Shown: positions 1 through 64,000 of the stretch, in pieces | Position numbering within the stretch: the first letter of the stretch is position 1 | Layout: every line of letters starts with the position of its first letter | Assembly (NCBI GenBank): GCA_947497245.1 | Contig: CANMFO010000008.1 | Coordinates: forward strand, 62,001 to 126,000 | Direction of reading: 5' to 3' | Length of the DNA stretch: 64,000 bases | Origin: an uncultured Flavobacteriaceae bacterium | Lineage (GTDB): Bacteria; Bacteroidota; Bacteroidia; Flavobacteriales; Flavobacteriaceae | Made by a program: the position numbers and the translations under genes | The notes under the pieces: generated by a model | Database searches by the model: none | Told to the model about the DNA's origin: nothing | The model's input: only the letters and a program-made list of their open reading frames with translations

Positions 1-1514
1 GATTGATCCCCGTAGTCCATGGTCATTAAACGTTGTGTTTCGGCACGTTCCTTCTCCAAATCGTTCTTGTCTGCCGATACATCGAGCTTCCAAACCCTTC
101 CATAGTTTTTCGTGCCCCATCCGTTCACCCAATCCGCGAGATAAAGTGCCCCATCAGGGCCAAATTTGATTCCAGTGGGCAGTACCCCGCTAAGGACATC
201 TGTCTCATGGTGCAGTTCGAAAGAAGCTCCTTTCGGTTTCAACCCAAAAGACCAGATGTGGGACCTTCCCGGATCCCCGACAAATTCCACCAGAAAGAAC
301 GTATTTAACCAGTCTTTGCCCAAAGCGGTACCTGGGTTGAAGGCCATCCCGGTAGGCCCGTTATGGTAGTTGACGATGGGGGGGATGATATGGGCCGCTT
401 GGCCTTCCCATCTGGGGATGTACATTTTTTCGTCCATCCATACATTGTAACCGTTGTTCTTTGGGTCGGTGTACTTGCCGTACTGCCAGTTGGAGCGCCA
501 TCCGGCATCGGAGCCTTCCACAATATGCACCAGCCGTTCACTTTCGCCCCGGTGATCGCCATCATTGTCCGAGGAAATGATATTGCCATACGCATCGAAG
601 ACAAACTCGTGGGTGTTGCGAAGTCCCCTCGCGAACACCTCAAAATTACTGCCATCAGGGTTGCTGCGGACAATCATCCCCTGATTGGGGTAGTGGTGCT
701 TTTCCCCATCAACGGTGGTAATGCTGGCCCCTATATCACCGATGCCCCAATAGATTTTGCCGTCGGGCCCCTCTATTGCCCCTGACATGCCATGTGCTCC
801 AAAACCTATGTGTACCGCAAATCCATGTGCAATGGATGTTTTTTCATCCAGTACCCCGTCGTCGTTGGTGTCCCAAAGGCGCCACATATCCGGGCCCACA
901 CCGACGAACACATCTTCCTTGCGAACCAACAGTGCTCCGGCTACGTCCGTGATTTCTTCATTGAAGTCCTCCAAAATCCGGGTGGAGCGATCCGCCAGAC
1001 CGTCGCCGTCGGTATCGTCCAATTTCCAGACCTCGTCCTTTTCCACCTTAAGATCTTTCCAGTCGTGAAGACTGTCGTTGTTGAGGTCCGGAAACCATTC
1101 GTTCTCTTCACTGAGTTCGGGGGCAAAAGTTTTCCTGAGAAAAGCCCTGCGGTCTTCAACGGTCTGAAAGGAAATGGAAGGAGTCATCCAATGTTGGTAT
1201 CCACGAATATCGAACTCTGAGTTTTTTTGTCGGTTGGTACGGGTCAAGTATATGCTGCCGTCATCATCGATTGAGAGGGCAATGGGGTCGGGTGCCAGGG
1301 AATCTGAAGCCCAGAGATCCAGTTCCAGGCCTTCGGCCAGTACCGCGGAAATACCCTCGCGAGCTTCTTTGGCCTTCATGGGTCCCAAAGCGGAATCCTC
1401 TTCAACGGTCAGGGGAATTTCCTTGGGCTTGTCGGAGGTCCCATCACATGAAAGTACAAGAAGGAACAAGGCGATGAACGATAAGAGATAGCGAATTACT
1501 GGGCATGTTTTCAT
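1..1514 (-). CDS. Membrane-bound dehydrogenase-type lipoprotein, C-terminus off the window
   Basis: The frame is open from an ATG at 1514 to the left window edge, so the 3' end is missing. Residues 1-23 form a lipoprotein signal with lipobox VLSC (Cys23), which places the protein at a membrane facing the periplasm or outside. The following about 480 residues resemble the N-terminal beta-propeller of the 'putative membrane-bound dehydrogenase' (PVC-type, sorbosone/glucose dehydrogenase-like) family. Recognisable pieces are the stretch after DLWASDSLAPDPIALSIDD, calcium-loop-like repeats DTNDDG and DTDGDG, and the propeller motif NTHEFVFDAYGN. Family members often carry a C-terminal cytochrome c CxxCH domain; that part would lie outside the window. 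The substrate is unknown but a sugar or polyol is plausible. The gene is read away from the DUF2007 gene behind a 169-bp gap. Confidence 0.75.
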   Translation of the reverse strand, partial: MKTCPVIRYLLSFIALFLLVLSCDGTSDKPKEIPLTVEEDSALGPMKAKEAREGISAVLAEGLELDLWASDSLAPDPIALSIDDDGSIYLTRTNRQKNSEFDIRGYQHWMTPSISFQTVEDRRAFLRKTFAPELSEENEWFPDLNNDSLHDWKDLKVEKDEVWKLDDTDGDGLADRSTRILEDFNEEITDVAGALLVRKEDVFVGVGPDMWRLWDTNDDGVLDEKTSIAHGFAVHIGFGAHGMSGAIEGPDGKIYWGIGDIGASITTVDGEKHHYPNQGMIVRSNPDGSNFEVFARGLRNTHEFVFDAYGNIISSDNDGDHRGESERLVHIVEGSDAGWRSNWQYGKYTDPKNNGYNVWMDEKMYIPRWEGQAAHIIPPIVNYHNGPTGMAFNPGTALGKDWLNTFFLVEFVGDPGRSHIWSFGLKPKGASFELHHETDVLSGVLPTGIKFGPDGALYLADWVNGWGTKNYGRVWKLDVSADKNDLEKERAETQRLMTMDYGDQ

Positions 1515-1683
1515 GAATTGGTCGGTTTTATGGACGCATAAAAATAAATAAATCCCATGAAGGGTGGGGGAAGGAACTCCTTTTTAACGGTTACGGAACC
1601 AACAACATCCGTAAATTTAGTTAGAAAGTAGGTCGCCGGTCGTGCCCCTTCCAAGGCATGGGCAAACAAAAACATATTGAGAG

Positions 1684-1914
1684 CTATTCGGAATCTTTGA
1701 CAATGCCTTCCACTATATGCCTTGACCGGTCCACTTCGTCCTTATTGACATAAATGTCCGCATTCCCCAACATCGAGGACGCAAAACCGGCCAACCGGGC
1801 AGATTCTGCCTCATCTTTTATAACCGCCTCGATGCCAGCGGCATGAAGTTCATTGGCAATGCGGCCTGCCATGATGGTACTGCCGCTGAATATTTTAGTA
1901 TACGCTGAATCCAT
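1684..1914 (-). CDS. DUF2007 family protein
   Basis: This 76-residue cytosolic protein matches the DUF2007 ('putative signal transducing protein') family. It opens with YTKIFSGSTIMAGRIANELHA and has the typical pattern of an alternating beta-alpha domain: an interconverted surface around IEAVIKDE, then a closing VDRSRHIVEGIV helix. No catalytic residues are known for the family, and members often sit beside membrane or peptidase genes. The start lies 11 bp after the stop of the upstream M28 peptidase gene, so the two are probably one transcript. The biological role is unknown. Confidence 0.75.
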   Translation of the reverse strand: MDSAYTKIFSGSTIMAGRIANELHAAGIEAVIKDEAESARLAGFASSMLGNADIYVNKDEVDRSRHIVEGIVKDSE

Positions 1915-1925
1915 AAAACTAATTT

Positions 1926-4118
1926 TTAGAGAAGTTCGTTCATTTCCAAAAGGAGTGCATGAAACCGCTTGAGCGTTGCCGTGAGCACACCGATCTGTTC
2001 CTGGGCCTCTTTCCAGTCCCTTTGTTCAATGGCCTCGCGCACCCCGGGCAAGGTTTTTACGCCATAGCCGGTATAAAAGCCGGGTGCATATATCTGGTGC
2101 TTGTACCAGGGCCGCCTCGGCAGCCCGTCCGCCGCCGTAAGGGACTGCTCTGCCAATAGCAGCTTCTGGTTAAGCTGCAGTTGTCGGCTGGCGGGCAATT
2201 TGTGGATATCAGCGTCCGCGAAAGCTTCAATACTCAATTTTAGGGCCGCCATTTCATTCTGTAAGGGCGTAAAATCGAGATAGGGCACAATATCCTTTTT
2301 TCCGGGCTTGACAAAGGGCTTTCTTGGGTCCGAGGCCAGTTCAAAGATATTTTTGTCCACCATATCGTTATGTTTCGCTACCGCTTCCCGCATGCTGCTG
2401 CACGATTGTATGATTTCCTCAAGGTATCCGGAAACGGTATGGTGCCACTGTCTGAATTCAAACGGCAACACGTCGGCGTTCGCAAGGCGCAAGGTGATTC
2501 TCCCTGCCACATTTGCCAAAGCGACCCCATATGCAAACCCGGGATCTTTGAATCTTTTGTAGTGAGGATAGGTATCATAAATGGTGTGGTATTCCCCACC
2601 GGAATTTTCACCCCCAAAACCCAAATTCAAAGAGGCGATGCCGGCATGTTGGATAAAGGGCGTATAATCCGAACCAGAACCCAAGGCGTACAGGCCGAAT
2701 TCCTCCTTGCCGCCGTTGACCAGATTTACGGCGGCACGACGTTCCTTTATCGATACTCCTTTTTGGGGGTCGGTGACCGCCTCCGCTACTTCACCGACCA
2801 TTTTTTGAAGTGAATGTGACCCCCCCGCTCCTAAAAACCCCCGGCCGTTGCCATCGGTATTGATATAGGCGACCACTTTTTGTTGCAATTCCAATTTATG
2901 GTCCTCCACCCATTCTGTGGAGCCTATCAACCCGGGTTCTTCGGCATCCCAGGCACAATAGACCAGGGTGCGTTTGGGTTTTTGTCCTTTTTTGGCCAAT
3001 TCCCCGACCGCACGGGCCTCCTCCATCAAGGCGACCATACCGCTGATGGGGTCGTTGGCACCATGAACCCAAGCGTCGTGGTGGTTGCCCCTCATGATCC
3101 ATTGGTCCGGGAACTGGGTTCCCCTCATGGTGGCGATCACATTGTGGGCCGGGGTCAATTTCCAATCGAATTGAAGTTTCAGGTGAACCCGGGCCGGACC
3201 GGGTCCGATATGATAGGTAATCGGTAGGCCCCCTTTCCAGGAGTCGGGAGCTACCACACCCTCCAATGCCTCCAAAAGGGGTTGCGCATCTTCATAGGAA
3301 ATGGGAAGAACCGGGATCTTGGTAATCGTGGGAGCATCTTTCCTATCCAGGCGTTTGGCGTCTTTGGTCGCGCCGTAACCTGGTGTGAGAACATCCCCGG
3401 GGTAGGTGGGCATATCCATCACCGAGCCCCGTTGTACTCCCGTTTTGTTTTTAAAGGCGCCCTTGGGATACACGTCTCCGGCCACATAGCCATCGTCCTT
3501 GGGATCGGAATAGATGATACAGCCAATGGCCCCTTTTTCAGCTGCTAATTTGGGTTTGATGCCCCTCCAGGAACCATAATACTTTGCAATGACAATTTTT
3601 CCTTTGACATCGATGCCCAATTTGTCCAATTCTTCATAATCCTTGGGCACCCCGTAGTTCACGAATACAAGTTCCGCCTCTACATCGCCATCGGTGGAGA
3701 AGGCATTGTAACTGGGTAAAAGGGCCGCACCTTGGGCGGTATACTCATCCCCTTCTACCGCTACGGCGGTCAATTTGGCCCGATAAGTCGTGGGAGCGGT
3801 CAATTCAAGAAGTCGGACTTTCGGATAGGGAAACAAGACGTCATACGTATCTATGCGGGTATCGTAGCCCCAGGATCTGAATTTCTTCTGGATCCATTCT
3901 GCATTTTTTCGACCGTATTCGGTACCCACCCAATGGGGCTCAGCTGCCATTTTCTGCATCCATTGATCCAGATTGTCTGGTGAGAGTTTGGCTTCAAAGG
4001 CCTTTTCCAGGGCTTCCTGTTTTTTGGAACTTTCGGATGCAAAACCCGAAATCGATTCTTGTGCAGTCGTCGCGCTTATGGATACGATTAAAAAAAGAAT
4101 GCAAATATTTCTTCTCAT
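1926..4118 (-). CDS. M28 family metallopeptidase, glutamate carboxypeptidase II-like
   Basis: This secreted dinuclear-zinc exopeptidase has about 730 residues from the chosen start at 4118, which begins the signal peptide MRRNICILFLIVSISATTAQ. An upstream in-frame ATG at 4181 would add 22 residues that spoil the signal. A protease-associated domain (about residues 130-250) precedes the M28 core. Zinc ligands and catalytic residues are visible: His346 (in NHHDAW), Asp356 (in GANDP), the Glu393-Glu394 pair (in AWDAEEPG), Asp in YINTDGNG and His in EYHTIYD. A C-terminal helical dimerisation-type domain follows, as in GCPII and the transferrin receptor. It probably trims peptides outside the inner membrane and belongs with the nearby DPP-IV and M14 enzymes. 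The exact specificity cannot be read from sequence. Confidence 0.9.
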   Translation of the reverse strand: MRRNICILFLIVSISATTAQESISGFASESSKKQEALEKAFEAKLSPDNLDQWMQKMAAEPHWVGTEYGRKNAEWIQKKFRSWGYDTRIDTYDVLFPYPKVRLLELTAPTTYRAKLTAVAVEGDEYTAQGAALLPSYNAFSTDGDVEAELVFVNYGVPKDYEELDKLGIDVKGKIVIAKYYGSWRGIKPKLAAEKGAIGCIIYSDPKDDGYVAGDVYPKGAFKNKTGVQRGSVMDMPTYPGDVLTPGYGATKDAKRLDRKDAPTITKIPVLPISYEDAQPLLEALEGVVAPDSWKGGLPITYHIGPGPARVHLKLQFDWKLTPAHNVIATMRGTQFPDQWIMRGNHHDAWVHGANDPISGMVALMEEARAVGELAKKGQKPKRTLVYCAWDAEEPGLIGSTEWVEDHKLELQQKVVAYINTDGNGRGFLGAGGSHSLQKMVGEVAEAVTDPQKGVSIKERRAAVNLVNGGKEEFGLYALGSGSDYTPFIQHAGIASLNLGFGGENSGGEYHTIYDTYPHYKRFKDPGFAYGVALANVAGRITLRLANADVLPFEFRQWHHTVSGYLEEIIQSCSSMREAVAKHNDMVDKNIFELASDPRKPFVKPGKKDIVPYLDFTPLQNEMAALKLSIEAFADADIHKLPASRQLQLNQKLLLAEQSLTAADGLPRRPWYKHQIYAPGFYTGYGVKTLPGVREAIEQRDWKEAQEQIGVLTATLKRFHALLLEMNELL

Positions 4119-4372
4119 AGGTGGTTTTTTAGATAAGCGGAAGTTAGGGAATTTTTGTTGCAATGTTCCTGTGTCGGGCACAAGTTCATTGCCCAGGGCT
4201 TGCCCTTCAAAATGGGTATGCCCATTTGATTTTGGATAAAATTAGAGATACTACGCAAAATTGACAGGCTAGAAGTGGATAAACGCGATCAGCGAATAGT
4301 TTTGTCCGGTCGGTGCCGCGAAGCGGACAGATTTCCCCATTGCCGCCCAAGCACGCACACTGCCGAGCGGCC

Positions 4373-4807
4373 CTATGCCCGGTCCACCAGTTTAATCAGG
4401 TTCGAGTGGCCCTTTGCGATCATCCTGCTTCGGTCTTCGTTCCAGACCTCACAATGGGTATTGATGATTTGGTCGCCGTTTTTGACAATGCTTGTTTTGG
4501 CAATGATGGTATCCCCGACCTTGGCGGAAACAAAATAGTCCACGGCCAAGTTTACCGTGGTGTACCGATCGGGCTTCCCCAAAGAGAAAACGGCCGCTCC
4601 CACGGCATCGTCGATAATGGCCGCCGTTGTACCCCCGTGTAGGATGCCCAGAGGGTTTGTCATTTCTTCCCGAACCACATAGGAAAATTCCAGTTCGCCA
4701 GCCTCGGCGCTGAGCAGTACGGGGTTGAGCCAACGCATTAGGGGAGAGAGCGATTGACTGGAATCCTTACCGATCCAGGATTTCAAGAGTTGGAGCATTC
4801 GATTCAC
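4373..4807 (-). CDS. PaaI-type hotdog-fold thioesterase
   Basis: The 144-residue protein has the single hotdog domain of acyl-CoA thioesterases in the PaaI/YdiI group. The signature is the central segment PLGILHGGTTAAIIDDAVG, where HGG and the following Asp belong to the active site. The strand TTVNLAVDYFVSAKVGD is also typical. It would hydrolyse acyl- or aryl-CoA thioesters in the cytosol; the substrate is unknown. The gene stands alone, with 190-220 bp on each side. A TATTTTTG box lies just upstream on the coding strand (4832-4839) and fits the Bacteroidota -7 element, although no convincing -33 TTG lies at the right distance. Confidence 0.85.
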   Translation of the reverse strand: MNRMLQLLKSWIGKDSSQSLSPLMRWLNPVLLSAEAGELEFSYVVREEMTNPLGILHGGTTAAIIDDAVGAAVFSLGKPDRYTTVNLAVDYFVSAKVGDTIIAKTSIVKNGDQIINTHCEVWNEDRSRMIAKGHSNLIKLVDRA

Positions 4808-5029
4808 TGAAAAAAGTTTTTGTTAAAGGGCAAAAATAGGATTTTTAAGGGAGGTTCCCAGACTTTGATCCAAGCCGAAATATCAAGCGCAGGTTTCAAA
4901 ATTGCCTATAGAACCGCAATATTGGGAAAGTAGTGCCCTGCAGATCACACTTGATTCCCAGTATATCTTGAAGCTACGGGACCTTATCGATACACGACCC
5001 CCTTAAGGTACTCGTTGAATTGATCGATC

Positions 5030-7270
5030 CTATTTTTTTTCTTCGGGCAGCCCTTCTTCCCGAAATACTTTTTTCCAATATCGCGCCATGGTCTCCCTGA
5101 GGTGTAAGGAGGTGTTTTCCCGTTCCCAGATACCGTGCGCCCGCATTGGATACGACATCATATCGAACATTTTGTTGTGCCTTATGAGCTCGTTAGCCAT
5201 TCGTTCAAAACTCTGATAGTGCACATTGTCATCCGCCGTGCCATGGATGATCATGAGATTTCCCTCCAGGTTTTTGGCGTGATGTATCGGAGACCCCTCG
5301 ATGTAATTCGATTCATTGTCCTCCAAAAGGCCCATATACCGTTCCTGGTAAATATTGTCATACAGTCTCTGGTCGGCCACGAAGGCTACCGCTAGTCCCG
5401 ATTTATAGATCTCGGGATATCGAAACAAACAGTTCATGGTCATTTGGCCACCACCGCTCCAACCCCAAATGCCTACCTTTTCGGCATCGATGAAGTCGTA
5501 CAGTTGAAATAACTTTTTTGCCGCGGCAGCCTGATCGTGGGCCGCCAAAATCCCGATTTGGCCATAAATCGATTTTCTCCAATCCCTGCCCCTGGGAGTT
5601 TTTGTCCCCCGATTATCGATACTGGCCACAACGTATCCCTGTTGGGCCAAATAATGGTGCCAAAGATCCCCGCCCTGCCATGCGTCCTGTACCGTGGATC
5701 CGGCCGGTTCGCCATATACATAGAACACGATCGGGTATTTGTCGGCGGGATTGAAATTTGGAGGCCGGAGTATCCAGGCGTCCAAAGTAACCGGACCAAT
5801 ATCGAGCTTGATAAACTCTTTTTGCGTTAGCGGCAGGGCGGCTACTTGCTCGCGCAATACCTTATTGTCTTCCAATATTCGGATGGGCTTGTGCCTTTGC
5901 AGATCGATGAGCGAGATCGTATTGGGGGAGGTGGCGTTCTGAAAGCTGTGAATGGCAAATTTTGCATCTGCCGAAATTTGATAGGAATGTTGGCCCTCCT
6001 GGTCTTGTGGACTTACCCTTTCCGGCTCCGAACTGCCATCTATTTTGCTTCGGTACAGATAGCGCTGCGTGAAATTTTCGGGAGAGGCGATATAATACAC
6101 ATAACCGCCCTTGGGGTCAATGCAATTGATTCGGACCACGTCGATGTCCCCTTTTGTGATGGTACTGAAGTTCTTGCCATCGCGGGACACTTTGTAAAGG
6201 TGGACCCAGCCATCCTTTTCACTTGTCCAGGTAAAGTATTTTCCCTTATCGAGCCACATGATGTTGTCGTGAATGTCCAGCCAGGCGTCATCCTTGTCGG
6301 TGAACATATGGGTCAAGGCCATGGTCCGAGTATTCCCCATCCAAACCGTATTGGTGTTTTGCCTTCGGTTCAATTGTTGGATCATCACTTCGTTCGAATT
6401 GGGGACGAAATCCATTCTGGCCAAATAGTTGTTTCGGGGATCGCCAGGTATGTCGAACCATTTTGTTTCGCCTCCGGGGACATTCACGACACCCACTTTT
6501 ACCGCTGAGTTGTCCGTGCCTACTTTCGGGTAAGGTAGCGGTATGGGCTGCGCGTAAATGGAATCCAGATTGTTGATCATATAAAATGTACCTATGCCCG
6601 CCGTATCGGATTGCCAATAGGCAATTTGTGTTCCATCATCGCTCCACCGAAAACCGTCCCTGCACGACAATTCTTCCTCATATACCCAATCGAAAGTTCC
6701 ATTGACAATGGTTTTGCTACCATCAAAGGTCAACTGGATCACCTTTCCCGTATCAATGGCTTCGGTAAAGATATTGTTCTTGCTCACATACCCTACTTGG
6801 GACGCATCGGGGGAAAACTTTGCGAACATCATCGTGGCCCGCTCCATGGACTTGCCCAATTGCACCAATCGGCCCGATTTCATGTCCAGTACCCAATAGT
6901 CGCCTCTGGTATGGTAGCGCCATACCCTGCGCGTATTGGTAAACACCAGTAGTTTCGAATTGTCCTTTGACCATTCATAGCTTGATATGACCAAGGGTTC
7001 TGTTTCACCCTTTGGAATCAGTTCCTCTGCCGAAACGAGCACCGACCTTGCCCCGGATTTGGCCTCATATCGGACCATATCGACCCCCCCTACGGTCGCG
7101 TTTTTTTCCAGGGTCGAGTACCCTTTGTTGTCCTTCATCCATCGAACGGGACCATACCCTTTGGCGCTATATAGGGAACTGTTGTAGATATCCTCCAGTT
7201 TCAGCGATTCCTGTGACCAGGTTGTGGTGGTGAACAGGATGAATAAAGGTAGTAGAAGTGCTCTTCGCAT
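5030..7270 (-). CDS. Dipeptidyl peptidase IV, S9B family
   Basis: This secreted serine exopeptidase (about 746 residues from 7270) removes Xaa-Pro or Xaa-Ala dipeptides from the N-terminus of peptides. The start at 7270 opens the signal peptide MRRALLLPLFILFTTTTWSQ; the ATG at 7294 only adds eight polar residues. An N-terminal eight-bladed propeller (DPPIV_N) carries DWVYEEELSCRDGFRWS, whose paired Glu residues bind the free substrate amino terminus and define S9B. The C-terminal alpha/beta hydrolase domain has the nucleophile in GWSGGG, the Asp in GTADDNVHY and the His in RAHGIW. With the M28 and M14 enzymes it suggests a peptide-scavenging periplasm. It is monocistronic and divergent from the serine dehydratase gene. 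Confidence 0.95.
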   Translation of the reverse strand: MRRALLLPLFILFTTTTWSQESLKLEDIYNSSLYSAKGYGPVRWMKDNKGYSTLEKNATVGGVDMVRYEAKSGARSVLVSAEELIPKGETEPLVISSYEWSKDNSKLLVFTNTRRVWRYHTRGDYWVLDMKSGRLVQLGKSMERATMMFAKFSPDASQVGYVSKNNIFTEAIDTGKVIQLTFDGSKTIVNGTFDWVYEEELSCRDGFRWSDDGTQIAYWQSDTAGIGTFYMINNLDSIYAQPIPLPYPKVGTDNSAVKVGVVNVPGGETKWFDIPGDPRNNYLARMDFVPNSNEVMIQQLNRRQNTNTVWMGNTRTMALTHMFTDKDDAWLDIHDNIMWLDKGKYFTWTSEKDGWVHLYKVSRDGKNFSTITKGDIDVVRINCIDPKGGYVYYIASPENFTQRYLYRSKIDGSSEPERVSPQDQEGQHSYQISADAKFAIHSFQNATSPNTISLIDLQRHKPIRILEDNKVLREQVAALPLTQKEFIKLDIGPVTLDAWILRPPNFNPADKYPIVFYVYGEPAGSTVQDAWQGGDLWHHYLAQQGYVVASIDNRGTKTPRGRDWRKSIYGQIGILAAHDQAAAAKKLFQLYDFIDAEKVGIWGWSGGGQMTMNCLFRYPEIYKSGLAVAFVADQRLYDNIYQERYMGLLEDNESNYIEGSPIHHAKNLEGNLMIIHGTADDNVHYQSFERMANELIRHNKMFDMMSYPMRAHGIWERENTSLHLRETMARYWKKVFREEGLPEEKK

Positions 7271-7363
7271 GGTATGGTTTGATTGAGGACCCAATATAGT
7301 ATTTTTCTCTCGGAACGCCCTCCCAGGTTTAAAAACTCTAGGGAATCCACATGGATTAACCCA

Positions 7364-7391
7364 TTGATAACCTGATAATTAATTATATTTG
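7364..7391 (+). promoter_or_regulatory. Bacteroidota-type promoter for serine dehydratase
   Basis: A TTG at 7364-7366 is followed by a 17-bp spacer and TATATTTG at 7384-7391. This matches the flavobacterial consensus TTG-N17 to 23-TAnnTTTG. Transcription would start about 7396, leaving a short leader before the ATG at 7420. Confidence 0.7.
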
Positions 7392-7419
7392 ACAAACAAA
7401 GGGATAAAAGCACAACAGC

Positions 7420-9000
7420 ATGGCCAATTTTCCAAGTATCTTTAATGATGTCATCGGTCCGGTAATGCGGGGACCTTCCAGTTCGCATTGTGCCGCCTCC
7501 CTTCGGATCGGTAGAATCTGTCGCGATTTGATGGACGGCGAATTCACGGACATCCTTATAGAATTCGACCCTAAGGGATCGTTGGCGACCACCCATAAAA
7601 GCCAGGGCTCCGATATGGGCCTTTTCGGAGGGTTCCTGGGTTGGGAAGCCCATGACGATCGCTTGATCACCGCCACCGATAGTATCAAGGAATCGGGCAT
7701 CGCCCTAAAGATTGACATAACCGATATCCAGGCCGATCATCCGAATACCTATAAATTTACGCTACGGAACACGAAAGAACAACACGAACTGACCGCTATT
7801 TCGATTGGTGGGGGTATGATAGACGTTATTGAGATCGACGGAAACGGCGTGACCATGGAGGGCGACTATTTCGAGGTACTTGTCTATTGCACGGAGTTGG
7901 GGAACATTCCCGATTTTATAGAAAAATTCATTCCCAATGAGTCCGTCCAGTTTTTGGACGGGGCATCCAAGTTTTTACAGATCAAGGCGCTCAACTTTCC
8001 CCCAAATGATGTTCTGCACATGCTGGGCCAGATGAAGGAGGTACGGACCATTAAATGCATAGCCCCTGTTCTGCCCATCCTCTCCAGAAACGGGATGGAA
8101 GTCCCTTTCGATACCTGTGAACGGATGTTGGAATTCAACGCGGACAAGAATTTGGAGCTGTGGCAACTTGCAGTACGATACGAAAGTGAACGCGGGGCTA
8201 TTTCTGAGGAGGAAGTCATTTCACGCATGGGCGACATTGTTGACATAATGAAGGAAGCCATTCAAATCGGATTGGGGGGAACTGATTTTGATGATCGGAT
8301 ATTAGGTGCCCAATCTCCTGTTTTTAAGGAAAAACTGGAATCCAAAAGCTTATTGGAAGGCAATATTACCAATACCATTATTATGTACGTCTCCGCGATG
8401 ATGGAGGTAAAAAGTTCGATGGGTGTCATCGTTGCTGCCCCTACGGCCGGTTCTTGTGGTGCGCTTCCGGGAGCCGTGATCGCCACGGCAGATTGCCTGG
8501 GGCTCTCGCGGCAGGAAACCGTTAGGGCCATGCTCGCCGCTTCGGTAGTTGGAATATTCATTGCAGCGCATGCCACCTTTGCGGCCGAGGTAGGGGGATG
8601 CCAGGCGGAGTGCGGCTCTGGTGCTGGTATGGCCGCAGCGGCTTTGGTCTATATGGCCGGAGGATCGTTGCCCCAATCTTTGGCAGCTGCTTCAACAGCT
8701 CTTCAGAATTCTCTGGGCATGATTTGCGACCCTATCGGAAACAGGGTCGAGGCCCCATGTCTCGGTAAAAATGTATTGGCGGCGACCAATGCGCTCTCGT
8801 GTGCCAATATGGCTTTGGCGAATTATGATCCGTTGATTCCAATCGACGAAGTCGTGGACACCATGGACAAGGTAGGCAAGTTGATGGATTCATCGCTTCG
8901 ATGCACCGCTCTCGGTGGATTGTCCGTGACCAAGACTGCCAAGGAAATTGAAGCAAGGCTCGGGGAATCAACCTCCCCTATCGCCTTCAAAAGCTGCTGA
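7420..9000 (+). CDS. L-serine ammonia-lyase, iron-sulfur-dependent, single-chain
   Basis: The 526-residue enzyme deaminates L-serine to pyruvate and ammonia using a [4Fe-4S] cluster. The beta domain (about residues 1-160, with RGPSSSHCAASLRIG) is fused to the alpha domain (about 260-515), as in bacterial type 2 SdaA/SdaB enzymes. Candidate cluster cysteines are Cys346 (GSCGALPG), Cys394/398 (GGCQAECGSG) and Cys436 (ICDPIGNRVEAPC). The protein ends in FKSC, so the last residue is a cysteine. In the Legionella homologue the C-terminal cysteine reaches into the active site and acts as a built-in inhibitor displaced by serine; the same tail is likely here. It is transcribed alone from the promoter just upstream and would feed serine released by peptidases into central metabolism. 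Confidence 0.95.
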   Translation: MANFPSIFNDVIGPVMRGPSSSHCAASLRIGRICRDLMDGEFTDILIEFDPKGSLATTHKSQGSDMGLFGGFLGWEAHDDRLITATDSIKESGIALKIDITDIQADHPNTYKFTLRNTKEQHELTAISIGGGMIDVIEIDGNGVTMEGDYFEVLVYCTELGNIPDFIEKFIPNESVQFLDGASKFLQIKALNFPPNDVLHMLGQMKEVRTIKCIAPVLPILSRNGMEVPFDTCERMLEFNADKNLELWQLAVRYESERGAISEEEVISRMGDIVDIMKEAIQIGLGGTDFDDRILGAQSPVFKEKLESKSLLEGNITNTIIMYVSAMMEVKSSMGVIVAAPTAGSCGALPGAVIATADCLGLSRQETVRAMLAASVVGIFIAAHATFAAEVGGCQAECGSGAGMAAAALVYMAGGSLPQSLAAASTALQNSLGMICDPIGNRVEAPCLGKNVLAATNALSCANMALANYDPLIPIDEVVDTMDKVGKLMDSSLRCTALGGLSVTKTAKEIEARLGESTSPIAFKSC

Positions 9001-9144
9001 TCAACTTTCTTTGGGCCTGGAGACCATGCCCTTTATGTTTCTTCTTTCAAGTTTCCTCGTGTGGCCCGTTGGGTATGGCAATGTTATTCTCACATTTCAA
9101 TACTGCCGTGATACTTTCGTGAAGTTTTTGTAATTTATGAAGCT

Positions 9145-9152
9145 TATATTTG
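9145..9152 (+). promoter_or_regulatory. Possible -7 element for PKD/spondin lipoprotein
   Basis: TATATTTG fits the TAnnTTTG -7 box. The nearest upstream TTG (9128-9130) leaves only a 14-bp spacer, which is shorter than usual. Use of this box would give a leader of about 64 nt before the TTG start at 9222. Confidence 0.35.
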
Positions 9153-9221
9153 TTAAAACGAATTGGGGCTCCGGTGATTGGGTCACCCCTACCTTGATTC
9201 GGTTACCCACAACACATTGCT

Positions 9222-10934
9222 TTGAAAAAGACATTTGCATATTGCCTTGGTTTTGTATTGTTCCTGGCCTGTACCCCGGATAGTGGGGTCCCTAGCGAGG
9301 AGGAAATGCCCTTGTTGCCCGCGGCCGATTTTTCCGCGACAGAGACCCAATTGGAAATAGGGGAAAGCACTATGTTCACGGATGCTTCGGAAAATGCCGT
9401 GGACTATTCTTGGACCTTCGAAGGCGGCGATCCAGCCACGACTACCGCCAAAAACCCTGAAATTACGTATGCCGAAGCGGGTACTTTCGCCGTAAGCCTT
9501 AAAGTAGTGAATCCAGACGGGGAGGATATGGAGACAAAAGAAAACTACATCACCGTCATTGAACCGTCCGCTCCACCCACGGCCGATTTTACGGCTTCCG
9601 CCACAACCGTCCTGGAGGGGGGAAGTATCGACTTCAGCGATGATAGTACCAATATGCCCACTACTTGGGCATGGACGTTCGCCGGTGGCGATCCAGCCAG
9701 CAGTACCGACGAAAACCCTACGGTCACCTATGCCGTGGAAGGGACCTATACCGTTAGTCTTACCGTGACGAACGCCGACGGGGAAGCAACAGAAACAAAG
9801 ACCGATTATATTGCGGTGACCCGGGAGGAAACACCGCCGACTGCGGCCTTTGCACCATCGGTCACTTCCATTGAAGCGGGACAATCCATCGACTTTGCGG
9901 ATGAGAGCACCAATACGCCCACCAGCTGGGCCTGGGAGTTTCCAGGGGGCGATCCGTCGAGCAGTACCGATCAGAATCCTTCGGTGACCTACACGACCGC
10001 GGGGACCTATTCCGTTACCCTTACCGCTACCAACTCCGATGGGGAGGATACCGAGACCAAGACCGACCTGATTACCGTGACCGAACCCGTTGTCAGGCCA
10101 GAGGCGGATTTCACAGCTTCGGCGACCACGATAACGACCGGAAACGATATCAGCTTTACCGATACGAGCGGCAATACACCGACTTCCTGGACCTGGACCT
10201 TCGATGGGGGCAGTCCGGCCAGTAGTAACGATCAAAACCCGGTAGTGACCTATACCTCCGCCGGTACTTTTGAGGTAAGCTTGGAGGCCGCGAATACCGC
10301 TGGCACCGATGTGGAGACCAAAGTAGGGTATATTACCGTCAATCAGCAGACCGCTTCCTATACGGTGACCTTTAGCACGAATTGGAACGCCACGAACCAT
10401 CCTGCCGATTTCCCAACGGGACAGGATCATTTTTCCAAAGCGGTCGGCATGGTGCACAAAGCGGGAATTGTCTTTTTCGAGGAAGGGGAATTGGCGAGCA
10501 CCGGTATTGAGAATATGGCCGAGAATGGACAGAATACGGCAATATCCAACGAAATCCAGACCATCATCAATGCCGGGAATGCCCTGAGCTATGTAGATGG
10601 TGGGGGCTTGCCAAATGGGACCTCCCAAACCTCATTTACGATCAACGTGACGGAAGAGTTTTCCATGGTGACCCTAGTGAGCATGATCGCGCCCAGTCCC
10701 GACTGGTTTGTGGCCATTGAAGATCTGGACCTGTTCAACAATGGTTCGTTCATCAGCTCCATTACCGTTCCGGGCACCTCTTACGATTCCGGTACGGATA
10801 GCGGAGCTTCCTTTGCCTCACCGGACAACGATATGAATCCGGCTGAACCCATTTTTCAAATTACGACCGCTCCGCTCGGTAATGGCAGCGCAGTGGACCC
10901 TCCCATTGCATTTTTTAGTTTTGTGAAGAATTGA
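9222..10934 (+). CDS. Lipoprotein with four PKD domains and C-terminal spondin domain
   Basis: This is a surface or outer-membrane lipoprotein of 570 residues starting at TTG; no ATG lies in front of the signal sequence, which ends in lipobox FLAC (Cys17). Four tandem PKD domains follow (roughly 30-115, 116-202, 205-290, 293-378), each with the W-x-F-x-GGDP and S-x-D-x-NP-x-VTY pattern. The last about 190 residues match the Spondin_N domain, with opening VTFSTNWNATNHPADFP, HFSKAVGMVHKAG and the closing APSPDWFVAIEDLDLF. PKD modules usually act as spacers or glycan-binding units, and spondin_N domains bind ligands in the extracellular matrix of animals. An adhesive or glycan-contact role is therefore plausible but inferred. 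The repeats also make the DNA internally repetitive. Confidence 0.85.
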   Translation: MKKTFAYCLGFVLFLACTPDSGVPSEEEMPLLPAADFSATETQLEIGESTMFTDASENAVDYSWTFEGGDPATTTAKNPEITYAEAGTFAVSLKVVNPDGEDMETKENYITVIEPSAPPTADFTASATTVLEGGSIDFSDDSTNMPTTWAWTFAGGDPASSTDENPTVTYAVEGTYTVSLTVTNADGEATETKTDYIAVTREETPPTAAFAPSVTSIEAGQSIDFADESTNTPTSWAWEFPGGDPSSSTDQNPSVTYTTAGTYSVTLTATNSDGEDTETKTDLITVTEPVVRPEADFTASATTITTGNDISFTDTSGNTPTSWTWTFDGGSPASSNDQNPVVTYTSAGTFEVSLEAANTAGTDVETKVGYITVNQQTASYTVTFSTNWNATNHPADFPTGQDHFSKAVGMVHKAGIVFFEEGELASTGIENMAENGQNTAISNEIQTIINAGNALSYVDGGGLPNGTSQTSFTINVTEEFSMVTLVSMIAPSPDWFVAIEDLDLFNNGSFISSITVPGTSYDSGTDSGASFASPDNDMNPAEPIFQITTAPLGNGSAVDPPIAFFSFVKN

Positions 10935-11005
10935 TTTTTGGGTGGTACCGTACTTGGAAATAGGTGGTTTTCCATACCGCCCCACTTTTTAAAGCGACAG
11001 GAAGA

Positions 11006-12307
11006 TCAGGCAGGTTCACCGTAGAGGTCGAAGTCAGCGGCATCCGTGATTTTGATGTGCGCAAATTCACCTTGTTTAAGGTAGTGTTTTGATGCTTCGA
11101 TGAGCACTTCGTTATCCACATCGGGGGAATCGTACTCGGTACGCCCGACAAAGTAATTGCCCTCTTTGCGGTCAATGATACAACGGAAGGTCTTTCCGAT
11201 CTTTTCCTGGTTGAGTTCCCATGAGATCTGGGATTGCAGTTCCATTATTTCATTGGCACGGTCCTGTTTCACTTCCTCGGGTACATCGTCTTCCAAAAGA
11301 TAGGCATGGGTATTCTCCTCATGACTGTAAGTGAAACAGCCCAGACGTTCAAAACGCATCGCCCCGACCCAGGATTTGAGGTTCTGAAAATCTTCCTCGG
11401 TTTCTCCAGGATAGCCTACGATAAGGGTGGTTCGGATCGTCATATCTGGCACCGCCACCCTAAAGTCTTCCAGTAATTTGGTGGTCTTGGCCTGGGTGGT
11501 GCCCCTGCGCATGCTCTTTAAGAGCTTGTCGGAGATATGCTGTAGCGGGATGTCGAGGTAATTACAGATCTTGGGTTCCTTTTTCATCACTTCCAGGACA
11601 TCCATGGGAAATCCTGTTGGAAAGGCATAGTGGAGGCGAATCCATTCGATGCCTTCCACTTGCGCCAGCCGTTCCAACAATTCGGCCAGATTGCGTTTTT
11701 TGTAGCGGTCAAGTCCGTAGTAGGTCAGGTCCTGGGCGATCAGGATCAGTTCCCTTACCCCCTTGGTGGCCAGTTTTTGAGCTTCAATGACCAATTCCTC
11801 CATGGGCTTGCTCCGGTGCTTGCCCCGCATAATGGGGATGGCACAGAACGAACAGGGACGGTCACAACCTTCGGCTATTTTGAGGTAGGCATAGTTCTTG
11901 GGTGTGGTTGTAAGGCGTTCTCCGATCAATTCGTGCTTGTAATCCGCTTCCAGGGCCTTTAATAGATTGGGGAGCTCACTGGTGCCGAAATATTCATCGA
12001 CATTGGGAATTTCCTTTTGTAGGTCGGGCTTGTACCGTTCACTAAGGCACCCGGTCACAAATACCTTGTCGACCTCACCGGCCTCCTTCTTCCCTACATA
12101 TTGCAAAATGGTGTTTATGCTCTCTTCCTTGGCATTGGCGATGAAACCGCAAGTATTGATTACAACGATGTTGCCCTCTTCCTCGTGCACGACCTCTTTG
12201 TTATTGGCACGCAGTTGCCCCATGAGCACTTCGGAGTCGTACACATTTTTGGAGCAGCCCAGGGTGACCACATTGATCTTGTTCTTTTTGATGGATTTTG
12301 TCCGCAT
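11006..12307 (-). CDS. rimO: Ribosomal protein S12 methylthiotransferase RimO
   Basis: RimO is a radical SAM enzyme that adds a methylthio group to a conserved aspartate of ribosomal protein S12. The N-terminal UPF0004 domain has three cluster cysteines (in TLGCSKN, NTCGF and TGCLSE). The radical SAM cluster motif is CDRPCSFC. A C-terminal TRAM domain ends the protein at about residue 430. The start at 12307 (MRTKSIKKNK) is preferred over 12334, because the upstream in-frame codons translate a TATTTTTG -7 box and would lie before the transcription start. The length of about 433 residues fits the family. It has no functional partner gene nearby. Confidence 0.95.
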   Translation of the reverse strand: MRTKSIKKNKINVVTLGCSKNVYDSEVLMGQLRANNKEVVHEEEGNIVVINTCGFIANAKEESINTILQYVGKKEAGEVDKVFVTGCLSERYKPDLQKEIPNVDEYFGTSELPNLLKALEADYKHELIGERLTTTPKNYAYLKIAEGCDRPCSFCAIPIMRGKHRSKPMEELVIEAQKLATKGVRELILIAQDLTYYGLDRYKKRNLAELLERLAQVEGIEWIRLHYAFPTGFPMDVLEVMKKEPKICNYLDIPLQHISDKLLKSMRRGTTQAKTTKLLEDFRVAVPDMTIRTTLIVGYPGETEEDFQNLKSWVGAMRFERLGCFTYSHEENTHAYLLEDDVPEEVKQDRANEIMELQSQISWELNQEKIGKTFRCIIDRKEGNYFVGRTEYDSPDVDNEVLIEASKHYLKQGEFAHIKITDAADFDLYGEPA

Positions 12308-12323
12308 AGCATTTTCTGATGGG

Positions 12324-12331
12324 CAAAAATA
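12324..12331 (-). promoter_or_regulatory. -7 element TATTTTTG upstream of rimO
   Basis: On the minus strand this reads TATTTTTG, a full match to TAnnTTTG, 16 bp before the preferred rimO start. No -33 TTG at the standard distance was found, so only half the promoter is supported. Confidence 0.4.
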
Positions 12332-12553
12332 CAATATGGTACTTGAAGAATGGGGGAATATCCGAAATTATTGGAGATGTCGATGGTACGGAACGGATTT
12401 GGAACGATGCACTTGCGGCCCGATATTGGCTGCCCGGAGAGGTTGGTCGCCCATATGGGGAAACCGGACCCCCTAAGCCGGATGTGCCAGAACTACCACC
12501 GGGCCGGTCGATGTGAGGCCTTGCTTTTTTGTGTAAGGTGGCCCAGATCGGCC

Positions 12554-13099
12554 TTAGGGCACTAAAAATTCACTTTTCCAACCGTCCGCCGTCCTGGAAA
12601 ATCGGATTCGGACATGATTGGGCCGTTTGAGTTTGAGGTATTCAATTTTATGGGGGTTCACCTCCACGGCGCAAAAATAATCCTCCGCATCCAGATAATC
12701 CAATGTATCCGGATCCGAAATCCTACTGCCGGGTGCCAAGGCCGTGGTATAGTCTTTTTTGGAGGGACCGTTTACCTCGCTCCAATACTTCTTAAGCAGG
12801 GTTGGGTCTCTATTGGTCTTGGCGAGTCCCTCTACCTTGAGTTGCAACATTTTTTCGGGATGGTAGAATAATAGGCTTACTTTGTTGTTTTCCTTGATAT
12901 GGATTATTTTTTTTGAGCGCGCGTCCGTAAAGAAGGTAAGTGACATATCCCCGGATAACTTTCTTAGGACCACGGTGCGTAGGCGGGCCATCCGGTCCAG
13001 ACCCACGGTGCCCAGGGTAAAATACCGGAACGGGTGTCCTTTTTCGGATAGGCCACTTCGCAATTCCTCCTTAATTTCTTTAAAAAAACTCTCGGTCAT
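12554..13099 (-). CDS. Pyridoxamine 5'-phosphate oxidase-family FMN-binding protein
   Basis: About 181 residues from the chosen ATG at 13099 (MTESFFKEIKEEL). The longer frame from 13213 begins with 38 residues that do not look like protein. The split-barrel flavin-binding fold shows in the segment RTVVLRKLSG and the phosphate-binding-like DARSKKIIHIKENNKVSLLF. The C-terminal part resembles the domain found in Alr4036-like members rather than canonical PdxH: the PdxH C-terminal signature is not obvious. It may bind FMN and oxidise or reduce a small substrate, but vitamin B6 activity should not be assumed. It stands alone between rimO and a short intergenic region. Confidence 0.75.
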   Translation of the reverse strand: MTESFFKEIKEELRSGLSEKGHPFRYFTLGTVGLDRMARLRTVVLRKLSGDMSLTFFTDARSKKIIHIKENNKVSLLFYHPEKMLQLKVEGLAKTNRDPTLLKKYWSEVNGPSKKDYTTALAPGSRISDPDTLDYLDAEDYFCAVEVNPHKIEYLKLKRPNHVRIRFSRTADGWKSEFLVP

Positions 13100-13308
13100 C
13101 TCGCAACGGCTAAGGTTCCTTAAAGATACGAAAATTGAAGTCTCCATCGACCGGATCCGCCATATTCCAGCGAAATACTGAATGTATTCAAACCGGGGGG
13201 GCTGATGGTCCAAACTTAGGTTTGCCGCCCTTTCAGGAACTTTTTTTAAAAAAAATCAAAAAAAAGGTAGGGTATTTTCAAACTGGGTTGTTTTATACCC
13301 AAATTGCT

Positions 13309-13374
13309 ATGAACAAGAAGATTCAAACGAACGGTTCGCGTCGTTTGGACCGCTTAAAAAAGAATTTGATTTGA
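13309..13374 (+). CDS. Possible 21-residue basic peptide
   Basis: ATG to TGA encodes a 21-residue strongly basic peptide with KK, RR and KK pairs, beginning MNKKIQTNGSRRLDR. It is followed 52 nt later by a strong intrinsic terminator, so a compact transcript of this region is likely. A short inverted repeat, GGGTAT...ATACCC, lies just upstream (about 13271-13300). No homologue is recognised. It could be a genuine small protein, a regulatory leader peptide, or a chance ORF in a noncoding RNA. Confidence 0.35.
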   Translation: MNKKIQTNGSRRLDRLKKNLI

Positions 13375-13426
13375 GTTAGTTATTAATAAGTTCATGTGTT
13401 TAGGTTGGTTTTTTGATTTTGATGTA

Positions 13427-13458
13427 AAGCCCCGACTGTCCAGTCGGGGCTTTTTTTT
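13427..13458 (+). terminator. Strong intrinsic terminator
   Basis: An 11-bp perfect stem AAGCCCCGACT / AGTCGGGGCTT with a 4-nt loop is followed by eight T residues. It ends whatever transcript covers the 21-codon ORF upstream and insulates the lipoprotein gene at 13537. Confidence 0.9.
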
Positions 13459-13536
13459 GCGGATATGGTATGGCAGGGTACCGCGTATGCCCTCAATTTC
13501 ATATCTTAGTGGAAATGGATCCCCAAATCCGTAAAA

Positions 13537-14064
13537 ATGAAAAGAAACTACTTAGGACCGGCACCTTTGTGCCTGTTGGTCATTGCTACGCTCTATCTAC
13601 AATCATGTGATACAAGGGAGCGACAGAAAGCAGACCCAAAAGAGGAACAGGCCGCCATTGAGAACAATGAGCTACAGTTCAGGGCCACTTTGGACAAACA
13701 CTTGACGGCGATCAACCAGCGCGACCTTGAGACGCTCCGCAGCACGCTCTCTCCCAACGGAAACATGCAGTTGATCATGCCGGGAACAGAGATTATCCAC
13801 AATGTGACCGGCTTTATTCAATATTACAGCGATTCGACCAGGGCATCCGATTGGACCCTGGAGAGTAAGATTCTATATACCGAAGTAGGCGAAACCATGG
13901 GCATGGCCATCGTAGAAGCTATCTATGCTACGCCGAAGCAGGACGGAAAACCCGATCTTGATCGGATGACCGTAAGTTATGATCTTCAGAAAATCGATGG
14001 ATATTGGTACGTGATCAAGAACCACGCAAGCTTCGTGGAGAAATCCGTCAAAAACAAAAATTAG
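13537..14064 (+). CDS. NTF2/SnoaL-like lipoprotein
   Basis: The 175-residue protein has a lipoprotein signal with lipobox LQSC (Cys24). A single cone-shaped NTF2-like (SnoaL/DUF4440-type) domain follows: a helix with HLTAINQRDLETLRSTLSPN, a strand pair around GTEIIHNVTGFIQYYSDS, and a last strand KIDGYWYVIKNHASF. Such domains bind small hydrophobic ligands or catalyse simple isomerisations, and the fold alone does not tell which. It stands alone and is closed by its own terminator. A weak TATCTTAG box lies in the upstream region. Confidence 0.75.
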   Translation: MKRNYLGPAPLCLLVIATLYLQSCDTRERQKADPKEEQAAIENNELQFRATLDKHLTAINQRDLETLRSTLSPNGNMQLIMPGTEIIHNVTGFIQYYSDSTRASDWTLESKILYTEVGETMGMAIVEAIYATPKQDGKPDLDRMTVSYDLQKIDGYWYVIKNHASFVEKSVKNKN

Positions 14065-14075
14065 ATCCATTAAAG

Positions 14076-14105
14076 GCCCCGACCACTGTACTGGTCGGGG
14101 CTCTT
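14076..14105 (+). terminator. Intrinsic terminator after NTF2-like lipoprotein
   Basis: A 10-bp stem GCCCCGACCA / TGGTCGGGGC with a 6-nt loop lies 11 bp after the stop codon. The tail is CTCTTG rather than a long T run, so termination may be less complete. The stem core GCCCCGAC/GTCGGGGC is the same as in the terminator at 13427. Confidence 0.7.
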
Positions 14106-14131
14106 GATCTATAAGGCCACAAAAGAGGAGC

Positions 14132-16402
14132 TCAGTCGGATCCCTTGGATTCTTCCATCAATTGCTTGAGGGCATCATCGGGGTTACAGCCACCGAGCTC
14201 TGGCCGTGCGTTGGCGATCAGTTCGTCCCCGCTGAAGATATTGAAGGTGCCCACTTCCCGCTCTTCCCCATTGATGACCATAAACTGGGTGAATTCCTTG
14301 GTTCCGTGGTCGTATACAAAGCCCACATCCCCAATGTCGTCGGTGAGCTCGGATACACAGGCCGCTACGCCATCCTTTAAATCTTCGAGCTGTTCGACCG
14401 TAGGGAGCTCGTTTACGATGACCTGTGCATCGAAACGGATGCCATCGGCCTCGGCAATATACTTAACATTGTCCGCCGCCATGGTAAGTTTTGAGACATG
14501 GTCGTTGGTCAGGATGGTCCGGTCTATTTTTACGGTCCGGGTATCCGTCCGGGTAAAGGCCGAACATCCTATCGTTTTGTTTCCATGGGTAATGCTTACC
14601 GTTACGCTCTTGTTTATTCTTCTCAATCTGATCAGTTCGCGCAGGGCGGCCTCAAGTTCGGTCCGTGTCTGTGCATTGTCCTTCGAATCGTTCACTGCGT
14701 TCCCCAACCGGCCCAGGGCATCCTTGTAGGGCTTGACCAAGCCCCTGACCTTGGACGAGATATTGTCGCTGCACAATACCCGGTTGTTGTCGCTCAAGAT
14801 CTTGTTGGCCTGGCTCCTACCACTGGAAATCCCTGCATCCACGGCATCATCGATCTCGCTGAGCGCCCTGTCAATAATGCCGGGAAGCGCCACACGAAGG
14901 CCCCGTAGGTTGAGTTCAAGTTCATAGTCTTTGTTCGCTTGCTCCAAATCGTCCAATGCCCGCTCCGTAGTGGCGATGGCAGAATCGATCTGCTCCGTCA
15001 CCGTTTCCGAGATGCCTTCCGCAAAATTTACCGGGGGACTGGCGATGCACCGGGTCTCTTCCTTGGTAAAGGTGGCCGAGGCGCCCCAGACCTCCCCGTC
15101 GATGATGACCTCCCCTTTCATGGTAAATGCGTCCTGGGTGAGCCGTAAAGACCCCTGTAGCCCTTGGGTGCCCGACGGCGTTTCCAGCCCCAGTGCGCCC
15201 GAAAGGCCCATATCGAATTTACCGGTCTGCTCCACATAGCCATAGACATTCAACCTGCCCCCTGGTTTTACGGGGATGAATTCGGGCCACCAGGAAAGGT
15301 CGGGATCCACCAGACCGTTCACAAAGGCCCTGGCGTTGATGCCGTTATCCGTACTGGCCTCCGCCACGATGGCGGCACTGCCCTGTCCGATGGGAAAACC
15401 AAAGGAGATAATGTTCTTGATATCGGCCGAGAACTCCAGGGTACCGTTGATCCCTGCTCGATACCCATAACCGATCTCGGACTTCATGGGTTCCTTTAGG
15501 TCAAAGTCCACACTGAACCCCTTGTTCTGGTAGTACATGCCACTGGCCTCCAATACCTTCCAAAAGGAAAAGGTGCCCCCGGTGACCGATTTGGCGTCGA
15601 ACGATACCACGTTCTCCACGGGGAGGGTAGGTTCATAGGGGAGGTGGGCACCAAAGGAGGCCCCAAAGGCAACGCCCAACAGCTCGTCTCCGCCATCGCC
15701 ACTGTTTCCGTCACCACCACCGTTGTTACCTCCGCCATCTCCATTGCCCAGGCCGTCGTCGGCACCCAGGGAATAGAAGAACATCGGGTCGCTGTAATCG
15801 GCGATCAGGGTGATATGGCCGCCTACGGGAGGGGAGATGGATACCGGCTTGGTGGCATCGGGGTCGTCGTTGGCACCGATCTTAAGTTCCAGGGCCACCC
15901 CGATATGGAACACAAAATAAGAGCGTTCGTCCTTCAGCTTGATCTCAAAATTGCGGTTTTCGTTGAGGAATTTTCCGGTAAAGAGCCCAAGGTCGCCGCG
16001 GACCGGGTTCTCGAACTCGAAATAGTTCGATGGGGAGGGTATCTCGGTGGTACCGCTGATGTTCTTTACCGAACCGTCGTCGTTGAACTGCACGTCGAGC
16101 TCCGCCTCTGCGAACACGATAGTGCCCTCCGACTTGGTATCGATGGCCAATTTTCCGTCCACGGTATAACCGTTTTCGGTCTCGGTGATATTCCCTTCAG
16201 GGGTAATATCGTCTTTGGTGATCCCTTCGCCGCCACCGTTGTCGCAGCTATCTGGACACCGGTCCGGATTGCCACAGGGATTTTCCTTACAGGGGTCTTG
16301 GGCGATAGGCTCAATGTCCGAATCGTTCTTACTGCATCCCAGTGCCAGGGCCAGAAATAGAAGGGCCAGCATCTTGCGAAGGGTCTTGGTCCGTGTCTTC
16401 AT
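14132..16402 (-). CDS. Large orphan lipoprotein
   Basis: This 756-residue protein is not recognised. The lipoprotein signal ends in LALGC (Cys23), so it is membrane-anchored. Cysteines at 38, 43, 49 and 53 (PCKENPCGNPDRCPDSC) lie in a short tether and may form disulfides. The middle is beta-rich and interrupted by a Gly/Asp/Asn linker around residues 220-240. From about 480 on there is a helical, charged segment (EQIDSAIATTERALDDLEQ) that may form a coiled coil, then a compact C-terminal domain. Its base composition looks GC-richer than its neighbours. The upstream gene on the same strand is the TPR-HTH regulator, which could control it; that is inference from position only. Confidence 0.7.
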   Translation of the reverse strand: MKTRTKTLRKMLALLFLALALGCSKNDSDIEPIAQDPCKENPCGNPDRCPDSCDNGGGEGITKDDITPEGNITETENGYTVDGKLAIDTKSEGTIVFAEAELDVQFNDDGSVKNISGTTEIPSPSNYFEFENPVRGDLGLFTGKFLNENRNFEIKLKDERSYFVFHIGVALELKIGANDDPDATKPVSISPPVGGHITLIADYSDPMFFYSLGADDGLGNGDGGGNNGGGDGNSGDGGDELLGVAFGASFGAHLPYEPTLPVENVVSFDAKSVTGGTFSFWKVLEASGMYYQNKGFSVDFDLKEPMKSEIGYGYRAGINGTLEFSADIKNIISFGFPIGQGSAAIVAEASTDNGINARAFVNGLVDPDLSWWPEFIPVKPGGRLNVYGYVEQTGKFDMGLSGALGLETPSGTQGLQGSLRLTQDAFTMKGEVIIDGEVWGASATFTKEETRCIASPPVNFAEGISETVTEQIDSAIATTERALDDLEQANKDYELELNLRGLRVALPGIIDRALSEIDDAVDAGISSGRSQANKILSDNNRVLCSDNISSKVRGLVKPYKDALGRLGNAVNDSKDNAQTRTELEAALRELIRLRRINKSVTVSITHGNKTIGCSAFTRTDTRTVKIDRTILTNDHVSKLTMAADNVKYIAEADGIRFDAQVIVNELPTVEQLEDLKDGVAACVSELTDDIGDVGFVYDHGTKEFTQFMVINGEEREVGTFNIFSGDELIANARPELGGCNPDDALKQLMEESKGSD

Positions 16403-16637
16403 ACTAATTTGTTTTGTGGTTAAACTTTGGTGATCGTTTTGTGTGACCTGCCCGGGAAACTCTGCAGTATATCACCGGGCAAGACCACAAAACGGTTGTC
16501 AATGTCAAGATAGGATGGCATCGACAAGACAAACATAGATCAGGGACCCTGCCAACAAAAATTTGATGGGGGTACAAAGAGGGTACACTTTGAAACGTTA
16601 ATGGATATAGGTGTTTCGAAAGGTTTTGGATGATGTG

Positions 16638-18490
16638 TCAAATGGCCAAAACCGTATTTTCAAGGGAATCCTGCGGTGCCAATGCCAATTTTTTGCGAAG
16701 CCGTTGGCGGGCTTTTTTGATACCGTCAGGGGAGATGCTTAGGATGGTCGCGATCTCTTTGGAGGACATGTTCATTTTGATCAGAGCCATAAAACGGAGC
16801 TCATTTTTGGACACCTTGGGGTACTTCGTTTTTACGTTGGCGGCAAAGTTCTGGTGTACCTGCTCAAAGTATTGGATGAAGCGCTCCCAGTTCTTGTCGT
16901 CCTGTTGGTCAAAATTGATGGCCCGGATCAATTGCCCGTATGCTTCCGTGTTTTCCGCCAGCTTGAGTTCCTTGGCCTTCTGTTTGACATTTTCCAAAAC
17001 CTCGTTTTTCTTGGCCAAATGGAGGGCATGGGTGGTGAGCTCTTTTTTCTTGAAGTCGAGCTCGGCGGCGATCTTCTCCCGTTCCAGGCGGTTCCGCTTC
17101 ATTTTCTGGCGCAGCGCATAAAAGCCAAGGACGGAGAGCAACAGGCCGACCGCCAACAATATGCGCTGCAGCTCCCCGATCTTTGCCTCCTGCTCCAACA
17201 GGTCGATCTCCTGTTCCTGCAGTACAATTTGCTGTTCTTTCTTTTCCGTCTCGTACAAGGTCCTGAGCTCCTCGATCTGTCTTGATTTGGTGGTGTTGAA
17301 AATGGAATCGTTGAGCAGTTGGTGCCGTCGCAGGTCCCGGGTGCTTTGCCGATAGTTCCCCATGGCCTCGTGCGATCGGGCCCGTAGGTCATAGGCCCTC
17401 TGTAGCTTGCTCTTGGCCCCGATGGAGTCGGCTCGGCGGACGGCCCTGTCCAGATAGTCCAGCCCCTGTTCAGGGCTCCCTTTACGGTTCCAGGCCTGTC
17501 CCAGTTCGATGAGGTTGTTGATGTGGTTGATCATACTGTTGCGCTCCCTGTTCTTGGACAGTGCCTCTTCCAAAAGTGCGATGCTCCGGTCGTATTGCCC
17601 CAGTTTGGAATAGACCATGCCCAGGTTCGCAAGGGCATTTTCTTCCATATCGGGGAGGGTCAGGACCTTGGCGATATCCATACTCTTTTCGTACTGTGCG
17701 ATGGCCTCGTCATAGTCGTCCAGGTCAAAATATGCGGAGCCCAGGTCGGCATAGGTATGGCCCAGGTAGATATTGTCCCCGATCGAATCGTAGATCTTCA
17801 CGGCCCGCTCGTAGTGCGCAATGGCACTTTTGTTGTTTTCCAGTGCATGCTCTATCTGCCCGACCTGTCGCAGCGCATCGGCCTTTCGCCAGGGCTTTGT
17901 TTTCAGGCTGTCGCGTATCCTAAGCGATTCCAGTGCATCCAGAAGGGCCAGGTGGTAGTTCCCCTGGTCGATATGGGCGGACGCCTTTGAACCGATGGTG
18001 TTGGCCATATGGGATATGTTCCCGACCGCTTTGTACAGTTGTATGGCCTTGTCGAACATGTCCCGGGCCGTATCGTAATTTCCATCGAGCTGCTCCAACA
18101 TCCCCAGGGACGATACGGTACTCGCATAGCGTTCCCGGTCTCCCCTTTCGTCCCAGAAAGAAGCCGATTTTTTATAGTAGTACCGTGCCGAATCGATTTG
18201 CAGCAACACCTGATAATACGACCCCAAATGATAGTAACCGACCCCTTCCCCGGATTCGTACTTTATTTTTTTGACAGTTCGATCCCCTCCCTGGCATAGG
18301 CCCTGGCCTTTTCGGGGGTATTGTACATTTCGGCATAGAACAGTTCCTGGATCGTCTTTACCTTTTCGATACTTTCCTCCTGTTCCCGATACACCTGTAA
18401 AAGACTGTCCAGTTTTAGGTTTTCCTGGGCAAGGGAAACAGGGCCGGTAACAAACAGTACAAGAAGGGGCAATTGGGCACGGATCTTCAT
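16638..18490 (-). CDS. TPR-transmembrane-HTH regulator, interrupted by a -1 frameshift
   Basis: This Bacteroidota-type sensor regulator is split over two frames. The 5' part (18490-18263) encodes a signal peptide (MKIRAQLPLLVLFVTGPVSLAQ) and the first helices, ending at TAA directly after an A7 run (18266-18272 on the coding strand). A -1 slip on A-AAA-AAA joins SKK to IKYESGEGVGYYHLG in the second frame and gives a coherent protein of about 617 residues. It has about seven periplasmic TPR repeats, one membrane helix (about 443-460), a coiled-coil stretch and a C-terminal HTH with SSKEIATILSISPDGIKKAR. Possible explanations are a base miscall in A8, phase variation, or programmed slippage. 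Without slippage the product is truncated at 75 residues. It is divergent from guaA and sits upstream of the orphan lipoprotein. Confidence 0.75.
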
Positions 18491-18732
18491 AATGGGTCGG
18501 TCTTTGCCTTAAAAATAAGCTATTTCCAACCGATTTTCCGGAAAACAATGGACGGGGCGTTTCGGGTGGCGTTTCCCCTATACGGTTTTTCCGCCCCGGT
18601 ATGGACCCGTCAAGTACGGACGGCCACCGTTGTCCGGGCGGGAGGGCGGGACCGGTTTTCCCCTGTTTATAAGTTTTGTGTTTATTGAATAAATATAGCC
18701 GGAAGAAGTGTTCTTAAAAATTTGCAATTTCC

Positions 18733-18740
18733 TATTTTTG
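18733..18740 (+). promoter_or_regulatory. -7 element TATTTTTG for guaA
   Basis: TATTTTTG ends four bases before the guaA ATG at 18744. A full TAnnTTTG match this close would give a nearly leaderless transcript. No TTG was found 17-23 bp upstream, so the promoter is incomplete by consensus. Confidence 0.4.
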
Positions 18741-18743
18741 CCC

Positions 18744-20276
18744 ATGCAAAACAACGTCCTTATCCTTGACTTCGGTTCCCAGTACACACAACTCATCGCC
18801 AGACGGGTCCGGGAACTGAACATTTTCTGTGAGATCAAACCTTTCAACAAACTTCCGGGGGACCTTTCGGCCTATAGGGCGGTGATCCTATCGGGATCTC
18901 CTTTTTCGGTCCGGGGAGATGATGCCCCCCATCCGGACCTCTCCCAGATCAAGGGCAAAATACCGGTATTGGGCGTGTGCTATGGGGCGCAGTATTTGGC
19001 CCATTTCAACGGGGGCAACGTGGCGGCCAGCAATACCCGGGAATACGGCCGGGCCAATGTTTCCCATATCAAGGAGGGGGAGGCCTTCTTCGATGGGATT
19101 TCCGTGGGGAGCCAGGTATGGATGAGCCATTCCGATACCATAAAGAAGCTCCCGGAAAACACCGTGCTGTTGGCCAGTACCCACGATGTGGAGTATGCCG
19201 CCTATAAATTTGAGGGGGAGGACACTTACGGCATTCAATTTCACCCGGAGGTGTACCACACCACCGACGGGAAGCAGCTGTTGGAAAACTTTTTGGTCAA
19301 TATCGCCGGAGTGGCCCAGACCTGGACCCCGGATGCCTTTGTGGGATCTACCGTGGCCGCACTGAAAAAGAAGATCGGGGACGACAAGGTGATACTGGGA
19401 CTGTCGGGAGGGGTAGACTCTACCGTGGCCGCCGTGCTCTTGCACAGGGCGATCGGCAAGCACCTGCACTGTATTTTTGTCAACAACGGGCTTCTCCGCA
19501 AGAACGAGTTCGAGGATGTCCTGGAACAATACAAGGGCATGGGCCTCAATGTAAAGGGCGTGGATGCTTCGGCACGCTTTTTGGATGCCTTGGCCGGGGA
19601 GAGCGATCCCGAAACAAAGCGGAAGACCATCGGAAGGGTATTTATCGAAGTTTTTGACGACGAGGCCCATTTGGTCGAAGATGCCAAATGGCTGGCACAG
19701 GGCACCATCTATCCCGATGTAATTGAATCGGTCTCCGCCACGGGAGGGCCATCGGCCACTATAAAAAGCCATCACAATGTCGGCGGATTGCCCGATTTTA
19801 TGAAGCTGAAGGTCGTGGAGCCCTTAAAGATGTTGTTCAAGGACGAAGTGCGCCGGGTAGGGGCAAGTGTGGAGGTCGGCGAAGAGCGCCTGGGCCGCCA
19901 TCCCTTTCCGGGACCGGGACTTGCCATTCGGATCCTGGGCGATATTACGAGGGAAAAAGTGGCCATATTACAAGAAGTGGACCATATTTTCGTTCAAGGT
20001 TTAAGGGATTGGGGACTTTATGACAAGGTCTGGCAGGCCGGAGCCATGCTTTTGCCCGTAAATAGTGTAGGGGTCATGGGCGACGAGCGCACCTATGAAA
20101 AATGTGTAGCTTTACGGGCCGTGGAAAGTACCGATGGAATGACCGCCGATTGGGTAAATTTACCCTATGAATTTTTGCAAAAAACATCGAACGACATTAT
20201 CAATAGGGTACCGGGCGTGAACAGGGTGGTATATGATATCAGCTCCAAACCACCGGCAACCATAGAATGGGAATAG
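18744..20276 (+). CDS. guaA: GMP synthase (glutamine-hydrolysing)
   Basis: GuaA converts XMP, ATP and glutamine to GMP in purine synthesis. The chosen ATG at 18744 gives 510 residues; the frame extends to 18708 but translates the promoter. Domain order is glutamine amidotransferase (catalytic Cys in GVCYGAQ, His in FHPEV), ATP-pyrophosphatase (PP-loop [11 protein letters not shown]) and the C-terminal dimerisation domain with [16 protein letters not shown]. All catalytic elements are intact. The stop is two bases before the start of the LysM-PBP1 gene, so guaA heads an operon with it, an OsmC gene and a DUF922 gene. Confidence 0.97.
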
Positions 20277-20278
20277 AT

Positions 20279-22441
20279 ATGAACCGATTTTTGAAAAACA
20301 CCTTCGCACTCCTCGTGCTCCTTATGATGGGCTGTAAGGTCATGGCGCAAAAGTTTGCAACGCACCAGGTAAAGCATGGCGAGACCCTTGAAAGCATTGC
20401 CAAACAGTATCAGGTGACCCCCTATAACATCCTAACGTACAACAAGGAGATCACTTCGGGACAGGAATTGACGCCGAATACCATTTTGGTGATCCCGCTA
20501 CAGGGCCCTTCCGAAAATACCGGGGAGGTACCGGTGACCACTGGTGAAGACATCGAGGAACCAGGAGAACTCGCCACCCAAGAGGAGCCCATAGGTTTTA
20601 CCTCGCACAGGGTCAGAAGAAAAGAGACCCTGTACGGCATTGCCAAACAGTACGATATCACCGAGGAGGATATCAAGCGGTACAACCAAGATCTTTACTC
20701 AGCACAATTGAAGAAACGCATGGTACTGCGTATTCCAAAGTACAGGGAAATCGATCCCAACGACCCCAACGATCCCGGAAATTTCGACATGTACACTGTT
20801 GCCCCCAAAGAGACCCGATGGAGCATTGCCCATAAAAATGGCATCACCTTGGACAGTTTACTGACGCTGAACCCAGAGCTTTCCAGGACCTCGGACTATC
20901 TAAGGGAGGGTCAGGAACTGAAAATACCCAAGAAGCCCGGGGGCATGATCGAAGAACAGGAAACCCAGTTGTACATATCCTACACGGTGCCCCCCAAAAT
21001 GAACTTCTATCAATTGAAGCAACAGTTCGGGATCGATTATGATGAAGTGGTACGATTGAACCCGGAGATCGTGGAGCGCAACGGCCTAAAGGAGGGCATG
21101 GTCATCCGTCTTCCGGAGCAAAAACTGGACCCAGGGGAAATAAATACGGACAATTACATCTTCTACGAGGTAAAGCCAAAGCAGACCCTGTTCTCGCTTA
21201 CCAGAAAACTGGGCCTGAGCTATAAGGAACTCATATTGTTGAACCCCGATCTCCAGAACGGGCTCGATGCCGGGATGGTGCTCAAATTGCCCAAGGAGCA
21301 GACCGGGAATTTCGAGGTCCGCAACGCATTGGTCCTGGACAAGATCGACCTATTGGACAGTGTCAACATAGAAAACAGGCCCAAGGTCATGTTCCTGTTG
21401 CCCTTTCGGTTGGACCGTTTGGATCTGGGCGACCGGGAATCGGTTGCCAGTGCCATTGAAAAAAGAAATGATGTGCGGTTGAGCCTCGGGCTGTACTCGG
21501 GCGCCCTGATCGCTTTGGATTCCATTGCCGAACTGGGCATTTCAGTGGATGTAAAGACCTTTGACAACCAGTTGAACCTGAATACGACCAAAGAAATATT
21601 GGGCCGGGAAAACCTATCGGACCTCAATGCCATATTCGGCCCCTTGGACGGCCCTTCCCTAAAGGAGGTGGCCATTAGGGCCGCCGGCAACCGGGTACCG
21701 GTGATAGCGCCCATCCGTGTGCAGAGCGATATCAGTCTGCCCAATGTGTTTTTCTCCTATACCCCGGTGGAAGTGCTCCGGGAGCGCATGCTAACCTATA
21801 TGGATACCTTGGTGACCGACCAGCATATCGTGATCATCGCCGATGAAAAGCACAAACCCGTGCAGAACTTTATTTTGCAGAGGTTCCCCAATGCGGATAC
21901 CCTGGAGATCAAGAAAGAGGAAAAGAGCATTGGGATCGATCTTGAAAAGCTCGCCGAACTTTTGACGGAAGAAAAGGACAACTGGGTGTTCGTGGAGACC
22001 GATGATTTCAGGTTGGTGTCCAGCGTAAGTTCCATCCTTAACTCGAGCAATACGGAGGAGATCAAAGTGCGCATGTTCACCACGAACAAGAACAGGGCCT
22101 TCGAGAACGAAGTGGTCTCGGTCTCCCACCTGTCGAACCTGAACTTCACCTATCCCTCGGTACACCGCGAGGTAGGGGGCAACGCCTTTGTGAAACGGTA
22201 CCAAAAGAGGTTCGGGAGCGCGCCGGACCGCTTTGCGGTCAGGGGGTTCGACATCATGTACGACCTGCTTTTAAAGCTGGCCTATAGGAACGATCTGTTC
22301 GTCATTTCGCAGATTATAGGCGAGACCGAATACAACGGGAACAAGTTCAGTTACGAAAAAGATGCGGCCTCGGGGTATTTTAACCAATCGTCCTATATCA
22401 TCTCGTACGACGACATGCAGATCAAGGAAATAAAACCATAA
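20279..22441 (+). CDS. LysM-repeat protein with PBP1-type ligand-binding domain
   Basis: This 720-residue exported protein starts at 20279, two bases after the guaA stop. The signal peptide ends near MMGCKVMAQ; a cysteine there leaves lipidation possible, but MAQ processing looks equally good. Five LysM-like peptidoglycan-binding modules follow (about 26-70, 107-150, 170-215, 230-276, 286-330), the first two canonical (HGETLESIAKQYQVTPYNI) and the rest divergent. The C-terminal about 370 residues resemble a type I periplasmic-binding (receptor ligand-binding) domain, opening with PKVMFLLPFRLDRL. This arrangement recalls LpoA-like lipoproteins that stimulate peptidoglycan synthases, so a cell-wall role is plausible but inferred. 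Confidence 0.85.
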   Translation: MNRFLKNTFALLVLLMMGCKVMAQKFATHQVKHGETLESIAKQYQVTPYNILTYNKEITSGQELTPNTILVIPLQGPSENTGEVPVTTGEDIEEPGELATQEEPIGFTSHRVRRKETLYGIAKQYDITEEDIKRYNQDLYSAQLKKRMVLRIPKYREIDPNDPNDPGNFDMYTVAPKETRWSIAHKNGITLDSLLTLNPELSRTSDYLREGQELKIPKKPGGMIEEQETQLYISYTVPPKMNFYQLKQQFGIDYDEVVRLNPEIVERNGLKEGMVIRLPEQKLDPGEINTDNYIFYEVKPKQTLFSLTRKLGLSYKELILLNPDLQNGLDAGMVLKLPKEQTGNFEVRNALVLDKIDLLDSVNIENRPKVMFLLPFRLDRLDLGDRESVASAIEKRNDVRLSLGLYSGALIALDSIAELGISVDVKTFDNQLNLNTTKEILGRENLSDLNAIFGPLDGPSLKEVAIRAAGNRVPVIAPIRVQSDISLPNVFFSYTPVEVLRERMLTYMDTLVTDQHIVIIADEKHKPVQNFILQRFPNADTLEIKKEEKSIGIDLEKLAELLTEEKDNWVFVETDDFRLVSSVSSILNSSNTEEIKVRMFTTNKNRAFENEVVSVSHLSNLNFTYPSVHREVGGNAFVKRYQKRFGSAPDRFAVRGFDIMYDLLLKLAYRNDLFVISQIIGETEYNGNKFSYEKDAASGYFNQSSYIISYDDMQIKEIKP

Positions 22442-22445
22442 CGAT

Positions 22446-22850
22446 ATGACGTCAAAGGTCACCTACAACGGAGAATTGAGGACAAGCTGCGAACACCTGC
22501 GCTCTGGGGACACCTTTATCACCGACGCGCCCGTGGACAACAATGGGCGGGGGCAGGCCTTTTCCCCCACCGATACCGTGGCCACCGGCCTGGCCAGTTG
22601 CATGTTGACGATGATGGGCATTAAGTCCAGAGGCCTGGAAGTGGATCTGGAAGGCTCTACCGCCGAGGTCACAAAACACATGGCCGCGGGCCCCAGGCGA
22701 ATCTCCAAAATCGAGGTAAGGCTCAGCCTGCCGGCGGATATATCGGGGAAAGACCGAAAGATATTGGAACATACCGCCGAAACCTGCCCGGTGCTCTATA
22801 GCCTGCACCCCGATATAGAAAAAGAAATTAGCTTCGATTGGGTGCTCTAA
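22446..22850 (+). CDS. OsmC family peroxiredoxin-like protein
   Basis: The 134-residue OsmC-fold protein reduces organic hydroperoxides in its best-studied relatives. The two family cysteines are present: Cys52 (in LASCMLTMMG) and Cys114 (in ETCPVLYSL), as expected for thiol peroxidase chemistry. It belongs to the YhfA-like branch rather than Ohr, judged by the SPTDTVATGL motif before the first cysteine. It starts 4 bp after the LysM gene and its end overlaps the TTG start of the DUF922 gene, so it is cotranscribed. The gene for BshC (bacillithiol) lies just downstream on the other strand, a loose thiol-redox link. Confidence 0.88.
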   Translation: MTSKVTYNGELRTSCEHLRSGDTFITDAPVDNNGRGQAFSPTDTVATGLASCMLTMMGIKSRGLEVDLEGSTAEVTKHMAAGPRRISKIEVRLSLPADISGKDRKILEHTAETCPVLYSLHPDIEKEISFDWVL

Positions 22851-23389
22851 AGTACATACTGTCCATTGCCCTGTTCTTGGGAACGGGCTTGTCGTCGTTC
22901 CAGGAAGAGGTGACCATTGCGTGGTCGCCGGAGGTCCGTCTGAGTTGGGACGATTTTAGGGGAAAACCCCAGAACTCAAGGGCGGCAGCGGTCACGGCAA
23001 GCGGTATTACCTATCATTTCTCCTCGATGGCCACTGGGGACGAGGTGGAGTTGGACTTTACCGTGAGCACCTTTTTCTACCCGGACAAGTCCTGGTACCA
23101 TCCCGAGGTCTGTGATTCGGTGATCTTGAGCCACGAACAATTGCATTTTGATATTTCAGAACTCTTCGCTCGGAAAATGCGCAGGCGCTTAAAGGATACC
23201 AGGTTCACCAAGAACGTGAAGGCCGAGGTCAGGGTCATTTACCAGGAGACGATCAGGTCCCTTCACGACTTTCAAAACAGATACGACGACGAGACCAATT
23301 TCTCCAGGGACCGCGAACAACAATTTGCCTGGAACACGAAGATCGCCGAGGCGTTGGAGATGGAACAGTTTGATCCCGACAACCCCTAA
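22838..23389 (+). CDS. DUF922-type putative metal-dependent exported protein
   Basis: The 183-residue protein must start at TTG 22838, overlapping the OsmC gene by 13 bp; no ATG exists before the hydrophobic signal ALKYILSIALFLGTGLS. It matches DUF922, with WDDFRGKP, the protease-like motif HEQLHFD (H-E-x-x-H) and the following SELFARKMR helix. The motif suggests zinc binding and possibly peptidase activity, but none has been shown to my knowledge. It is the last gene of the guaA operon and precedes the phased box array. Confidence 0.75.
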   Translation: MGALKYILSIALFLGTGLSSFQEEVTIAWSPEVRLSWDDFRGKPQNSRAAAVTASGITYHFSSMATGDEVELDFTVSTFFYPDKSWYHPEVCDSVILSHEQLHFDISELFARKMRRRLKDTRFTKNVKAEVRVIYQETIRSLHDFQNRYDDETNFSRDREQQFAWNTKIAEALEMEQFDPDNP

Positions 23390-23410
23390 AACAGGACCTT
23401 TTTAGCGATG

Positions 23411-23618
23411 CCCTAGGGATTTTTCAAAAACCTCCAGGGCATTTTTGTATTTTGCCCTGGGCATATTTTCAATTTGCCCAGGGCATCCCTGTACTATCCC
23501 TAGGGCATCCTTGCACAATCCCCAGGGCATCGTGCCACAACCCCTAGGGCATCCTGACAGGATGCCCAGGGTATATTTTTATTTTCCCCAGGGCATTCTC
23601 CGATTATCCCTAGGGGAA
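23411..23618. repeat. Ten-copy array of near-palindromic 8-bp boxes with 22-bp spacing
   Basis: Ten boxes of the type CCCTAGGG, CCCCAGGG or GCCCAGGG, most followed by CAT, lie between the convergent DUF922 and bshC genes. The last G of the boxes falls at 23418, 23439, 23461, 23483, 23505, 23527, 23549, 23571, 23593 and 23615: one step of 21 and eight steps of exactly 22 bp. An eleventh, degraded box (CCCGTGGCACAT) is in phase at 23637. The bases between boxes differ from copy to copy. The period is not a multiple of 3 and neither strand encodes a plausible protein. Neighbouring boxes can pair as hairpins. The function is unknown. Confidence 0.9.
23543..23580 (+). terminator. Hairpin within box array, possible terminator
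   Basis: GGGCATCCTG (23547-23556) and CAGGATGCCC (23558-23567) form a perfect 10-bp inverted repeat around one base, extended outward by further pairs. TATATTTTTATTTT follows on the plus strand. It is placed to end the guaA-DUF922 transcript, although its loop is very small and it is also boxes 7 and 8 of the array. Confidence 0.5.
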
Positions 23619-23695
23619 ACGGCATATCGGCCCGTGGCACATATGTTCCAAAGGGGGTTGTAAAGGAAAATATCGGGACGTAAGGTCGTTGGGCC

Positions 23696-25297
23696 CTAGT
23701 ACCTGAGCACCGAAAATTCGAGCTGTAGCGGATCCAGGGCCCCCAGGAGGGTGGGTACCAGGTCCGGCCCCAGTTCCAGGTACAGTTCGGAGAAGTTCTG
23801 GGAACGTTCCTGTAGGGATCCATTGGGGAAAAGGGCGTTCTGAAGCTCGGTCATCCGCACCACATGGTCTTTTAGCTTGCGCTTCTGGGCCTTCAAGAGC
23901 CGTTTTTCGAGACGGTCCAGCCCCTTTTTCTGTTTTGTTTCCTGTGCCCTTACCGCTCCCAGGAAAGAGGGATCGGTTTCCTCTGACAGCTTATGAAGTT
24001 GTTCGAACTGCTCTTCCAGGTACTTTTTTTGCGGTGAAAAATCGATGTCTATGTTCGAGATCTCCCTGATCTTTTTGTTGATAAAGCTGTTTTGCTCCAG
24101 GAACAGGTCCCGTACCGTGAGGTTCATCCTGCCCAATTTTTTGGCCTGTTTTTCGGAAATGGCCAAAACGGAATTTCGCAACAGCAAGATCGGGAAGGGC
24201 ACCTCCATGGCATGGAACATGGATTTTAGTTCGAGCCAATAGGCGATTTCGCCACCGCCTCCGACATAACAGAGATTGGGGAGGATCGCCTCCTGGTAGA
24301 GCGGTCTGGCTATCACGTTCGGGGAGAAGCGTTCCGGATGCTTTTCGAGTTCGGCCCGAAGCGCTTCCTCCGTGAAGGAAATATCGGTTTCGTTGACATG
24401 GTACCGGCCCTCTTTTTCAACAAGGCGTTCCCGGATATCCCCTTTCAGATAGAAATGGTTGATCTCCCGTGGATTGACCTGGATCCCATATTTGGAGGGC
24501 AGTTCCCGGATCTGGGCAACGGTGGCGGAGACCTTGTCAAAGGCAAGTCTTTCAAAAATATCTTTCTCCGCATAGGGCACCGCCAACCGTTTCAGTTCGG
24601 CATCATCGCCGTCCACGATCACCAGGCCGTACTCGCCAAAGAGCGCATTGGCCAGGTAACGTGTCGCTTCCGCAAGGGTACCGTGCTCCAGATAGGCCGC
24701 TTTAAAAAGCGCCTTCAGGGCATCTGCGTGCCTACCGCTCCCGACTTCCTGCGACAGGGCCGCGAAGACCTCTTGTAGCCCGTCCGTGGAAAGACGCCCC
24801 ACGGCCCCCTCGGCCTTTTTGTTCCATTGGAGCTTCTTGCCCTTCAGGTTAAAGTGGTTGATCTCTTCAAAATCGTGGTCCTCGGTCGCCATCCAGTACA
24901 CCGGTACAAAGTGGTACTTCGGATACGCCTTTTTGAGCGTTTTGGCCAAGTTAATGGTAGAAACGATCTTGTACAGAAAGTACAGGGGCCCCGTGAACAG
25001 GTTCAATTGGTGCCCGGTGGTAATGGTGAACGTTATGGGTTCTTTGAGCTGTTTGAGGTTGTCCGCGGTCGTTTTCGAGGGGGTGGTGCCTCGGTACTGT
25101 CGTTGTAGGGCATCGTACAGTACTTCACGATGGTGGTTTGGAAAATGGGACGCCTTCTCCTCGATCTGTCCCTTAAAGCCCTGCAGGTCAAAAAAACGGT
25201 TGTAATAGGGCCCCAGAACTTCCTTTTGATCAATATAGTCACATATCAATTGTGGGAAATAACCGGTCTGTTCAAAGGGAATACGATCTATATCCAT
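23696..25297 (-). CDS. bshC: Bacillithiol biosynthesis cysteine-adding enzyme BshC
   Basis: BshC is thought to add cysteine to GlcN-malate in the last step of bacillithiol synthesis. The 533-residue length fits the family. Signature segments are TGHQLNLFTGPLYFLYKI, MATEDHDFEEI (a Rossmann-like core with acidic residues) and CYVGGGGEIAYWLELK. A coiled-coil insertion occupies roughly residues 415-485. Bacillithiol genes bshA and bshB are not in this window, as is usual for dispersed Bacteroidota loci. The gene is convergent with the guaA operon across the phased box array. Confidence 0.95.
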   Translation of the reverse strand: MDIDRIPFEQTGYFPQLICDYIDQKEVLGPYYNRFFDLQGFKGQIEEKASHFPNHHREVLYDALQRQYRGTTPSKTTADNLKQLKEPITFTITTGHQLNLFTGPLYFLYKIVSTINLAKTLKKAYPKYHFVPVYWMATEDHDFEEINHFNLKGKKLQWNKKAEGAVGRLSTDGLQEVFAALSQEVGSGRHADALKALFKAAYLEHGTLAEATRYLANALFGEYGLVIVDGDDAELKRLAVPYAEKDIFERLAFDKVSATVAQIRELPSKYGIQVNPREINHFYLKGDIRERLVEKEGRYHVNETDISFTEEALRAELEKHPERFSPNVIARPLYQEAILPNLCYVGGGGEIAYWLELKSMFHAMEVPFPILLLRNSVLAISEKQAKKLGRMNLTVRDLFLEQNSFINKKIREISNIDIDFSPQKKYLEEQFEQLHKLSEETDPSFLGAVRAQETKQKKGLDRLEKRLLKAQKRKLKDHVVRMTELQNALFPNGSLQERSQNFSELYLELGPDLVPTLLGALDPLQLEFSVLRY

Positions 25298-25427
25298 ATA
25301 AGGCTTGAAAATGCTGGTAAATATAAAACGCTTTGTTTCTCCAAGTTCCTAAAAATACGTTAATTACTTTAATCTTGGATTTCGCACCGCGCAGCGGATT
25401 TTAGGGCTTTTTTTCCTACAAATTCAT

Positions 25428-25435
25428 TAGATTTG
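25428..25435 (+). promoter_or_regulatory. Possible -7 element for M14 peptidase gene
   Basis: TAGATTTG matches TAnnTTTG but lacks a TTG at the normal distance upstream. It would give a leader of about 85 nt before the TTG start at 25527. Confidence 0.3.
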
Positions 25436-25526
25436 ACAGGGATTGGGGCATGGTATCGGCCCGTTTTGGCCCTTGTACGAAAACCGTGGCCCCCTTTCCG
25501 AAAAAATATAACCTAAACTCTGTCGT

Positions 25527-27980
25527 TTGAGAACATTTTTACTTTCACTTACCTTCACCATATCCATGGCCCTGACCGCACAGGACCTAAAATCGCCCTC
25601 CGAATTTTTGGGCTACGAACTGGGCACCCAGTTCACACGGCACCATGAGGTGGTCGACTATTACCAATATGTGGCCACTATGGCCCCGGACCGGGTGCAG
25701 CTGAACGAATACGGCAAGACCAACGAGCGCAGACCGTTGTTGTTGGCCTATGTTTCCTCCACTGCGAATATCGCCGATCTGGAAAACATCCGGCAAGAGC
25801 ATTTGAAGAACACTAGGGGGGAGGGCAGCCCTTCAAAGGCCATAGTGTGGCTCAGCTACAACGTCCATGGCAACGAGAGTGTAAGCACGGAAGCATCGAT
25901 GCAGACCCTTTACGATCTGTTGACCGCTAAAAAGGAGTATTTGGAGGATACGGTGGTGATCATGGACCCCTGCATCAATCCAGATGGGCGCGATCGTTAT
26001 GTGAACTGGTACAACCAGAACAAGAACGTCCCCAACAATGTGGACCCCAATAGCAAGGAGCACCACGAGAGCTGGCTCAATGGCCGTTCCAACCACTACA
26101 TGTTCGATCTCAACAGGGATTGGGCGTGGCTCACACAGATAGAGAGCCAGCAGCGCCTCAAGTTCTTTAACAAGTGGCTGCCCCATGTGCATGTCGATTT
26201 TCACGAGCAGGGCGTTGACAACCCGTACTACTTTGCCCCGGCGGCGGAACCCTTTCACGAGGTGGTCACCGATTTCCAAAGGGATTTTCAAGTGACGATA
26301 GGAAAGAACCACGCCAAGTATTTTGATGCCCACGGCTGGTTTTATTTTACCAAGGAGGTCTACGATCTGTTGTACCCGAGCTATGGCGATACCTATCCCA
26401 CCTATAACGGGGGAGTGGGCATGACCTATGAGCAGGGGGGCAGCGGTAAGGCCGGACTGGGGGTCATTACCGGTATTGGGGATACGCTTACCCTGAAGGA
26501 CCGGATCGCGCACCACCATACCACCGGACTTTCCACGGTCGAAGTCGCCTCCAAAAATGCACAGAAGTTGAACAACGAGTTCAAAAAGTTCTATCAGAAC
26601 AAGAATTTCAAGTACAAGAGTTACGTGATGAACGGCGATCCTGATAAACTGGATGCGCTTACCGATCTGCTCGACAAACACGAGATCCAATACGGTTCCG
26701 GGAACAATGCCACCCTAAAGGGCCATGATTTTGGAAAGGGCGGAACGGGGAATATGCGCATTTCGGAACGGAGCCTGGTGGTTTCCACCGATCAGCCCAA
26801 GGGTACTTTGGTGAAAGTACTGTTCGAGCCCGATGCAAAGTTGAGCGACTCGGTTACCTATGATATCACCGCCTGGTCGTTGCCCTTCGCCTATGGGCTG
26901 GACGCCCTGGCCTCCAACAGCACGGTCCAGACAGGCACCTATAGGAAACAAGGGCCCGTTACGACGGGATTGGATCCCAATGCCTACGCCTTTCTTACCG
27001 ACTGGGACAGTATGGACGATGCCCGCTTTCTGGCCGCCCTGCTCCAACAAAAAATACGGGTGCGCCGTGCGCTGAAACCCTTTTCCATCGATGGAAAACA
27101 ACACGAACGGGGCAGTTTGATCATCACCCGGGCCGACAACAAGAACAACAAGGACTTTTTGGACATCTTACGGAAAACCGCCTTGGAACATGGCAAGGGC
27201 CTGGTCGCAACGGCCACCGGATTTGTAGATTCGGGCAAGGACTTTGGATCGGATTATGTACAGATGGTACCGGACACCAAGGTGGCCATACTCTCCGGCG
27301 GACCGACCTCTACCCTAAGGTTTGGCGAAATATGGCACTTCTTTGAACAGCAGTTGCACTATCCCGTGGCGGTGATAGACAGCGAATATATGGGCCAGGT
27401 GGACCTTTCAGGGTACGATGTCCTTGTACTGCCGGGGGGCTGGGGCTATCCCGGATTTATGGACGGATCGAAATTGGAGGAAATAAAGGAATGGGTCGGC
27501 AACGGCGGGAAGTTGATCGCTATGGGCGGCGCCATCAAGGGCCTTACCGGGGAGCACGGGTTCGGTCTGAAACCGGTGAAGGCGGAAAAGGACAGTACCG
27601 TGAACCTGCAATCGTACGAAGCGACGGAACGGGACCAGATAAAAAGGGCCATTACGGGGGCCATTTTCAAGACCAGGGTAGACAATACCCATCCATTGGC
27701 CTATGGTTATCCAGACACCTATTTCAGCCTAAAATTGGGTTCCGATGCCTATCAGTACCTGGATGCGGGCACCGTGGTGTACCTGGAGGAGGGAAACAGC
27801 GATCCCATAGCCGGATTCGCAGGTAGCGAGGCCAAAAGGAAAATAGGCAAAACGCTCGTCTTCGGAGTGGAGGACCATGGGCAGGGGTCCGTGATCTATA
27901 TGGTCGACAATCCGCTTTTTAGGGGCTTTTGGGAGAACGGAAAACTCTTTTTTGCCAATGCACTTTTTATGGTGGATTAA
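25527..27980 (+). CDS. M14 family zinc carboxypeptidase with GATase-like C-terminal domain
   Basis: This exported 817-residue protein starts at TTG 25527, the only start that keeps the signal peptide (MRTFLLSLTFTISMALTAQ). The M14 domain (about 45-340) has the zinc motif HGNES, a second zinc histidine in HVDFHEQG and the catalytic Glu in MTYEQGG. After a middle domain, residues about 590-690 resemble a class I glutamine amidotransferase/ThuA fold: AILSGGPTSTLRFGEIWHFF then YDVLVLPGGWGYPG. The usual catalytic cysteine is not obvious there, so this part may only bind or hold structure. It would remove C-terminal residues from peptides. This domain order is typical of Bacteroidota M14 proteins. 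Confidence 0.88.
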   Translation: MRTFLLSLTFTISMALTAQDLKSPSEFLGYELGTQFTRHHEVVDYYQYVATMAPDRVQLNEYGKTNERRPLLLAYVSSTANIADLENIRQEHLKNTRGEGSPSKAIVWLSYNVHGNESVSTEASMQTLYDLLTAKKEYLEDTVVIMDPCINPDGRDRYVNWYNQNKNVPNNVDPNSKEHHESWLNGRSNHYMFDLNRDWAWLTQIESQQRLKFFNKWLPHVHVDFHEQGVDNPYYFAPAAEPFHEVVTDFQRDFQVTIGKNHAKYFDAHGWFYFTKEVYDLLYPSYGDTYPTYNGGVGMTYEQGGSGKAGLGVITGIGDTLTLKDRIAHHHTTGLSTVEVASKNAQKLNNEFKKFYQNKNFKYKSYVMNGDPDKLDALTDLLDKHEIQYGSGNNATLKGHDFGKGGTGNMRISERSLVVSTDQPKGTLVKVLFEPDAKLSDSVTYDITAWSLPFAYGLDALASNSTVQTGTYRKQGPVTTGLDPNAYAFLTDWDSMDDARFLAALLQQKIRVRRALKPFSIDGKQHERGSLIITRADNKNNKDFLDILRKTALEHGKGLVATATGFVDSGKDFGSDYVQMVPDTKVAILSGGPTSTLRFGEIWHFFEQQLHYPVAVIDSEYMGQVDLSGYDVLVLPGGWGYPGFMDGSKLEEIKEWVGNGGKLIAMGGAIKGLTGEHGFGLKPVKAEKDSTVNLQSYEATERDQIKRAITGAIFKTRVDNTHPLAYGYPDTYFSLKLGSDAYQYLDAGTVVYLEEGNSDPIAGFAGSEAKRKIGKTLVFGVEDHGQGSVIYMVDNPLFRGFWENGKLFFANALFMVD

Positions 27981-28017
27981 GCCGAACGGCCCTTGGGAGC
28001 ATACCGTCCACCGGAAT

Positions 28018-28689
28018 TTAGGGAAAAGGTCGGTCCAATAAAAGCCGAATATCACCTATCAACCGCCGTATCTCCCCATCATCGGTGCCATCGTAGATGC
28101 CCCTGATCTGTTTTTGCATATCGACGAGCACAAAATTGGGGGTGTGGATGAAATCCTGTAGCCCGCCATCACCCATATCACTTGCGGCAAAATAGCTTTG
28201 CCGGGCCAATTCGTAGATGTGCCGCTTATCCCCCGTGGTGACGTTCCATTTACCGTCGATCACGCCGTTCCGTACCGCATATTTCTTCAGAACGGGGATA
28301 CTGTCCATTTCGGGCGTCACCGAAATCGACAGCAATCGCACCAGCGTGTCCTTTAGGAAAGTGCGCTGTAGTTTTTCCATGTTATGGGTCATTACCGGAC
28401 AAATACTGGGGCAACGCGTAAAAAAGAAATCGGCCACATATATCCTGTCCCTGTAATCCTCTTGGGTAACGGTCGCACCGTTCTGATTGATCAGCTTAAA
28501 ATCGGCCACGGTATGTCCGTGACCGACCCTCTGAAGATTTTTGGGAACCAATTCGGGATTTAGGTCGGCAGGATTGTAAACGGGCAGTTCGCCCTGCCGG
28601 GAGAGGGTCCTGTGGGCGATCGCGATCGAGATGAGCGCAAGGAAAAGTATGAATTCGAAGGGAAAGTCAGACTTTCTCATGGATTTCAT
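28018..28689 (-). CDS. SCO1/SenC family copper chaperone-like protein
   Basis: The 223-residue thioredoxin-fold protein has an N-terminal membrane anchor (FEFILFLALISIAIAH). It has the copper-binding and redox motif CPSICP and the distal histidine in FIHTPNF, as in SCO proteins that deliver copper to the CuA centre of cytochrome c oxidase. The heme A synthase gene at 57.6 kb points to such an oxidase. The gene follows the TPR protein by 46 bp and may be cotranscribed. It ends 38 bp from the convergent M14 gene. Confidence 0.9.
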   Translation of the reverse strand: MKSMRKSDFPFEFILFLALISIAIAHRTLSRQGELPVYNPADLNPELVPKNLQRVGHGHTVADFKLINQNGATVTQEDYRDRIYVADFFFTRCPSICPVMTHNMEKLQRTFLKDTLVRLLSISVTPEMDSIPVLKKYAVRNGVIDGKWNVTTGDKRHIYELARQSYFAASDMGDGGLQDFIHTPNFVLVDMQKQIRGIYDGTDDGEIRRLIGDIRLLLDRPFP

Positions 28690-28734
28690 GGCCCCGAAAT
28701 TTTAGCATTGGATTCGTTGGATCTGATAGTGGGC

Positions 28735-30465
28735 TCATAATATGGAGGTATCTATATCGATGTCCGAATGGGCCCAGGCTTTTTTGAATTCCTCCTTGAT
28801 AACCTTGGCTTCATCCATTTTCCCCTGTGCCCTTAGGCTTTGGTACAGTCCCTGTAGGGACCATCCGTTCTGTCGCAAGACGTCCAGGTCTTCCCGGAAC
28901 ACTTTTTCCGCCATCCCATATTGCCGGGTCTTCAATAGCACGGCGCCCAAATTTTGCCGGGTGGGCACATGCCATGCAGCAGGCTCGGTATAGGTGAGCC
29001 CGTCTTCGAGTACCACGGCCTTTTCCAAATGGGCGATCGCCTTTTCGTGATCCCCTTCCAAGGCCGCCAGTTCCCCGGCGACCACTTCATACGCAATATT
29101 GGCTATGGCGATCGAAGCGTTGTGCGCGGTGGCCACCAGGTTTTCCAGTTCGGGGTCTTTCCTTAGTTCGGCAATCGCCTCCAATTCTTGCCGGGCCTCT
29201 TTGGCATTGTTCTTTCGGACAAAGGCGATCCCACGGGCATAATGTCGGATCAACCGCAAGTGTTTGATCTCTGGATTGGGGCCGGGAATGGTCAAGATTT
29301 CGTTCCATTTTCCAAATCGCGTATAGGCCAACATGGGTGTCGCCGCAAAATCCTGCAAAAAGGGCAGGGACACCAATTCCCCGGTCGGCACTTTCTCGGC
29401 AGTTTTTTTTGCCGCATCGATGGCCACTTTGCTGTCTCCCAACAGACTGGCCGCCGACCACAGAAAATGGATGTTGTGCGGATAATAGCCCAAGGGGTAC
29501 ATCCCCTGGGAATAACATTGGGAAATGTAGTCCTCATCGGCCAGTATGGCGGCCTGGTTCACCTTCACCGCATCGAGATAGCGGCCCACACGGATATAGA
29601 TATGTGAGGGCATGTGCACGATATGGCCCGCTGCCGGCATGAGCCCGCCCAACTTATCGGCACTGGCAACGGCGAGGTCGGGTTTTGGAAGTTCCACCAT
29701 ATGAATGTAGTAGTGGTGCGCGCCGGGATGGTCGTTGTTGATCTGCATCGCATTTTCCAATGCCAGTTTGGCCTCGGGGATATGGGGCGAGGGGTTCCCC
29801 TCGGCATCCCAATAATTCCATGGTACGGTGTTCATAATGGAGGCCGCGTACAAGATCTGTACATCGGCATCTTCCGGATACTGCTTGGCCACTTTGGCCA
29901 TGGCCCCCATATAGGCCATATTGAGTTCCGCGACATCCTTGCTAAGATCATCGCTGTGCCGGAAGGTCAGGGCCTCGATCAGGGCGCGTTCCTTTTTGGT
30001 GGCCTTCGGGGCCAGTTGCCGGGCCTTTTTTAGGGCCTCGTTGATTTTGATCTTCCGCTCCTCATCGGGCAGGGGGTCGTTGATGTTGGGCCCCAGTGCA
30101 AAGGCCTGCCCCCAATGGGCCATGGCGGATGTCGGGTCCAAACGGGATGCCTCCATGAACGAACGGTGCGCCTCGGCATGGTTGAATGCATAACAGAGCT
30201 TCAGGCCCTGATCGAAAAACTGTTGTGCCAGATCTTCTGAAGTACTGATGGGAAAATGGAGGTCTCCCAGGTTTTCGAACAAAGGCGAAATCTGTTGGGT
30301 GGTATCCACGTCGGTGAGCAAATATTTCGCTACGGTGCACTTGATGGAGTAGAAAGAAGCCTGTTGTGATGCATCTTTAGCGGTATGTGTGAATGTTGGA
30401 AGGATGTACAGAACAAGGCACAATAGTCCCATGGCGAGGACCGCCAAAATCGTTTTTAGTCTCAT
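28735..30465 (-). CDS. TPR-repeat membrane-anchored protein
   Basis: The 576-residue protein has an uncleaved or signal-type hydrophobic N-terminus (TILAVLAMGLLCLVLYILP). It then has TPR-like helical repeats, for example AEAHRSFMEASRLDPTSAMA. The histidine-containing segment AGHIVHMPSHIYIRVGRY is a conserved signature of a bacterial TPR family of unknown function. It probably acts as a periplasmic scaffold. Its position just upstream of the SCO gene suggests a link to respiration or metal handling, but only by location. Confidence 0.8.
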   Translation of the reverse strand: MRLKTILAVLAMGLLCLVLYILPTFTHTAKDASQQASFYSIKCTVAKYLLTDVDTTQQISPLFENLGDLHFPISTSEDLAQQFFDQGLKLCYAFNHAEAHRSFMEASRLDPTSAMAHWGQAFALGPNINDPLPDEERKIKINEALKKARQLAPKATKKERALIEALTFRHSDDLSKDVAELNMAYMGAMAKVAKQYPEDADVQILYAASIMNTVPWNYWDAEGNPSPHIPEAKLALENAMQINNDHPGAHHYYIHMVELPKPDLAVASADKLGGLMPAAGHIVHMPSHIYIRVGRYLDAVKVNQAAILADEDYISQCYSQGMYPLGYYPHNIHFLWSAASLLGDSKVAIDAAKKTAEKVPTGELVSLPFLQDFAATPMLAYTRFGKWNEILTIPGPNPEIKHLRLIRHYARGIAFVRKNNAKEARQELEAIAELRKDPELENLVATAHNASIAIANIAYEVVAGELAALEGDHEKAIAHLEKAVVLEDGLTYTEPAAWHVPTRQNLGAVLLKTRQYGMAEKVFREDLDVLRQNGWSLQGLYQSLRAQGKMDEAKVIKEEFKKAWAHSDIDIDTSIL

Positions 30466-30619
30466 AGTGTCATATTATTGGTTGCTATTTCAAAACAAAA
30501 CGGGGGAAGCGGGGGAATCCTTGGGGGAAGAACGATGGGGTTTGTCATTTCCTGAGCACTAAATGTACTAAATCTTTTCGTAACCCGTCCCAGTCTCGTC
30601 CCGTAAGTGCCGGGAAGCG

Positions 30620-31726
30620 CTATTTTTTGAGCAGTACCGTTTTGCCCGTTTTGGCACTTTTTACCGCAGCGTCGAGAATTTCCATGGCCATCATATTGTT
30701 TTCAAGGGAGTAGGGGTCGTAGGGCTTTAGGGTTTCCCTGCCGCGTACCACGGCGGCCAATAGGGAGAAGGGATCGTGGTAGGGCGCACTGCGCTCCTCC
30801 AGTTCAAAAGATTCCTCGGTAAAACCGTCATAGCCTTCGGAGATCCGTATCCGCAAATGGTTGCGGTCATCCGCATAAATAACGCCAGTTTCCCCATAGA
30901 CCTCCATGTCCTTTCTTCCTATGGGCCAGTTCCAAGAAGGCTCCAGAATGGCCATGGCACTGTCGTAGGTGAGGATTATGGTAGCGTCGTCATCTACTTT
31001 CGGGTTGTTTTCCGCTTGCAGTTGCTGGGTGACCGCCGTGACCGAGACGGGCCTTTTGCCATCTTGCAGCCAGGTCATTAGATTGGCACCGTAACAACCA
31101 AAATCCATGATGGCCCCGCCCCCGTTAAGTATGGGGTCGCCCAGCCAATCCATGAACTCTTTGCTCACCCCGATTTTCTTGGGCCCCTTATGTCCGTCGC
31201 GGACGATCACTTTTCGGAGCCCCCCGACTTTACCCTCCTTGAGAAGCTCATACGCTTTGAGGTTGGTCGGATACCACGAGGTCTCGTAGTTGGTCAATAG
31301 GTGAATGTTGTGTTTTTTGGCAAGTGCCTGCATTTTTTTGGCGTGCTCCAGACTGACCGCCATCGGTTTTTCCACCATGACATGAATGCCCTTTGGGGCG
31401 CAACCTTCCACAACGGCCAGGTGGTCATAAATGTTGCCGAAAGCGGCAACTGCCTCCGGTTGTGTGGCCGCTACCATTTCTTCGATGGTTCCGTATACCA
31501 TATCCATTGGAAAACCATGGGCTTTGGACAAACGTTGGGCCAGATCGCGGTTAGTTTCCACAATACCCACCATTTGGACATCGCTTTGGCCTTCCCTTCC
31601 CAAGATCCAACCCACATGGCCATGGGTAAGCCCCACAACTCCCAATCTAAGTGGCTTTTCTTGGGCGGTGAGTTTGAAAGCGGTCATTAGCACTATATAA
31701 AGAAGGATGGGGAATTTATAGGTCAT
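30620..31726 (-). CDS. Gfo/Idh/MocA family oxidoreductase, exported
   Basis: The 368-residue protein starts at 31726 with signal peptide MTYKFPILLYIVLMTAFKLTAQ. The frame continues upstream to 32011, but those 95 residues cross into the next gene and look noncoding. The Rossmann core begins LRLGVVGLTHGHVGWI; the usual GxGxxG is altered to GLTHGHV. EKPMAVSLEHAKKMQALA carries the conserved Lys of EKP. The family oxidises or reduces sugars and polyols with NAD(P), and export with a Tat-less signal is odd for a cofactor enzyme, though common in Bacteroidota. The substrate is unknown. Confidence 0.85.
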   Translation of the reverse strand: MTYKFPILLYIVLMTAFKLTAQEKPLRLGVVGLTHGHVGWILGREGQSDVQMVGIVETNRDLAQRLSKAHGFPMDMVYGTIEEMVAATQPEAVAAFGNIYDHLAVVEGCAPKGIHVMVEKPMAVSLEHAKKMQALAKKHNIHLLTNYETSWYPTNLKAYELLKEGKVGGLRKVIVRDGHKGPKKIGVSKEFMDWLGDPILNGGGAIMDFGCYGANLMTWLQDGKRPVSVTAVTQQLQAENNPKVDDDATIILTYDSAMAILEPSWNWPIGRKDMEVYGETGVIYADDRNHLRIRISEGYDGFTEESFELEERSAPYHDPFSLLAAVVRGRETLKPYDPYSLENNMMAMEILDAAVKSAKTGKTVLLKK

Positions 31727-31976
31727 GCGTGCGGATTTAAAAGGTGTTACAGGTTTTTCTGATATGGTAACGGTTCGAGGAGTACATTGGATCGGGCTGC
31801 TTTTTGCAAATTTCGGTCGGTACGTCTCTCCATCCGGCTCCAAATTACGGAAAATTGGATGGAAAAACCACTTGCCATGATTTTCGTCTCCGCTGCACAC
31901 CGGAAAAAACTGCTGGGCACAACGCGATGTCGGGAGCAAAAGCGGTCTGTCCACGGCCCCTGGACGTGGGCCATGC

Positions 31977-32483
31977 TCATGCATTGGAGAACAGCAAGAG
32001 TTCCGGGCCATTCTCCTTGGGGCTTAGGCTGCCTACTTCATGGAGGCCGATTTTGCCCAACAATGCCCGAGATCGGCCGTTCCCGATGGTGGTCACTGCC
32101 AGGATCGGGTGCAGACCAAGTACCGAACTTCCATAATCCAAACATGCATTCGCGGCCTCCAGGGCATAGCCTTTTCCCTCATGGGAGGGCAGCAGGGCGA
32201 AGCCGATATCGGCGTGGTCCAGATAATCGCGCCTTACGAAACCACAGATGCCGATAGGTCGGCCATCTTTCTTGAGGACCATTTTATAGAGGCCATACCC
32301 ATGGTTTTGATAACTGTCGATCAAGCTTTTTTGAATATAACGTGCCGCTTCCATTTCAGAGCGAATTCCCCGGTCGCCAATGAATTTGAGCCAGTTGGGG
32401 CTGTTCATCAGCTTTAGGAAGAAGCCCGCATCTTCCAGGGTGGCTTCCTGGATAAAAAGTCGGGATGTTTCGGTTATGGGCAT
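31977..32483 (-). CDS. GNAT family N-acetyltransferase (RimJ/RimL type)
   Basis: The 168-residue single-domain acetyltransferase opens with TSRLFIQEATLEDAGFFLKL, typical of RimJ/RimL-like enzymes. Acetyl-CoA is bound at the LLPSHEGKGYALEAANACLD segment (Q/R-x-x-G-x-G/A variant) followed by NGRSRALLGKIGL. The family acetylates protein N-termini or small amines; the substrate cannot be read. About 250 bp without recognisable gene separate it from the oxidoreductase downstream. Confidence 0.88.
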   Translation of the reverse strand: MPITETSRLFIQEATLEDAGFFLKLMNSPNWLKFIGDRGIRSEMEAARYIQKSLIDSYQNHGYGLYKMVLKKDGRPIGICGFVRRDYLDHADIGFALLPSHEGKGYALEAANACLDYGSSVLGLHPILAVTTIGNGRSRALLGKIGLHEVGSLSPKENGPELLLFSNA

Positions 32484-32592
32484 GGACTAAAAATACGAAA
32501 CAGAAAGTACAAAACTACGTACCGGGCCGTTTGATGAACCAAACTCGGAAAGGGAGTGGTCCATGGACGTACCCTCCTTTTTGCCGGAACTT

Positions 32593-33501
32593 TCATGCAG
32601 GCCCAAGAAAGGTCTTGGTCGGGAGTATGTGGAACTGGGAGAAGGCCCGGGTAAAGAGCAGGAATTTCCCATCGGGGGTAATGTATGGAAAATTTTCGGT
32701 TTCAGGGGTGTTCACCCCATGCCCCAGGCTTGCAGGGGGAGTCCACTTCCCATCTTTTGGATAGGAGATGTACAGATCGATGTTAAAGCGCCCCACATCC
32801 CCCTTTTTCCGAATACAGACGATCATATAGCTCTTGTCCGGGGCCATACAATATTCGTACACCGTCCAGTTTTCGTTTTCCCTCCGCCATTGGTTCACAG
32901 GTTCGAACAAAGTGGGTTCCCCATAAACCTTGTCGACCAAATTCATTTTATATGACAATGTAGTACGCCAGTCCGGGGTGTCCGAAGTAAAGTACAGGGT
33001 TCCGTCCGCGGTGATGCAGGGTTGGGAGTTGTAGTTGTAAATCAGTCCGTTGGGCCCCAATTCTTCGGGTTTCCCCCAAGTACCGTTGGACAAGGGTACC
33101 GACCAAAAGTTGTAATTGGGTTTGGCGGCAGTATCCTTTGCGGTCCGTAGGTCGGCTATAAAGATATGCTTGTCGGAACCGGGAACGTTGAGTTGATAGG
33201 TGTAGGACTGTTTGGGGTCGTGGTAGGGGAGGATTTCCGGAGAGCCCCATGTGCCTTGGTCGAACCGTGAGACATAGGGGATGTATTTTTCCGTCAAGGA
33301 ATCCTTCTTTCGAAAGAAATAAAAACTGTTGTAGTCGTCCGAAAAAGATCCCTTATAGGTATTGGCCTTTAGCGCCAGTTTTGGTGCAAAGTGTTGCAGG
33401 GTATCACCTTTCTCATAACGGCTTAGTCCGTTCGCTGGCCTTGGTCTTTGGCAGCTTGACAGGGTTGCGCAACAGAACAAAAAAAACAGTATATACCTCA
33501 T
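32593..33501 (-). CDS. PD40/WD40-like beta-propeller lipoprotein
   Basis: The 302-residue protein has lipobox LSSC (Cys17) and a five- to six-bladed propeller built from PD40-type strands: GSFSDDYNSFYFFRK, QPCITADGTLYFTSD and FPYITPDGKFLLFTR. The C-terminus is complete: FHILPTKTFLGPA resembles the usual last strand, so no truncation is inferred. Such TolB-like propellers bind proteins or glycans at the outer surface in Bacteroidota. Nothing nearby indicates its partner. Confidence 0.82.
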   Translation of the reverse strand: MRYILFFLFCCATLSSCQRPRPANGLSRYEKGDTLQHFAPKLALKANTYKGSFSDDYNSFYFFRKKDSLTEKYIPYVSRFDQGTWGSPEILPYHDPKQSYTYQLNVPGSDKHIFIADLRTAKDTAAKPNYNFWSVPLSNGTWGKPEELGPNGLIYNYNSQPCITADGTLYFTSDTPDWRTTLSYKMNLVDKVYGEPTLFEPVNQWRRENENWTVYEYCMAPDKSYMIVCIRKKGDVGRFNIDLYISYPKDGKWTPPASLGHGVNTPETENFPYITPDGKFLLFTRAFSQFHILPTKTFLGPA

Positions 33502-33798
33502 ATCCCAAGCTTTAACTCGAACCTAAATGGTGGTCGAAGTCTAAAAATACCAAAATAAAGAGGCCGGTGCACTTAAGGAAGTGTTAAGCATTTTGTATAT
33601 CGATCTACTTTTTCACGAAAAACACGATATCTGAAGGTGACGGTCCGAATAGAAGGTTGTCGTTAAATATTCAAATCCATTGGGAGATACCGCTTATCGG
33701 TCCCATCTTATGGCAGAGTCCGGAATCACGTATTTCAAAATACACCAACTACCGGTTTGACCACCCGGAATGGCTTGGAAATAACCTTGGCCCCCCGA
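33502..33798. other. Intergenic region with no gene found
   Basis: About 300 bp between the PD40 lipoprotein and the small membrane protein genes. It contains a short hairpin (CACTTAAGGAAGTG near 33570) and a possible TATTTTTA -7 box for the lipoprotein. Nothing else is recognisable. Confidence 0.5.
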
Positions 33799-33963
33799 TC
33801 AGTAAAAATGCGTATAAATGAGCATTAGGGCGGCGATAAAGAATAACAGGGCAGACGCGGGGATATAGTGTTCTGACAAAATTTTCCCCAGTACGCCCAC
33901 CTTGTTAACAAGTAATTTAAATAAAATCACGGTCTTGTACTTTGTGCGTGACCATTTGATCAA
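33799..33963 (-). CDS. Small membrane protein, probable distant paralogue of the upstream DUF6747-like gene
   Basis: A TTG at 33963 overlaps the stop codon of the upstream small gene and opens a 54-residue frame. A GTG at 33930 would give 43 residues. The product has one membrane helix (ASALLFFIAALMLIYTHF) after an amphipathic N-terminus with LVNKVGVLGKILSEHYIP. The layout of Gly, Tyr and membrane helix resembles the neighbouring 56-residue protein (FKNLGSIITQNYFKIF...), which suggests an old duplication. It is too short for ordinary gene callers. Whether TTG or GTG is used is unclear. Confidence 0.5.
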   Translation of the reverse strand: MIKWSRTKYKTVILFKLLVNKVGVLGKILSEHYIPASALLFFIAALMLIYTHFY

Positions 33964-34130
33964 TCAAAGGCAAAGCCTGTGACGACCCTAAAAACGAATG
34001 CATACACTACAACGACGAACATTGCGAAGCTGAACCACGCAAAAATCTTGAAATAGTTTTGGGTGATTATGCTGCCCAAGTTTTTGAAGCCGTCGGCATA
34101 GATTTCTTTTACAAGTAGTAATGTTTTCAT
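33960..34130 (-). CDS. DUF6747-like small membrane protein
   Basis: The 56-residue protein starts at ATG 34130 with MKTLLLVKEIYADGFKN. It contains one hydrophobic helix (IFAWFSFAMFVVVVYAFVF) and ends RVVTGFAFD. From memory this is the pattern of the DUF6747 family of short flavobacterial membrane proteins; a database check would settle it. The stop codon overlaps the TTG start of a second small membrane ORF, which suggests translational coupling. The function is unknown. Confidence 0.7.
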   Translation of the reverse strand: MKTLLLVKEIYADGFKNLGSIITQNYFKIFAWFSFAMFVVVVYAFVFRVVTGFAFD

Positions 34131-34458
34131 ACACGATTGATTTTCATTATTTGGTACAAAGCTGCCCCAAATATGGGATCAATACCGAAATAATGGACGA
34201 GCGGGACCCAAATAAAGTTGAAAAGAAACAAGGGATTGTTTAAACCTGAAAATGTGCATTTGACCTAGGCCAACGATTTTGTGTTGAAGCGTCTAGCGGA
34301 GGAATTGTGCCGTTAATCTATAAAGGTGGGGCCTTGGATGTGCCACTTTTGGAGGTTGTTTTAAGGAGCGATGGCCATGGGAAGTGCGCGTTTCGACAAT
34401 CTTCGGGAAATGGCCTTTCCAACCCGCCCATATGTATTGAGGGGGCATGCCATCCGTT
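34131..34458. other. Intergenic region with no gene found
   Basis: These 328 bp hold the upstream region of the small membrane protein genes. A near-match -7 box CAGCTTTG lies on the minus strand around 34160. A 63-codon plus-strand frame starting at 34307 runs into the opposite gene and shows no protein-like features. Nothing else is evident. Confidence 0.5.
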
Positions 34459-35028
34459 TTATTTCAGGAACGGGACATCCGGCACCTCTACATGGTAGTC
34501 CATTAGGTTCAGACTGGGCCGCCGAATGGTTTTGAGTTTGTGGCCGTATCCCATTCGCTTGAACCTTCGTTCCAATTTTTCGAAACGATATCCGCCGGTG
34601 ATCAGTTCCAGTCGATGCTCATGGGCCTCGATGATGATCCGCGTTTCCGAAATCCGGTATTCGGTCGGGTGAAAACGGAAGTGTCGCGATATGTGGTTCG
34701 ATACACCAAACTTTGAGAGGAGGTGCATGGGGGACAGGTAAAAGGTATCTACGATTTCCCTTCCGCGGATTAGGGTAATCGATTCCACCTCTTTGGACAA
34801 AATGGAAATCGCCGTGTAGGCCGTTGAAAAATCACCGCTCAACATGAGCCCCGCTTGATAGATATGGAAATTGCACTTGGTGTTCCAGATCAGCTGGTCG
34901 GTGTGAAAAAAACGGTTTTCGAAATCGATCAGCCGATATGAAAATTTGGATTTTTTTCCAAGTTTTTTAAAATTGGACCTTCGATGCTGCCCCGTATGGT
35001 TTTCCCGAAATCGTAGTGGTTTAGCCAT
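34459..35028 (-). CDS. Hypothetical basic protein
   Basis: This 189-residue protein is not recognised. The N-terminus is strongly basic (FRENHTGQHRRSNFKKLGKK) and the rest alternates short strands and helices without signal or membrane segment. His, Arg and aromatic residues are frequent (SNHISRHFRFHPTEYR, EHRLELITGGYRFEKLERRF). The content would suit a cytosolic nucleic-acid-binding protein, but this is a guess. It is flanked by 328 and 404 bp of apparently noncoding DNA, unlike the dense genes around it. Confidence 0.6.
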   Translation of the reverse strand: MAKPLRFRENHTGQHRRSNFKKLGKKSKFSYRLIDFENRFFHTDQLIWNTKCNFHIYQAGLMLSGDFSTAYTAISILSKEVESITLIRGREIVDTFYLSPMHLLSKFGVSNHISRHFRFHPTEYRISETRIIIEAHEHRLELITGGYRFEKLERRFKRMGYGHKLKTIRRPSLNLMDYHVEVPDVPFLK

Positions 35029-35432
35029 TCCCCTTTAGCGTTTTAAAAATTTAAAGAATAAGATCAAAATCGTACCCAGGGTACTTCGGGGGACGGGCAA
35101 GGTACTATTTTTAACCTAGTTTTGTTAGGGTTTTTTACTTGTGTGCCCGTGAAATGCCCCCTGGGGAGCGTGCAGTTCATCGATCAGCTACTGTGAACGA
35201 CAGCGCCGTCTAGGGCCGTTTTTTTAGAAAAAAGTTATCAACAATCCGTCGCATCCCATACTTAGGGAACAGCTGTAAGAATAGTATTCCCAGGGCTTTG
35301 TAAGATGAATCCTGTGAAACCAAATCCAAAATTCGAATGCAAACAGCGCAGGGCGCAGAGGTCTCGGCCGAGATGCGACATAGTGATGAAAGCTCTTGGC
35401 ACAACTGGTGGGCCTACCATCCGTTCCCAAGC
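35029..35432. other. Intergenic region with no gene found
   Basis: About 400 bp between the hypothetical protein and the DUF58 gene. Several short frames occur on both strands, none with a recognisable start context, domain or hydrophobic segment. No tRNA fold or terminator with a clear T tract was found. Confidence 0.5.
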
Positions 35433-36761
35433 TCACAGCAGCCCCCTGGCCTTGATCTCGAGGTACTTGTTGATTGTATTGATCGTAAGTTCCCGGGGCT
35501 TGGTCAAGATGGTCTGAATGCCGTGTTTCCCCAGTTCTTTTTGCATGAGCCGTTTTTCCAAAGAAAATTTTTCGGCAATGGTCTTGTGGTAAATGGTCTG
35601 TATGTCCTCGGCATCCACGGCGATCAGGCGTTCCAACTCGGTGTTTTCAAAAAATATGACCACCAGCACGTGCTGCTTGGCCATTGCCACGAGAAAGGGC
35701 AATTGCCTTTTTAGGGCCGAAATATGCTCAAAATTGGAATAGAGCAACAATAGGCTCCTGTGGTTTAGCTTTCGCTTTATATGGGCGTATAACAGCCCAA
35801 AATCAGAATCGGTAAAGTCCGTTGTAATATTGTACAGTTTTTCCAGAATGGTGTTCAAATGCGTGGGTTTCTGAACAGCCGGGACGAAAGCCTCGATATT
35901 CTTGGAAAAGGTGATCATGCCCGTTTTGTCGTTTCGTTTTAGGGCGACGTTGGAAAAGGCCAAAGCGGAGTTGATCGCATAGTCCAACAATTTTAATTCG
36001 TTAAAGGGCATTTTCATGACCCTTCCCGTATCGATGATGCTGTATATAGGTTGCGAACGTTCGTCCTGGTATTGATTCACCATTAAATGCCGTTGTTTGG
36101 CCGTGGCCTTCCAGTTGATCGTCCTAAAATCGTCGCCCGGCACATAATCTTTGATCTGTTCGAACTCTTGGGTATGGCCGATACGCCGGATTTTCTTCAG
36201 CCCGATTTCCGACAGTCGGTTGCTAATGGCCAAAAAATCGTACCGCTGCATTTGGATGATGCTTGGGTACACCGGTACCATCTGGTCCTTTTGAAAGACA
36301 TAGCGCCTTTTCGCGATCCGGAGCGGGGAGGAGGCAAAGATGTTGAGGTTTCCAAACACATATTCCCCACGATCCACGGGCCTGACCGTATAGTCGAAAG
36401 TTGCGCTTGCACTTTTTGCCAAGCTCGTTCTGAACTCAAAATCCCGTTTTTGGAACTGCACGGGCAACTCATCGATAACGGAGACGAAGGTCTCGAAGGC
36501 GTATGAGGTCGTAAATGTTATTTTGATGGGATTTAGGTCGCTGTTGGACAATTTTTGGGGAAGGTTGCGTTCGGCGACCAGTCCCTCACAGGAATACAAC
36601 AGGTAAATATCAAAGAGAAAAAGTCCAACCAAGAGTAAGGTCAGCAGCCATACAATGGGGTACAGCCAGGGAATCCAGTAGGAAACCATAAAGCAGGCCG
36701 CCAGGAAGGCAAGGTACCAGAAAAAAGTGTTGTGTATGTAGAACGATTTTAAAAAATGCAT
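35433..36761 (-). CDS. DUF58 domain protein
   Basis: The 442-residue protein has two N-terminal membrane helices (about residues 13-30 and 33-50) and a cytosolic DUF58 domain. The core signature is GHTQEFEQIKDYVPGDDFRTINWKATAKQ (about residues 200-230), with a von Willebrand A-like fold behind it. Such proteins are thought to be MoxR clients or partners. The gene begins 4 bp after the MoxR stop and closes the locus. The C-terminal part (LEKRLMQKELGKHGIQTIL) is complete. Confidence 0.92.
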   Translation of the reverse strand: MHFLKSFYIHNTFFWYLAFLAACFMVSYWIPWLYPIVWLLTLLLVGLFLFDIYLLYSCEGLVAERNLPQKLSNSDLNPIKITFTTSYAFETFVSVIDELPVQFQKRDFEFRTSLAKSASATFDYTVRPVDRGEYVFGNLNIFASSPLRIAKRRYVFQKDQMVPVYPSIIQMQRYDFLAISNRLSEIGLKKIRRIGHTQEFEQIKDYVPGDDFRTINWKATAKQRHLMVNQYQDERSQPIYSIIDTGRVMKMPFNELKLLDYAINSALAFSNVALKRNDKTGMITFSKNIEAFVPAVQKPTHLNTILEKLYNITTDFTDSDFGLLYAHIKRKLNHRSLLLLYSNFEHISALKRQLPFLVAMAKQHVLVVIFFENTELERLIAVDAEDIQTIYHKTIAEKFSLEKRLMQKELGKHGIQTILTKPRELTINTINKYLEIKARGLL

Positions 36762-36765
36762 GTCC

Positions 36766-37809
36766 TTATCTGGGAATTTCTACCGATTCGGTGATCATAC
36801 CGACCACCCTTTCGGTGGTCATGCCTTCCATTTCGCGTTCGGGAGTAAGAATGACCCTGTGGTTGAGCACCGGTACCAAGGCACGCTTAACGTCTTCGGG
36901 AACCACAAAATCACGACCGTTTATGGCGGCAAAGGCCTTGGCGGCATTCAAGGTGGCTATCGATGCCCTTGGCGATCCCCCTAAATACAAATGCGGATGG
37001 TTACGGGTCTTGGTGATGATGTTGGCAATGTATCGGATAATCTTTTCCTCTACCACGATATCCTGGATTTTGGACCGGTATTCGGCCAGTTGTTCGGGGG
37101 AAATCACATTGCCGATTCGTTCCTGTGGTTTTTCGCCCTTCCGTTCATGATGGGTCTGAATAATACGGACCTCCTCTTCCAGGCTGGGGTAATCGACCTT
37201 GATCTTGAACAGAAAACGATCGAGCTGTGCTTCCGGTAGGGCATAGGTGCCTTCCTGCTCGATCGGGTTTTGCGTGGCGAGAACAATGAACGGACTGTCC
37301 ATCTCATAGGTGTTGCCATCCATGGTAACCTGGCGTTCCTCCATCGTCTCGAACATTGCCGCCTGGGTTTTGGCGGGGGCACGATTGATCTCATCGATCA
37401 AAACGACATTGGAAAAAATGGGGCCTTTTTTGAATTCGAATTCTGACGTCTTCACATTAAAGATCGAGGTGCCCAAGATATCGCTTGGCATCAGGTCCGG
37501 GGTAAACTGTATCCGGCTGAACCCCGTTTTCAAGGTTTTGGCAAACAATTTGGCTGTCACGGTCTTGGCAATGCCCGGAACTCCCTCGATGAGCGCATGG
37601 CCATCGACCAAGAGGGATACGATCAGCAGTTCCACAAAATTATCCTGCCCCACGATTACCTTGGCCAACTCGTTCTTGATATCGGAGACGGCTTTCTTAA
37701 GGTCTTCCAAGGGTATCCTATTGGCAAAATTCAGCCCTGGGTCGGCAGCCGCACCTTGATCATCGGTCGGCTTGTTATTTTCTTGCTGGGCGTCGTTATT
37801 CTCTTCCAT
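36766..37809 (-). CDS. MoxR family AAA+ ATPase
   Basis: The 347-residue cytosolic AAA+ ATPase has Walker A GVPGIAKT, Walker B VVLIDEIN, sensor 1 in VLATQNPIEQEGTYALPEAQ and the arginine-containing EAQLDRF. The acidic, Asn/Gln-rich N-terminus (MEENNDAQQENN) is variable. MoxR proteins act as chaperones in assembling or activating complexes whose genes lie beside them, usually DUF58 and vWA-type proteins. It overlaps the DUF4350 gene by 14 bp and is followed by DUF58. Confidence 0.95.
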   Translation of the reverse strand: MEENNDAQQENNKPTDDQGAAADPGLNFANRIPLEDLKKAVSDIKNELAKVIVGQDNFVELLIVSLLVDGHALIEGVPGIAKTVTAKLFAKTLKTGFSRIQFTPDLMPSDILGTSIFNVKTSEFEFKKGPIFSNVVLIDEINRAPAKTQAAMFETMEERQVTMDGNTYEMDSPFIVLATQNPIEQEGTYALPEAQLDRFLFKIKVDYPSLEEEVRIIQTHHERKGEKPQERIGNVISPEQLAEYRSKIQDIVVEEKIIRYIANIITKTRNHPHLYLGGSPRASIATLNAAKAFAAINGRDFVVPEDVKRALVPVLNHRVILTPEREMEGMTTERVVGMITESVEIPR

Positions 37810-39013
37810 GCGCTCGTTTTTTAAAATTTTCTATGGATGTGTTCAATTGTTGCAATTCTTGGTCCGTGATGGCTTGTTGCTTTCCCAATTGTTCAAAAAA
37901 AGCAAAGAGTGTTTCAATTTCCTCCTCACTGTGGCGACTACGGGAAGCCAAATTCTTGTTGAAGTCTTTGTTGCGGTCTAGCGTACCCAAATAAAAATGG
38001 GAACGGACGTATTCCAAAAAATAGGTGATTTTGTGCTCGGCGATCTGTTTTTGATCTCCCTTTTCAAAATACATATCCGCAATGGTCCTTGTAAAGGCCA
38101 AGGTCTGGTTTTGCAAGGGTTTCACGATGGGAATGGCACGCTGCTTCCTTTTGCCTTCAAAGACCACATAGATCAGGGTCCCGATCAGGGCCAGATAGTA
38201 GGCCCATTTCAACGCTTTGTTGTTCAAAAAAATATACATGGGGGAGGTATAGAACGATTTTCCCGATTTGTAATGGTTGTCCATATAAATGGTTCGTCCT
38301 CCATCCACATACGAAAGTAGGCCGGCCGTGTATTCCCTATTGTCGTCCTTCAGGATAAAGTAGTTGGTAAACGCTTTGGGAAAGGTGGTCAACACGATCT
38401 TGCCCTCACCGAAGGCCCGCTGTACTGCATTAAAATGTTCTTCAACAATTGTGCCCTCCTCCGTCAAATGGTCCACCAGGCCGATTACGGTGGTCTTTAA
38501 AGTGTCGATTTTTTCGAAATACGGGACATAGGGATCCTTTTTGAACGGATACCCCTTGTTCTTTTGAAGTTGTGGATGGACCAGTTGGTACAACTGCCCC
38601 TCCCTTTCACCAAATTCTTTGTACAGATTCCCGGTTTCCAGCCCAAGGGTGTCGAGAAGGACCCGTTCGAACCCGCCCGAAGCGATAAATAGGGTATTTC
38701 CGGCGGAGGTCCAGTCCAGTAGGACGTTGAGTTCGGTCTCTTCAAATTTTATCTCCCCGTTCACAAAAAAATAGGTGCCCTCGGCATCCGGGTTGTCGGT
38801 TAAAAACTGGTAGGGTGTCGCAGTCACCTGTACGGTCTCCGAAAAAAGCGTCTTCATGAGTCCGTTCAAGACAAAGGTCCCGTACGGAATCTTGTGCTGG
38901 GCCACGAACGAGGGAAACCAATTGATCTCTTTGGGTTTGCTGTACTGCAACAGCATCAACAGTCCAAGGGCCGCTAGCGCAATAATGATATAGATGCCCT
39001 TTTTTTTAAACAT
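37796..39013 (-). CDS. DUF4350 family membrane protein
   Basis: The chosen start at 39013 gives MFKKKGIYIIIALAALGLLMLL, one N-terminal membrane helix, and about 405 residues. The ATG at 39049 would add 12 residues inside the previous gene. The extracytoplasmic DUF4350 part contains LLDWTSAGNTLFIASGGFE, a GATase-like fold. A second membrane helix near residue 275 (WAYYLALIGTLIYVVFEG) leads to a cytosolic tail of about 120 residues. It overlaps the DUF4129 gene by 8 bp and the MoxR gene by 14 bp. Confidence 0.85.
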   Translation of the reverse strand: MFKKKGIYIIIALAALGLLMLLQYSKPKEINWFPSFVAQHKIPYGTFVLNGLMKTLFSETVQVTATPYQFLTDNPDAEGTYFFVNGEIKFEETELNVLLDWTSAGNTLFIASGGFERVLLDTLGLETGNLYKEFGEREGQLYQLVHPQLQKNKGYPFKKDPYVPYFEKIDTLKTTVIGLVDHLTEEGTIVEEHFNAVQRAFGEGKIVLTTFPKAFTNYFILKDDNREYTAGLLSYVDGGRTIYMDNHYKSGKSFYTSPMYIFLNNKALKWAYYLALIGTLIYVVFEGKRKQRAIPIVKPLQNQTLAFTRTIADMYFEKGDQKQIAEHKITYFLEYVRSHFYLGTLDRNKDFNKNLASRSRHSEEEIETLFAFFEQLGKQQAITDQELQQLNTSIENFKKRAHGRE

Positions 39014-39752
39014 GCTCTTCCAAGGTTTTTTGTAATCTTTCAAAAGCATGTTCCGCTTTCAGGTATTTGCCTTCATCCAGTTCGAAGCCGCCGTACCAGA
39101 TGTAGTCGTAGAGTCGGGTTATGGTACGGAACGGCGCTTTGATCTTGGCTGTCCGTAATTCGTTTAGATAATCATCGTTTGTTTTTTGCAGTTCCCATGT
39201 AATCAACCCCTTATCGCTCATTTTTTGAAGTAGGAACAGGTAATAGTACCGAACGGCCAGACGATAGTCCTGTATGGCAAGGGCCTTGCGGATCAATTCT
39301 TGAATGTCTTCGTTCTTGATGATGTGTTCCTCCTCGGAAAGGGAGACCAAGGCCTCGTTCCTTTTTGCCTGGGTCATGGCGGTCGCGTTCACGTTCAGAA
39401 AAAATCGGATCAGGATATAGACCAGTACCCCCAATAGTATATAGGGCAATATCCTCAAAAAAGCTGCCAAAGATCCTACGGCCTTTTCGGCGCCGAAAAG
39501 CCATTCGAAGAACCGTAGCAGTACGTTGCCCATCCAGGTCTTTATCGCGTTCCACCAAGTATTCTCGGTTGTAATGACCTCATAGTCGAATTTGGGGTCG
39601 TCCTGATAGGGCCTCAGGTCGTCCGCACTGATTTTTTTGACCTCTGAAAAAGGAGTTGAATCGTAGCGGACCGGTAGGGAATCTTGCTGCCCCAAAGCCG
39701 GACAGAGGTCTAGGAAACCGAGGAAAAGAACAAAAAAAAGCTTGGGCCTCAT
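39006..39752 (-). CDS. DUF4129 family membrane protein
   Basis: The 248-residue protein has a signal peptide (MRPKLFFVLFLGFLDLCPALGQ), an external domain, a membrane helix (LRILPYILLGVLVYILIRFFL, about 100-120) and a cytosolic C-terminal domain. The tail has the DUF4129 signature: a helical repeat ALAIQDYRLAVRYYYLFLLQ, then TRLYDYIWYGGFELDEGKY. In other bacteria DUF4129 domains occur with transglutaminase-like proteins. The start and the previous stop overlap by 1 bp (TAATG). It lies between the multipass protein and DUF4350. Confidence 0.88.
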   Translation of the reverse strand: MRPKLFFVLFLGFLDLCPALGQQDSLPVRYDSTPFSEVKKISADDLRPYQDDPKFDYEVITTENTWWNAIKTWMGNVLLRFFEWLFGAEKAVGSLAAFLRILPYILLGVLVYILIRFFLNVNATAMTQAKRNEALVSLSEEEHIIKNEDIQELIRKALAIQDYRLAVRYYYLFLLQKMSDKGLITWELQKTNDDYLNELRTAKIKAPFRTITRLYDYIWYGGFELDEGKYLKAEHAFERLQKTLEEHV

Positions 39753-40636
39753 TAATTCTCCGGGGTTTGACCAAGGTTTTGTATACGTTCATAGGTCCCT
39801 GTGAAATTCTTTCTTTCGTTGAGGTTGAAATAGATCAAGGCCCCGGCGACCAGGGAAATGATATTGAGTAAAAACTGCGCCAAGGTACCCAGCAGGTTTA
39901 GGAGGATATAAATGGGGTCCCTAAACCCGTCCATCATACTTTCCGCGTCCATCTCGCCGGAAAAGATCCCCATTTTTGCCCAGCCATAGATTGCGGTGGG
40001 CATGGCAAAGGCGTAGCTTGCCACCGTCACAATGATCCCGACCACCAGCAGGGTCGCAAAGGTGATCCACCATTCGTCCTTGACCAGGGAAAAACTAGTG
40101 CTAAAGGCATCGCCGATCTCTTTTTTGTCGAAAACCATAATGCTGAAGGAAAGCGATAGGGGAACCCACAGGTAAATTCCAGGGACCAGGCAGAACATCA
40201 AACCGGCCCCGACACAAATGCCCACTAAGAGCACCAGCCCAAAGAATCGCCAAAAAGAGGCATGGACCTCCGATTTTATGGTTTCGAAATCAATGGTTCC
40301 CCTGCCAGTGGTATAGGACTTGATATAGTGCAGGACCACGGATTGCGACATAATGTACACGGTTATTATCGAAAAGACGTACAAAAGAATGATGCCCGCG
40401 ATAAGCACCGCATTGGATCCGTTGTCGGAAGACTCCACAAGAAAGTTGAATTGGTCGCCCACATAATACATATATAGCGACAAAGAGATCAACATCACAA
40501 GCAGATAGGGGCCTACAATCTTAAAGAAGACGTTGAAGAAAGTTTTGAACTGGGTTCTGAGAAAGGCAAAAGTATCGGTGAGGACATCCCCCAATTCGCG
40601 TTGTTTCTTAAATTCGATATAGGTATTGCTGGTCAT
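39752..40636 (-). CDS. Multipass membrane protein of the MoxR locus
   Basis: About 294 residues from the start at 40636 (MTSNTYIEFKKQRELGDVLT); the frame extends to 40777 over the SpoIIM gene. Five to six membrane helices are visible, including GPYLLVMLISLSLYMYYVG, GIILLYVFSIITVYIM, FGLVLLVGICVGAGLMF and ITFATLLVVGIIVTVASYAF. The pattern resembles the glycerophosphodiester phosphodiesterase membrane domain and DUF975-type integral proteins; no catalytic residues are seen. It overlaps the SpoIIM gene by 29 bp, so the two are translated together. Confidence 0.75.
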   Translation of the reverse strand: MTSNTYIEFKKQRELGDVLTDTFAFLRTQFKTFFNVFFKIVGPYLLVMLISLSLYMYYVGDQFNFLVESSDNGSNAVLIAGIILLYVFSIITVYIMSQSVVLHYIKSYTTGRGTIDFETIKSEVHASFWRFFGLVLLVGICVGAGLMFCLVPGIYLWVPLSLSFSIMVFDKKEIGDAFSTSFSLVKDEWWITFATLLVVGIIVTVASYAFAMPTAIYGWAKMGIFSGEMDAESMMDGFRDPIYILLNLLGTLAQFLLNIISLVAGALIYFNLNERKNFTGTYERIQNLGQTPEN

Positions 40637-41591
40637 ACAGTTTTTTTTTGTGCAATCGGCGTGGATAGACCACATAGTAAAACAAGATAGTGGCCAGGGA
40701 GGCCGTAATGATAAGAACGGCCAGCCAATCGGGCATTTCGGTGTGTCGGGTGACAAAACCTTCCAAAAAACCGGCAATAATAAAAAAAGGTACCGTGCTC
40801 AGCATGATCTTCAGACCGTTGGTCACGCCCCTTTTGAAAGATTCCAACCGGGAAAAGGTCCCTGGAAACAAAATGCCGTTCGCAAGCACCAATCCGGCGC
40901 AACCGGCCACGATGATCACGGAGATCTCTATGGTACCGTGGATCCAAATGGTTCTTGCCGATTCCCAAAGAAGCCCCTTCTCATAAAAAAAGTACTGAAA
41001 ACTCCCCAACATGATCCCGTTCTGCAACATGACATATAGGGTTCCAACACCTAGCGTAATCCCAAGGGCGAAGGCCATAAGTGCCACCCGCACATTGTTT
41101 ATGGTGATCCCCAGGAACATATTGAACGCGCCCATTTCCTTATACACCGCCATGGGGTCGTTGTTCTCGATGTTTTCCAAGGTCATGTTCACATAAGCAT
41201 CACCTAAGATCGACCGCACAAAATCCCAGTCGTTTGCCGAGGAGAAGGCTCCCACCATGGTAAAAAATGAGAACACCAAAAAAGCGATCAACAACTCTCT
41301 TTGATGCTGGTAGAACATCTTGGGAAATTCGGATTTCCAAAAGTTGAAGACCCTGTTTTTGGGTTCTCTTTTAGTCTTGTAAATATTTTGGTGCGCCTGG
41401 GAGGCAATGGAATTTAGATAGAACTCGGTATTGCTGCCCGCATAGAAGGTCTTGGCGTAGCTCAAATGATCTGTAACTTCAATGTAAAGGTCGGACAATA
41501 CATCCGGGGAAATCTTCGTTCTGTTGGAGAGCGCACTTTCAAAAGTGGCCCATTTGTCTTTATTTTGCTTAACGAAGGCGGCCTCGCGCAT
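40608..41591 (-). CDS. Stage II sporulation protein M-like membrane protein
   Basis: The 327-residue protein belongs to the SpoIIM/DUF95 family, named for a Bacillus engulfment protein; here it has no sporulation context. The first about 90 residues are cytosolic. Membrane helices follow (LLIAFLVFSFFTMVGAF, FLGITINNVRVALMAFALGI, WIHGTIEISVIIVAGCAGLVL and more). The family motif NNVRVALMAFALGITLGVGT and GTIEI are present. It is the first gene of the six-gene minus run and is divergent from RDD with only 33 bp between starts. Confidence 0.9.
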   Translation of the reverse strand: MREAAFVKQNKDKWATFESALSNRTKISPDVLSDLYIEVTDHLSYAKTFYAGSNTEFYLNSIASQAHQNIYKTKREPKNRVFNFWKSEFPKMFYQHQRELLIAFLVFSFFTMVGAFSSANDWDFVRSILGDAYVNMTLENIENNDPMAVYKEMGAFNMFLGITINNVRVALMAFALGITLGVGTLYVMLQNGIMLGSFQYFFYEKGLLWESARTIWIHGTIEISVIIVAGCAGLVLANGILFPGTFSRLESFKRGVTNGLKIMLSTVPFFIIAGFLEGFVTRHTEMPDWLAVLIITASLATILFYYVVYPRRLHKKKLYDQQYLYRI

Positions 41592-41624
41592 TACATTTTT
41601 GGTTTATACCAAAGAAACGAAACT

Positions 41625-42341
41625 ATGGAACAATTTCAAATAGAAACTGCCCAAAATATAAGCATCGACCAAAATACGGCGCACCTTGGTGACCGCATGC
41701 TCGCCTACATCATTGATAGCCTGGTAATCCTGATATATACGGTGCTTGTCGTTATCTTGTTGGTTTCCCTGGATGTTGATTTTGTGGACATGTGGGCGCT
41801 CTATCTTCTTTTGAACCTGCCCGCCTTCCTATACTATTTGCTATTGGAGACCTTTATGGATGGCAAGACCATTGGCAAGAGCATGATGTATATCCGTGTG
41901 GTTAAGATCGACGGTTCCAAACCCAGCTTTGCTAGCTATTTTATACGATGGATCTTGCGCATTGTGGACGTAGTGCTCACCTCGGGCGGACTAGCGGTGC
42001 TGACGATACTTGTCCGGGGCAAGGGGCAGCGTATCGGGGACATGGCCGCCGGGACCACGGTCATCAGTGAAAAGAAACGGATTTCCCTAAAGGATACCCT
42101 CCTGCGGGAACTGCCCGAGGACTATGCCCCAAAATTTCCACAGGTCACCATTTTTATGGATGCGGAGATGCAGACGATCAAAGAGCTCTACGATTCCTCA
42201 AAACGGAAGGGAGACCATCAGGTGATACTTTCCCTGAGCGATCGGATCAAAAGGGTCACGGATATCGTCACCGATCTAAAACCCATTGACTTTGTGGACG
42301 TGGTGATCAAGGACTACAATTATTACACCCAACAACCCTGA
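41625..42341 (+). CDS. RDD family membrane protein
   Basis: The 238-residue protein starts at 41625 (METMEQFQ would be a longer, less likely reading from the frame at 41466). An RDD domain with the motif NTAHLGDRMLAYIIDSLVIL covers residues 15-150, with three membrane helices (the third near FIRWILRIVDVVLTSGGL). RGKGQRIGDMAAGT closes the domain. About 85 cytosolic residues follow. RDD proteins are often found in MoxR/SpoIIM loci, which agrees with its divergent position here. It is followed 2 bp later by the TRIC channel gene. Confidence 0.9.
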   Translation: MEQFQIETAQNISIDQNTAHLGDRMLAYIIDSLVILIYTVLVVILLVSLDVDFVDMWALYLLLNLPAFLYYLLLETFMDGKTIGKSMMYIRVVKIDGSKPSFASYFIRWILRIVDVVLTSGGLAVLTILVRGKGQRIGDMAAGTTVISEKKRISLKDTLLRELPEDYAPKFPQVTIFMDAEMQTIKELYDSSKRKGDHQVILSLSDRIKRVTDIVTDLKPIDFVDVVIKDYNYYTQQP

Positions 42342-42343
42342 GC

Positions 42344-42955
42344 ATGTTCTACTTCGCAATTGATATCTTGGGAACCATTGCTTTTGCCATTTCCGGTGTA
42401 TTGGTGGCCATGGAAAAGAAACTGGATTTGTTCGGGGTGTTCATTATCGCCTTTGTTACCGCTGTCGGAGGCGGAACCTTGCGCGATATTCTTATCGGTG
42501 CCACACCCGTGGTATGGTTGCTGGATCCGGTCTACATAATCACGATTTTGGCTACGGTCTTTTTTGCGATTACGTTCGTGAGGCACTTAAAATATCTGCG
42601 CACCTCATTAATGTTATTTGATACGATTGGCATTGGTCTGTATACGATGGTTGGCATCGAAAAAGGATTGTCGGCCGACCTTTTGCCCATTATGTGCATT
42701 GCCCTGGGAACGATTACCGCTAGCTTTGGCGGGGTTATTCGGGATATGCTTTGTAATGAGATCCCGGTCATCTTTAGAAAGGAGATCTATGCGACGGCCT
42801 GCATCCTGGGGGGTGCAAGTTACTTTCTCTTGGTGCGTTTGCCGATGGATCCCGCTTACGCCTATTCGGGGGCGATCGTATTGATCATCATTTTCCGCCT
42901 TCTGGCGGTCAGGTTCCATTTGGCCCTTCCCAACATTTACCGCAACGGGCATTGA
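42344..42955 (+). CDS. TRIC/YadS family cation channel protein
   Basis: The 203-residue protein has seven membrane helices in two repeats, each with a conserved glycine-rich motif followed by RD: VGGGTLRDILIG and FGGVIRDMLCN. This is the signature of the UPF0126/trimeric intracellular cation channel family; prokaryotic members conduct K+ or Na+ in structural work. It starts 2 bp after the RDD gene, so both are cotranscribed. Ion specificity is not readable from sequence. Confidence 0.93.
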   Translation: MFYFAIDILGTIAFAISGVLVAMEKKLDLFGVFIIAFVTAVGGGTLRDILIGATPVVWLLDPVYIITILATVFFAITFVRHLKYLRTSLMLFDTIGIGLYTMVGIEKGLSADLLPIMCIALGTITASFGGVIRDMLCNEIPVIFRKEIYATACILGGASYFLLVRLPMDPAYAYSGAIVLIIIFRLLAVRFHLALPNIYRNGH

Positions 42956-42999
42956 ACTTTGGTATGGGACCATGGAGCCATCTGCTTACGGTTTGGAAG

Positions 43000-43707
43000 C
43001 TACTCGAGGACCTCAACTTTCTCGATATAGATATTTAAGGAAGGCCAATCGCCCTTACCGACCGGTTGCTGGTTGATTTTGTCGACCACGTCCATACCCT
43101 CGATCACCCTTCCAAAAGGGGTATAGTCCCCGTCGAGGTGGTAGGAGCCCGGTCGGGTCACCACAATAAAAAATTCATAGGGAGATGCCAGCATATGGGG
43201 ATTGTCAATCTCACTACTTGGAACCGATAGGGTGCCCCTATGATGTCTATGCCCCTTTCTGGTATCCGGGGGCAAAAGATACCGACCAATTTGCCTTCGC
43301 TTGTCGGCCGTGGGCTTGTCATCCGAGTTTCCGCCCTGGATGATAAAGTTTTTGACCACACGGTGAAACTGGGTATTGTCAAAATATCCCTTTCGGGCCA
43401 GATAGATAAAATTGGCCTTATGGTAGGGCACATTGTCGAACAATTGTACAGTAAACCCACCTAGGTTGGTAGTGATCCTGAGTTTATTTTCTTTAAGTCC
43501 CTTTTGGTATTCGAAGAAAAATTCAATCGCATTTTCCTCGGTCAGTTTAAAGGGCTCGTCTTCCACCACTTCAGCTTGGGCGACAGCGCTGTCTTTTTGA
43601 CTCGTTCGCGTTTCAGGGTTTTTTGTTTTTTTTTGCGGGACCTCTTTACAGGACCCCAGAAAAAATATTGGTATTATTGCAGCGATCGTTATTCTTTTCA
43701 ATAACAT
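43000..43707 (-). CDS. Cyclophilin-type peptidyl-prolyl isomerase, lipoprotein
   Basis: The 235-residue lipoprotein (lipobox FLGSC, Cys20) has a linker of about 60 charged residues and a cyclophilin domain from about 75 to 232. Active-site elements are FHRVVKNFIIQGG (Arg and the Gln of the catalytic face), EFFIVVTRP and FGRVIEGMDVVDKI. The loop between PTADKRRQIGRYLLPPDTRKGHRHHRGT is longer than usual. It assists folding outside the inner membrane. Its ATG (43707-43705) overlaps the ATG of the divergent Nudix gene by two bases. Confidence 0.92.
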   Translation of the reverse strand: MLLKRITIAAIIPIFFLGSCKEVPQKKTKNPETRTSQKDSAVAQAEVVEDEPFKLTEENAIEFFFEYQKGLKENKLRITTNLGGFTVQLFDNVPYHKANFIYLARKGYFDNTQFHRVVKNFIIQGGNSDDKPTADKRRQIGRYLLPPDTRKGHRHHRGTLSVPSSEIDNPHMLASPYEFFIVVTRPGSYHLDGDYTPFGRVIEGMDVVDKINQQPVGKGDWPSLNIYIEKVEVLE

Positions 43708-44347
43708 GGATTTTGATTTATTTGCCCAACGGATCTCAAAAATAAAAAATCTGCCCCTTCCGGGCGAGGCATCGCACTATAAAATGGCGCCCGCCTTTCG
43801 ATTTCAGGAGCTGGAGGCCATCCGATCCAGGGCAAAAACGCCCAAGGAAGCCGGTGTGATGGCGCTTTTTTATCCCGATGTTCGACAGATAGCCCACCTA
43901 TTGCTTATTTTGAGGAAAACGTACAAAGGCGTACATTCCAATCAGATTGCGTTCCCCGGGGGCAAGGTCGAGAAGGGCGATGGAGATCTTTTGGCAACGG
44001 CATTGCGGGAAACCCAGGAAGAGGTAGGGGTGCCCATTTCGGCAGTACAGGTGGTCAGGTCGTTGAGCCAGGTCTATATCCCCCCCAGCAATTTTGAGGT
44101 ACAGCCTTTTATAGGGTTATGCCCGGAACCTTTGCCGTTCTCGCTTCAGGAGAGTGAGGTGGAAGCCCTGGTCGAGGTACGGGTCGCCGATTTTATGGAC
44201 GATGCCAATATCCGGACCCAGCAATTGAGCACCTCCTATGCCGAAAACGTACAGGTACCTACGTTTTATTTAAACGGACATACGGTCTGGGGCGCTACTG
44301 CCATGATGATGAGCGAGATAAAGGAATTATTGGAACAGGTATTGTAA
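43706..44347 (+). CDS. Nudix hydrolase, CoA pyrophosphatase type
   Basis: The 213-residue enzyme belongs to the group that hydrolyses CoA to 4'-phosphopantetheine and adenosine bisphosphate. The Nudix box is complete: GGKVEKGDGDLLATALRETQ followed by EEVGV. The family-specific segment SNQIAFPGGK precedes it. The first residues (FDLFAQRISKIKN, then HYKMAPAFRF) fit the family, which supports the first ATG although it overlaps the opposite start codon. It stands alone, followed by an 18-bp palindrome and the acyltransferase gene. Confidence 0.92.
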   Translation: MDFDLFAQRISKIKNLPLPGEASHYKMAPAFRFQELEAIRSRAKTPKEAGVMALFYPDVRQIAHLLLILRKTYKGVHSNQIAFPGGKVEKGDGDLLATALRETQEEVGVPISAVQVVRSLSQVYIPPSNFEVQPFIGLCPEPLPFSLQESEVEALVEVRVADFMDDANIRTQQLSTSYAENVQVPTFYLNGHTVWGATAMMMSEIKELLEQVL

Positions 44348-44370
44348 TGTACGGGCCGGGAAGAAGCGCG

Positions 44371-44388
44371 GACCATGGGCCCATGGTC
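44371..44388. repeat. Perfect 18-bp palindrome
   Basis: GACCATGGG followed directly by CCCATGGTC is a perfect inverted repeat without a spacer, in the 192-bp gap between the Nudix and acyltransferase genes. No T tract follows. It may be an operator-like site or chance: roughly one such site is expected in every few hundred kilobases of random sequence. Confidence 0.5.
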
Positions 44389-44539
44389 AGAGATCCTGGC
44401 GCAGGGACGTCCCTTTGAAATACCACGACCTTGATCTCCAGGTGTTGGAGCGGCAGATCTCCCAGTTTTCATTTCCCCTTCCGCATTTCGTTTGTCATGG
44501 AGCCCGATTGTTACGCCTCATTTTGTACTTTAGCACCCT

Positions 44540-45349
44540 ATGGGAATATTTAAGGAAAACCCCTTTGGTCATATTTTGTTTCTGAAGAAATGGCTCATCC
44601 GTATCTTGGGGGTCGTCACGCATGCCCGCTACAAGCAGTTCAACAGATTGGAGATAGAGGGTTCGCAAGTGATCCGGGAACTGCCCGGTACCAATGTCCT
44701 CTTCGTCAGTAACCACCAGACATACTTTGCCGATGTAGTGGCCATGTTCCATGTGTTCAACGCCTCTTTAAAGGGGAGGGACGACAGCATTCGAAACCTG
44801 GGGTATTTGTGGAACCCCAAATTGAACCTGTACTACGTGGCCGCTGCGGAGACCATGAAGAAAAGTCTATTGACCAAGATATTGGCCTACGCCGGATCGA
44901 TCAGTGTGGAACGTACCTGGCGTTCCGAGGGCAAGGATATCAACAGACAGGTGAAAATGAGCGATATCTCGAATATTGGGACAGCGCTGCACGATGGTTG
45001 GGTAATTACCTTTCCCCAGGGAACCACCACCCCATGGAAACCCTTGCGCAAGGGTACGGCGCATATCATTAAAAAGTACAAGCCCATTGTGGTGCCGGTC
45101 GTAATCGACGGTTTTCGTCGCTCATTTGACAAAAAAGGACTTCGGATCAAGAAAAAGGGAATCCTTCAATCCATGGTGATCAAGGAACCTTTGGAGATCG
45201 ACTATGAAAATGAGTCCTTCGATGCCATCATTGAAAAGCTGGAATACGCCATAGAACAGCATCCTTCATTTCTTAAGGTAATCTCCCAAAAGGAACTCTT
45301 GGCCTTCGAGGAGGAGAACAAGATGCGAAAATGGCGAAAACAGACTTAG
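44540..45349 (+). CDS. PlsC-like 1-acyl-glycerol-3-phosphate acyltransferase family protein
   Basis: The 269-residue protein has the acyltransferase fold of lysophosphatidic acid acyltransferases. Block I is NHQTYFAD, in which His and Asp are separated by five residues rather than the usual four. The usual FPEGT block is FPQGTTTPWKPLRKG, with Gln in place of Glu. The substrate-binding region VVPVVIDGFRRSF is present. Such variations appear typical of a Bacteroidota subgroup rather than loss of function, but the exact acyl acceptor is uncertain. A TACTTTAG -7-like box lies 8 bp upstream of the ATG. Confidence 0.8.
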   Translation: MGIFKENPFGHILFLKKWLIRILGVVTHARYKQFNRLEIEGSQVIRELPGTNVLFVSNHQTYFADVVAMFHVFNASLKGRDDSIRNLGYLWNPKLNLYYVAAAETMKKSLLTKILAYAGSISVERTWRSEGKDINRQVKMSDISNIGTALHDGWVITFPQGTTTPWKPLRKGTAHIIKKYKPIVVPVVIDGFRRSFDKKGLRIKKKGILQSMVIKEPLEIDYENESFDAIIEKLEYAIEQHPSFLKVISQKELLAFEEENKMRKWRKQT

Positions 45350-45390
45350 CCCCTCTTTTTAAGCCTTTCCGGAATCCGTTGCCGGGGTCC

Positions 45391-46044
45391 TTAGACTTCG
45401 AGCCTTTTCAGTTCGTGATAGTTCTTTTTCAATTTCCGCAACAGGAGGCCATAGAGCAAAAAGTAGACCGCCCCTATTACCAGGGTCATCAGTACGCCCA
45501 GGATTCCCACGGCGACCATCAGGCTCATCTTTAACCTTTCAGGAGCGATGTCGTCCTTGCCATTTTGGGCCATTTCCTCCATTAGGGGCATGAAATCGTT
45601 GTTCTGGTAAATTCCCAGTAAGACCATCATTACGGTGACCAAAATCATGGAAAGGGAAAAGACGACGTAGTACTTCACCGTCCGGCGGGTCTTTATGATC
45701 TTACGCATCAAACTTTTGGCATCATCCAAAACGGATATTTCCCGGTACCGCTTATAAAACAAGTAGATGAAATAGGCCAGGACCGCATAGTAGAAGATCG
45801 AAACCCTCAGGTAGTAGCGGTTAAAGGCCGTGTTTTCATAAATGCTCAGCCCGTCGCGCATGGAAGGTAACAGGTACAACAAATTGGGAAGTATGATTTC
45901 CAGAATACTGATGATCAATATCCACTTAACAATGGAAGAAGATTTCTTCCAAAGCATGTTATGGATTTCGTCATAGGACAGTTTGGGATGCTGATCGTCC
46001 CGTTTTTGCCAATCTTTTTTAAGTAGTTCCAGTTCGTCCATCAT
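45391..46044 (-). CDS. Four-helix membrane protein, putative sigma-factor partner
   Basis: The 217-residue protein has an N-terminal cytosolic segment (ELLKKDWQKRDDQHPKLSYDEIHNMLWKKS), then four membrane helices at about 38-60, 78-98, 124-146 and 176-205. No anti-sigma zinc motif HxxxCxxC is present. It starts 6 bp after the ECF sigma gene, so it is cotranscribed and is likely to act as its membrane-bound regulator. The mechanism would differ from the FecR type. The function is inferred from position only. Confidence 0.65.
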   Translation of the reverse strand: MMDELELLKKDWQKRDDQHPKLSYDEIHNMLWKKSSSIVKWILIISILEIILPNLLYLLPSMRDGLSIYENTAFNRYYLRVSIFYYAVLAYFIYLFYKRYREISVLDDAKSLMRKIIKTRRTVKYYVVFSLSMILVTVMMVLLGIYQNNDFMPLMEEMAQNGKDDIAPERLKMSLMVAVGILGVLMTLVIGAVYFLLYGLLLRKLKKNYHELKRLEV

Positions 46045-46050
46045 TATTGA

Positions 46051-46545
46051 CTATGGATTTAGTATGGTTCTTAATTTTGTCTTGATGCGGTTCATTTTCA
46101 CCCGGGCATTTACCTCACTGATCCCTAGGGTCTCCGATATTTCCGCATAGTCCTTGTCCTCTAGGTACAAAAAGACCAGGGCCTTGTCAATATCCCCCAA
46201 TTGCTTTACCGCATTGTACATCAGCTTTAGCTGCTGTTCCTCGGTCTCATCGTATTCGTCGGCTTTAATTTTAAAAATTACCGATTCATAGTCCTGCGTC
46301 TGGATGCTCCTTTTCGATTTTCGGTACAAAGTAATGGCCGTGTTCAATGCGACACGGTACATCCAAGTACTGAATTTACTTTCGCTGCGAAACTTGGGGT
46401 AGGCTTTCCATAACTGTATGGTGATCTCCTGAAAAAGGTCGTTGTGCGCCTCCCTGTTGTTCGTGTACAGCGTACACACCTTGTGAACAATGTTTTGGTT
46501 GTTCTCAAGTTCTGTCACAAATTGATGCTCCAGTTCTTTGTTCAC
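46051..46545 (-). CDS. ECF-family RNA polymerase sigma factor
   Basis: The 164-residue sigma-70 factor has regions 2 and 4 only. Region 2 includes HNDLFQEITIQLWKAYPKFR and FSTWMYRVALNTAI; region 4 has a helix-turn-helix at DYAEISETLGISEVNARVKM. It resembles flavobacterial ECF factors that pair with a membrane protein downstream, here the four-helix protein. It is divergent from NDH-2 with a 231-bp gap. Target promoters cannot be named. Confidence 0.93.
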   Translation of the reverse strand: MNKELEHQFVTELENNQNIVHKVCTLYTNNREAHNDLFQEITIQLWKAYPKFRSESKFSTWMYRVALNTAITLYRKSKRSIQTQDYESVIFKIKADEYDETEEQQLKLMYNAVKQLGDIDKALVFLYLEDKDYAEISETLGISEVNARVKMNRIKTKLRTILNP

Positions 46546-46741
46546 GTATGGGTTGGTAAGTGTTTTTAGGTTAGTATACCGTTAGATGCATTTGTTACGA
46601 TCGAAATGAAAAATTAAAGTTCGGGAATCATGGATAAAAATCCTACCCTTGGGCCCAAAACCGGCGGAAAGGTTTTTGAAACGGATATTTGAATTGGTTT
46701 TTAAATAGTACGAAAACCCGTATTCTTCTGGTGTGATGCGC

Positions 46742-46749
46742 TAGCTTTG
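46742..46749 (+). promoter_or_regulatory. -7 element TAGCTTTG for NDH-2
   Basis: TAGCTTTG matches TAnnTTTG and lies 27 bp before the ATG at 46777. No TTG was found at the normal distance upstream. Confidence 0.4.
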
Positions 46750-46776
46750 TTTAATTTTGGAACATAATTATATACT

Positions 46777-48066
46777 ATGAACATTCCCAAATCCAGCTAT
46801 CCGAGGATCGTGATCATCGGGGGCGGTTTCGGCGGTATTTCACTCGCTAAAAAACTCAGTAAAAAAGAAGTTCAGGTAGTCCTTTTGGACAAGCACAACT
46901 ATCACACCTTCCAACCCTTGTTGTACCAGGTTTCAACAGGAGGGCTGGAGCCCGACTCCATTGCCTATCCAATTCGCAAAGTATTGAAGGATTACCCCAA
47001 TTTTTATTTTAGGCTGGCGCATGTCGAGAAGGTCGATGCGGACCAAAAGCGGCTGCAAACCGATATAGGCCCTCTTGCCTATGATCACTTGGTCCTGGCC
47101 ACGGGTTCCGAGACCAATTTTTTTGGCAATGCCGAAATTGAACGGAACGGCATGGCGATGAAATCCATTCCGCAATCCCTGAACCTCCGCAGCTTGATCC
47201 TGGAGAATTTTGAGCAAGCACTTTTGACCGATGACCTACACGAACGTGACGCCTTGATGAACTTTGTGATTGTCGGCGGAGGGCCTACGGGAGTGGAATT
47301 GGCAGGGGCCTTGGCGGAGATTAAAAAGGGGATTCTGCCGAAAGATTACCCCGATCTCGACACGCGCCGGGCACAGATCAACCTGGTGCAGGCCAGTGAC
47401 CGCATCCTCCAAGAAATGAGTACGAACGCTTCAAAAAAGGCAGAAGATTTTCTGGAAGGCCTAGGGGTACAGATCTGGAAAAATATCAGGGTTACGGGCT
47501 ATGATGGAAAGCGGGTGAGTACCCAGACCGACCTTACCTTCGAATCGGCCGCCCTGATATGGGCCGCGGGGGTGAAGGCAGCGCTCGTGAATGGCTTGGA
47601 GGCGAAAGAACTTTTGGTTCAGGGAAGGCTCAAGGTCAACGAATTTAACCAACTGGAGGGCCATCCCGATATTTTTGCCATAGGTGATGTGGCCTGTATG
47701 GTCTCGGAAGGCTCACCGCACGGCCACCCCATGATGGCCCAGCCCGCGATACAGCAAGGGAAAAACCTTGGAGAGAACCTCGTACGCCTATTGGATGGAA
47801 AACCGTTAAGACCATTTACCTACCACGACAAGGGAAGCATGGCCACTGTAGGCCGGAACAAGGCAGTCGTTGACCTGCCCAAGTTTAGGTTTCAAGGTGT
47901 GTTCGCCTGGTTCGTTTGGATGTTTGTGCACCTTTTTTTCCTGATCGGGTTCAGGAACCGGGTAGTGGTATTTGTCAACTGGGTCTACAACTATGTCCGT
48001 TTTGATCGGGAAGCACGGTTGATCATCAGGCCCTTTAAGAAGGACTATAGTGCTTTTAAGCGCTAG
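46777..48066 (+). CDS. Type II NADH:quinone oxidoreductase
   Basis: The 429-residue flavoprotein oxidises NADH and reduces menaquinone without pumping protons. It has two Rossmann motifs: FAD-binding IVIIGGGFGGISLAKKL at the N-terminus and NADH-binding VIVGGGPTGVELAGALAE at about residue 165. The segment FAIGDVACM binds the FAD tail. A C-terminal hydrophobic part (GVFAWFVWMFVHLFFLIGF) attaches the enzyme to the membrane, as in NDH-2. Its stop codon overlaps the stop of the convergent glucosidase in CTAG. Confidence 0.93.
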   Translation: MNIPKSSYPRIVIIGGGFGGISLAKKLSKKEVQVVLLDKHNYHTFQPLLYQVSTGGLEPDSIAYPIRKVLKDYPNFYFRLAHVEKVDADQKRLQTDIGPLAYDHLVLATGSETNFFGNAEIERNGMAMKSIPQSLNLRSLILENFEQALLTDDLHERDALMNFVIVGGGPTGVELAGALAEIKKGILPKDYPDLDTRRAQINLVQASDRILQEMSTNASKKAEDFLEGLGVQIWKNIRVTGYDGKRVSTQTDLTFESAALIWAAGVKAALVNGLEAKELLVQGRLKVNEFNQLEGHPDIFAIGDVACMVSEGSPHGHPMMAQPAIQQGKNLGENLVRLLDGKPLRPFTYHDKGSMATVGRNKAVVDLPKFRFQGVFAWFVWMFVHLFFLIGFRNRVVVFVNWVYNYVRFDREARLIIRPFKKDYSAFKR

Positions 48067-49763
48067 CGAAGTACATAAACGCAGGCTTGATAGGGCATCA
48101 GTTCGAATACGTTTCCCCCGGTATGTGCCCTATGGCCGTCGTTTGAAATGAGCAGGTCCGCCCGGTCAAATTCAATTTCCCCGAGCACAATGGTCGACTT
48201 TTTATCCGTAAAACCCAATATCACCAGATACCGTTCCCGATCCAGGGTACGGGTATAGGCGTAAATATCCTCATTATTTTGCTGCAGCAGGCGGTAAGAT
48301 CCGTAGATCAGCCCAAGATGTTGCTTGCGAATATGGACCATTTTCCTGAAATGGTTCAACACCGAATTCGGATCGTTTTCCTGAGAGGCCACATTGATAC
48401 CGTTGGTATGGTTCCCATTGACCCGAAGCCAGGGCCGTTGCTTAGAAAATCCCGCATTTTTACTGCCATCCCATTGCATGGGTGTCCGGGCATTGTCCCG
48501 GCTGGCATCCTTTTCGTTCAAAAGGAAGGCCTCCAAATCCCCTCCTTCCCTTTTAAGGGTTTGGTACCGGTTCAGGGTGTTGATGTCGCGGTACTCCGAA
48601 ATACGGTCAAATTCAATGTTCGTCATCCCAATCTCTTCCCCGTAATAAAAGTACGGCGTACCCCGCATGGTCAGTAAAAAGGTCTGCAACATGGTGGCTG
48701 AATGATGCCAGTTTGCCTCCGAATCGTCGCCCCATCGGCTGACGCTCCTCGGAAAATCGTGGTTGTTCAGGAACATACTGCCCCAGCCTTTTTGCGCAAA
48801 GGCGGCATCCCAGTCGCTATGTATTTTTTTGAACTCGCTGAGTTTCCACTTATCCTTCCGCATCAAGAAGACCTCTTTTTCCTCACGATCCAAGGCCATA
48901 AGGTCAAAGTGGAAGAACATATTGAGTTCCTTACGGTCCTCATCCACAAAATCCAGTGCCTTGTCCAGGCCAATACCGGGCGCTTCGCCAACGGTCATGA
49001 CGTCATAGCGGTCCAATACTTCCGTATGCATTTCATGCAGGTATTCATGTAGTTTTGGGCCATTGGAGTAGAAGGAGACAAAATCACCTTCATATTCACT
49101 TGGAAGTTCGGGATAATCCGTGTCCTTCGAAATAAAGGAGATGACGTCCATTCGGAAGCCATCGACTCCCTTGTCGAACCAAAACTTCATGATATCGTAC
49201 ACCTCCTTGCGCACTTTGGGATTCTCCCATTTCAGATCGGGCTGTTTTTCCGAAAAGCTATGTAGGTAGTAGGCATCGGTCCGTTCGTCATAATTCCAGG
49301 CGTCGCCCTCCACATCAAAATAACTCCAGCGTTTAGGGGGTGTCCCCTTTTCGGCAGGCCACCAGTGGTAATAGTCCCTATAGGCGCTGTTTCTGGACTT
49401 TCGTGATTCCAAGAACCAATTGTGCTCATCACTGCTGTGGTTTACCACCAAATCCATGACCAATTTCAATCCCCGCTCCCGTATCCCGGCAAGCAGCAGG
49501 TCAAAGTCCTCCATGGTTCCAAATTCGGGCATGATGCCACGATAGTCCGCTATGTCGTATCCGTTGTCATCATTGGGGGAGGCATAGACCGGATTCAGCC
49601 AAATGATATCGATTCCCAGACTTTTGATATAATCCAGTCGTTCGACGATTCCCCGTAGATCGCCAATGCCGTTGCCCGTACTATCCTGAAAACTTCTGGG
49701 ATAGATTTGGTAGACAACCCCTTCTTTCCACCATTTGCGGTTCGTTACGCGGTGCATAGTCAA
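48063..49763 (-). CDS. GH13 alpha-glucosidase (oligo-1,6-glucosidase-like)
   Basis: The 566-residue enzyme has the (beta/alpha)8 barrel of family GH13, probably subfamily 31. The barrel opens with KEGVVYQIYPRSFQDSTGNG. Catalytic residues are the nucleophile Asp in DGFRMDVIS, the acid Glu in MTVGEAPG and the transition-state Asp in FLNNHDFPRSV. There is no signal peptide, so it should act in the cytosol on imported malto- or isomalto-oligosaccharides. No transporter or SusC/D pair lies nearby. The start may be 49757, two codons later (MHRVTNRKWW). Confidence 0.93.
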   Translation of the reverse strand: MTMHRVTNRKWWKEGVVYQIYPRSFQDSTGNGIGDLRGIVERLDYIKSLGIDIIWLNPVYASPNDDNGYDIADYRGIMPEFGTMEDFDLLLAGIRERGLKLVMDLVVNHSSDEHNWFLESRKSRNSAYRDYYHWWPAEKGTPPKRWSYFDVEGDAWNYDERTDAYYLHSFSEKQPDLKWENPKVRKEVYDIMKFWFDKGVDGFRMDVISFISKDTDYPELPSEYEGDFVSFYSNGPKLHEYLHEMHTEVLDRYDVMTVGEAPGIGLDKALDFVDEDRKELNMFFHFDLMALDREEKEVFLMRKDKWKLSEFKKIHSDWDAAFAQKGWGSMFLNNHDFPRSVSRWGDDSEANWHHSATMLQTFLLTMRGTPYFYYGEEIGMTNIEFDRISEYRDINTLNRYQTLKREGGDLEAFLLNEKDASRDNARTPMQWDGSKNAGFSKQRPWLRVNGNHTNGINVASQENDPNSVLNHFRKMVHIRKQHLGLIYGSYRLLQQNNEDIYAYTRTLDRERYLVILGFTDKKSTIVLGEIEFDRADLLISNDGHRAHTGGNVFELMPYQACVYVLR

Positions 49764-49988
49764 GAATTAGGCGCTAAATATATCAATTCCAAGAGGAAGA
49801 AAACAGCTTTTGGAAGCTTTAAGACTACTACAACGATTGCGTTTGGCGAATTTTTCCGCCTTCGCCTCAAAACTTCCATCAAGGACCGGTTCCCTTGGGG
49901 TCTTGGGTGGTTTCAGAGCGTTAAATTTTTGATAAGGGAGCAAGTGGGGTTGCCTGTTTCGGCTATCTTAGTGATACGAATTGCACCA

Positions 49989-50477
49989 ATGTTGAAAACC
50001 CCTTGCTTTCTGTACATTTTTTTATTGGCCGTTCAATTGAGCGGACAGGAACCCCCTCCGGTCGATCAAGTGGGACAACGGGGCGGGATCGAGGATTTTG
50101 CCTATCCCACCTTTTTGAATGGTGAGGTACATGCCAACTTTCTTGTTGGGTATCAAATGGATCCCAAATTCCTGGCCCAGCTACAGGGGTTTTATGACAC
50201 CTATATCTTGAAGGATGTCTTCCAAGTGCCCCTTACCGCCAAATGGTACGTTTCGGATGGACTGTACCTTTATTCCGGGGTCCAAATGGAAATGGAGCGT
50301 GAAAAGTACGGGAGAGAAACCACCAAGCCCCGATTTCAGGTGGTCAACGGTGTGGGTTATGAGGTCGATGCCAATTTTACCCTGGAAGCCAAACATGATC
50401 TGCAGTTCAACAAGGGCAATCTGGGCACATATGGATCTCCAAATATGTTTTCCCTAAGTGGAAAGTACAAGTTTTAG
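49989..50477 (+). CDS. Small outer-membrane beta-barrel protein
   Basis: About 162 residues from the start at 49989, which opens the signal peptide MLKTPCFLYIFLLAVQLSGQ. The frame continues upstream to 49707 over the glucosidase 5' region and is not used. Alternating strands such as AKWYVSDGLYLYSGVQMEME and a last strand FSLSGKYKF ending in aromatic Phe suggest an eight-stranded outer-membrane barrel. No family beyond 'outer-membrane beta-barrel' is recognised. Confidence 0.72.
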   Translation: MLKTPCFLYIFLLAVQLSGQEPPPVDQVGQRGGIEDFAYPTFLNGEVHANFLVGYQMDPKFLAQLQGFYDTYILKDVFQVPLTAKWYVSDGLYLYSGVQMEMEREKYGRETTKPRFQVVNGVGYEVDANFTLEAKHDLQFNKGNLGTYGSPNMFSLSGKYKF

Positions 50478-50508
50478 GGCGTGGGCCCGCCCGCACTGGT
50501 GGGATGAA

Positions 50509-51405
50509 TTATTTTCTGGGGTGAAACCTGTTCATCACTTCCGACAAGTGGGTCCGATCGACATGCATGTACACTTCGGTGGTCGTGATGCTCTCATGGC
50601 CCAGCATTTGTTGTATGGCCCTAAGGTCTGCACCGTTTTCCAGCAAGTGGGTGGCAAAGGAATGTCGAAAGGTATGTGGGCTGATGTTTTTCTTCAGGCC
50701 CAAGGTTTCCGCCAATCGCTTTATTATGACAAAGACCATGGCCCGGGTCAGGCGTTTTCCCCTGCGGTTCAGGAAAAGGACATCCTCTGAACCTTTCTGT
50801 ATTTTCAGCTGAACCCGAACCTCTTTCCGGTATATATCGATGTATTTTTTGTTCACCCCGCTGATGGGCACAAATCGCTGTTTGTCGCCCTTTCCCGTTA
50901 CCTTGATAAAATCCTCCTCAAAGTACAGATCGGACAGTTGTAGGTTGATGAGTTCCGATACCCTGAGGCCACAGCCATACAAGGTCTCCAACATGGCACG
51001 GTTTCGTTCGCCCTCCGGTTTGGAAAGATCGATGGCCCTGATGATATCGTTGATTTCAGATACCGAAAGTGTATCCGGAAGTTTGCGGCCTATTTTGGGC
51101 GATTCGATCAAATCCATCGGGTTATCGGTCCTGTGGTCCTCAAAAACCAAATAGTTGAAAAAACTTTTCAAACCGGAAATCAAACGGGCCTGTGAACGCG
51201 CATTTAGGGTCTGGGCCACTTCATAGATGAACCGCTGCACCGTTTCCTTGCCGATGTCTATAGGGGTATCGGTCAGTTGGTGTGCTTCCAGGAACAGTAT
51301 CAATTTCGCTATGTCGTATGTATAATTTGAAATGGAATTGCCCGACAGTCCCCGCTCGATTTTGAGGTAATGTTGGTAATCCCGGACCGCTTGTTGCCAT
51401 TTCAT
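50509..51405 (-). CDS. xerD: Site-specific tyrosine recombinase XerD
   Basis: The 298-residue recombinase is of XerC/D type and resolves chromosome dimers at dif. The SAM-like N-terminal DNA-binding domain covers residues 1-90. Catalytic residues are Arg in GCGLRVSEL, Lys in GKGDKQR, His and Arg in HTFRHSFATHLLENG, His in LGHESITTTE and Tyr in EVYMHV. Full-length and intact, it is not associated with a mobile element. No dif-like site was identified in this window. A TACCTTTA -7-like box lies just upstream of the start. Confidence 0.93.
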   Translation of the reverse strand: MKWQQAVRDYQHYLKIERGLSGNSISNYTYDIAKLILFLEAHQLTDTPIDIGKETVQRFIYEVAQTLNARSQARLISGLKSFFNYLVFEDHRTDNPMDLIESPKIGRKLPDTLSVSEINDIIRAIDLSKPEGERNRAMLETLYGCGLRVSELINLQLSDLYFEEDFIKVTGKGDKQRFVPISGVNKKYIDIYRKEVRVQLKIQKGSEDVLFLNRRGKRLTRAMVFVIIKRLAETLGLKKNISPHTFRHSFATHLLENGADLRAIQQMLGHESITTTEVYMHVDRTHLSEVMNRFHPRK

Positions 51406-51478
51406 GTCCTAAAGGTAAGGCATAGCAATGTTTTTTCGATAAACTGTCTTTTCGATGAAATACCGCTTCCCGTTCGCG

Positions 51479-51505
51479 TTGGAAGGTCAGAGTTTTTTAT
51501 CTTTG
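51479..51505 (+). promoter_or_regulatory. Promoter ahead of the porin-like gene
   Basis: TTG at 51479-51481, a 16-bp spacer and TATCTTTG at 51498-51505 fit the Bacteroidota promoter closely. Transcription would start about 51511, giving a leader of about 200 nt before the ATG at 51715. The 309-bp gap 51406-51714 holds this promoter, an 18-codon ORF at 51521-51577 and no other recognisable feature. Confidence 0.55.
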
Positions 51506-51520
51506 ACCCGACGGAAATAG

Positions 51521-51577
51521 ATGTCATCGAAATTGGAAATACTTGAAGAAATGTATGGTATTCATGCCGGGTTTTGA
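51521..51577 (+). CDS. Possible 18-codon leader ORF
   Basis: ATG to TGA encodes MSSKLEILEEMYGIHAGF, about 10 nt after the predicted transcript start. Its stop overlaps an ATG (TGATG) that opens the frame continuing into the porin-like gene. It may be a regulatory leader peptide or chance. Confidence 0.25.
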   Translation: MSSKLEILEEMYGIHAGF

Positions 51578-51714
51578 TGAAGAAGAGCCCTTTTTTGAAG
51601 GAAAAGTCATTTGTTGGGATATCTCGCTGTTTCCTTGACAGCGCATCGGTGACAATTGGTTTTCTTCACCGTTTCAATATGCGGTCCATTGTTGAAAACT
51701 TAAAACGCCCCAAT

Positions 51715-52284
51715 ATGAAAAAAGTACTCATTGCTACGGCATTTGCCCTATTAGGAATCCAATTTTCCTTGGCCCAGGTGGTTCAGGGGACCCACTCGAC
51801 GACCAGTGGTGGCGATCTGCGATTTGGGGCGAAGGTGGGTTTTCTGGGTTCGGATCTTTTTGGCGATGGAATTGTGGACAATACGCCCCTCCCCGGATTT
51901 CAGTTTGGCGGAGCTGTGGAAATGCCGTTAACCGACGAACTGTACTTTGCCCCCGAGCTGTTGATCTCCTTCCAGGGCACTGGTAGCGTAGGGGACAATA
52001 TTCGATTGGGATATCTTAACTTTCCGTTAATGGGCAAGTACCACATTACCGAAGAATTTGCAGCAGAGTTCGGGCCACAATTGGGATTCCTGTTTTCCGA
52101 CAATCTGGATGACTTCAATCTTGAAGCGAACCCGATCGATTTGGGACTGGGAATAGGGGGTGGTTATCGAATGGATGATCATCTGTATTTCCAGTTGCGC
52201 TTCAACATGGGGTTTCTTAAGGTCATCAAAAATGTAAAGGCCCATAATGCCGCACTGCAGCTTGGGGGCATTTATTATTTTTAG
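51715..52284 (+). CDS. Porin family outer-membrane beta-barrel protein
   Basis: The 189-residue protein from ATG 51715 has signal peptide MKKVLIATAFALLGIQFSLAQ. The remaining strands match OMP_b-brl_2 proteins: RFGAKVGFLGSDLFGDG, YFAPELLISFQGTG, LNFPLMGKYHITEEFAAEFG and a C-terminal strand LQLGGIYYF. It is expected to form an eight-stranded outer-membrane barrel. In-frame codons upstream (from 51577) add 46 residues without signal features and are not favoured. Substrate or role is unknown. A paralogue-like barrel follows at 52480. Confidence 0.85.
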   Translation: MKKVLIATAFALLGIQFSLAQVVQGTHSTTSGGDLRFGAKVGFLGSDLFGDGIVDNTPLPGFQFGGAVEMPLTDELYFAPELLISFQGTGSVGDNIRLGYLNFPLMGKYHITEEFAAEFGPQLGFLFSDNLDDFNLEANPIDLGLGIGGGYRMDDHLYFQLRFNMGFLKVIKNVKAHNAALQLGGIYYF

Positions 52285-52443
52285 GCCATGTTCGGCGTAG
52301 AACGTATTGGAACAGTACCGCTTGGTGCTGTTTTTTGTTGATAAACCCGTTCGGTTTTTCCCAAAAAATGAAACACAATTGGCTTCCCACAACCATTTTG
52401 GGCCGTTTGGCAACAAAAATATGGGCTTTTTGGGCGAACCTTC

Positions 52444-52451
52444 TAGTTTTG
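52444..52451 (+). promoter_or_regulatory. -7 element TAGTTTTG for the second barrel gene
   Basis: TAGTTTTG matches TAnnTTTG and lies 28 bp before the ATG at 52480. The TTG at 52430-52432 is too near for a standard -33 box. Confidence 0.4.
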
Positions 52452-52479
52452 TTCTCCAAACCAACTAAAGTCATTACGG

Positions 52480-52977
52480 ATGAAAAGAGTACTTGTAACT
52501 TTGGCCCTTCTGCTTGTCGGGATGCAACTATCTGCCCAGCAAGGATTTAAAATTGGAATTCAAGGCGGTTTGCCCTTAGGTGATTTTAACGATAAGGTCG
52601 GCGTGGTCGTCGGATTGGATGTGGGATACATGTGGGCATTGGGGGAAGTGGTAGATCTTGGGATAACCGCCGGATACATACATGGGTTTCCCGAAAAGTT
52701 TAGGGCGGAAACGGTTCCTTCGGATCTGCCCAGCGTTCAGTTTTTGCCGGTTGCGGGATCGGTACGTATATGGCCATCGAATTCCTTTTCTTTTGGAGCG
52801 GATGCCGGTCAGGCCCTTGGTATAAGCGAAGACAACGATGGAGGGCTCTATTACAGGCCCATAATCGGATTTTTGTTAGGTGCCAGCACCGAACTGAACA
52901 TTTCGTACACCGGGGTGAACCTGGATGGAACATCCTGGACAACGGCAAATCTGGGCATTCTTTACACCATACAGTAG
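52480..52977 (+). CDS. Outer-membrane beta-barrel protein
   Basis: The 165-residue protein starts with signal peptide MKRVLVTLALLLVGMQLSAQ. Short Gly-rich strands follow (GFKIGIQGGLPLGDFND, VVVGLDVGYMWALG, ANLGILYTIQ). It is similar in size and style to the barrel gene at 51715 but not close in sequence, so duplication is possible and old. It ends at a strong terminator and has its own -7 element. The function is unknown. Confidence 0.8.
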   Translation: MKRVLVTLALLLVGMQLSAQQGFKIGIQGGLPLGDFNDKVGVVVGLDVGYMWALGEVVDLGITAGYIHGFPEKFRAETVPSDLPSVQFLPVAGSVRIWPSNSFSFGADAGQALGISEDNDGGLYYRPIIGFLLGASTELNISYTGVNLDGTSWTTANLGILYTIQ

Positions 52978-53001
52978 GGAAAGCCCACAGCAGTTCACAA
53001 G

Positions 53002-53025
53002 AGAGGGGCCCGCCCCTCTTTTTTT
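53002..53025 (+). terminator. Intrinsic terminator after outer-membrane gene
   Basis: A 7-bp stem AGAGGGG / CCCCTCT with a 4-nt loop is followed by seven T residues. It ends the transcript of the barrel gene and lies 27 bp before aroQ. Confidence 0.85.
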
Positions 53026-53052
53026 ATGGAAACAATTTGTTACTTTTATCCC

Positions 53053-53466
53053 ATGAAAATCATCATTATCAATGGACCCAACCTGAACCTTTTGGGCAAA
53101 CGCGAACCAGAGGTCTATGGAAACCAGACTTTCGAAGACTACTTTTCGAAACTACAGTTTAGGTTTAAGGAAGTGCAGTTGGAATATTTTCAATCGAACA
53201 TTGAAGGCGAGTTGATCGGCAAAATTCAAGAAGTGGGTTTTTCCTATGACGGCATTGTTTTGAACGCCGCTTCCTATACGCATACTTCGGTGGGCATTGG
53301 CGATGCGGTCAAGGCGGTTGGAACACCGGTGGTCGAGGTCCACATTTCCAACACCCATAAACGGGAGGATTTTCGACATGTCTCCTATATTTCCCCTGGG
53401 GCCAAAGGGGTAATCTTGGGCTTTGGCATGCAGAGCTACGATTTGGCGGTACAAAGTTTTTTGTGA
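53053..53466 (+). CDS. aroQ: Type II 3-dehydroquinate dehydratase
   Basis: AroQ catalyses the third step of the shikimate pathway, 3-dehydroquinate to 3-dehydroshikimate. About 137 residues from ATG 53053; the longer frame starts nine codons earlier over the promoter region. Family motifs are INGPNLNLLGKREPEVYG (with the catalytic Tyr), LNAASYTHTSVGIGDAV and VEVHISNTHKREDFRH. No other shikimate gene lies nearby. It ends 10 bp from the convergent DUF3817 gene. Confidence 0.96.
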   Translation: MKIIIINGPNLNLLGKREPEVYGNQTFEDYFSKLQFRFKEVQLEYFQSNIEGELIGKIQEVGFSYDGIVLNAASYTHTSVGIGDAVKAVGTPVVEVHISNTHKREDFRHVSYISPGAKGVILGFGMQSYDLAVQSFL

Positions 53467-53476
53467 ATTTTCGGAA

Positions 53477-53767
53477 TCAATCGACGGAAGCCGCTTGACC
53501 CAGATATTTTTTGTCCACATAAAAGGTGGCAAAGGGCAGGAGCGAGGCAAGGACCAAAATGAACATTCTTTTCAACCCCCATTTTCGTATAACACAAAGG
53601 ACCACGGCCAACACCACATAAACTATGAAGAGGCCACCATGCGCATAGCCCACGTACAGATTGGGTGTGGGCAGGTCTGCCAGATGTTTTAAGGGCATGG
53701 TCACGGCGAAGAGCGTTAGATACGAAATTCCTTCTAGTATGGCTATGATTCTGAACAATGGGAGCAT
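53477..53767 (-). CDS. DUF3817 small membrane protein
   Basis: The 96-residue protein has three membrane helices and the DUF3817 pattern: RIIAILEGISYLTLFAVTMP, then VGYAHGGLFIVYVVLAVVL, and a C-terminal RMFILVLASLLPFATFYVDK. Members occur widely in bacteria without known function. It lies 9 bp after the PepSY-associated gene in the lpd operon. Nothing else about its role can be inferred. Confidence 0.88.
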   Translation of the reverse strand: MLPLFRIIAILEGISYLTLFAVTMPLKHLADLPTPNLYVGYAHGGLFIVYVVLAVVLCVIRKWGLKRMFILVLASLLPFATFYVDKKYLGQAASVD

Positions 53768-53776
53768 AATCGTTGT

Positions 53777-54328
53777 TTAGGGAAATAAGATTAAAAAGAG
53801 CAAGGGAAAAAGCATACCGGCAAGCGCCAGCTTCCAGCCGCGTTTTTTAAAGCTATTGCTTCCTTTTGTGATCATCATTCCGGTTATTGCAATGGTCAAC
53901 ATGGCCAGTCCGAAGATATCCGAGTACCAGATCCAAAAAGAGTTTGTAGACTTGTGCAGGGTCATGGTATGGCCCAAAAAAGGTACTTTTCTTTTGTATT
54001 CCAGCACCCCTTTTCCCGTTTCCAAGTTGACGTCAAGTATAATATTGTCCTTGTAATAGATTCGTAGGTCCTTGTCGCGAAGGCGATGGCCGTCATAGGC
54101 GGAAGCCAGGTCCCACTGTGTTGACATTTGCCTGATATGGTCTTCTGAATCCAGGATGGTGGGATCGGCCGGAATATTCAATTGTACCTCTTTTGCCTCA
54201 TAGGTATAGTCCATGGGATACCAATCTTGTCGGTGGTTTAGAATGATTCCCGAAAAGGAAAAGGCGATGATCAATCCGATATAAAAATACGCTATGTCCC
54301 GATGCAGGTTTCTGTTGGTAAGCTTCAT
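53777..54328 (-). CDS. PepSY-associated transmembrane protein
   Basis: The 183-residue protein has two to three membrane helices, the first near DIAYFYIGLIIAFSFSGIIL, then WIWYSDIFGLAMLTIAITGMMI. The external part has the PepSY-TM sequence style (NHRQDWYPMDYTY) and LHKSTNSFWIWYSDIFGLA. Such proteins are linked to iron or heme transport in relatives, but no siderophore genes occur here. The ATG directly follows the lpd stop (TAAATG), so expression is coupled. Confidence 0.82.
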   Translation of the reverse strand: MKLTNRNLHRDIAYFYIGLIIAFSFSGIILNHRQDWYPMDYTYEAKEVQLNIPADPTILDSEDHIRQMSTQWDLASAYDGHRLRDKDLRIYYKDNIILDVNLETGKGVLEYKRKVPFLGHTMTLHKSTNSFWIWYSDIFGLAMLTIAITGMMITKGSNSFKKRGWKLALAGMLFPLLFLILFP

Positions 54329-55720
54329 TTACAAATGGATTACCTCGTCATAGGCATCTGCGACCGCCTCCATTACCGCTTCGCTCATAGTAGGATGGGG
54401 ATGCACCGCTTTGAGCACTTCGTGCCCCGTAGTCTCCAGTTTACGGGCCACTACGGCTTCGGCTATCATATCGGTAACACCGACGCCGATCATATGGCAT
54501 CCCAACCATTCCCCGTACTTGGCGTCAAAAATCACCTTAACGAACCCATCGGAGGCCCCTGAGGCCTTTGCCTTTCCACTAGCGGAGAAGGGAAACTTGC
54601 CTACTTTGATATCATGTCCTTTTTCCTTGGCCTGCTTTTCAGTAAGCCCTACCGAGGCCACTTCCGGCAAGCAGTAGGTACAACCGGGAATGTTACCGTA
54701 ATCCAAGGGTTCCACGTGCATGCCCGCGATCTTTTCCACGCAAAGGATGCCCTCGGCCGAAGCGACATGCGCCAGGGCCTGGCCGGGGGTGACATCGCCA
54801 ATGGCGTAGTAGCCCGGTATATTGGTCTGATAGTAATCGTTTACCATGATCTTGTCCCTGTCCGTGGCAATGCCCACAGCTTCCAAACCGATGTTCTCGA
54901 TATTGGACTTGATCCCGACCGCGGAGAGCACAATATCCGCATCCAGGACCTGCTCGCCCTTACTGGTCTTTACATATACTTTCACCCCTTCGCCCGAAGT
55001 ATCCACTTTGGTAACTTCGGAGGAAGTCATGATCTTCACACCCGATTTTTTAAAGCTGCGCTCCAATTGCTTGGACACTTCCTCATCTTCCACTGGAACA
55101 ATGTTTGGAAGGAATTCCACAACGGTTACCTCGGTGCCCATGGCATTGTAGAAATAGGCAAACTCGATTCCGATCGCCCCACTTCCGACGACAACCATCT
55201 TTTTCGGTTGGGATTCCAACGACATGGCTTTTCTATAACCGATTATTTTCTCGCCATCCTGGGGCAGACTGGGGAGCTCCCGGCTGCGTGCCCCCGTGGC
55301 AATGATGATATGTTCCGCTGTGTAGTCCGTCTCTTTGCCGTCTTCACCTTTGACGGAAATCGTTTTGCCCGGTTTTACGGTGCCGTATCCATTGAGCACT
55401 TCGATCTTGTTCTTTTTCATCAAAAACTGAATGCCCTTGCTCATGCCATCGGCCACGTTGCGGCTGCGCTTTACCACAGCGTTGAAATCTTTGTCCACTC
55501 CCTCGGCTTTTAAACCATAATCTTCGGCATGCTGCAGGTATTGGAATACTTGGGCCGATTTCAGCAATGCTTTGGTGGGGATACATCCCCAATTGAGACA
55601 GACACCGCCCAGACTTTCTTTTTCAACAATGGCCGTCTTGAACCCTAACTGAGCCGCTCTTATGGCGGTCACGTAGCCCCCGGGGCCGCTACCCAAAACA
55701 ATTACATCGAAATTGCCCAT
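54329..55720 (-). CDS. lpdA: Dihydrolipoyl dehydrogenase
   Basis: This FAD enzyme reoxidises dihydrolipoamide in 2-oxoacid dehydrogenase complexes or the glycine cleavage system. The 463 residues include the FAD motif VLGSGPGGYVTAIRAAQLG, the redox disulfide GGVCLNWGCIPTKA, the NAD-binding VVVGSGAIGIEFAY and the catalytic His in HPHPTMSEAV. No E1 or E2 gene is in this window. It is the first gene of a minus operon with the PepSY-associated and DUF3817 genes. Confidence 0.97.
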   Translation of the reverse strand: MGNFDVIVLGSGPGGYVTAIRAAQLGFKTAIVEKESLGGVCLNWGCIPTKALLKSAQVFQYLQHAEDYGLKAEGVDKDFNAVVKRSRNVADGMSKGIQFLMKKNKIEVLNGYGTVKPGKTISVKGEDGKETDYTAEHIIIATGARSRELPSLPQDGEKIIGYRKAMSLESQPKKMVVVGSGAIGIEFAYFYNAMGTEVTVVEFLPNIVPVEDEEVSKQLERSFKKSGVKIMTSSEVTKVDTSGEGVKVYVKTSKGEQVLDADIVLSAVGIKSNIENIGLEAVGIATDRDKIMVNDYYQTNIPGYYAIGDVTPGQALAHVASAEGILCVEKIAGMHVEPLDYGNIPGCTYCLPEVASVGLTEKQAKEKGHDIKVGKFPFSASGKAKASGASDGFVKVIFDAKYGEWLGCHMIGVGVTDMIAEAVVARKLETTGHEVLKAVHPHPTMSEAVMEAVADAYDEVIHL

Positions 55721-55835
55721 ATCTTTAAATTTTTAAGTGATTCAAATGAAAGCCCGCTGGCCAGCAGGCAGCTGCAAAAGTACACAAATCAAACTCCAAA
55801 ACCCAAAATGGGAAACTCAAATTCCGCTTGCCGAT

Positions 55836-56894
55836 CTAAGTCTTCTGCTCCTTGTTGAAGTATACGAGATAGTAGTACATCTGTCTTTCCTCGTCCCATC
55901 CCTTTTCGACAAACTTTTGCGCCGATTCCGGATTGATGAAATCGAGTTTTATCTGGATATTGGTGTCGAGGTTGATGACATTCTTTATCTTCTTTCGGGC
56001 ATCGGAGACCGCTTTGTTCGCGATATCGAAGTTCGATACGTCCTCGATGCTGTATTTAGGCCCTTTTTCGACCTTATAGTGCTTGAACTCCGGAATAAGT
56101 TCGGGGTTTTCCATGACCTCGTTCAAAAAGCTGCTCTCCTCAAAGGCATCGTTCTTGGCAAAATGGTTTACGGCCCGGTTCATGAACAGGACTTCCTGCT
56201 GTTTGTCCTCCGCGGGCAATACCACATCCTTTGCAAAATTCTGACAGAATTTAAGGTAGTTTTTGGTGTAGAAATTTTCATCTGCCAAAGCATCGACCCC
56301 CAAAAAGTTTTCCAACCAGTACTTGGTATCGTAGCGATTGCTGTCCACGGACAGTACCTTGTACCCCTCTTCCTTGCCCACGTTGAAAACGAGGCATCCC
56401 TTGTCCAATTTGTTGATATTGATTCCCTGTTGTATCACAATGTCCAGATTGTCCCCTCTTTCTTCGAACTGGAGGAAATCGTGCTTCAGCTCGCTCTTAA
56501 AGATCCCTACGGCCTCCACTTTGACATTGTCCAGCATGATGTTGCTCAAGTGTACCACATAGACCTCCCCGCTCTTGATGTGGGGGTGATTGGACTGTTC
56601 GAACAAGTGGGTCGCAACTTTCTTTGAATTGGCGTGCAAAGTGGCAGGTTCGGCAAAAATTTCCGAAACAATTTTATAAAGTTCATTGAATTCCAGGTCC
56701 ACCTCGTTGGTGAGTTTGAAGTAGCTTTCTTCCTTTTCCCGAAAGGGTTTGAAAAAATATTCTTTGAGCAGCCCGGTAGTCTCATCGTTCAGGGAAAAGG
56801 GTTCTGCGGATAAAAAAACACCTTCACTTTTATTTTTGTTGCCCACACGGTGTAGTGAAATACTTTCGATTTGGGCGGGATAGAGATTGATCAT
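55836..56894 (-). CDS. Nucleoid-associated protein, NdpA/YejK family
   Basis: The 352-residue protein is of the YejK (NdpA) type that coats chromosomal DNA in Enterobacteria. Motifs include MINLYPAQIESISLHRVGNK at the start and GVFLSAEPFSL. The C-terminal half has VVNLDTN-like strands (KIKNVINLDTNIQIKLDFIN). It is cytosolic, without signal or membrane segments. Functional data on Bacteroidota members are lacking. It is flanked by gaps of about 115 and 145 bp. Confidence 0.85.
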   Translation of the reverse strand: MINLYPAQIESISLHRVGNKNKSEGVFLSAEPFSLNDETTGLLKEYFFKPFREKEESYFKLTNEVDLEFNELYKIVSEIFAEPATLHANSKKVATHLFEQSNHPHIKSGEVYVVHLSNIMLDNVKVEAVGIFKSELKHDFLQFEERGDNLDIVIQQGININKLDKGCLVFNVGKEEGYKVLSVDSNRYDTKYWLENFLGVDALADENFYTKNYLKFCQNFAKDVVLPAEDKQQEVLFMNRAVNHFAKNDAFEESSFLNEVMENPELIPEFKHYKVEKGPKYSIEDVSNFDIANKAVSDARKKIKNVINLDTNIQIKLDFINPESAQKFVEKGWDEERQMYYYLVYFNKEQKT

Positions 56895-57039
56895 TTGCTA
56901 TAGTACTGGATTATTGTGTTACTGGACGTATTGGACCTTGCAATAAAATTGGGAAAAGCGCTGAAGTAATTATAGCTCCCCGGGAACATGCCCGTTCGTC
57001 GCCCGGGCTTTGGCATGGGCCGCCCGCTGTTTCCCCTTA

Positions 57040-57534
57040 TCAGTTCCAATTTTCATCAAAATCAAGGTCATCGTAATTTTCAAAGGTATCGTCAAAATCA
57101 AAGGATGGATCGGCCTCAAAATTTTTCTCCGGGGGCGATTCGGGAAGCTCCCCGAAACTGAACAATAGGTTGGGGTAGCTACGCCCGTCCTCTTTCTCCA
57201 CGGCATCGGCCAGTTCCACGAAGAAAGTCCACATGCTCAAAAAGTCATAGACATAAATAAGTTTTGGCGTTTGCTCCGTCATCACATCCTCCAAAAAAGT
57301 TTCATTCATCAATCGCACCTTTCCACCGTTTTCGCCCATATCAAAAAGGGCGATTTCCTCTTCTTGGTTCCAATCATCATCGCAGGTGTAGAAAGAGGCC
57401 ATTTCGTTGCCCAAAAAACCAAAGGCCTGGGTGATGGTGTTGTGCAGCTCTTCCAAAGAATTATCTGCGGCAATTTCAATATCCCTAAAGATATCGTCCT
57501 CCACGTCCAAAATTATCCTGATTTTATAAATCAT
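57040..57534 (-). CDS. PRiA4b ORF3-like protein
   Basis: The 164-residue protein has the plasmid pRiA4b ORF-3-like domain: YKIRIILDVEDDIFRDIEIA, ELHNTITQAFGFLGNEMASF and a following acidic loop. The C-terminal about 35 residues are almost all Asp, Glu, Asn and Phe (SFDFDDTFENYDDLDFDENW), a strongly acidic tail. The family name comes from a plasmid gene, and some members sit near IS elements, but no transposon is present here. The function is unknown. Confidence 0.8.
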   Translation of the reverse strand: MIYKIRIILDVEDDIFRDIEIAADNSLEELHNTITQAFGFLGNEMASFYTCDDDWNQEEEIALFDMGENGGKVRLMNETFLEDVMTEQTPKLIYVYDFLSMWTFFVELADAVEKEDGRSYPNLLFSFGELPESPPEKNFEADPSFDFDDTFENYDDLDFDENWN

Positions 57535-57559
57535 CGCCTAAATTAAGGTGAAGGCAAAG

Positions 57560-58594
57560 TTACAAAGTTTTGTGGCTTTTCTTTGCATTTGAGGCCTCCA
57601 AAAGCAAATAAAACTGTGTGCCGAACAGAAGGGCGGCCGATACCATATGCAAGGGTTGGCTTGAGAATGGAAAATCGAAGTAGTACATGGCCATACCGCT
57701 AACCACTTCCATTAGCAAAAGCAGCAATACCCAATTGATCTTTGGATAGCCCAGACTATATTTGTAGATCCTGTAGGCCAGGTAGAGGTTCAGCAGCAGC
57801 ACGGCGATGGAGAAGGACCTGTGGACATAGAATTGCAATGGGGCCCCTTCCAGCCACAGTTGTTTTGCGGTCTCCCCCACCACACTTATTTTTTCATCCA
57901 CGAACTGCCGTACCTGGGTACCCAATAGAATCTGCAAAAAACTTGCCAGCGAGGCCGTCCACAGAAGCCCGGTAAGCATGCTGTCCGATTTTTGTTGTTT
58001 TGAAACGGTTCGGGTCTGATGGATAAGGTACAGCAACATGGCCACGATGAGCAGGGCCATGACCATGTGTACGGTGATCTTAACGGGCTCCAGGACCGAA
58101 TACACGACCGTGGCCCCCAACCAGGCCTGAAATCCCATTGCCAAAACGATAAGGACAGCCAGTAGCGTCACACTTTTTTGTTTTTTCCAGAAACGAAAGG
58201 ACAAAATGGCCAACACTAAGGTGGCCAGTCCCGCCAGGGCACCGGTTAGCCTGTTGACGAACTCTATCCAAGTGTGCCAAGGGTTGAAAACGGCATAATC
58301 GTGTTTGGTATAGGGCGCCCAATTTTCAGCCTTGTAGTCCAATGTGGTGCTGAAATCATTTTTGGCTACCTTAAGGGATTCGTCCATTATGACCACCTGT
58401 CCCTTTCGATAACTCTTGTTCGGGCTCCATTGTAGTTCGGAGGCATCGGTCGGGGGAATGTAATACCCAAAACACTTGGGCCAATCGGGGCATCCCATGC
58501 CGCTTCCCGTCATTCGTACGATCGCACCTGCGGCAATGACCAGATAGACCAATACCAAGGCTTTTTTTGCTGTTCTTCGAAACCGTTCTTCCAT
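57560..58594 (-). CDS. ctaA: Heme A synthase (COX15/CtaA family)
   Basis: About 344 residues from the start at 58594 (MEERFRRTAKKALVLVYLV); an ATG at 58606 would add four residues. The enzyme oxidises heme O to heme A for terminal oxidases. Eight membrane helices are expected; signature elements are GSGMGCPDWPKCFG, WIEFVNRLTGALAGLATL (His-containing pair region nearby) and QFYVHRSFSIAVLLLNLYL. A -7-like box (TAATTTTG, 58615-58622 minus strand) lies directly upstream. It complements the SCO protein gene at 28 kb. Confidence 0.93.
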   Translation of the reverse strand: MEERFRRTAKKALVLVYLVIAAGAIVRMTGSGMGCPDWPKCFGYYIPPTDASELQWSPNKSYRKGQVVIMDESLKVAKNDFSTTLDYKAENWAPYTKHDYAVFNPWHTWIEFVNRLTGALAGLATLVLAILSFRFWKKQKSVTLLAVLIVLAMGFQAWLGATVVYSVLEPVKITVHMVMALLIVAMLLYLIHQTRTVSKQQKSDSMLTGLLWTASLASFLQILLGTQVRQFVDEKISVVGETAKQLWLEGAPLQFYVHRSFSIAVLLLNLYLAYRIYKYSLGYPKINWVLLLLLMEVVSGMAMYYFDFPFSSQPLHMVSAALLFGTQFYLLLEASNAKKSHKTL

Positions 58595-58717
58595 CCTATG
58601 GCCCATATTGGGCGCAAAATTACCACATCTTTTGGGAAACTGGGATATCGGGCACCATAAAAGCGCTGTTCCATGATGGTCTCCAGATTTATTGGTAACA
58701 AACCCCAATCCCCGAGA

Positions 58718-60142
58718 TCATGTTGCCCTTAACCCCATCGCTTTGCCCTTCTTTAACATAAAATCCCTGGCCGGCCCATATTCATTGGGAATATCCCCTT
58801 CCAGAATGGCTTCTTTTATGGCTTCCTTGATAATGCCTATTTCCTTGGAAGGTTCGAGGTTGAAAGTCTTCATGATTTCTTCACCGCTGATGGGGGGTTG
58901 GAAGTTTCGGACACGATCACGCTCCTCAACCTCGATGATCTTCTCACGTACCAATTTGAAGTTGCTTTTGTATTTTCTCTGTTTTCTTGGGTTCTTGGTC
59001 GTGATGTCCGCTTCGCACAGGGTCATGAGGTCTTCTACATGTTCCCCCGCATCGAATACCAAACGGCGTACGGCCGAATCGGTCACAAAATCCTCCGAAA
59101 GGACTATCGGGCGGGAACTCATCAGCACCATTTTCTGTACGAACTTCATTTTTTCGTTCAATGGCATGTGCAGGCGCCTGAAAAGCTTGTACACCATTTT
59201 TGATCCCACAAATTCGTGTCCGTGGAAGGTCCACCCTATTTTTTTGTGGAATTTCTTGGTAGGCGCCTTCCCAATATCGTGCAGGAGCGCGGCCCAGCGT
59301 AGCCAAACATCCTCGGTCATTTCCGAAATATTGTCCACGACCTCCAAAGTGTGCCAAAAGTTGTCTTTGTGCCGCTGGCCCTCTATTTCCTCAATGCCCT
59401 CGAGTGCGACCAATTCGGGAAGGATATGGGGCAGCAGTTCCGTCTTGTGCAAGAGCGCAAACCCCACAGCGGGTTTTTTACTGCTCAGGATCTTGTGCAG
59501 TTCATCCACAATGCGCTCTGGGGAAACGATCTTGATACGTGCCTTGTTTTCAGTAATGGCCTGAAGGGATTCCAGATGGATCGTAAAATTCAATTGGGTG
59601 GCGAACCGGATGGCGCGAAGCATTCGCAACGGGTCATCCGAGTACGTGATATCGGGTTGCAAGGGGGTTCGAATCAATTTGCGCTCAAGGTCGCCCACGC
59701 CGTCAAAGGGATCTAACAACATGCCGAAATCGCCCTCGTTGAGGGAAAGCGCCAGGGCGTTGATCGTGAAATCCCTCCGCTTTTGATCATCGTCAAGGGT
59801 GCCGTCCTCCACTACCGGTTTTCTGCTGTTGCGGTCATAACTCTCTTTTCGCGCACCGACAAATTCGAGTTCAAGGGTTCCGTGCTTGACCATGGCGGTC
59901 CCGAAATTTTTGAAAACCGATACCTGTGGCCTGCCCTCCAATTTGGAGGCTACCTTTTTTGCAAGGGCTATGCCACTGCCCACGGCCACCACATCGATAT
60001 CTTTGGGCACGCCCCATCCCAAAAGGTAATCGCGTACAAATCCTCCGATAACATAACAGGTCACCCCAAGTTCTTGGGCAGACGCCATTATTAGTGAAAA
60101 TATGGGATTATTAAGTGCTTGTTTGTGGTTTTGTGGTGCCAT
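58718..60142 (-). CDS. tRNA nucleotidyltransferase/poly(A) polymerase family protein with HD domain
   Basis: The 474-residue protein is of class II CCA-adding enzyme type, maturing tRNA 3' ends. The N-terminal nucleotidyltransferase has [10 protein letters not shown] and DIDVVAVG, and the [10 protein letters not shown] motif B. RNA- and ATP-binding regions follow (about 160-235). A C-terminal HD phosphohydrolase domain has [11 protein letters not shown]. The same protein may act as CCA-adding enzyme or with a poly(A) polymerase role; sequence alone favours CCA addition. It is separate from tsaC by about 60 bp, so the two tRNA-related genes may be cotranscribed. Confidence 0.93.
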
Positions 60143-60202
60143 TTGAATGCGACATAAATTGCTCCATTCCTTTGGGCGGAGAAGGCAACTTTGTTTTATG
60201 GG

Positions 60203-60763
60203 TTACTTCCGAATTACTTTGACCGTACCGTCGTTGCCCAGTTTTATGATGGACGAAGGGTCTGTTCTTTTTGACTCTGGCCGCAAATTTACCACATAGT
60301 CGACACCTTTTAAAATCGCAGGGCTTATTTGCTGGAAACCTTTTGGGCTGGGTGCTCCTGAGACATTTGCGGAAGTGGACACGATGGGCTTTTTGAATTT
60401 GTTGATGAGGTATTGACAAAATTTATCCGATGCGACCCGAATGGCCAAAGTGTTGTCGGGTGCAATCAGGTTTTTGGCCACTCCTTTGGGGTTGTCGTAG
60501 ATTATGGTAACCGGTTTATCGGAAAGGTCGATGATATCGTAAGCCACTTCCGGTACGTCTGCCACATGCCGTTCCAGCATGGCCCCATTGGCCACAAGGC
60601 AGATCAACGCCTTGCTGTCTGCCCGATTCTTGAGCCGATAGACCTGCTGTACCGCTTGGGCGTTGGTAGCGTCGCAGCCTATGCCCCAGATGGTATCCGT
60701 GGGATAAAGAATGAGCCCCCCTTTTTCCAGCACCGCTATGGCCTTATTGATTTCCGTGGTCAA
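60203..60763 (-). CDS. tsaC: L-threonylcarbamoyladenylate synthase
   Basis: TsaC/Sua5-type enzymes make threonylcarbamoyl-AMP for the t6A modification of tRNA. The YrdC domain has YPTDTIWGIGCDATN, LKNRADSKAL and the ATP-binding VSTSANVSGAPSP. The frame opens at 60811, but its first codons cover the -7 box of a good promoter, so a start after it is needed: TTG 60763 (LTTEINKA) gives 186 residues. It lies upstream of the CCA-type gene on the same strand. Confidence 0.93.
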   Translation of the reverse strand: MTTEINKAIAVLEKGGLILYPTDTIWGIGCDATNAQAVQQVYRLKNRADSKALICLVANGAMLERHVADVPEVAYDIIDLSDKPVTIIYDNPKGVAKNLIAPDNTLAIRVASDKFCQYLINKFKKPIVSTSANVSGAPSPKGFQQISPAILKGVDYVVNLRPESKRTDPSSIIKLGNDGTVKVIRK

Positions 60764-60800
60764 ATTGTTTTGATTATGGGTACAAATTTGTTGAAAAGGA

Positions 60801-60829
60801 CAAAAATACATTTTCTATGGGCAGGGCAA
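60801..60829 (-). promoter_or_regulatory. Promoter for tsaC
   Basis: On the minus strand TTG (60829-60827), an 18-bp spacer and TATTTTTG (60808-60801) match the Bacteroidota promoter. Transcription would start about 60796, downstream of the ATG at 60811, and this decides for the TTG start of tsaC. Confidence 0.7.
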
Positions 60830-60834
60830 CCCAT

Positions 60835-61797
60835 TTAATCTTGGATTAGCTGTTTTTGTTTTAACGATTTGCCGATGGGAAGTCCGATCAGGATACGAAG
60901 GAACAGTTGGAAGTATTTGGGTCTTAGTATGGAAACGAGGCCATATCGAAGTGCAAAGAACAACCGTAGTACCTGATAGTGGAGATAACCATAGTTTTTT
61001 CGGATGACATAGAACATGGAAGTTTTAAGTTCAATTTTAACGGCCATGGGCACCCCGGTCTTGTCGACACTCTTTCCTTGATAGTGCAGGTAGGATGCCG
61101 AGGGAAGAAAATAGGTGTTCTTGCCCTTCTTTTTTAAGCGATAGCAGATATCGCTTTCTTCGAAATACAAAAAGATATTGGTATCGAACCCGCCGACCGC
61201 ATTGAAATCGGATGCCCGGAAAAACATAAAACTTCCGTTTACGTAATTTACCGAAATGGGTTCGGAACGGCGTTTTTTTCTATCGGGCTTTGATTTTGGG
61301 AAGAGCACTTCCATCGCTTTTTTTCCGAAAACTTCCCTTCCCAAGGAAGTAAAATGGTCAAAACTGACTTGCTTTTCTTCTTTTTCGTTGTATATCTGGG
61401 CCCCACAGACTGCAGCATCTTCCGTCTCTTCCATAAAGGCATGGCAAATGGACACCGCATCGTTCAGCAACAAGGTGTCGTTGTTCAAAAAAAGGTAATA
61501 TTTTCCCTGGGCATACTGTACCCCGTGCATATTGCCACCGCCGAAGCCTGTGTTGATCCTGCTTCTATAGAGCTGTATTCGTTCATCGTCCAGGCCGGCC
61601 AGATAGGACTCCAATATCCCATAATCCTCTTGTTTTGAGGCGTTGTCTACCAGAATCAGCTCAAAGGAAGGGGCGTTGGGGATGTTCCCCAACAGATTGT
61701 CCACACACTTGATGGAGTACTCCGAAGAGTTGTAGTTGATAATGATAATGGACACCTCGCATCCCTGTTTTTCCATTTTCGTAACATTGGTTTTCAT
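60835..61797 (-). CDS. Family 2 glycosyltransferase (rhamnosyltransferase-like)
   Basis: The 320-residue GT-A enzyme transfers a nucleotide-activated sugar to a surface glycan. Motifs are VSIIIINYNSSEYSIKCVDN, ELILVDNASKQED (DNAS) and YLFLNNDTLLL (the metal-binding acidic site, NND). GGFDTNIFLYFEESDICYRL is typical of WbbL-like rhamnosyltransferases. The C-terminal part has amphipathic membrane-contact helices. It starts 3 bp after the GT9 stop, so the two are cotranscribed. The sugar is not readable. Confidence 0.9.
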   Translation of the reverse strand: MKTNVTKMEKQGCEVSIIIINYNSSEYSIKCVDNLLGNIPNAPSFELILVDNASKQEDYGILESYLAGLDDERIQLYRSRINTGFGGGNMHGVQYAQGKYYLFLNNDTLLLNDAVSICHAFMEETEDAAVCGAQIYNEKEEKQVSFDHFTSLGREVFGKKAMEVLFPKSKPDRKKRRSEPISVNYVNGSFMFFRASDFNAVGGFDTNIFLYFEESDICYRLKKKGKNTYFLPSASYLHYQGKSVDKTGVPMAVKIELKTSMFYVIRKNYGYLHYQVLRLFFALRYGLVSILRPKYFQLFLRILIGLPIGKSLKQKQLIQD

Positions 61798-61800
61798 ACC

Positions 61801-62865
61801 TCAATTGCAATACTCCTCCAAAAAATGAAGCAAAGGTCCTTTGAAGAGCCCCGGTTCAAAGACATCGTAAAGCTGGTCTATGTTCCTTTTGATATCTTTT
61901 TTTGTCCGGTTTTCAAAAAGTTCCGGACGATAATCCCTTAGATGTACGCCCATATGCCCTTTACGGGTCTCGCTATGCCAGGCCCCTTTTAGAATAAAGG
62001 GGCTGAACAGGCAGAAAGTTGGTACGTTCAATGCCTTGGCCATATTCACCGCCCCGCCTTCGTTCCCGATCAGCGCGGTACATTGCGACAGGAGGGCAAT
62101 AAAACCCCTTAAAGAATGGGCATAGAACTCAATGGCGATGCGTGCCCGGGTCAGTTCCCCACACTTTTCGTAAATGGCCCGGGCCTGGGCTTCCTGGCTG
62201 GGAATATAGTTGAACAGTAGTTTTGCGTTCGTATGTTCACAGATGGTATCCAATACCTCCGCCATGTAGTCTGCGGGATAGGTCTTGATCGGGCCGCTGC
62301 CCAAGATTCCTACCATGATCAAGGGCTGTTCCGATGCTAATTTTAGGGCGTCCAGCTTGCCCACGGCCACTTTCGCTTCCGAATCGGTGACGAATAACTT
62401 TGGAAGTTCAGAGTAATCGTTGACCCTTTTGAGCAACGGGTTCAGCAGTTGCAACCTATTTTCAATGGCAAGTGGAATGCTTCGACCCGGAGACAGGTTT
62501 TCCCTCACTGTGTTGGTATAGATCCATCTCGTGTACCATTTTGGATGGGCTATTTTATATGCTGCCCGGGCAAAGAGGGACATGAGATTGCTCTCCAATT
62601 TTCCGTAGGCATCGATTACCGCCCTATACCGTTCCCGCCTTATTTCTTTTAAAAAACCATAAAATGCTATTTTACTCCTTCTATGACGATTTTCGAACAC
62701 AAGGATTTTGTCTATGAACGGATTGCCCTCCAATACGGCAAGGGTATTTTCATTGGCAATAAAATGTACTTCACAATCGGGATAACAGTACTTCAGGTTT
62801 TCGCAAATGACCGTGCTTGTCAAAACATCTCCTATCATTTTTTGCTGGATCACTAGGAATTTCAT
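61801..62865 (-). CDS. Family 9 glycosyltransferase (heptosyltransferase-like)
   Basis: About 354 residues from the start at 62865 (MKFLVIQQKMIGDVLTSTVI), typical of GT9. The two GT-B Rossmann domains are indicated by KFLVIQQKMIGDVL and, near residue 270, LIGNEGGAVNMAKALNVPTF. Family members add heptose or related sugars to the lipid A inner core. Its acidic GNEGG replaces the usual GNDSGP-type motif. It forms an operon with the GT2 gene and is divergent from another GT2. Confidence 0.88.
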   Translation of the reverse strand: MKFLVIQQKMIGDVLTSTVICENLKYCYPDCEVHFIANENTLAVLEGNPFIDKILVFENRHRRSKIAFYGFLKEIRRERYRAVIDAYGKLESNLMSLFARAAYKIAHPKWYTRWIYTNTVRENLSPGRSIPLAIENRLQLLNPLLKRVNDYSELPKLFVTDSEAKVAVGKLDALKLASEQPLIMVGILGSGPIKTYPADYMAEVLDTICEHTNAKLLFNYIPSQEAQARAIYEKCGELTRARIAIEFYAHSLRGFIALLSQCTALIGNEGGAVNMAKALNVPTFCLFSPFILKGAWHSETRKGHMGVHLRDYRPELFENRTKKDIKRNIDQLYDVFEPGLFKGPLLHFLEEYCN

Positions 62866-62957
62866 GCCGGTGCACAGGGCGCATTTGTTGAACGGGGTAA
62901 ATATAGCCAATTTCGGTACATTGCATCAAAACGAACGTATTTTGCACGGCGATTTTA

Positions 62958-62987
62958 TTGGAGATCCTGTTCAAAAAACTACATTTG
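62958..62987 (+). promoter_or_regulatory. Promoter for the plus-strand GT2 gene
   Basis: TTG at 62958-62960, a 19-bp spacer and TACATTTG at 62980-62987 match the consensus. Transcription would start about 62993, giving a leader of roughly 20 nt before the ATG at 63016. Confidence 0.65.
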
Positions 62988-63015
62988 TACATTCACTCGA
63001 AATTGATCACGTTCC

Positions 63016-63828
63016 ATGAGGGCTGCAAGTATCATCGTTAGTACATATAACAAACCGGACTGGTTGGAAAAGGTTCTTTGGGGCTTTGAATACCAGACCT
63101 ACAAAGATTTTGAGGTCATAATTGCCGACGATGGATCTTCCGAGGAGACCAGAAATCGCATCGATTCACTGCGGGATGAATTGTCGTACCCCATACAGCA
63201 CGTATGGCAGGAGGATCAAGGTTTTCAAAAATGCAAGATTCTGAACAAGGCCATTACGGCCTGTAAATCGGAATATGTTATCATGACCGATGGGGACTGT
63301 ATTCCCAGAGAGGATTTTGTCCAAGTGCACTACATCAACAAAGAGCCGGGGTATTTTATTTCGGGGGGATATTACATGCTCCCGATGAACATTTCGAACA
63401 TCATCGGCAAAGAGGATATCCGGAAACAGCGTTGTTTCAACATTCAATGGTTAAAGGAAAAGGGAATCCCCAAGACCTTTAAGAACAACAAATTGACCGC
63501 GCGCGGGTTCATTTCCAAGTTCTTCAATACCATAACACCAACCAATGCCAGTTGGAACGGACACAATTCGTCCGGTTGGAAAAAGGACATTCTGAACATA
63601 AACGGATTTGACGAAAGGATGCAATACGGCGGGGAAGATCGGGAATTTGGGGAAAGGCTTCTTAACTATGGCGTAAAATCAAAGCAGTTACGTTATAGTG
63701 CGGTCTGCGTGCATTTGGATCATGAGCGGGGCTATAAGACACCTGAGGCCATTGCCAAAAATCAAATAATCAGAAAGGAAGTGCGGCAAAATAAAAGTGT
63801 GTGGACCTATCACGGCATTACGAGATAG
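63016..63828 (+). CDS. Family 2 glycosyltransferase
   Basis: The 270-residue GT-A enzyme has the opening ASIIVSTYNKPDWLEKVL, EVIIADDGSSEETRNRI, the DxD-type TDGDCIPRED and a galactosyltransferase-like tail with NGFDERMQYGGEDREFGERL. It lacks membrane helices. With its own promoter it faces away from the GT9/GT2 pair, but the short gap suggests a single surface-glycan locus. It overlaps the gene at the right edge by 19 bp, end to end. Confidence 0.9.
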   Translation: MRAASIIVSTYNKPDWLEKVLWGFEYQTYKDFEVIIADDGSSEETRNRIDSLRDELSYPIQHVWQEDQGFQKCKILNKAITACKSEYVIMTDGDCIPREDFVQVHYINKEPGYFISGGYYMLPMNISNIIGKEDIRKQRCFNIQWLKEKGIPKTFKNNKLTARGFISKFFNTITPTNASWNGHNSSGWKKDILNINGFDERMQYGGEDREFGERLLNYGVKSKQLRYSAVCVHLDHERGYKTPEAIAKNQIIRKEVRQNKSVWTYHGITR

Positions 63829-64000
63829 TACGCCAGTTCGTTCTTTTTTTCAAGTTCCTTCAACTCTCTGTAACGCTCCAGGTCGCTCAGTGCGTTCAAA
63901 TAGCAGATGGTTATTCCTTTTTTTCCATCCAAGAACCCCAATCTTAGTACATAGTGGTTGAAAAACTTCCATAAAGGCTTGAATATCAAGCAGGCATAGT
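63810..64000 (-). CDS. Family 2 glycosyltransferase, C-terminal part only
   Basis: A frame open from the right window edge to the TGA at 63810-63812 encodes at least 62 C-terminal residues. The segment KPLWKFFNHYVLRLGFLDGK resembles the conserved end of LPS core GT2 enzymes of the WaaE/KdtX type, where it contacts the membrane. The start and catalytic region lie outside the window. It overlaps the convergent GT2 gene by 19 bp. Confidence 0.75.
   Translation of the reverse strand, partial: YACLIFKPLWKFFNHYVLRLGFLDGKKGITICYLNALSDLERYRELKELEKKNELAYYLVMP

What the first reader, a model, noticed from the sequence alone, without database searches (positions are those of the whole stretch)
23411..23640. 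Array of ten near-palindromic boxes phased at 22 bp between convergent genes
Ten boxes (CCCTAGGG, CCCCAGGG, GCCCAGGG and close variants, usually followed by CAT) end at 23418, 23439, 23461, 23483, 23505, 23527, 23549, 23571, 23593 and 23615. After one step of 21, all eight steps are exactly 22 bp, while the 9-14 bp between boxes are not conserved. An eleventh, decayed box stays in phase at 23637. Two helical turns per step would put every box on the same face of the DNA, as expected for sites bound by a multimeric protein (titration, nucleoid or replication-type site), with sequence kept only where bound. The location is downstream of both neighbours, so it is not an ordinary operator. I know of no described element with this layout.
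Basis: seen in the sequence. Interest (0 to 1): 0.8.

Follow-up and report, generated by a model that had tools for sequence, protein, structure and literature searches.

The report
Orphan binding array of HU-type protein
Ten evenly spaced DNA boxes between two bacterial genes are one copy of an array that, elsewhere in the same genome, lies right behind the gene for a DNA-bending (HU-type) protein; such gene-plus-own-array pairs recur in related bacteria and may be an undescribed way of marking and organising DNA.

Summary
The array is not unique. The genome has four arrays of this box, in convergent, divergent and co-directional gaps. One begins 11 bp after the stop codon of a gene for an HU-type protein with an Ig-like DUF4469 domain. 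Three paralogs exist; two have a 22-bp array just downstream, each with another box, and both boxes also have orphan arrays elsewhere. Over the phylum, a Treponema plasmid and two phage contigs, 36 of 43 such genes have a 22-24-bp array downstream, 0 of 42 upstream, and 1 of 38 other genes. The window array is thus read as an orphan site of a protein-array module; the likely mechanism is a same-face HU-Ig nucleoprotein filament or bridge. Binding is inferred, not shown, and box sequence follows protein sequence only weakly. Nine congeners lack both the gene and this array; in eight, DUF922 and bshC adjoin without it. No paper listed in ten searches describes the pairing.

The parts
23411..23615 (.). 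Array of ten boxes (reverse-strand orientation ATGCCCTAGGGATnnTnnnAgg), 22-bp phase with one 21-bp step; orphan copy of the type-1 array
   Evidence: three further type-1 arrays in the genome
23630..23637 (.). In-phase, decayed eleventh box (GCCCGTGG); doubtful
22838..23389 (+). Left neighbour, DUF922 protein; found beside bshC in 8 of 9 congeners, without the array
23696..25297 (-). Right neighbour, bshC (bacillithiol biosynthesis cysteine-adding enzyme), convergent
   Evidence: TIGR03998, 470 bits; matches in 10 of 10 genus genomes

Best explanation
The window array is an orphan member of a protein-array module. The module consists of (a) a gene for a protein of about 233 aa with an N-terminal HU-type DNA-binding domain (PF14848) and a C-terminal Ig-like DUF4469 domain (PF14734), and (b) a 'home' array of boxes spaced 22-24 bp downstream of the stop codon (starting 0-305 bp after it, within 30 bp in 15 of 35 cases). 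Orphan arrays with the same box lie elsewhere on the chromosome; this is one of three for its type. Shown: the arrays, the home positions, their recurrence, and a different box for each of the three paralogs that have an array. Inferred (about 0.65): the protein encoded beside the home array binds that box. Inferred (about 0.3): HU dimers sit on every box on one helical face, bend the DNA in phase and pack side by side with the Ig domains outward, making a compact filament that can bridge home and orphan arrays. The array would then be a chromosome-marking or partition-like anchoring site, not a promoter operator.
For: The type-1 home array begins 11 bp after the HU-DUF4469 stop codon. The paralogs at C5:170893 and C1:998974 have 22-bp arrays with other boxes just downstream. 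A joint query for these two found both home arrays and six orphan arrays, no type-1 array, and the type-1 query found neither of them. 36 of 43 genes have an array downstream, 0 of 42 upstream, 1 of 38 other ORFs of the same loci; all 42 proteins aligned match both domains. Parabacteroides distasonis: 6 of 6 genes found, six different boxes. In 5 of 35 cases a terminator-like hairpin lies between stop codon and array (0.07 expected), so there the array probably acts as DNA. The next gene is on the same strand in 23 and the opposite strand in 14 of 37 cases, so the array goes with the HU gene rather than the next gene. The unit is dyad-symmetric at 10 or fewer of 200 column permutations in 16 of 36 arrays (about 2 expected), fitting a dimer. 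Nine congeners lack both the gene and the type-1 array.
Against: No binding data. Box similarity follows protein similarity only weakly (Mantel rho 0.108, 39 of 500 permutations as high); L200 and L204 are 92% identical proteins of one genome with different boxes. Recognition may be mainly structural, or lie in a few residues. Dyad symmetry fails in 20 of 36 arrays, among them all three home arrays of the window's own genome (115, 115 and 12 of 200). Seven of 43 genes miss the strict cut: L213 (2 of 200), L229 (6), L258 (17), L201 (20), L207 (83), L197 (97), L208 (150); L197 is one of the window genome's own four paralogs. CCCTAGGG arrays also occur in genomes where no PF14848 match reaches the cut-off (0 of 8), so the protein there, if any, is another one. 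The anchoring function rests on analogy.
Confidence: 0.6

Rival explanations
1. Mobile or selfish module: the gene with its array, or the array alone, spreads as a non-coding repeat (REP- or MITE-like), and the phase reflects how the mover reads it. The window array is then a descendant with no host function.
For: Patchy distribution (1 of 10 genus, 5 of 397 family, 15 of 395 phylum genomes, the window genome counted in each). DUF922 and bshC adjoin without the array in 8 of 9 congeners. Homologues on a Treponema plasmid, Parabacteroides records filed as plasmids, and two phage contigs. The type-1 home gene lies on the opposite strand inside a core block pyrH-frr / MMPL-asnS-rpoN. Neighbours mostly differ from locus to locus.
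Against: Neither Pfam domain of the protein is a catalytic one. At the window array the best direct flank match is no better than chance, and the best inverted match is 8 bp, reached by 9 of 200 shuffles, a borderline value. Plain repeats would not need a 22-24-bp phase kept across unrelated box sequences.
Confidence: 0.2
2. Transcriptional regulation: arrays are operator clusters through which each HU-type protein controls itself and a small regulon.
For: In 15 Flavobacterium and Flavobacteriaceae loci, CCCTAGGG arrays lie directly upstream of an HU-HIG gene in 3 (PF18291; L054, L082, L106) and of a short HU-like ORF in a fourth (L100, by eye), and upstream of a tyrosine-recombinase gene in 5 (one cut by the contig end). 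Two own-genome type-1 arrays lie upstream of genes.
Against: Arrays are downstream of their own HU-DUF4469 gene (36 of 43; upstream 0 of 42) and 14 of 37 next genes converge. The window array is downstream of both neighbours. 40 array loci fetched from two other genomes lie in tandem gaps 21, convergent 8, divergent 7, other 4, so no promoter preference.
Confidence: 0.12
3. RNA-level element: the repeats work in the transcript, as 3' hairpins or as a repeat RNA paired with the protein (type III toxin-antitoxin-like).
For: The + strand folds far better than shuffles (z -7.7), as any palindrome array would. 15 of 35 home arrays start within 30 bp of the stop codon, so many may be transcribed.
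Against: In 5 of 35 a terminator-like hairpin precedes the array. The window array lies between convergent genes and no sigma-70-type promoter match was found (Bacteroidota promoters differ, so this is weak). Rfam matches are all far under the gathering score. A fixed 22-24-bp phase has no evident reason in RNA.
Confidence: 0.05
4. The HU genes and the arrays are linked only historically: repeat-prone sequence sits downstream of the gene and the protein does not bind it.
For: Weak coupling of protein and box divergence; neighbouring units share spacers.
Against: Side, closeness and phase are kept while the sequence turns over, and the four type-1 arrays keep the box more than the spacer (81% against 46% across arrays).
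Confidence: 0.03

Closest known systems
Iteron arrays of plasmid replication origins (Rep protein and iterons; recalled)
   Same: Direct repeats near 22 bp (two turns) next to the gene for a DNA-binding protein; each protein with its own repeat; same-face multisite binding.
   Different: Protein is HU-Ig, not an initiator; array is downstream of the gene; no DnaA-type box within 3 kb of the window array (not tested at the home arrays); several arrays per genome.
ParB-parS and other chromosome-marking site systems (recalled)
   Same: A dedicated DNA-binding protein, a cis site by its gene and extra sites elsewhere.
   Different: HU-type domain, no ParB match; sites are arrays; the box changes from paralog to paralog; distribution is patchy.
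REP sequences and RAYT (recalled)
   Same: Short palindromes dispersed in intergenic DNA, with a home copy beside a protein gene.
   Different: The home gene encodes HU-DUF4469, with no transposase domain; fixed 22-24-bp phase.
BrickBuilt, minisatellite MITE of Porphyromonas gingivalis (PMC4596501; abstract, outline and matched passages seen)
   Same: A Bacteroidota intergenic array of 23-nt repeats, 19 copies in one genome.
   Different: Repeats without spacers, with leader, tail and terminal inverted repeats like those of IS5-family elements; its 23-nt consensus is not the box here; the passages seen name no partner protein. Whether HU genes lie beside BrickBuilt copies was not tested.
HU/IHF superfamily, HU-HIG and related clades (Pfam PF14848, PF18291; a 2017 Cell Cycle paper is recalled, not held)
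   Same: The protein is a member by sequence; a solved homologue exists (4fmr, E 8.7e-42, uncharacterised).
   Different: I know of no report that these proteins have phased arrays beside their genes; the word DUF4469 is in no paper of the library.

Membership tests
HU-DUF4469 protein-array module (defined here) | Home gene encodes a PF14848 + PF14734 protein | tested here: met
   Home gene of the type-1 box, (42 of 42 aligned proteins)
HU-DUF4469 protein-array module (defined here) | 22-24-bp phased array downstream of the gene | tested here: met
   36 of 43; the type-1 home array is among them (L194)
HU-DUF4469 protein-array module (defined here) | Window array has the same box as the home array | tested here: met
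HU-DUF4469 protein-array module (defined here) | Protein binds the boxes | not testable with these tools
   Needs EMSA, DNase footprint or ChIP; sequence co-divergence is weak
Iteron replication origin | Initiator (Rep) gene next to the array | tested here: not met
   Scanned window neighbours: LysM, OsmC, DUF922, BshC and M14 proteins; home neighbour HU-DUF4469
Iteron replication origin | DnaA-type box near the array | tested here: not met
   None in window 20,000-27,000 for TTATNCACA or TTWTNCACA, both strands; home arrays not tested
ParB-parS | ParB-family protein | tested here: not met
   Pfam gives HU-type, DUF4469 and a few weak unrelated matches, no ParB
ParB-parS | Role in segregation | not testable with these tools
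   Needs genetics or imaging
REP/RAYT | Y1 transposase encoded beside the home copy | tested here: not met
   whether such a gene exists elsewhere in the genome was not searched
MITE (BrickBuilt type) | Terminal inverted repeats and target duplications | tested here: inconclusive
   Window array only: 8-bp inverted match reached by 9 of 200 shuffles; direct match 143 of 200
Plain tandem repeat | Spacers as well conserved as boxes | tested here: not met
   Mean 1.52 bits per box column, 0.66 per spacer column, 36 units

The most novel reading that the evidence does not exclude
These bacteria carry a new class of DNA-marking systems. An HU-superfamily protein has been turned into a sequence-selective, Ig-bearing filament protein that is encoded next to its own phased array and acts at a few orphan arrays spread over the chromosome to bridge and position DNA. 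Several mutually orthogonal copies can run in one genome, and the box turns over faster than the protein.
Probability: 0.35. Interest if true: 0.92.

Novelty: categorically new. Interest (0 to 1): 0.8.

Why it matters
HU-family proteins are normally treated as weakly sequence-selective DNA benders, with IHF the exception (recalled). A family whose members mostly sit beside their own helix-phased array, with boxes that differ even between paralogs of one genome, gives a ready set of protein-site pairs for asking how an HU fold gains selectivity, how same-face arrays shape DNA, and what marks chromosomes in this phylum. It also gives DUF4469 proteins, whose name is in no paper of the library searched, a concrete testable target: the DNA just behind their own genes.

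Tried and rejected
Convergent-gene terminator: rejected, no terminator-like site at the array, and other copies lie in divergent and co-directional gaps.

Known RNA family: only matches far under the gathering score.

BrickBuilt identity: rejected on repeat sequence and structure from the passages seen.

Planctomycete hits as relatives: rejected; they share one large palindromic element and match only through the query pattern. Hits in Streptomyces and similar genomes look like plain tandem repeats or chance (by eye).

A shared CCCTAGGG core in Flavobacterium, Alloprevotella and the window genome is not read as descent, because selected for that core.

Integrase link: seen only beside Flavobacterium-type arrays; the best match in the window genome is a partial one (query 191-341) on another contig; not pursued.

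HU homologues in viral contigs: three scans found none.

Protein-box co-divergence as proof of recognition: tested, weak.

Other arrays in the congeners' DUF922-bshC gaps: none at 22-24 bp in the five gaps long enough to test, and three gaps (9, 13, 56 bp) too short to hold one. A 23-bp signal in L188 lies outside the gap, in the end of the DUF922 gene. Arrays of other boxes elsewhere in the congeners were not searched.

Superseded: one search used a register one base off for one array (one search replaces it; one search had another slip in the same array); one search is replaced; one search took the wrong frame for L248 (one search gives the right one).

Left out before counts: of the loci, L217, L218, L219 and L226 (weak DUF4469 hits in other proteins) are not; the three with enough downstream sequence (L218, L219, L226) showed no array. 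L216, L225 and L231 repeat the window genome's own genes. Six further non-own places had no locus and were not examined. L262 (gene in two pieces) was counted for its downstream array, but its protein is not in alignment A2. One search used the 36 genes that passed; one search used 35 (these without L262); one search used 36 (these without L262, with L213).

Full report
OBSERVATION. Pairs of boxes at this distance are expected 0.03 times in the window and found 6 times, all in the array. Boxes are conserved (79-80% between units) and spacers much less (40-51%), but two spacer columns are kept across arrays.

NOT ALONE. The window's own genome is G000 (5.25 Mb, 34 contigs); no tool names it, and I take it for a member of the Flavobacteriaceae, phylum Bacteroidota, from its genes and relatives (inference). 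The array finds three more in it. A triple-box pattern with up to 2 mismatches gives 40 forward and 43 reverse hits against 0 and 1 for the reversed control; nearly all lie in these four arrays, and one 2-mismatch hit on contig C3 is not an array. The arrays lie on contigs C8 (the window), C1 (twice) and C2. Settings differ: convergent (window); divergent between a PIG-L-domain gene and a cytochrome c-domain gene; between a P-II gene and a gene on the same strand; and between an HU-type gene and frr.

THE PARTNER. The C2 array begins 11 bp after the stop codon of a 233-aa protein with an HU-type DNA-binding domain (PF14848, 79.9 bits) and an Ig-like DUF4469 domain (PF14734, 53.7 bits). The gene has four copies in the genome and no match at E <= 1e-10 in the nine other genomes of the genus (three of these are 81-87% complete), the same nine that lack the type-1 array. 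Two of the other three copies are followed by 22-bp arrays with unrelated boxes, starting 68 and 2 bp after the stop codon. The fourth, near mreB, has none. Both boxes also have orphan arrays elsewhere: four for the C5 paralog (one weak, E 5.7e-6) and two for the C1 paralog. That makes 12 arrays in three separate sets, each with one home array.

GENERALITY. HU-DUF4469 genes are rare and patchy: 5 of 397 family genomes (11 genes); a DUF4469 match in 15 of 395 phylum genomes and 0 of 14 control genomes; two plasmid records and two phage contigs; five more Parabacteroides records (filed as plasmids, probably chromosome pieces in my view). I tested 43 such genes: 11, 23, 9 from plasmid and phage records. 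In the 420 bp downstream, 36 beat all 200 dinucleotide shuffles for repeats of 22-24 bp. Upstream 0 of 42 did, and downstream of other ORFs of the same loci 1 of 38 (100 shuffles) did. Misses: L213 (2 of 200), L229 (6), L258 (17), L201 (20), L207 (83), L197 (97), L208 (150). The boxes differ almost everywhere. Parabacteroides distasonis TSDC17.2 has six such genes in the records found, one of them in two pieces, and six different arrays. All 42 aligned proteins match both domains. Two single-domain HU-HIG genes of Alloprevotella (L243, L248; PF18291 73 and 71 bits) have a 23-bp array of AGTTGAGTGCGCACTCAACT downstream, so the pairing may reach beyond DUF4469 proteins; they are 2 of the 12 loci checked around weak PF14848 hits.

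WHAT THE ARRAY IS TIED TO. The next gene is on the same strand in 23 and opposite in 14 of 37 cases. In 5 of 35 cases a terminator-like hairpin separates stop codon and array (0.07 expected); in 15 of 35 the array starts within 30 bp of the stop codon and may be transcribed. Unit dyad symmetry is significant (10 or fewer of 200 permutations) in 16 of 36 arrays, fitting a dimeric binder, but in none of the window genome's three home arrays. Box similarity follows protein similarity only weakly (rho 0.108, 39 of 500): the pairs L213/L228 and L210/L223 (88% and 85% identical) keep a common core, while L200 and L204, 92% identical, do not. This is the main result against a simple recognition story.

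ORIGIN OF THE WINDOW COPY. DUF922 and bshC adjoin in 8 of 9 congeners with 9-274 bp between the matches; in the ninth no DUF922 match was found beside bshC. Three of the eight gaps are too short for an array and the other five show no 22-24-bp repeat (26 to 161 of 300 shuffles as high). The window array was therefore most likely gained in this lineage (inference; loss in all others is not excluded). No clear terminal repeats were found.

OTHER GENOMES. A scan of one genome per species (84,980, by the tool's description) for three exact CCCYRGGG boxes at 22 bp gave 76 stretches. Among them are Flavobacterium, Alloprevotella and another Bacteroidales genome with many arrays: pair counts 13, 86 and 39, and 4 to 8 in the other six of the nine genomes examined; reversed-pattern control 0 in all nine. 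The query selected for this core, so the shared core is no sign of descent. In 15 Flavobacterium and Flavobacteriaceae loci the array lies directly upstream of an HU-HIG gene in 3 (L054, L082, L106), of a short HU-like ORF in one (L100, by eye), and of a tyrosine-recombinase gene in 5 (one cut by the contig end). PF14848 reaches its cut-off in 0 of 8 genomes with such arrays, so the partner there, if any, is another HU-type protein. 40 array loci from two of them lie in tandem 21, convergent 8, divergent 7 and other settings 4 (ORF calls are mechanical).

MECHANISM. Shown: the module's anatomy and recurrence. Inferred: the neighbour protein binds its array (about 0.65). Inferred further (about 0.3): in-phase bending and side-by-side packing of HU dimers on one helical face, with Ig domains as contacts between neighbours or between distant arrays, giving a filament or bridge that marks and positions DNA. 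Rivals: selfish module (0.2), regulation (0.12), RNA function (0.05), merely historical link (0.03).

KNOWN AND NEW. The solved homologue 4fmr is uncharacterised. Of ten paper searches, three returned more papers than were listed; no listed paper describes the pairing by title and abstract start, and DUF4469 is in 0 papers. One paper, on BrickBuilt, was opened (abstract, outline, passages). A 2017 paper on HU superfamily clades, which I recall as predicting a role in chromosome partition for Bacteroidetes members, is not held and was not read. Iterons, parS and REP/RAYT each share a trait and fail a defining one; for MITEs the test is inconclusive.

Searches were added; the statement on dyad symmetry, the Flavobacterium counts, the array distances and the literature wording were mended.

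Noticed in passing
L050, L054, L057, L083, L117 (Flavobacterium sp. C8_D7_003): Repeats of about 250 bp appear to alternate with unrelated ORFs, and in L117 the phased array lies just upstream of an integron-integrase-like tyrosine recombinase (NF040815 229 bits; TIGR02249 213 bits, under its cut-off of 265); perhaps an integron-like cassette cluster.
   Followed up: partly
L050, L054, L057, L085, L097, L107 and other Flavobacterium loci: Next to the CCCTAGGG boxes and in the same 22-bp phase sits one palindrome with another core, CTGTACAG, found in several species.
   Followed up: no
L042, L044, L056, L060, L067, L105, L110 and further planctomycete loci: A dispersed palindromic element of about 66 bp (GAAGCCCCGGGGTGAGGTACTCCGAACCCCGGGGTTCGGAGTACCTCACCCC...) on many contigs of three planctomycete assemblies; REP- or MITE-like.
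   Followed up: no
L046:2636 onward and L066:4555 onward (Prevotellaceae RUG310): Arrays of 18 and 14 units of 22 bp with nearly fixed spacers (GTCTCCCTGGGGGCAATTTTTT).
   Followed up: no
L262:2137-2863 (Parabacteroides distasonis): HU-DUF4469 gene annotated as two overlapping pieces, with a 23-bp array still present downstream.
   Followed up: no
L263:2408-3193 (Parabacteroides distasonis): HU-DUF4469 gene and array lie on the opposite strand between an ABC permease and an ABC ATP-binding gene, as if inserted.
   Followed up: no
L168, L169, L178 (Bacteroidales RUG13039): Arrays in which both the box and the spacer look palindromic, giving dyads every 11 bp (by eye).
   Followed up: no
L100:545-799 (Flavobacteriaceae Tobar13m-G22): A short ORF beside the array resembles the start of an HU-HIG protein and ends early.
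   Followed up: no
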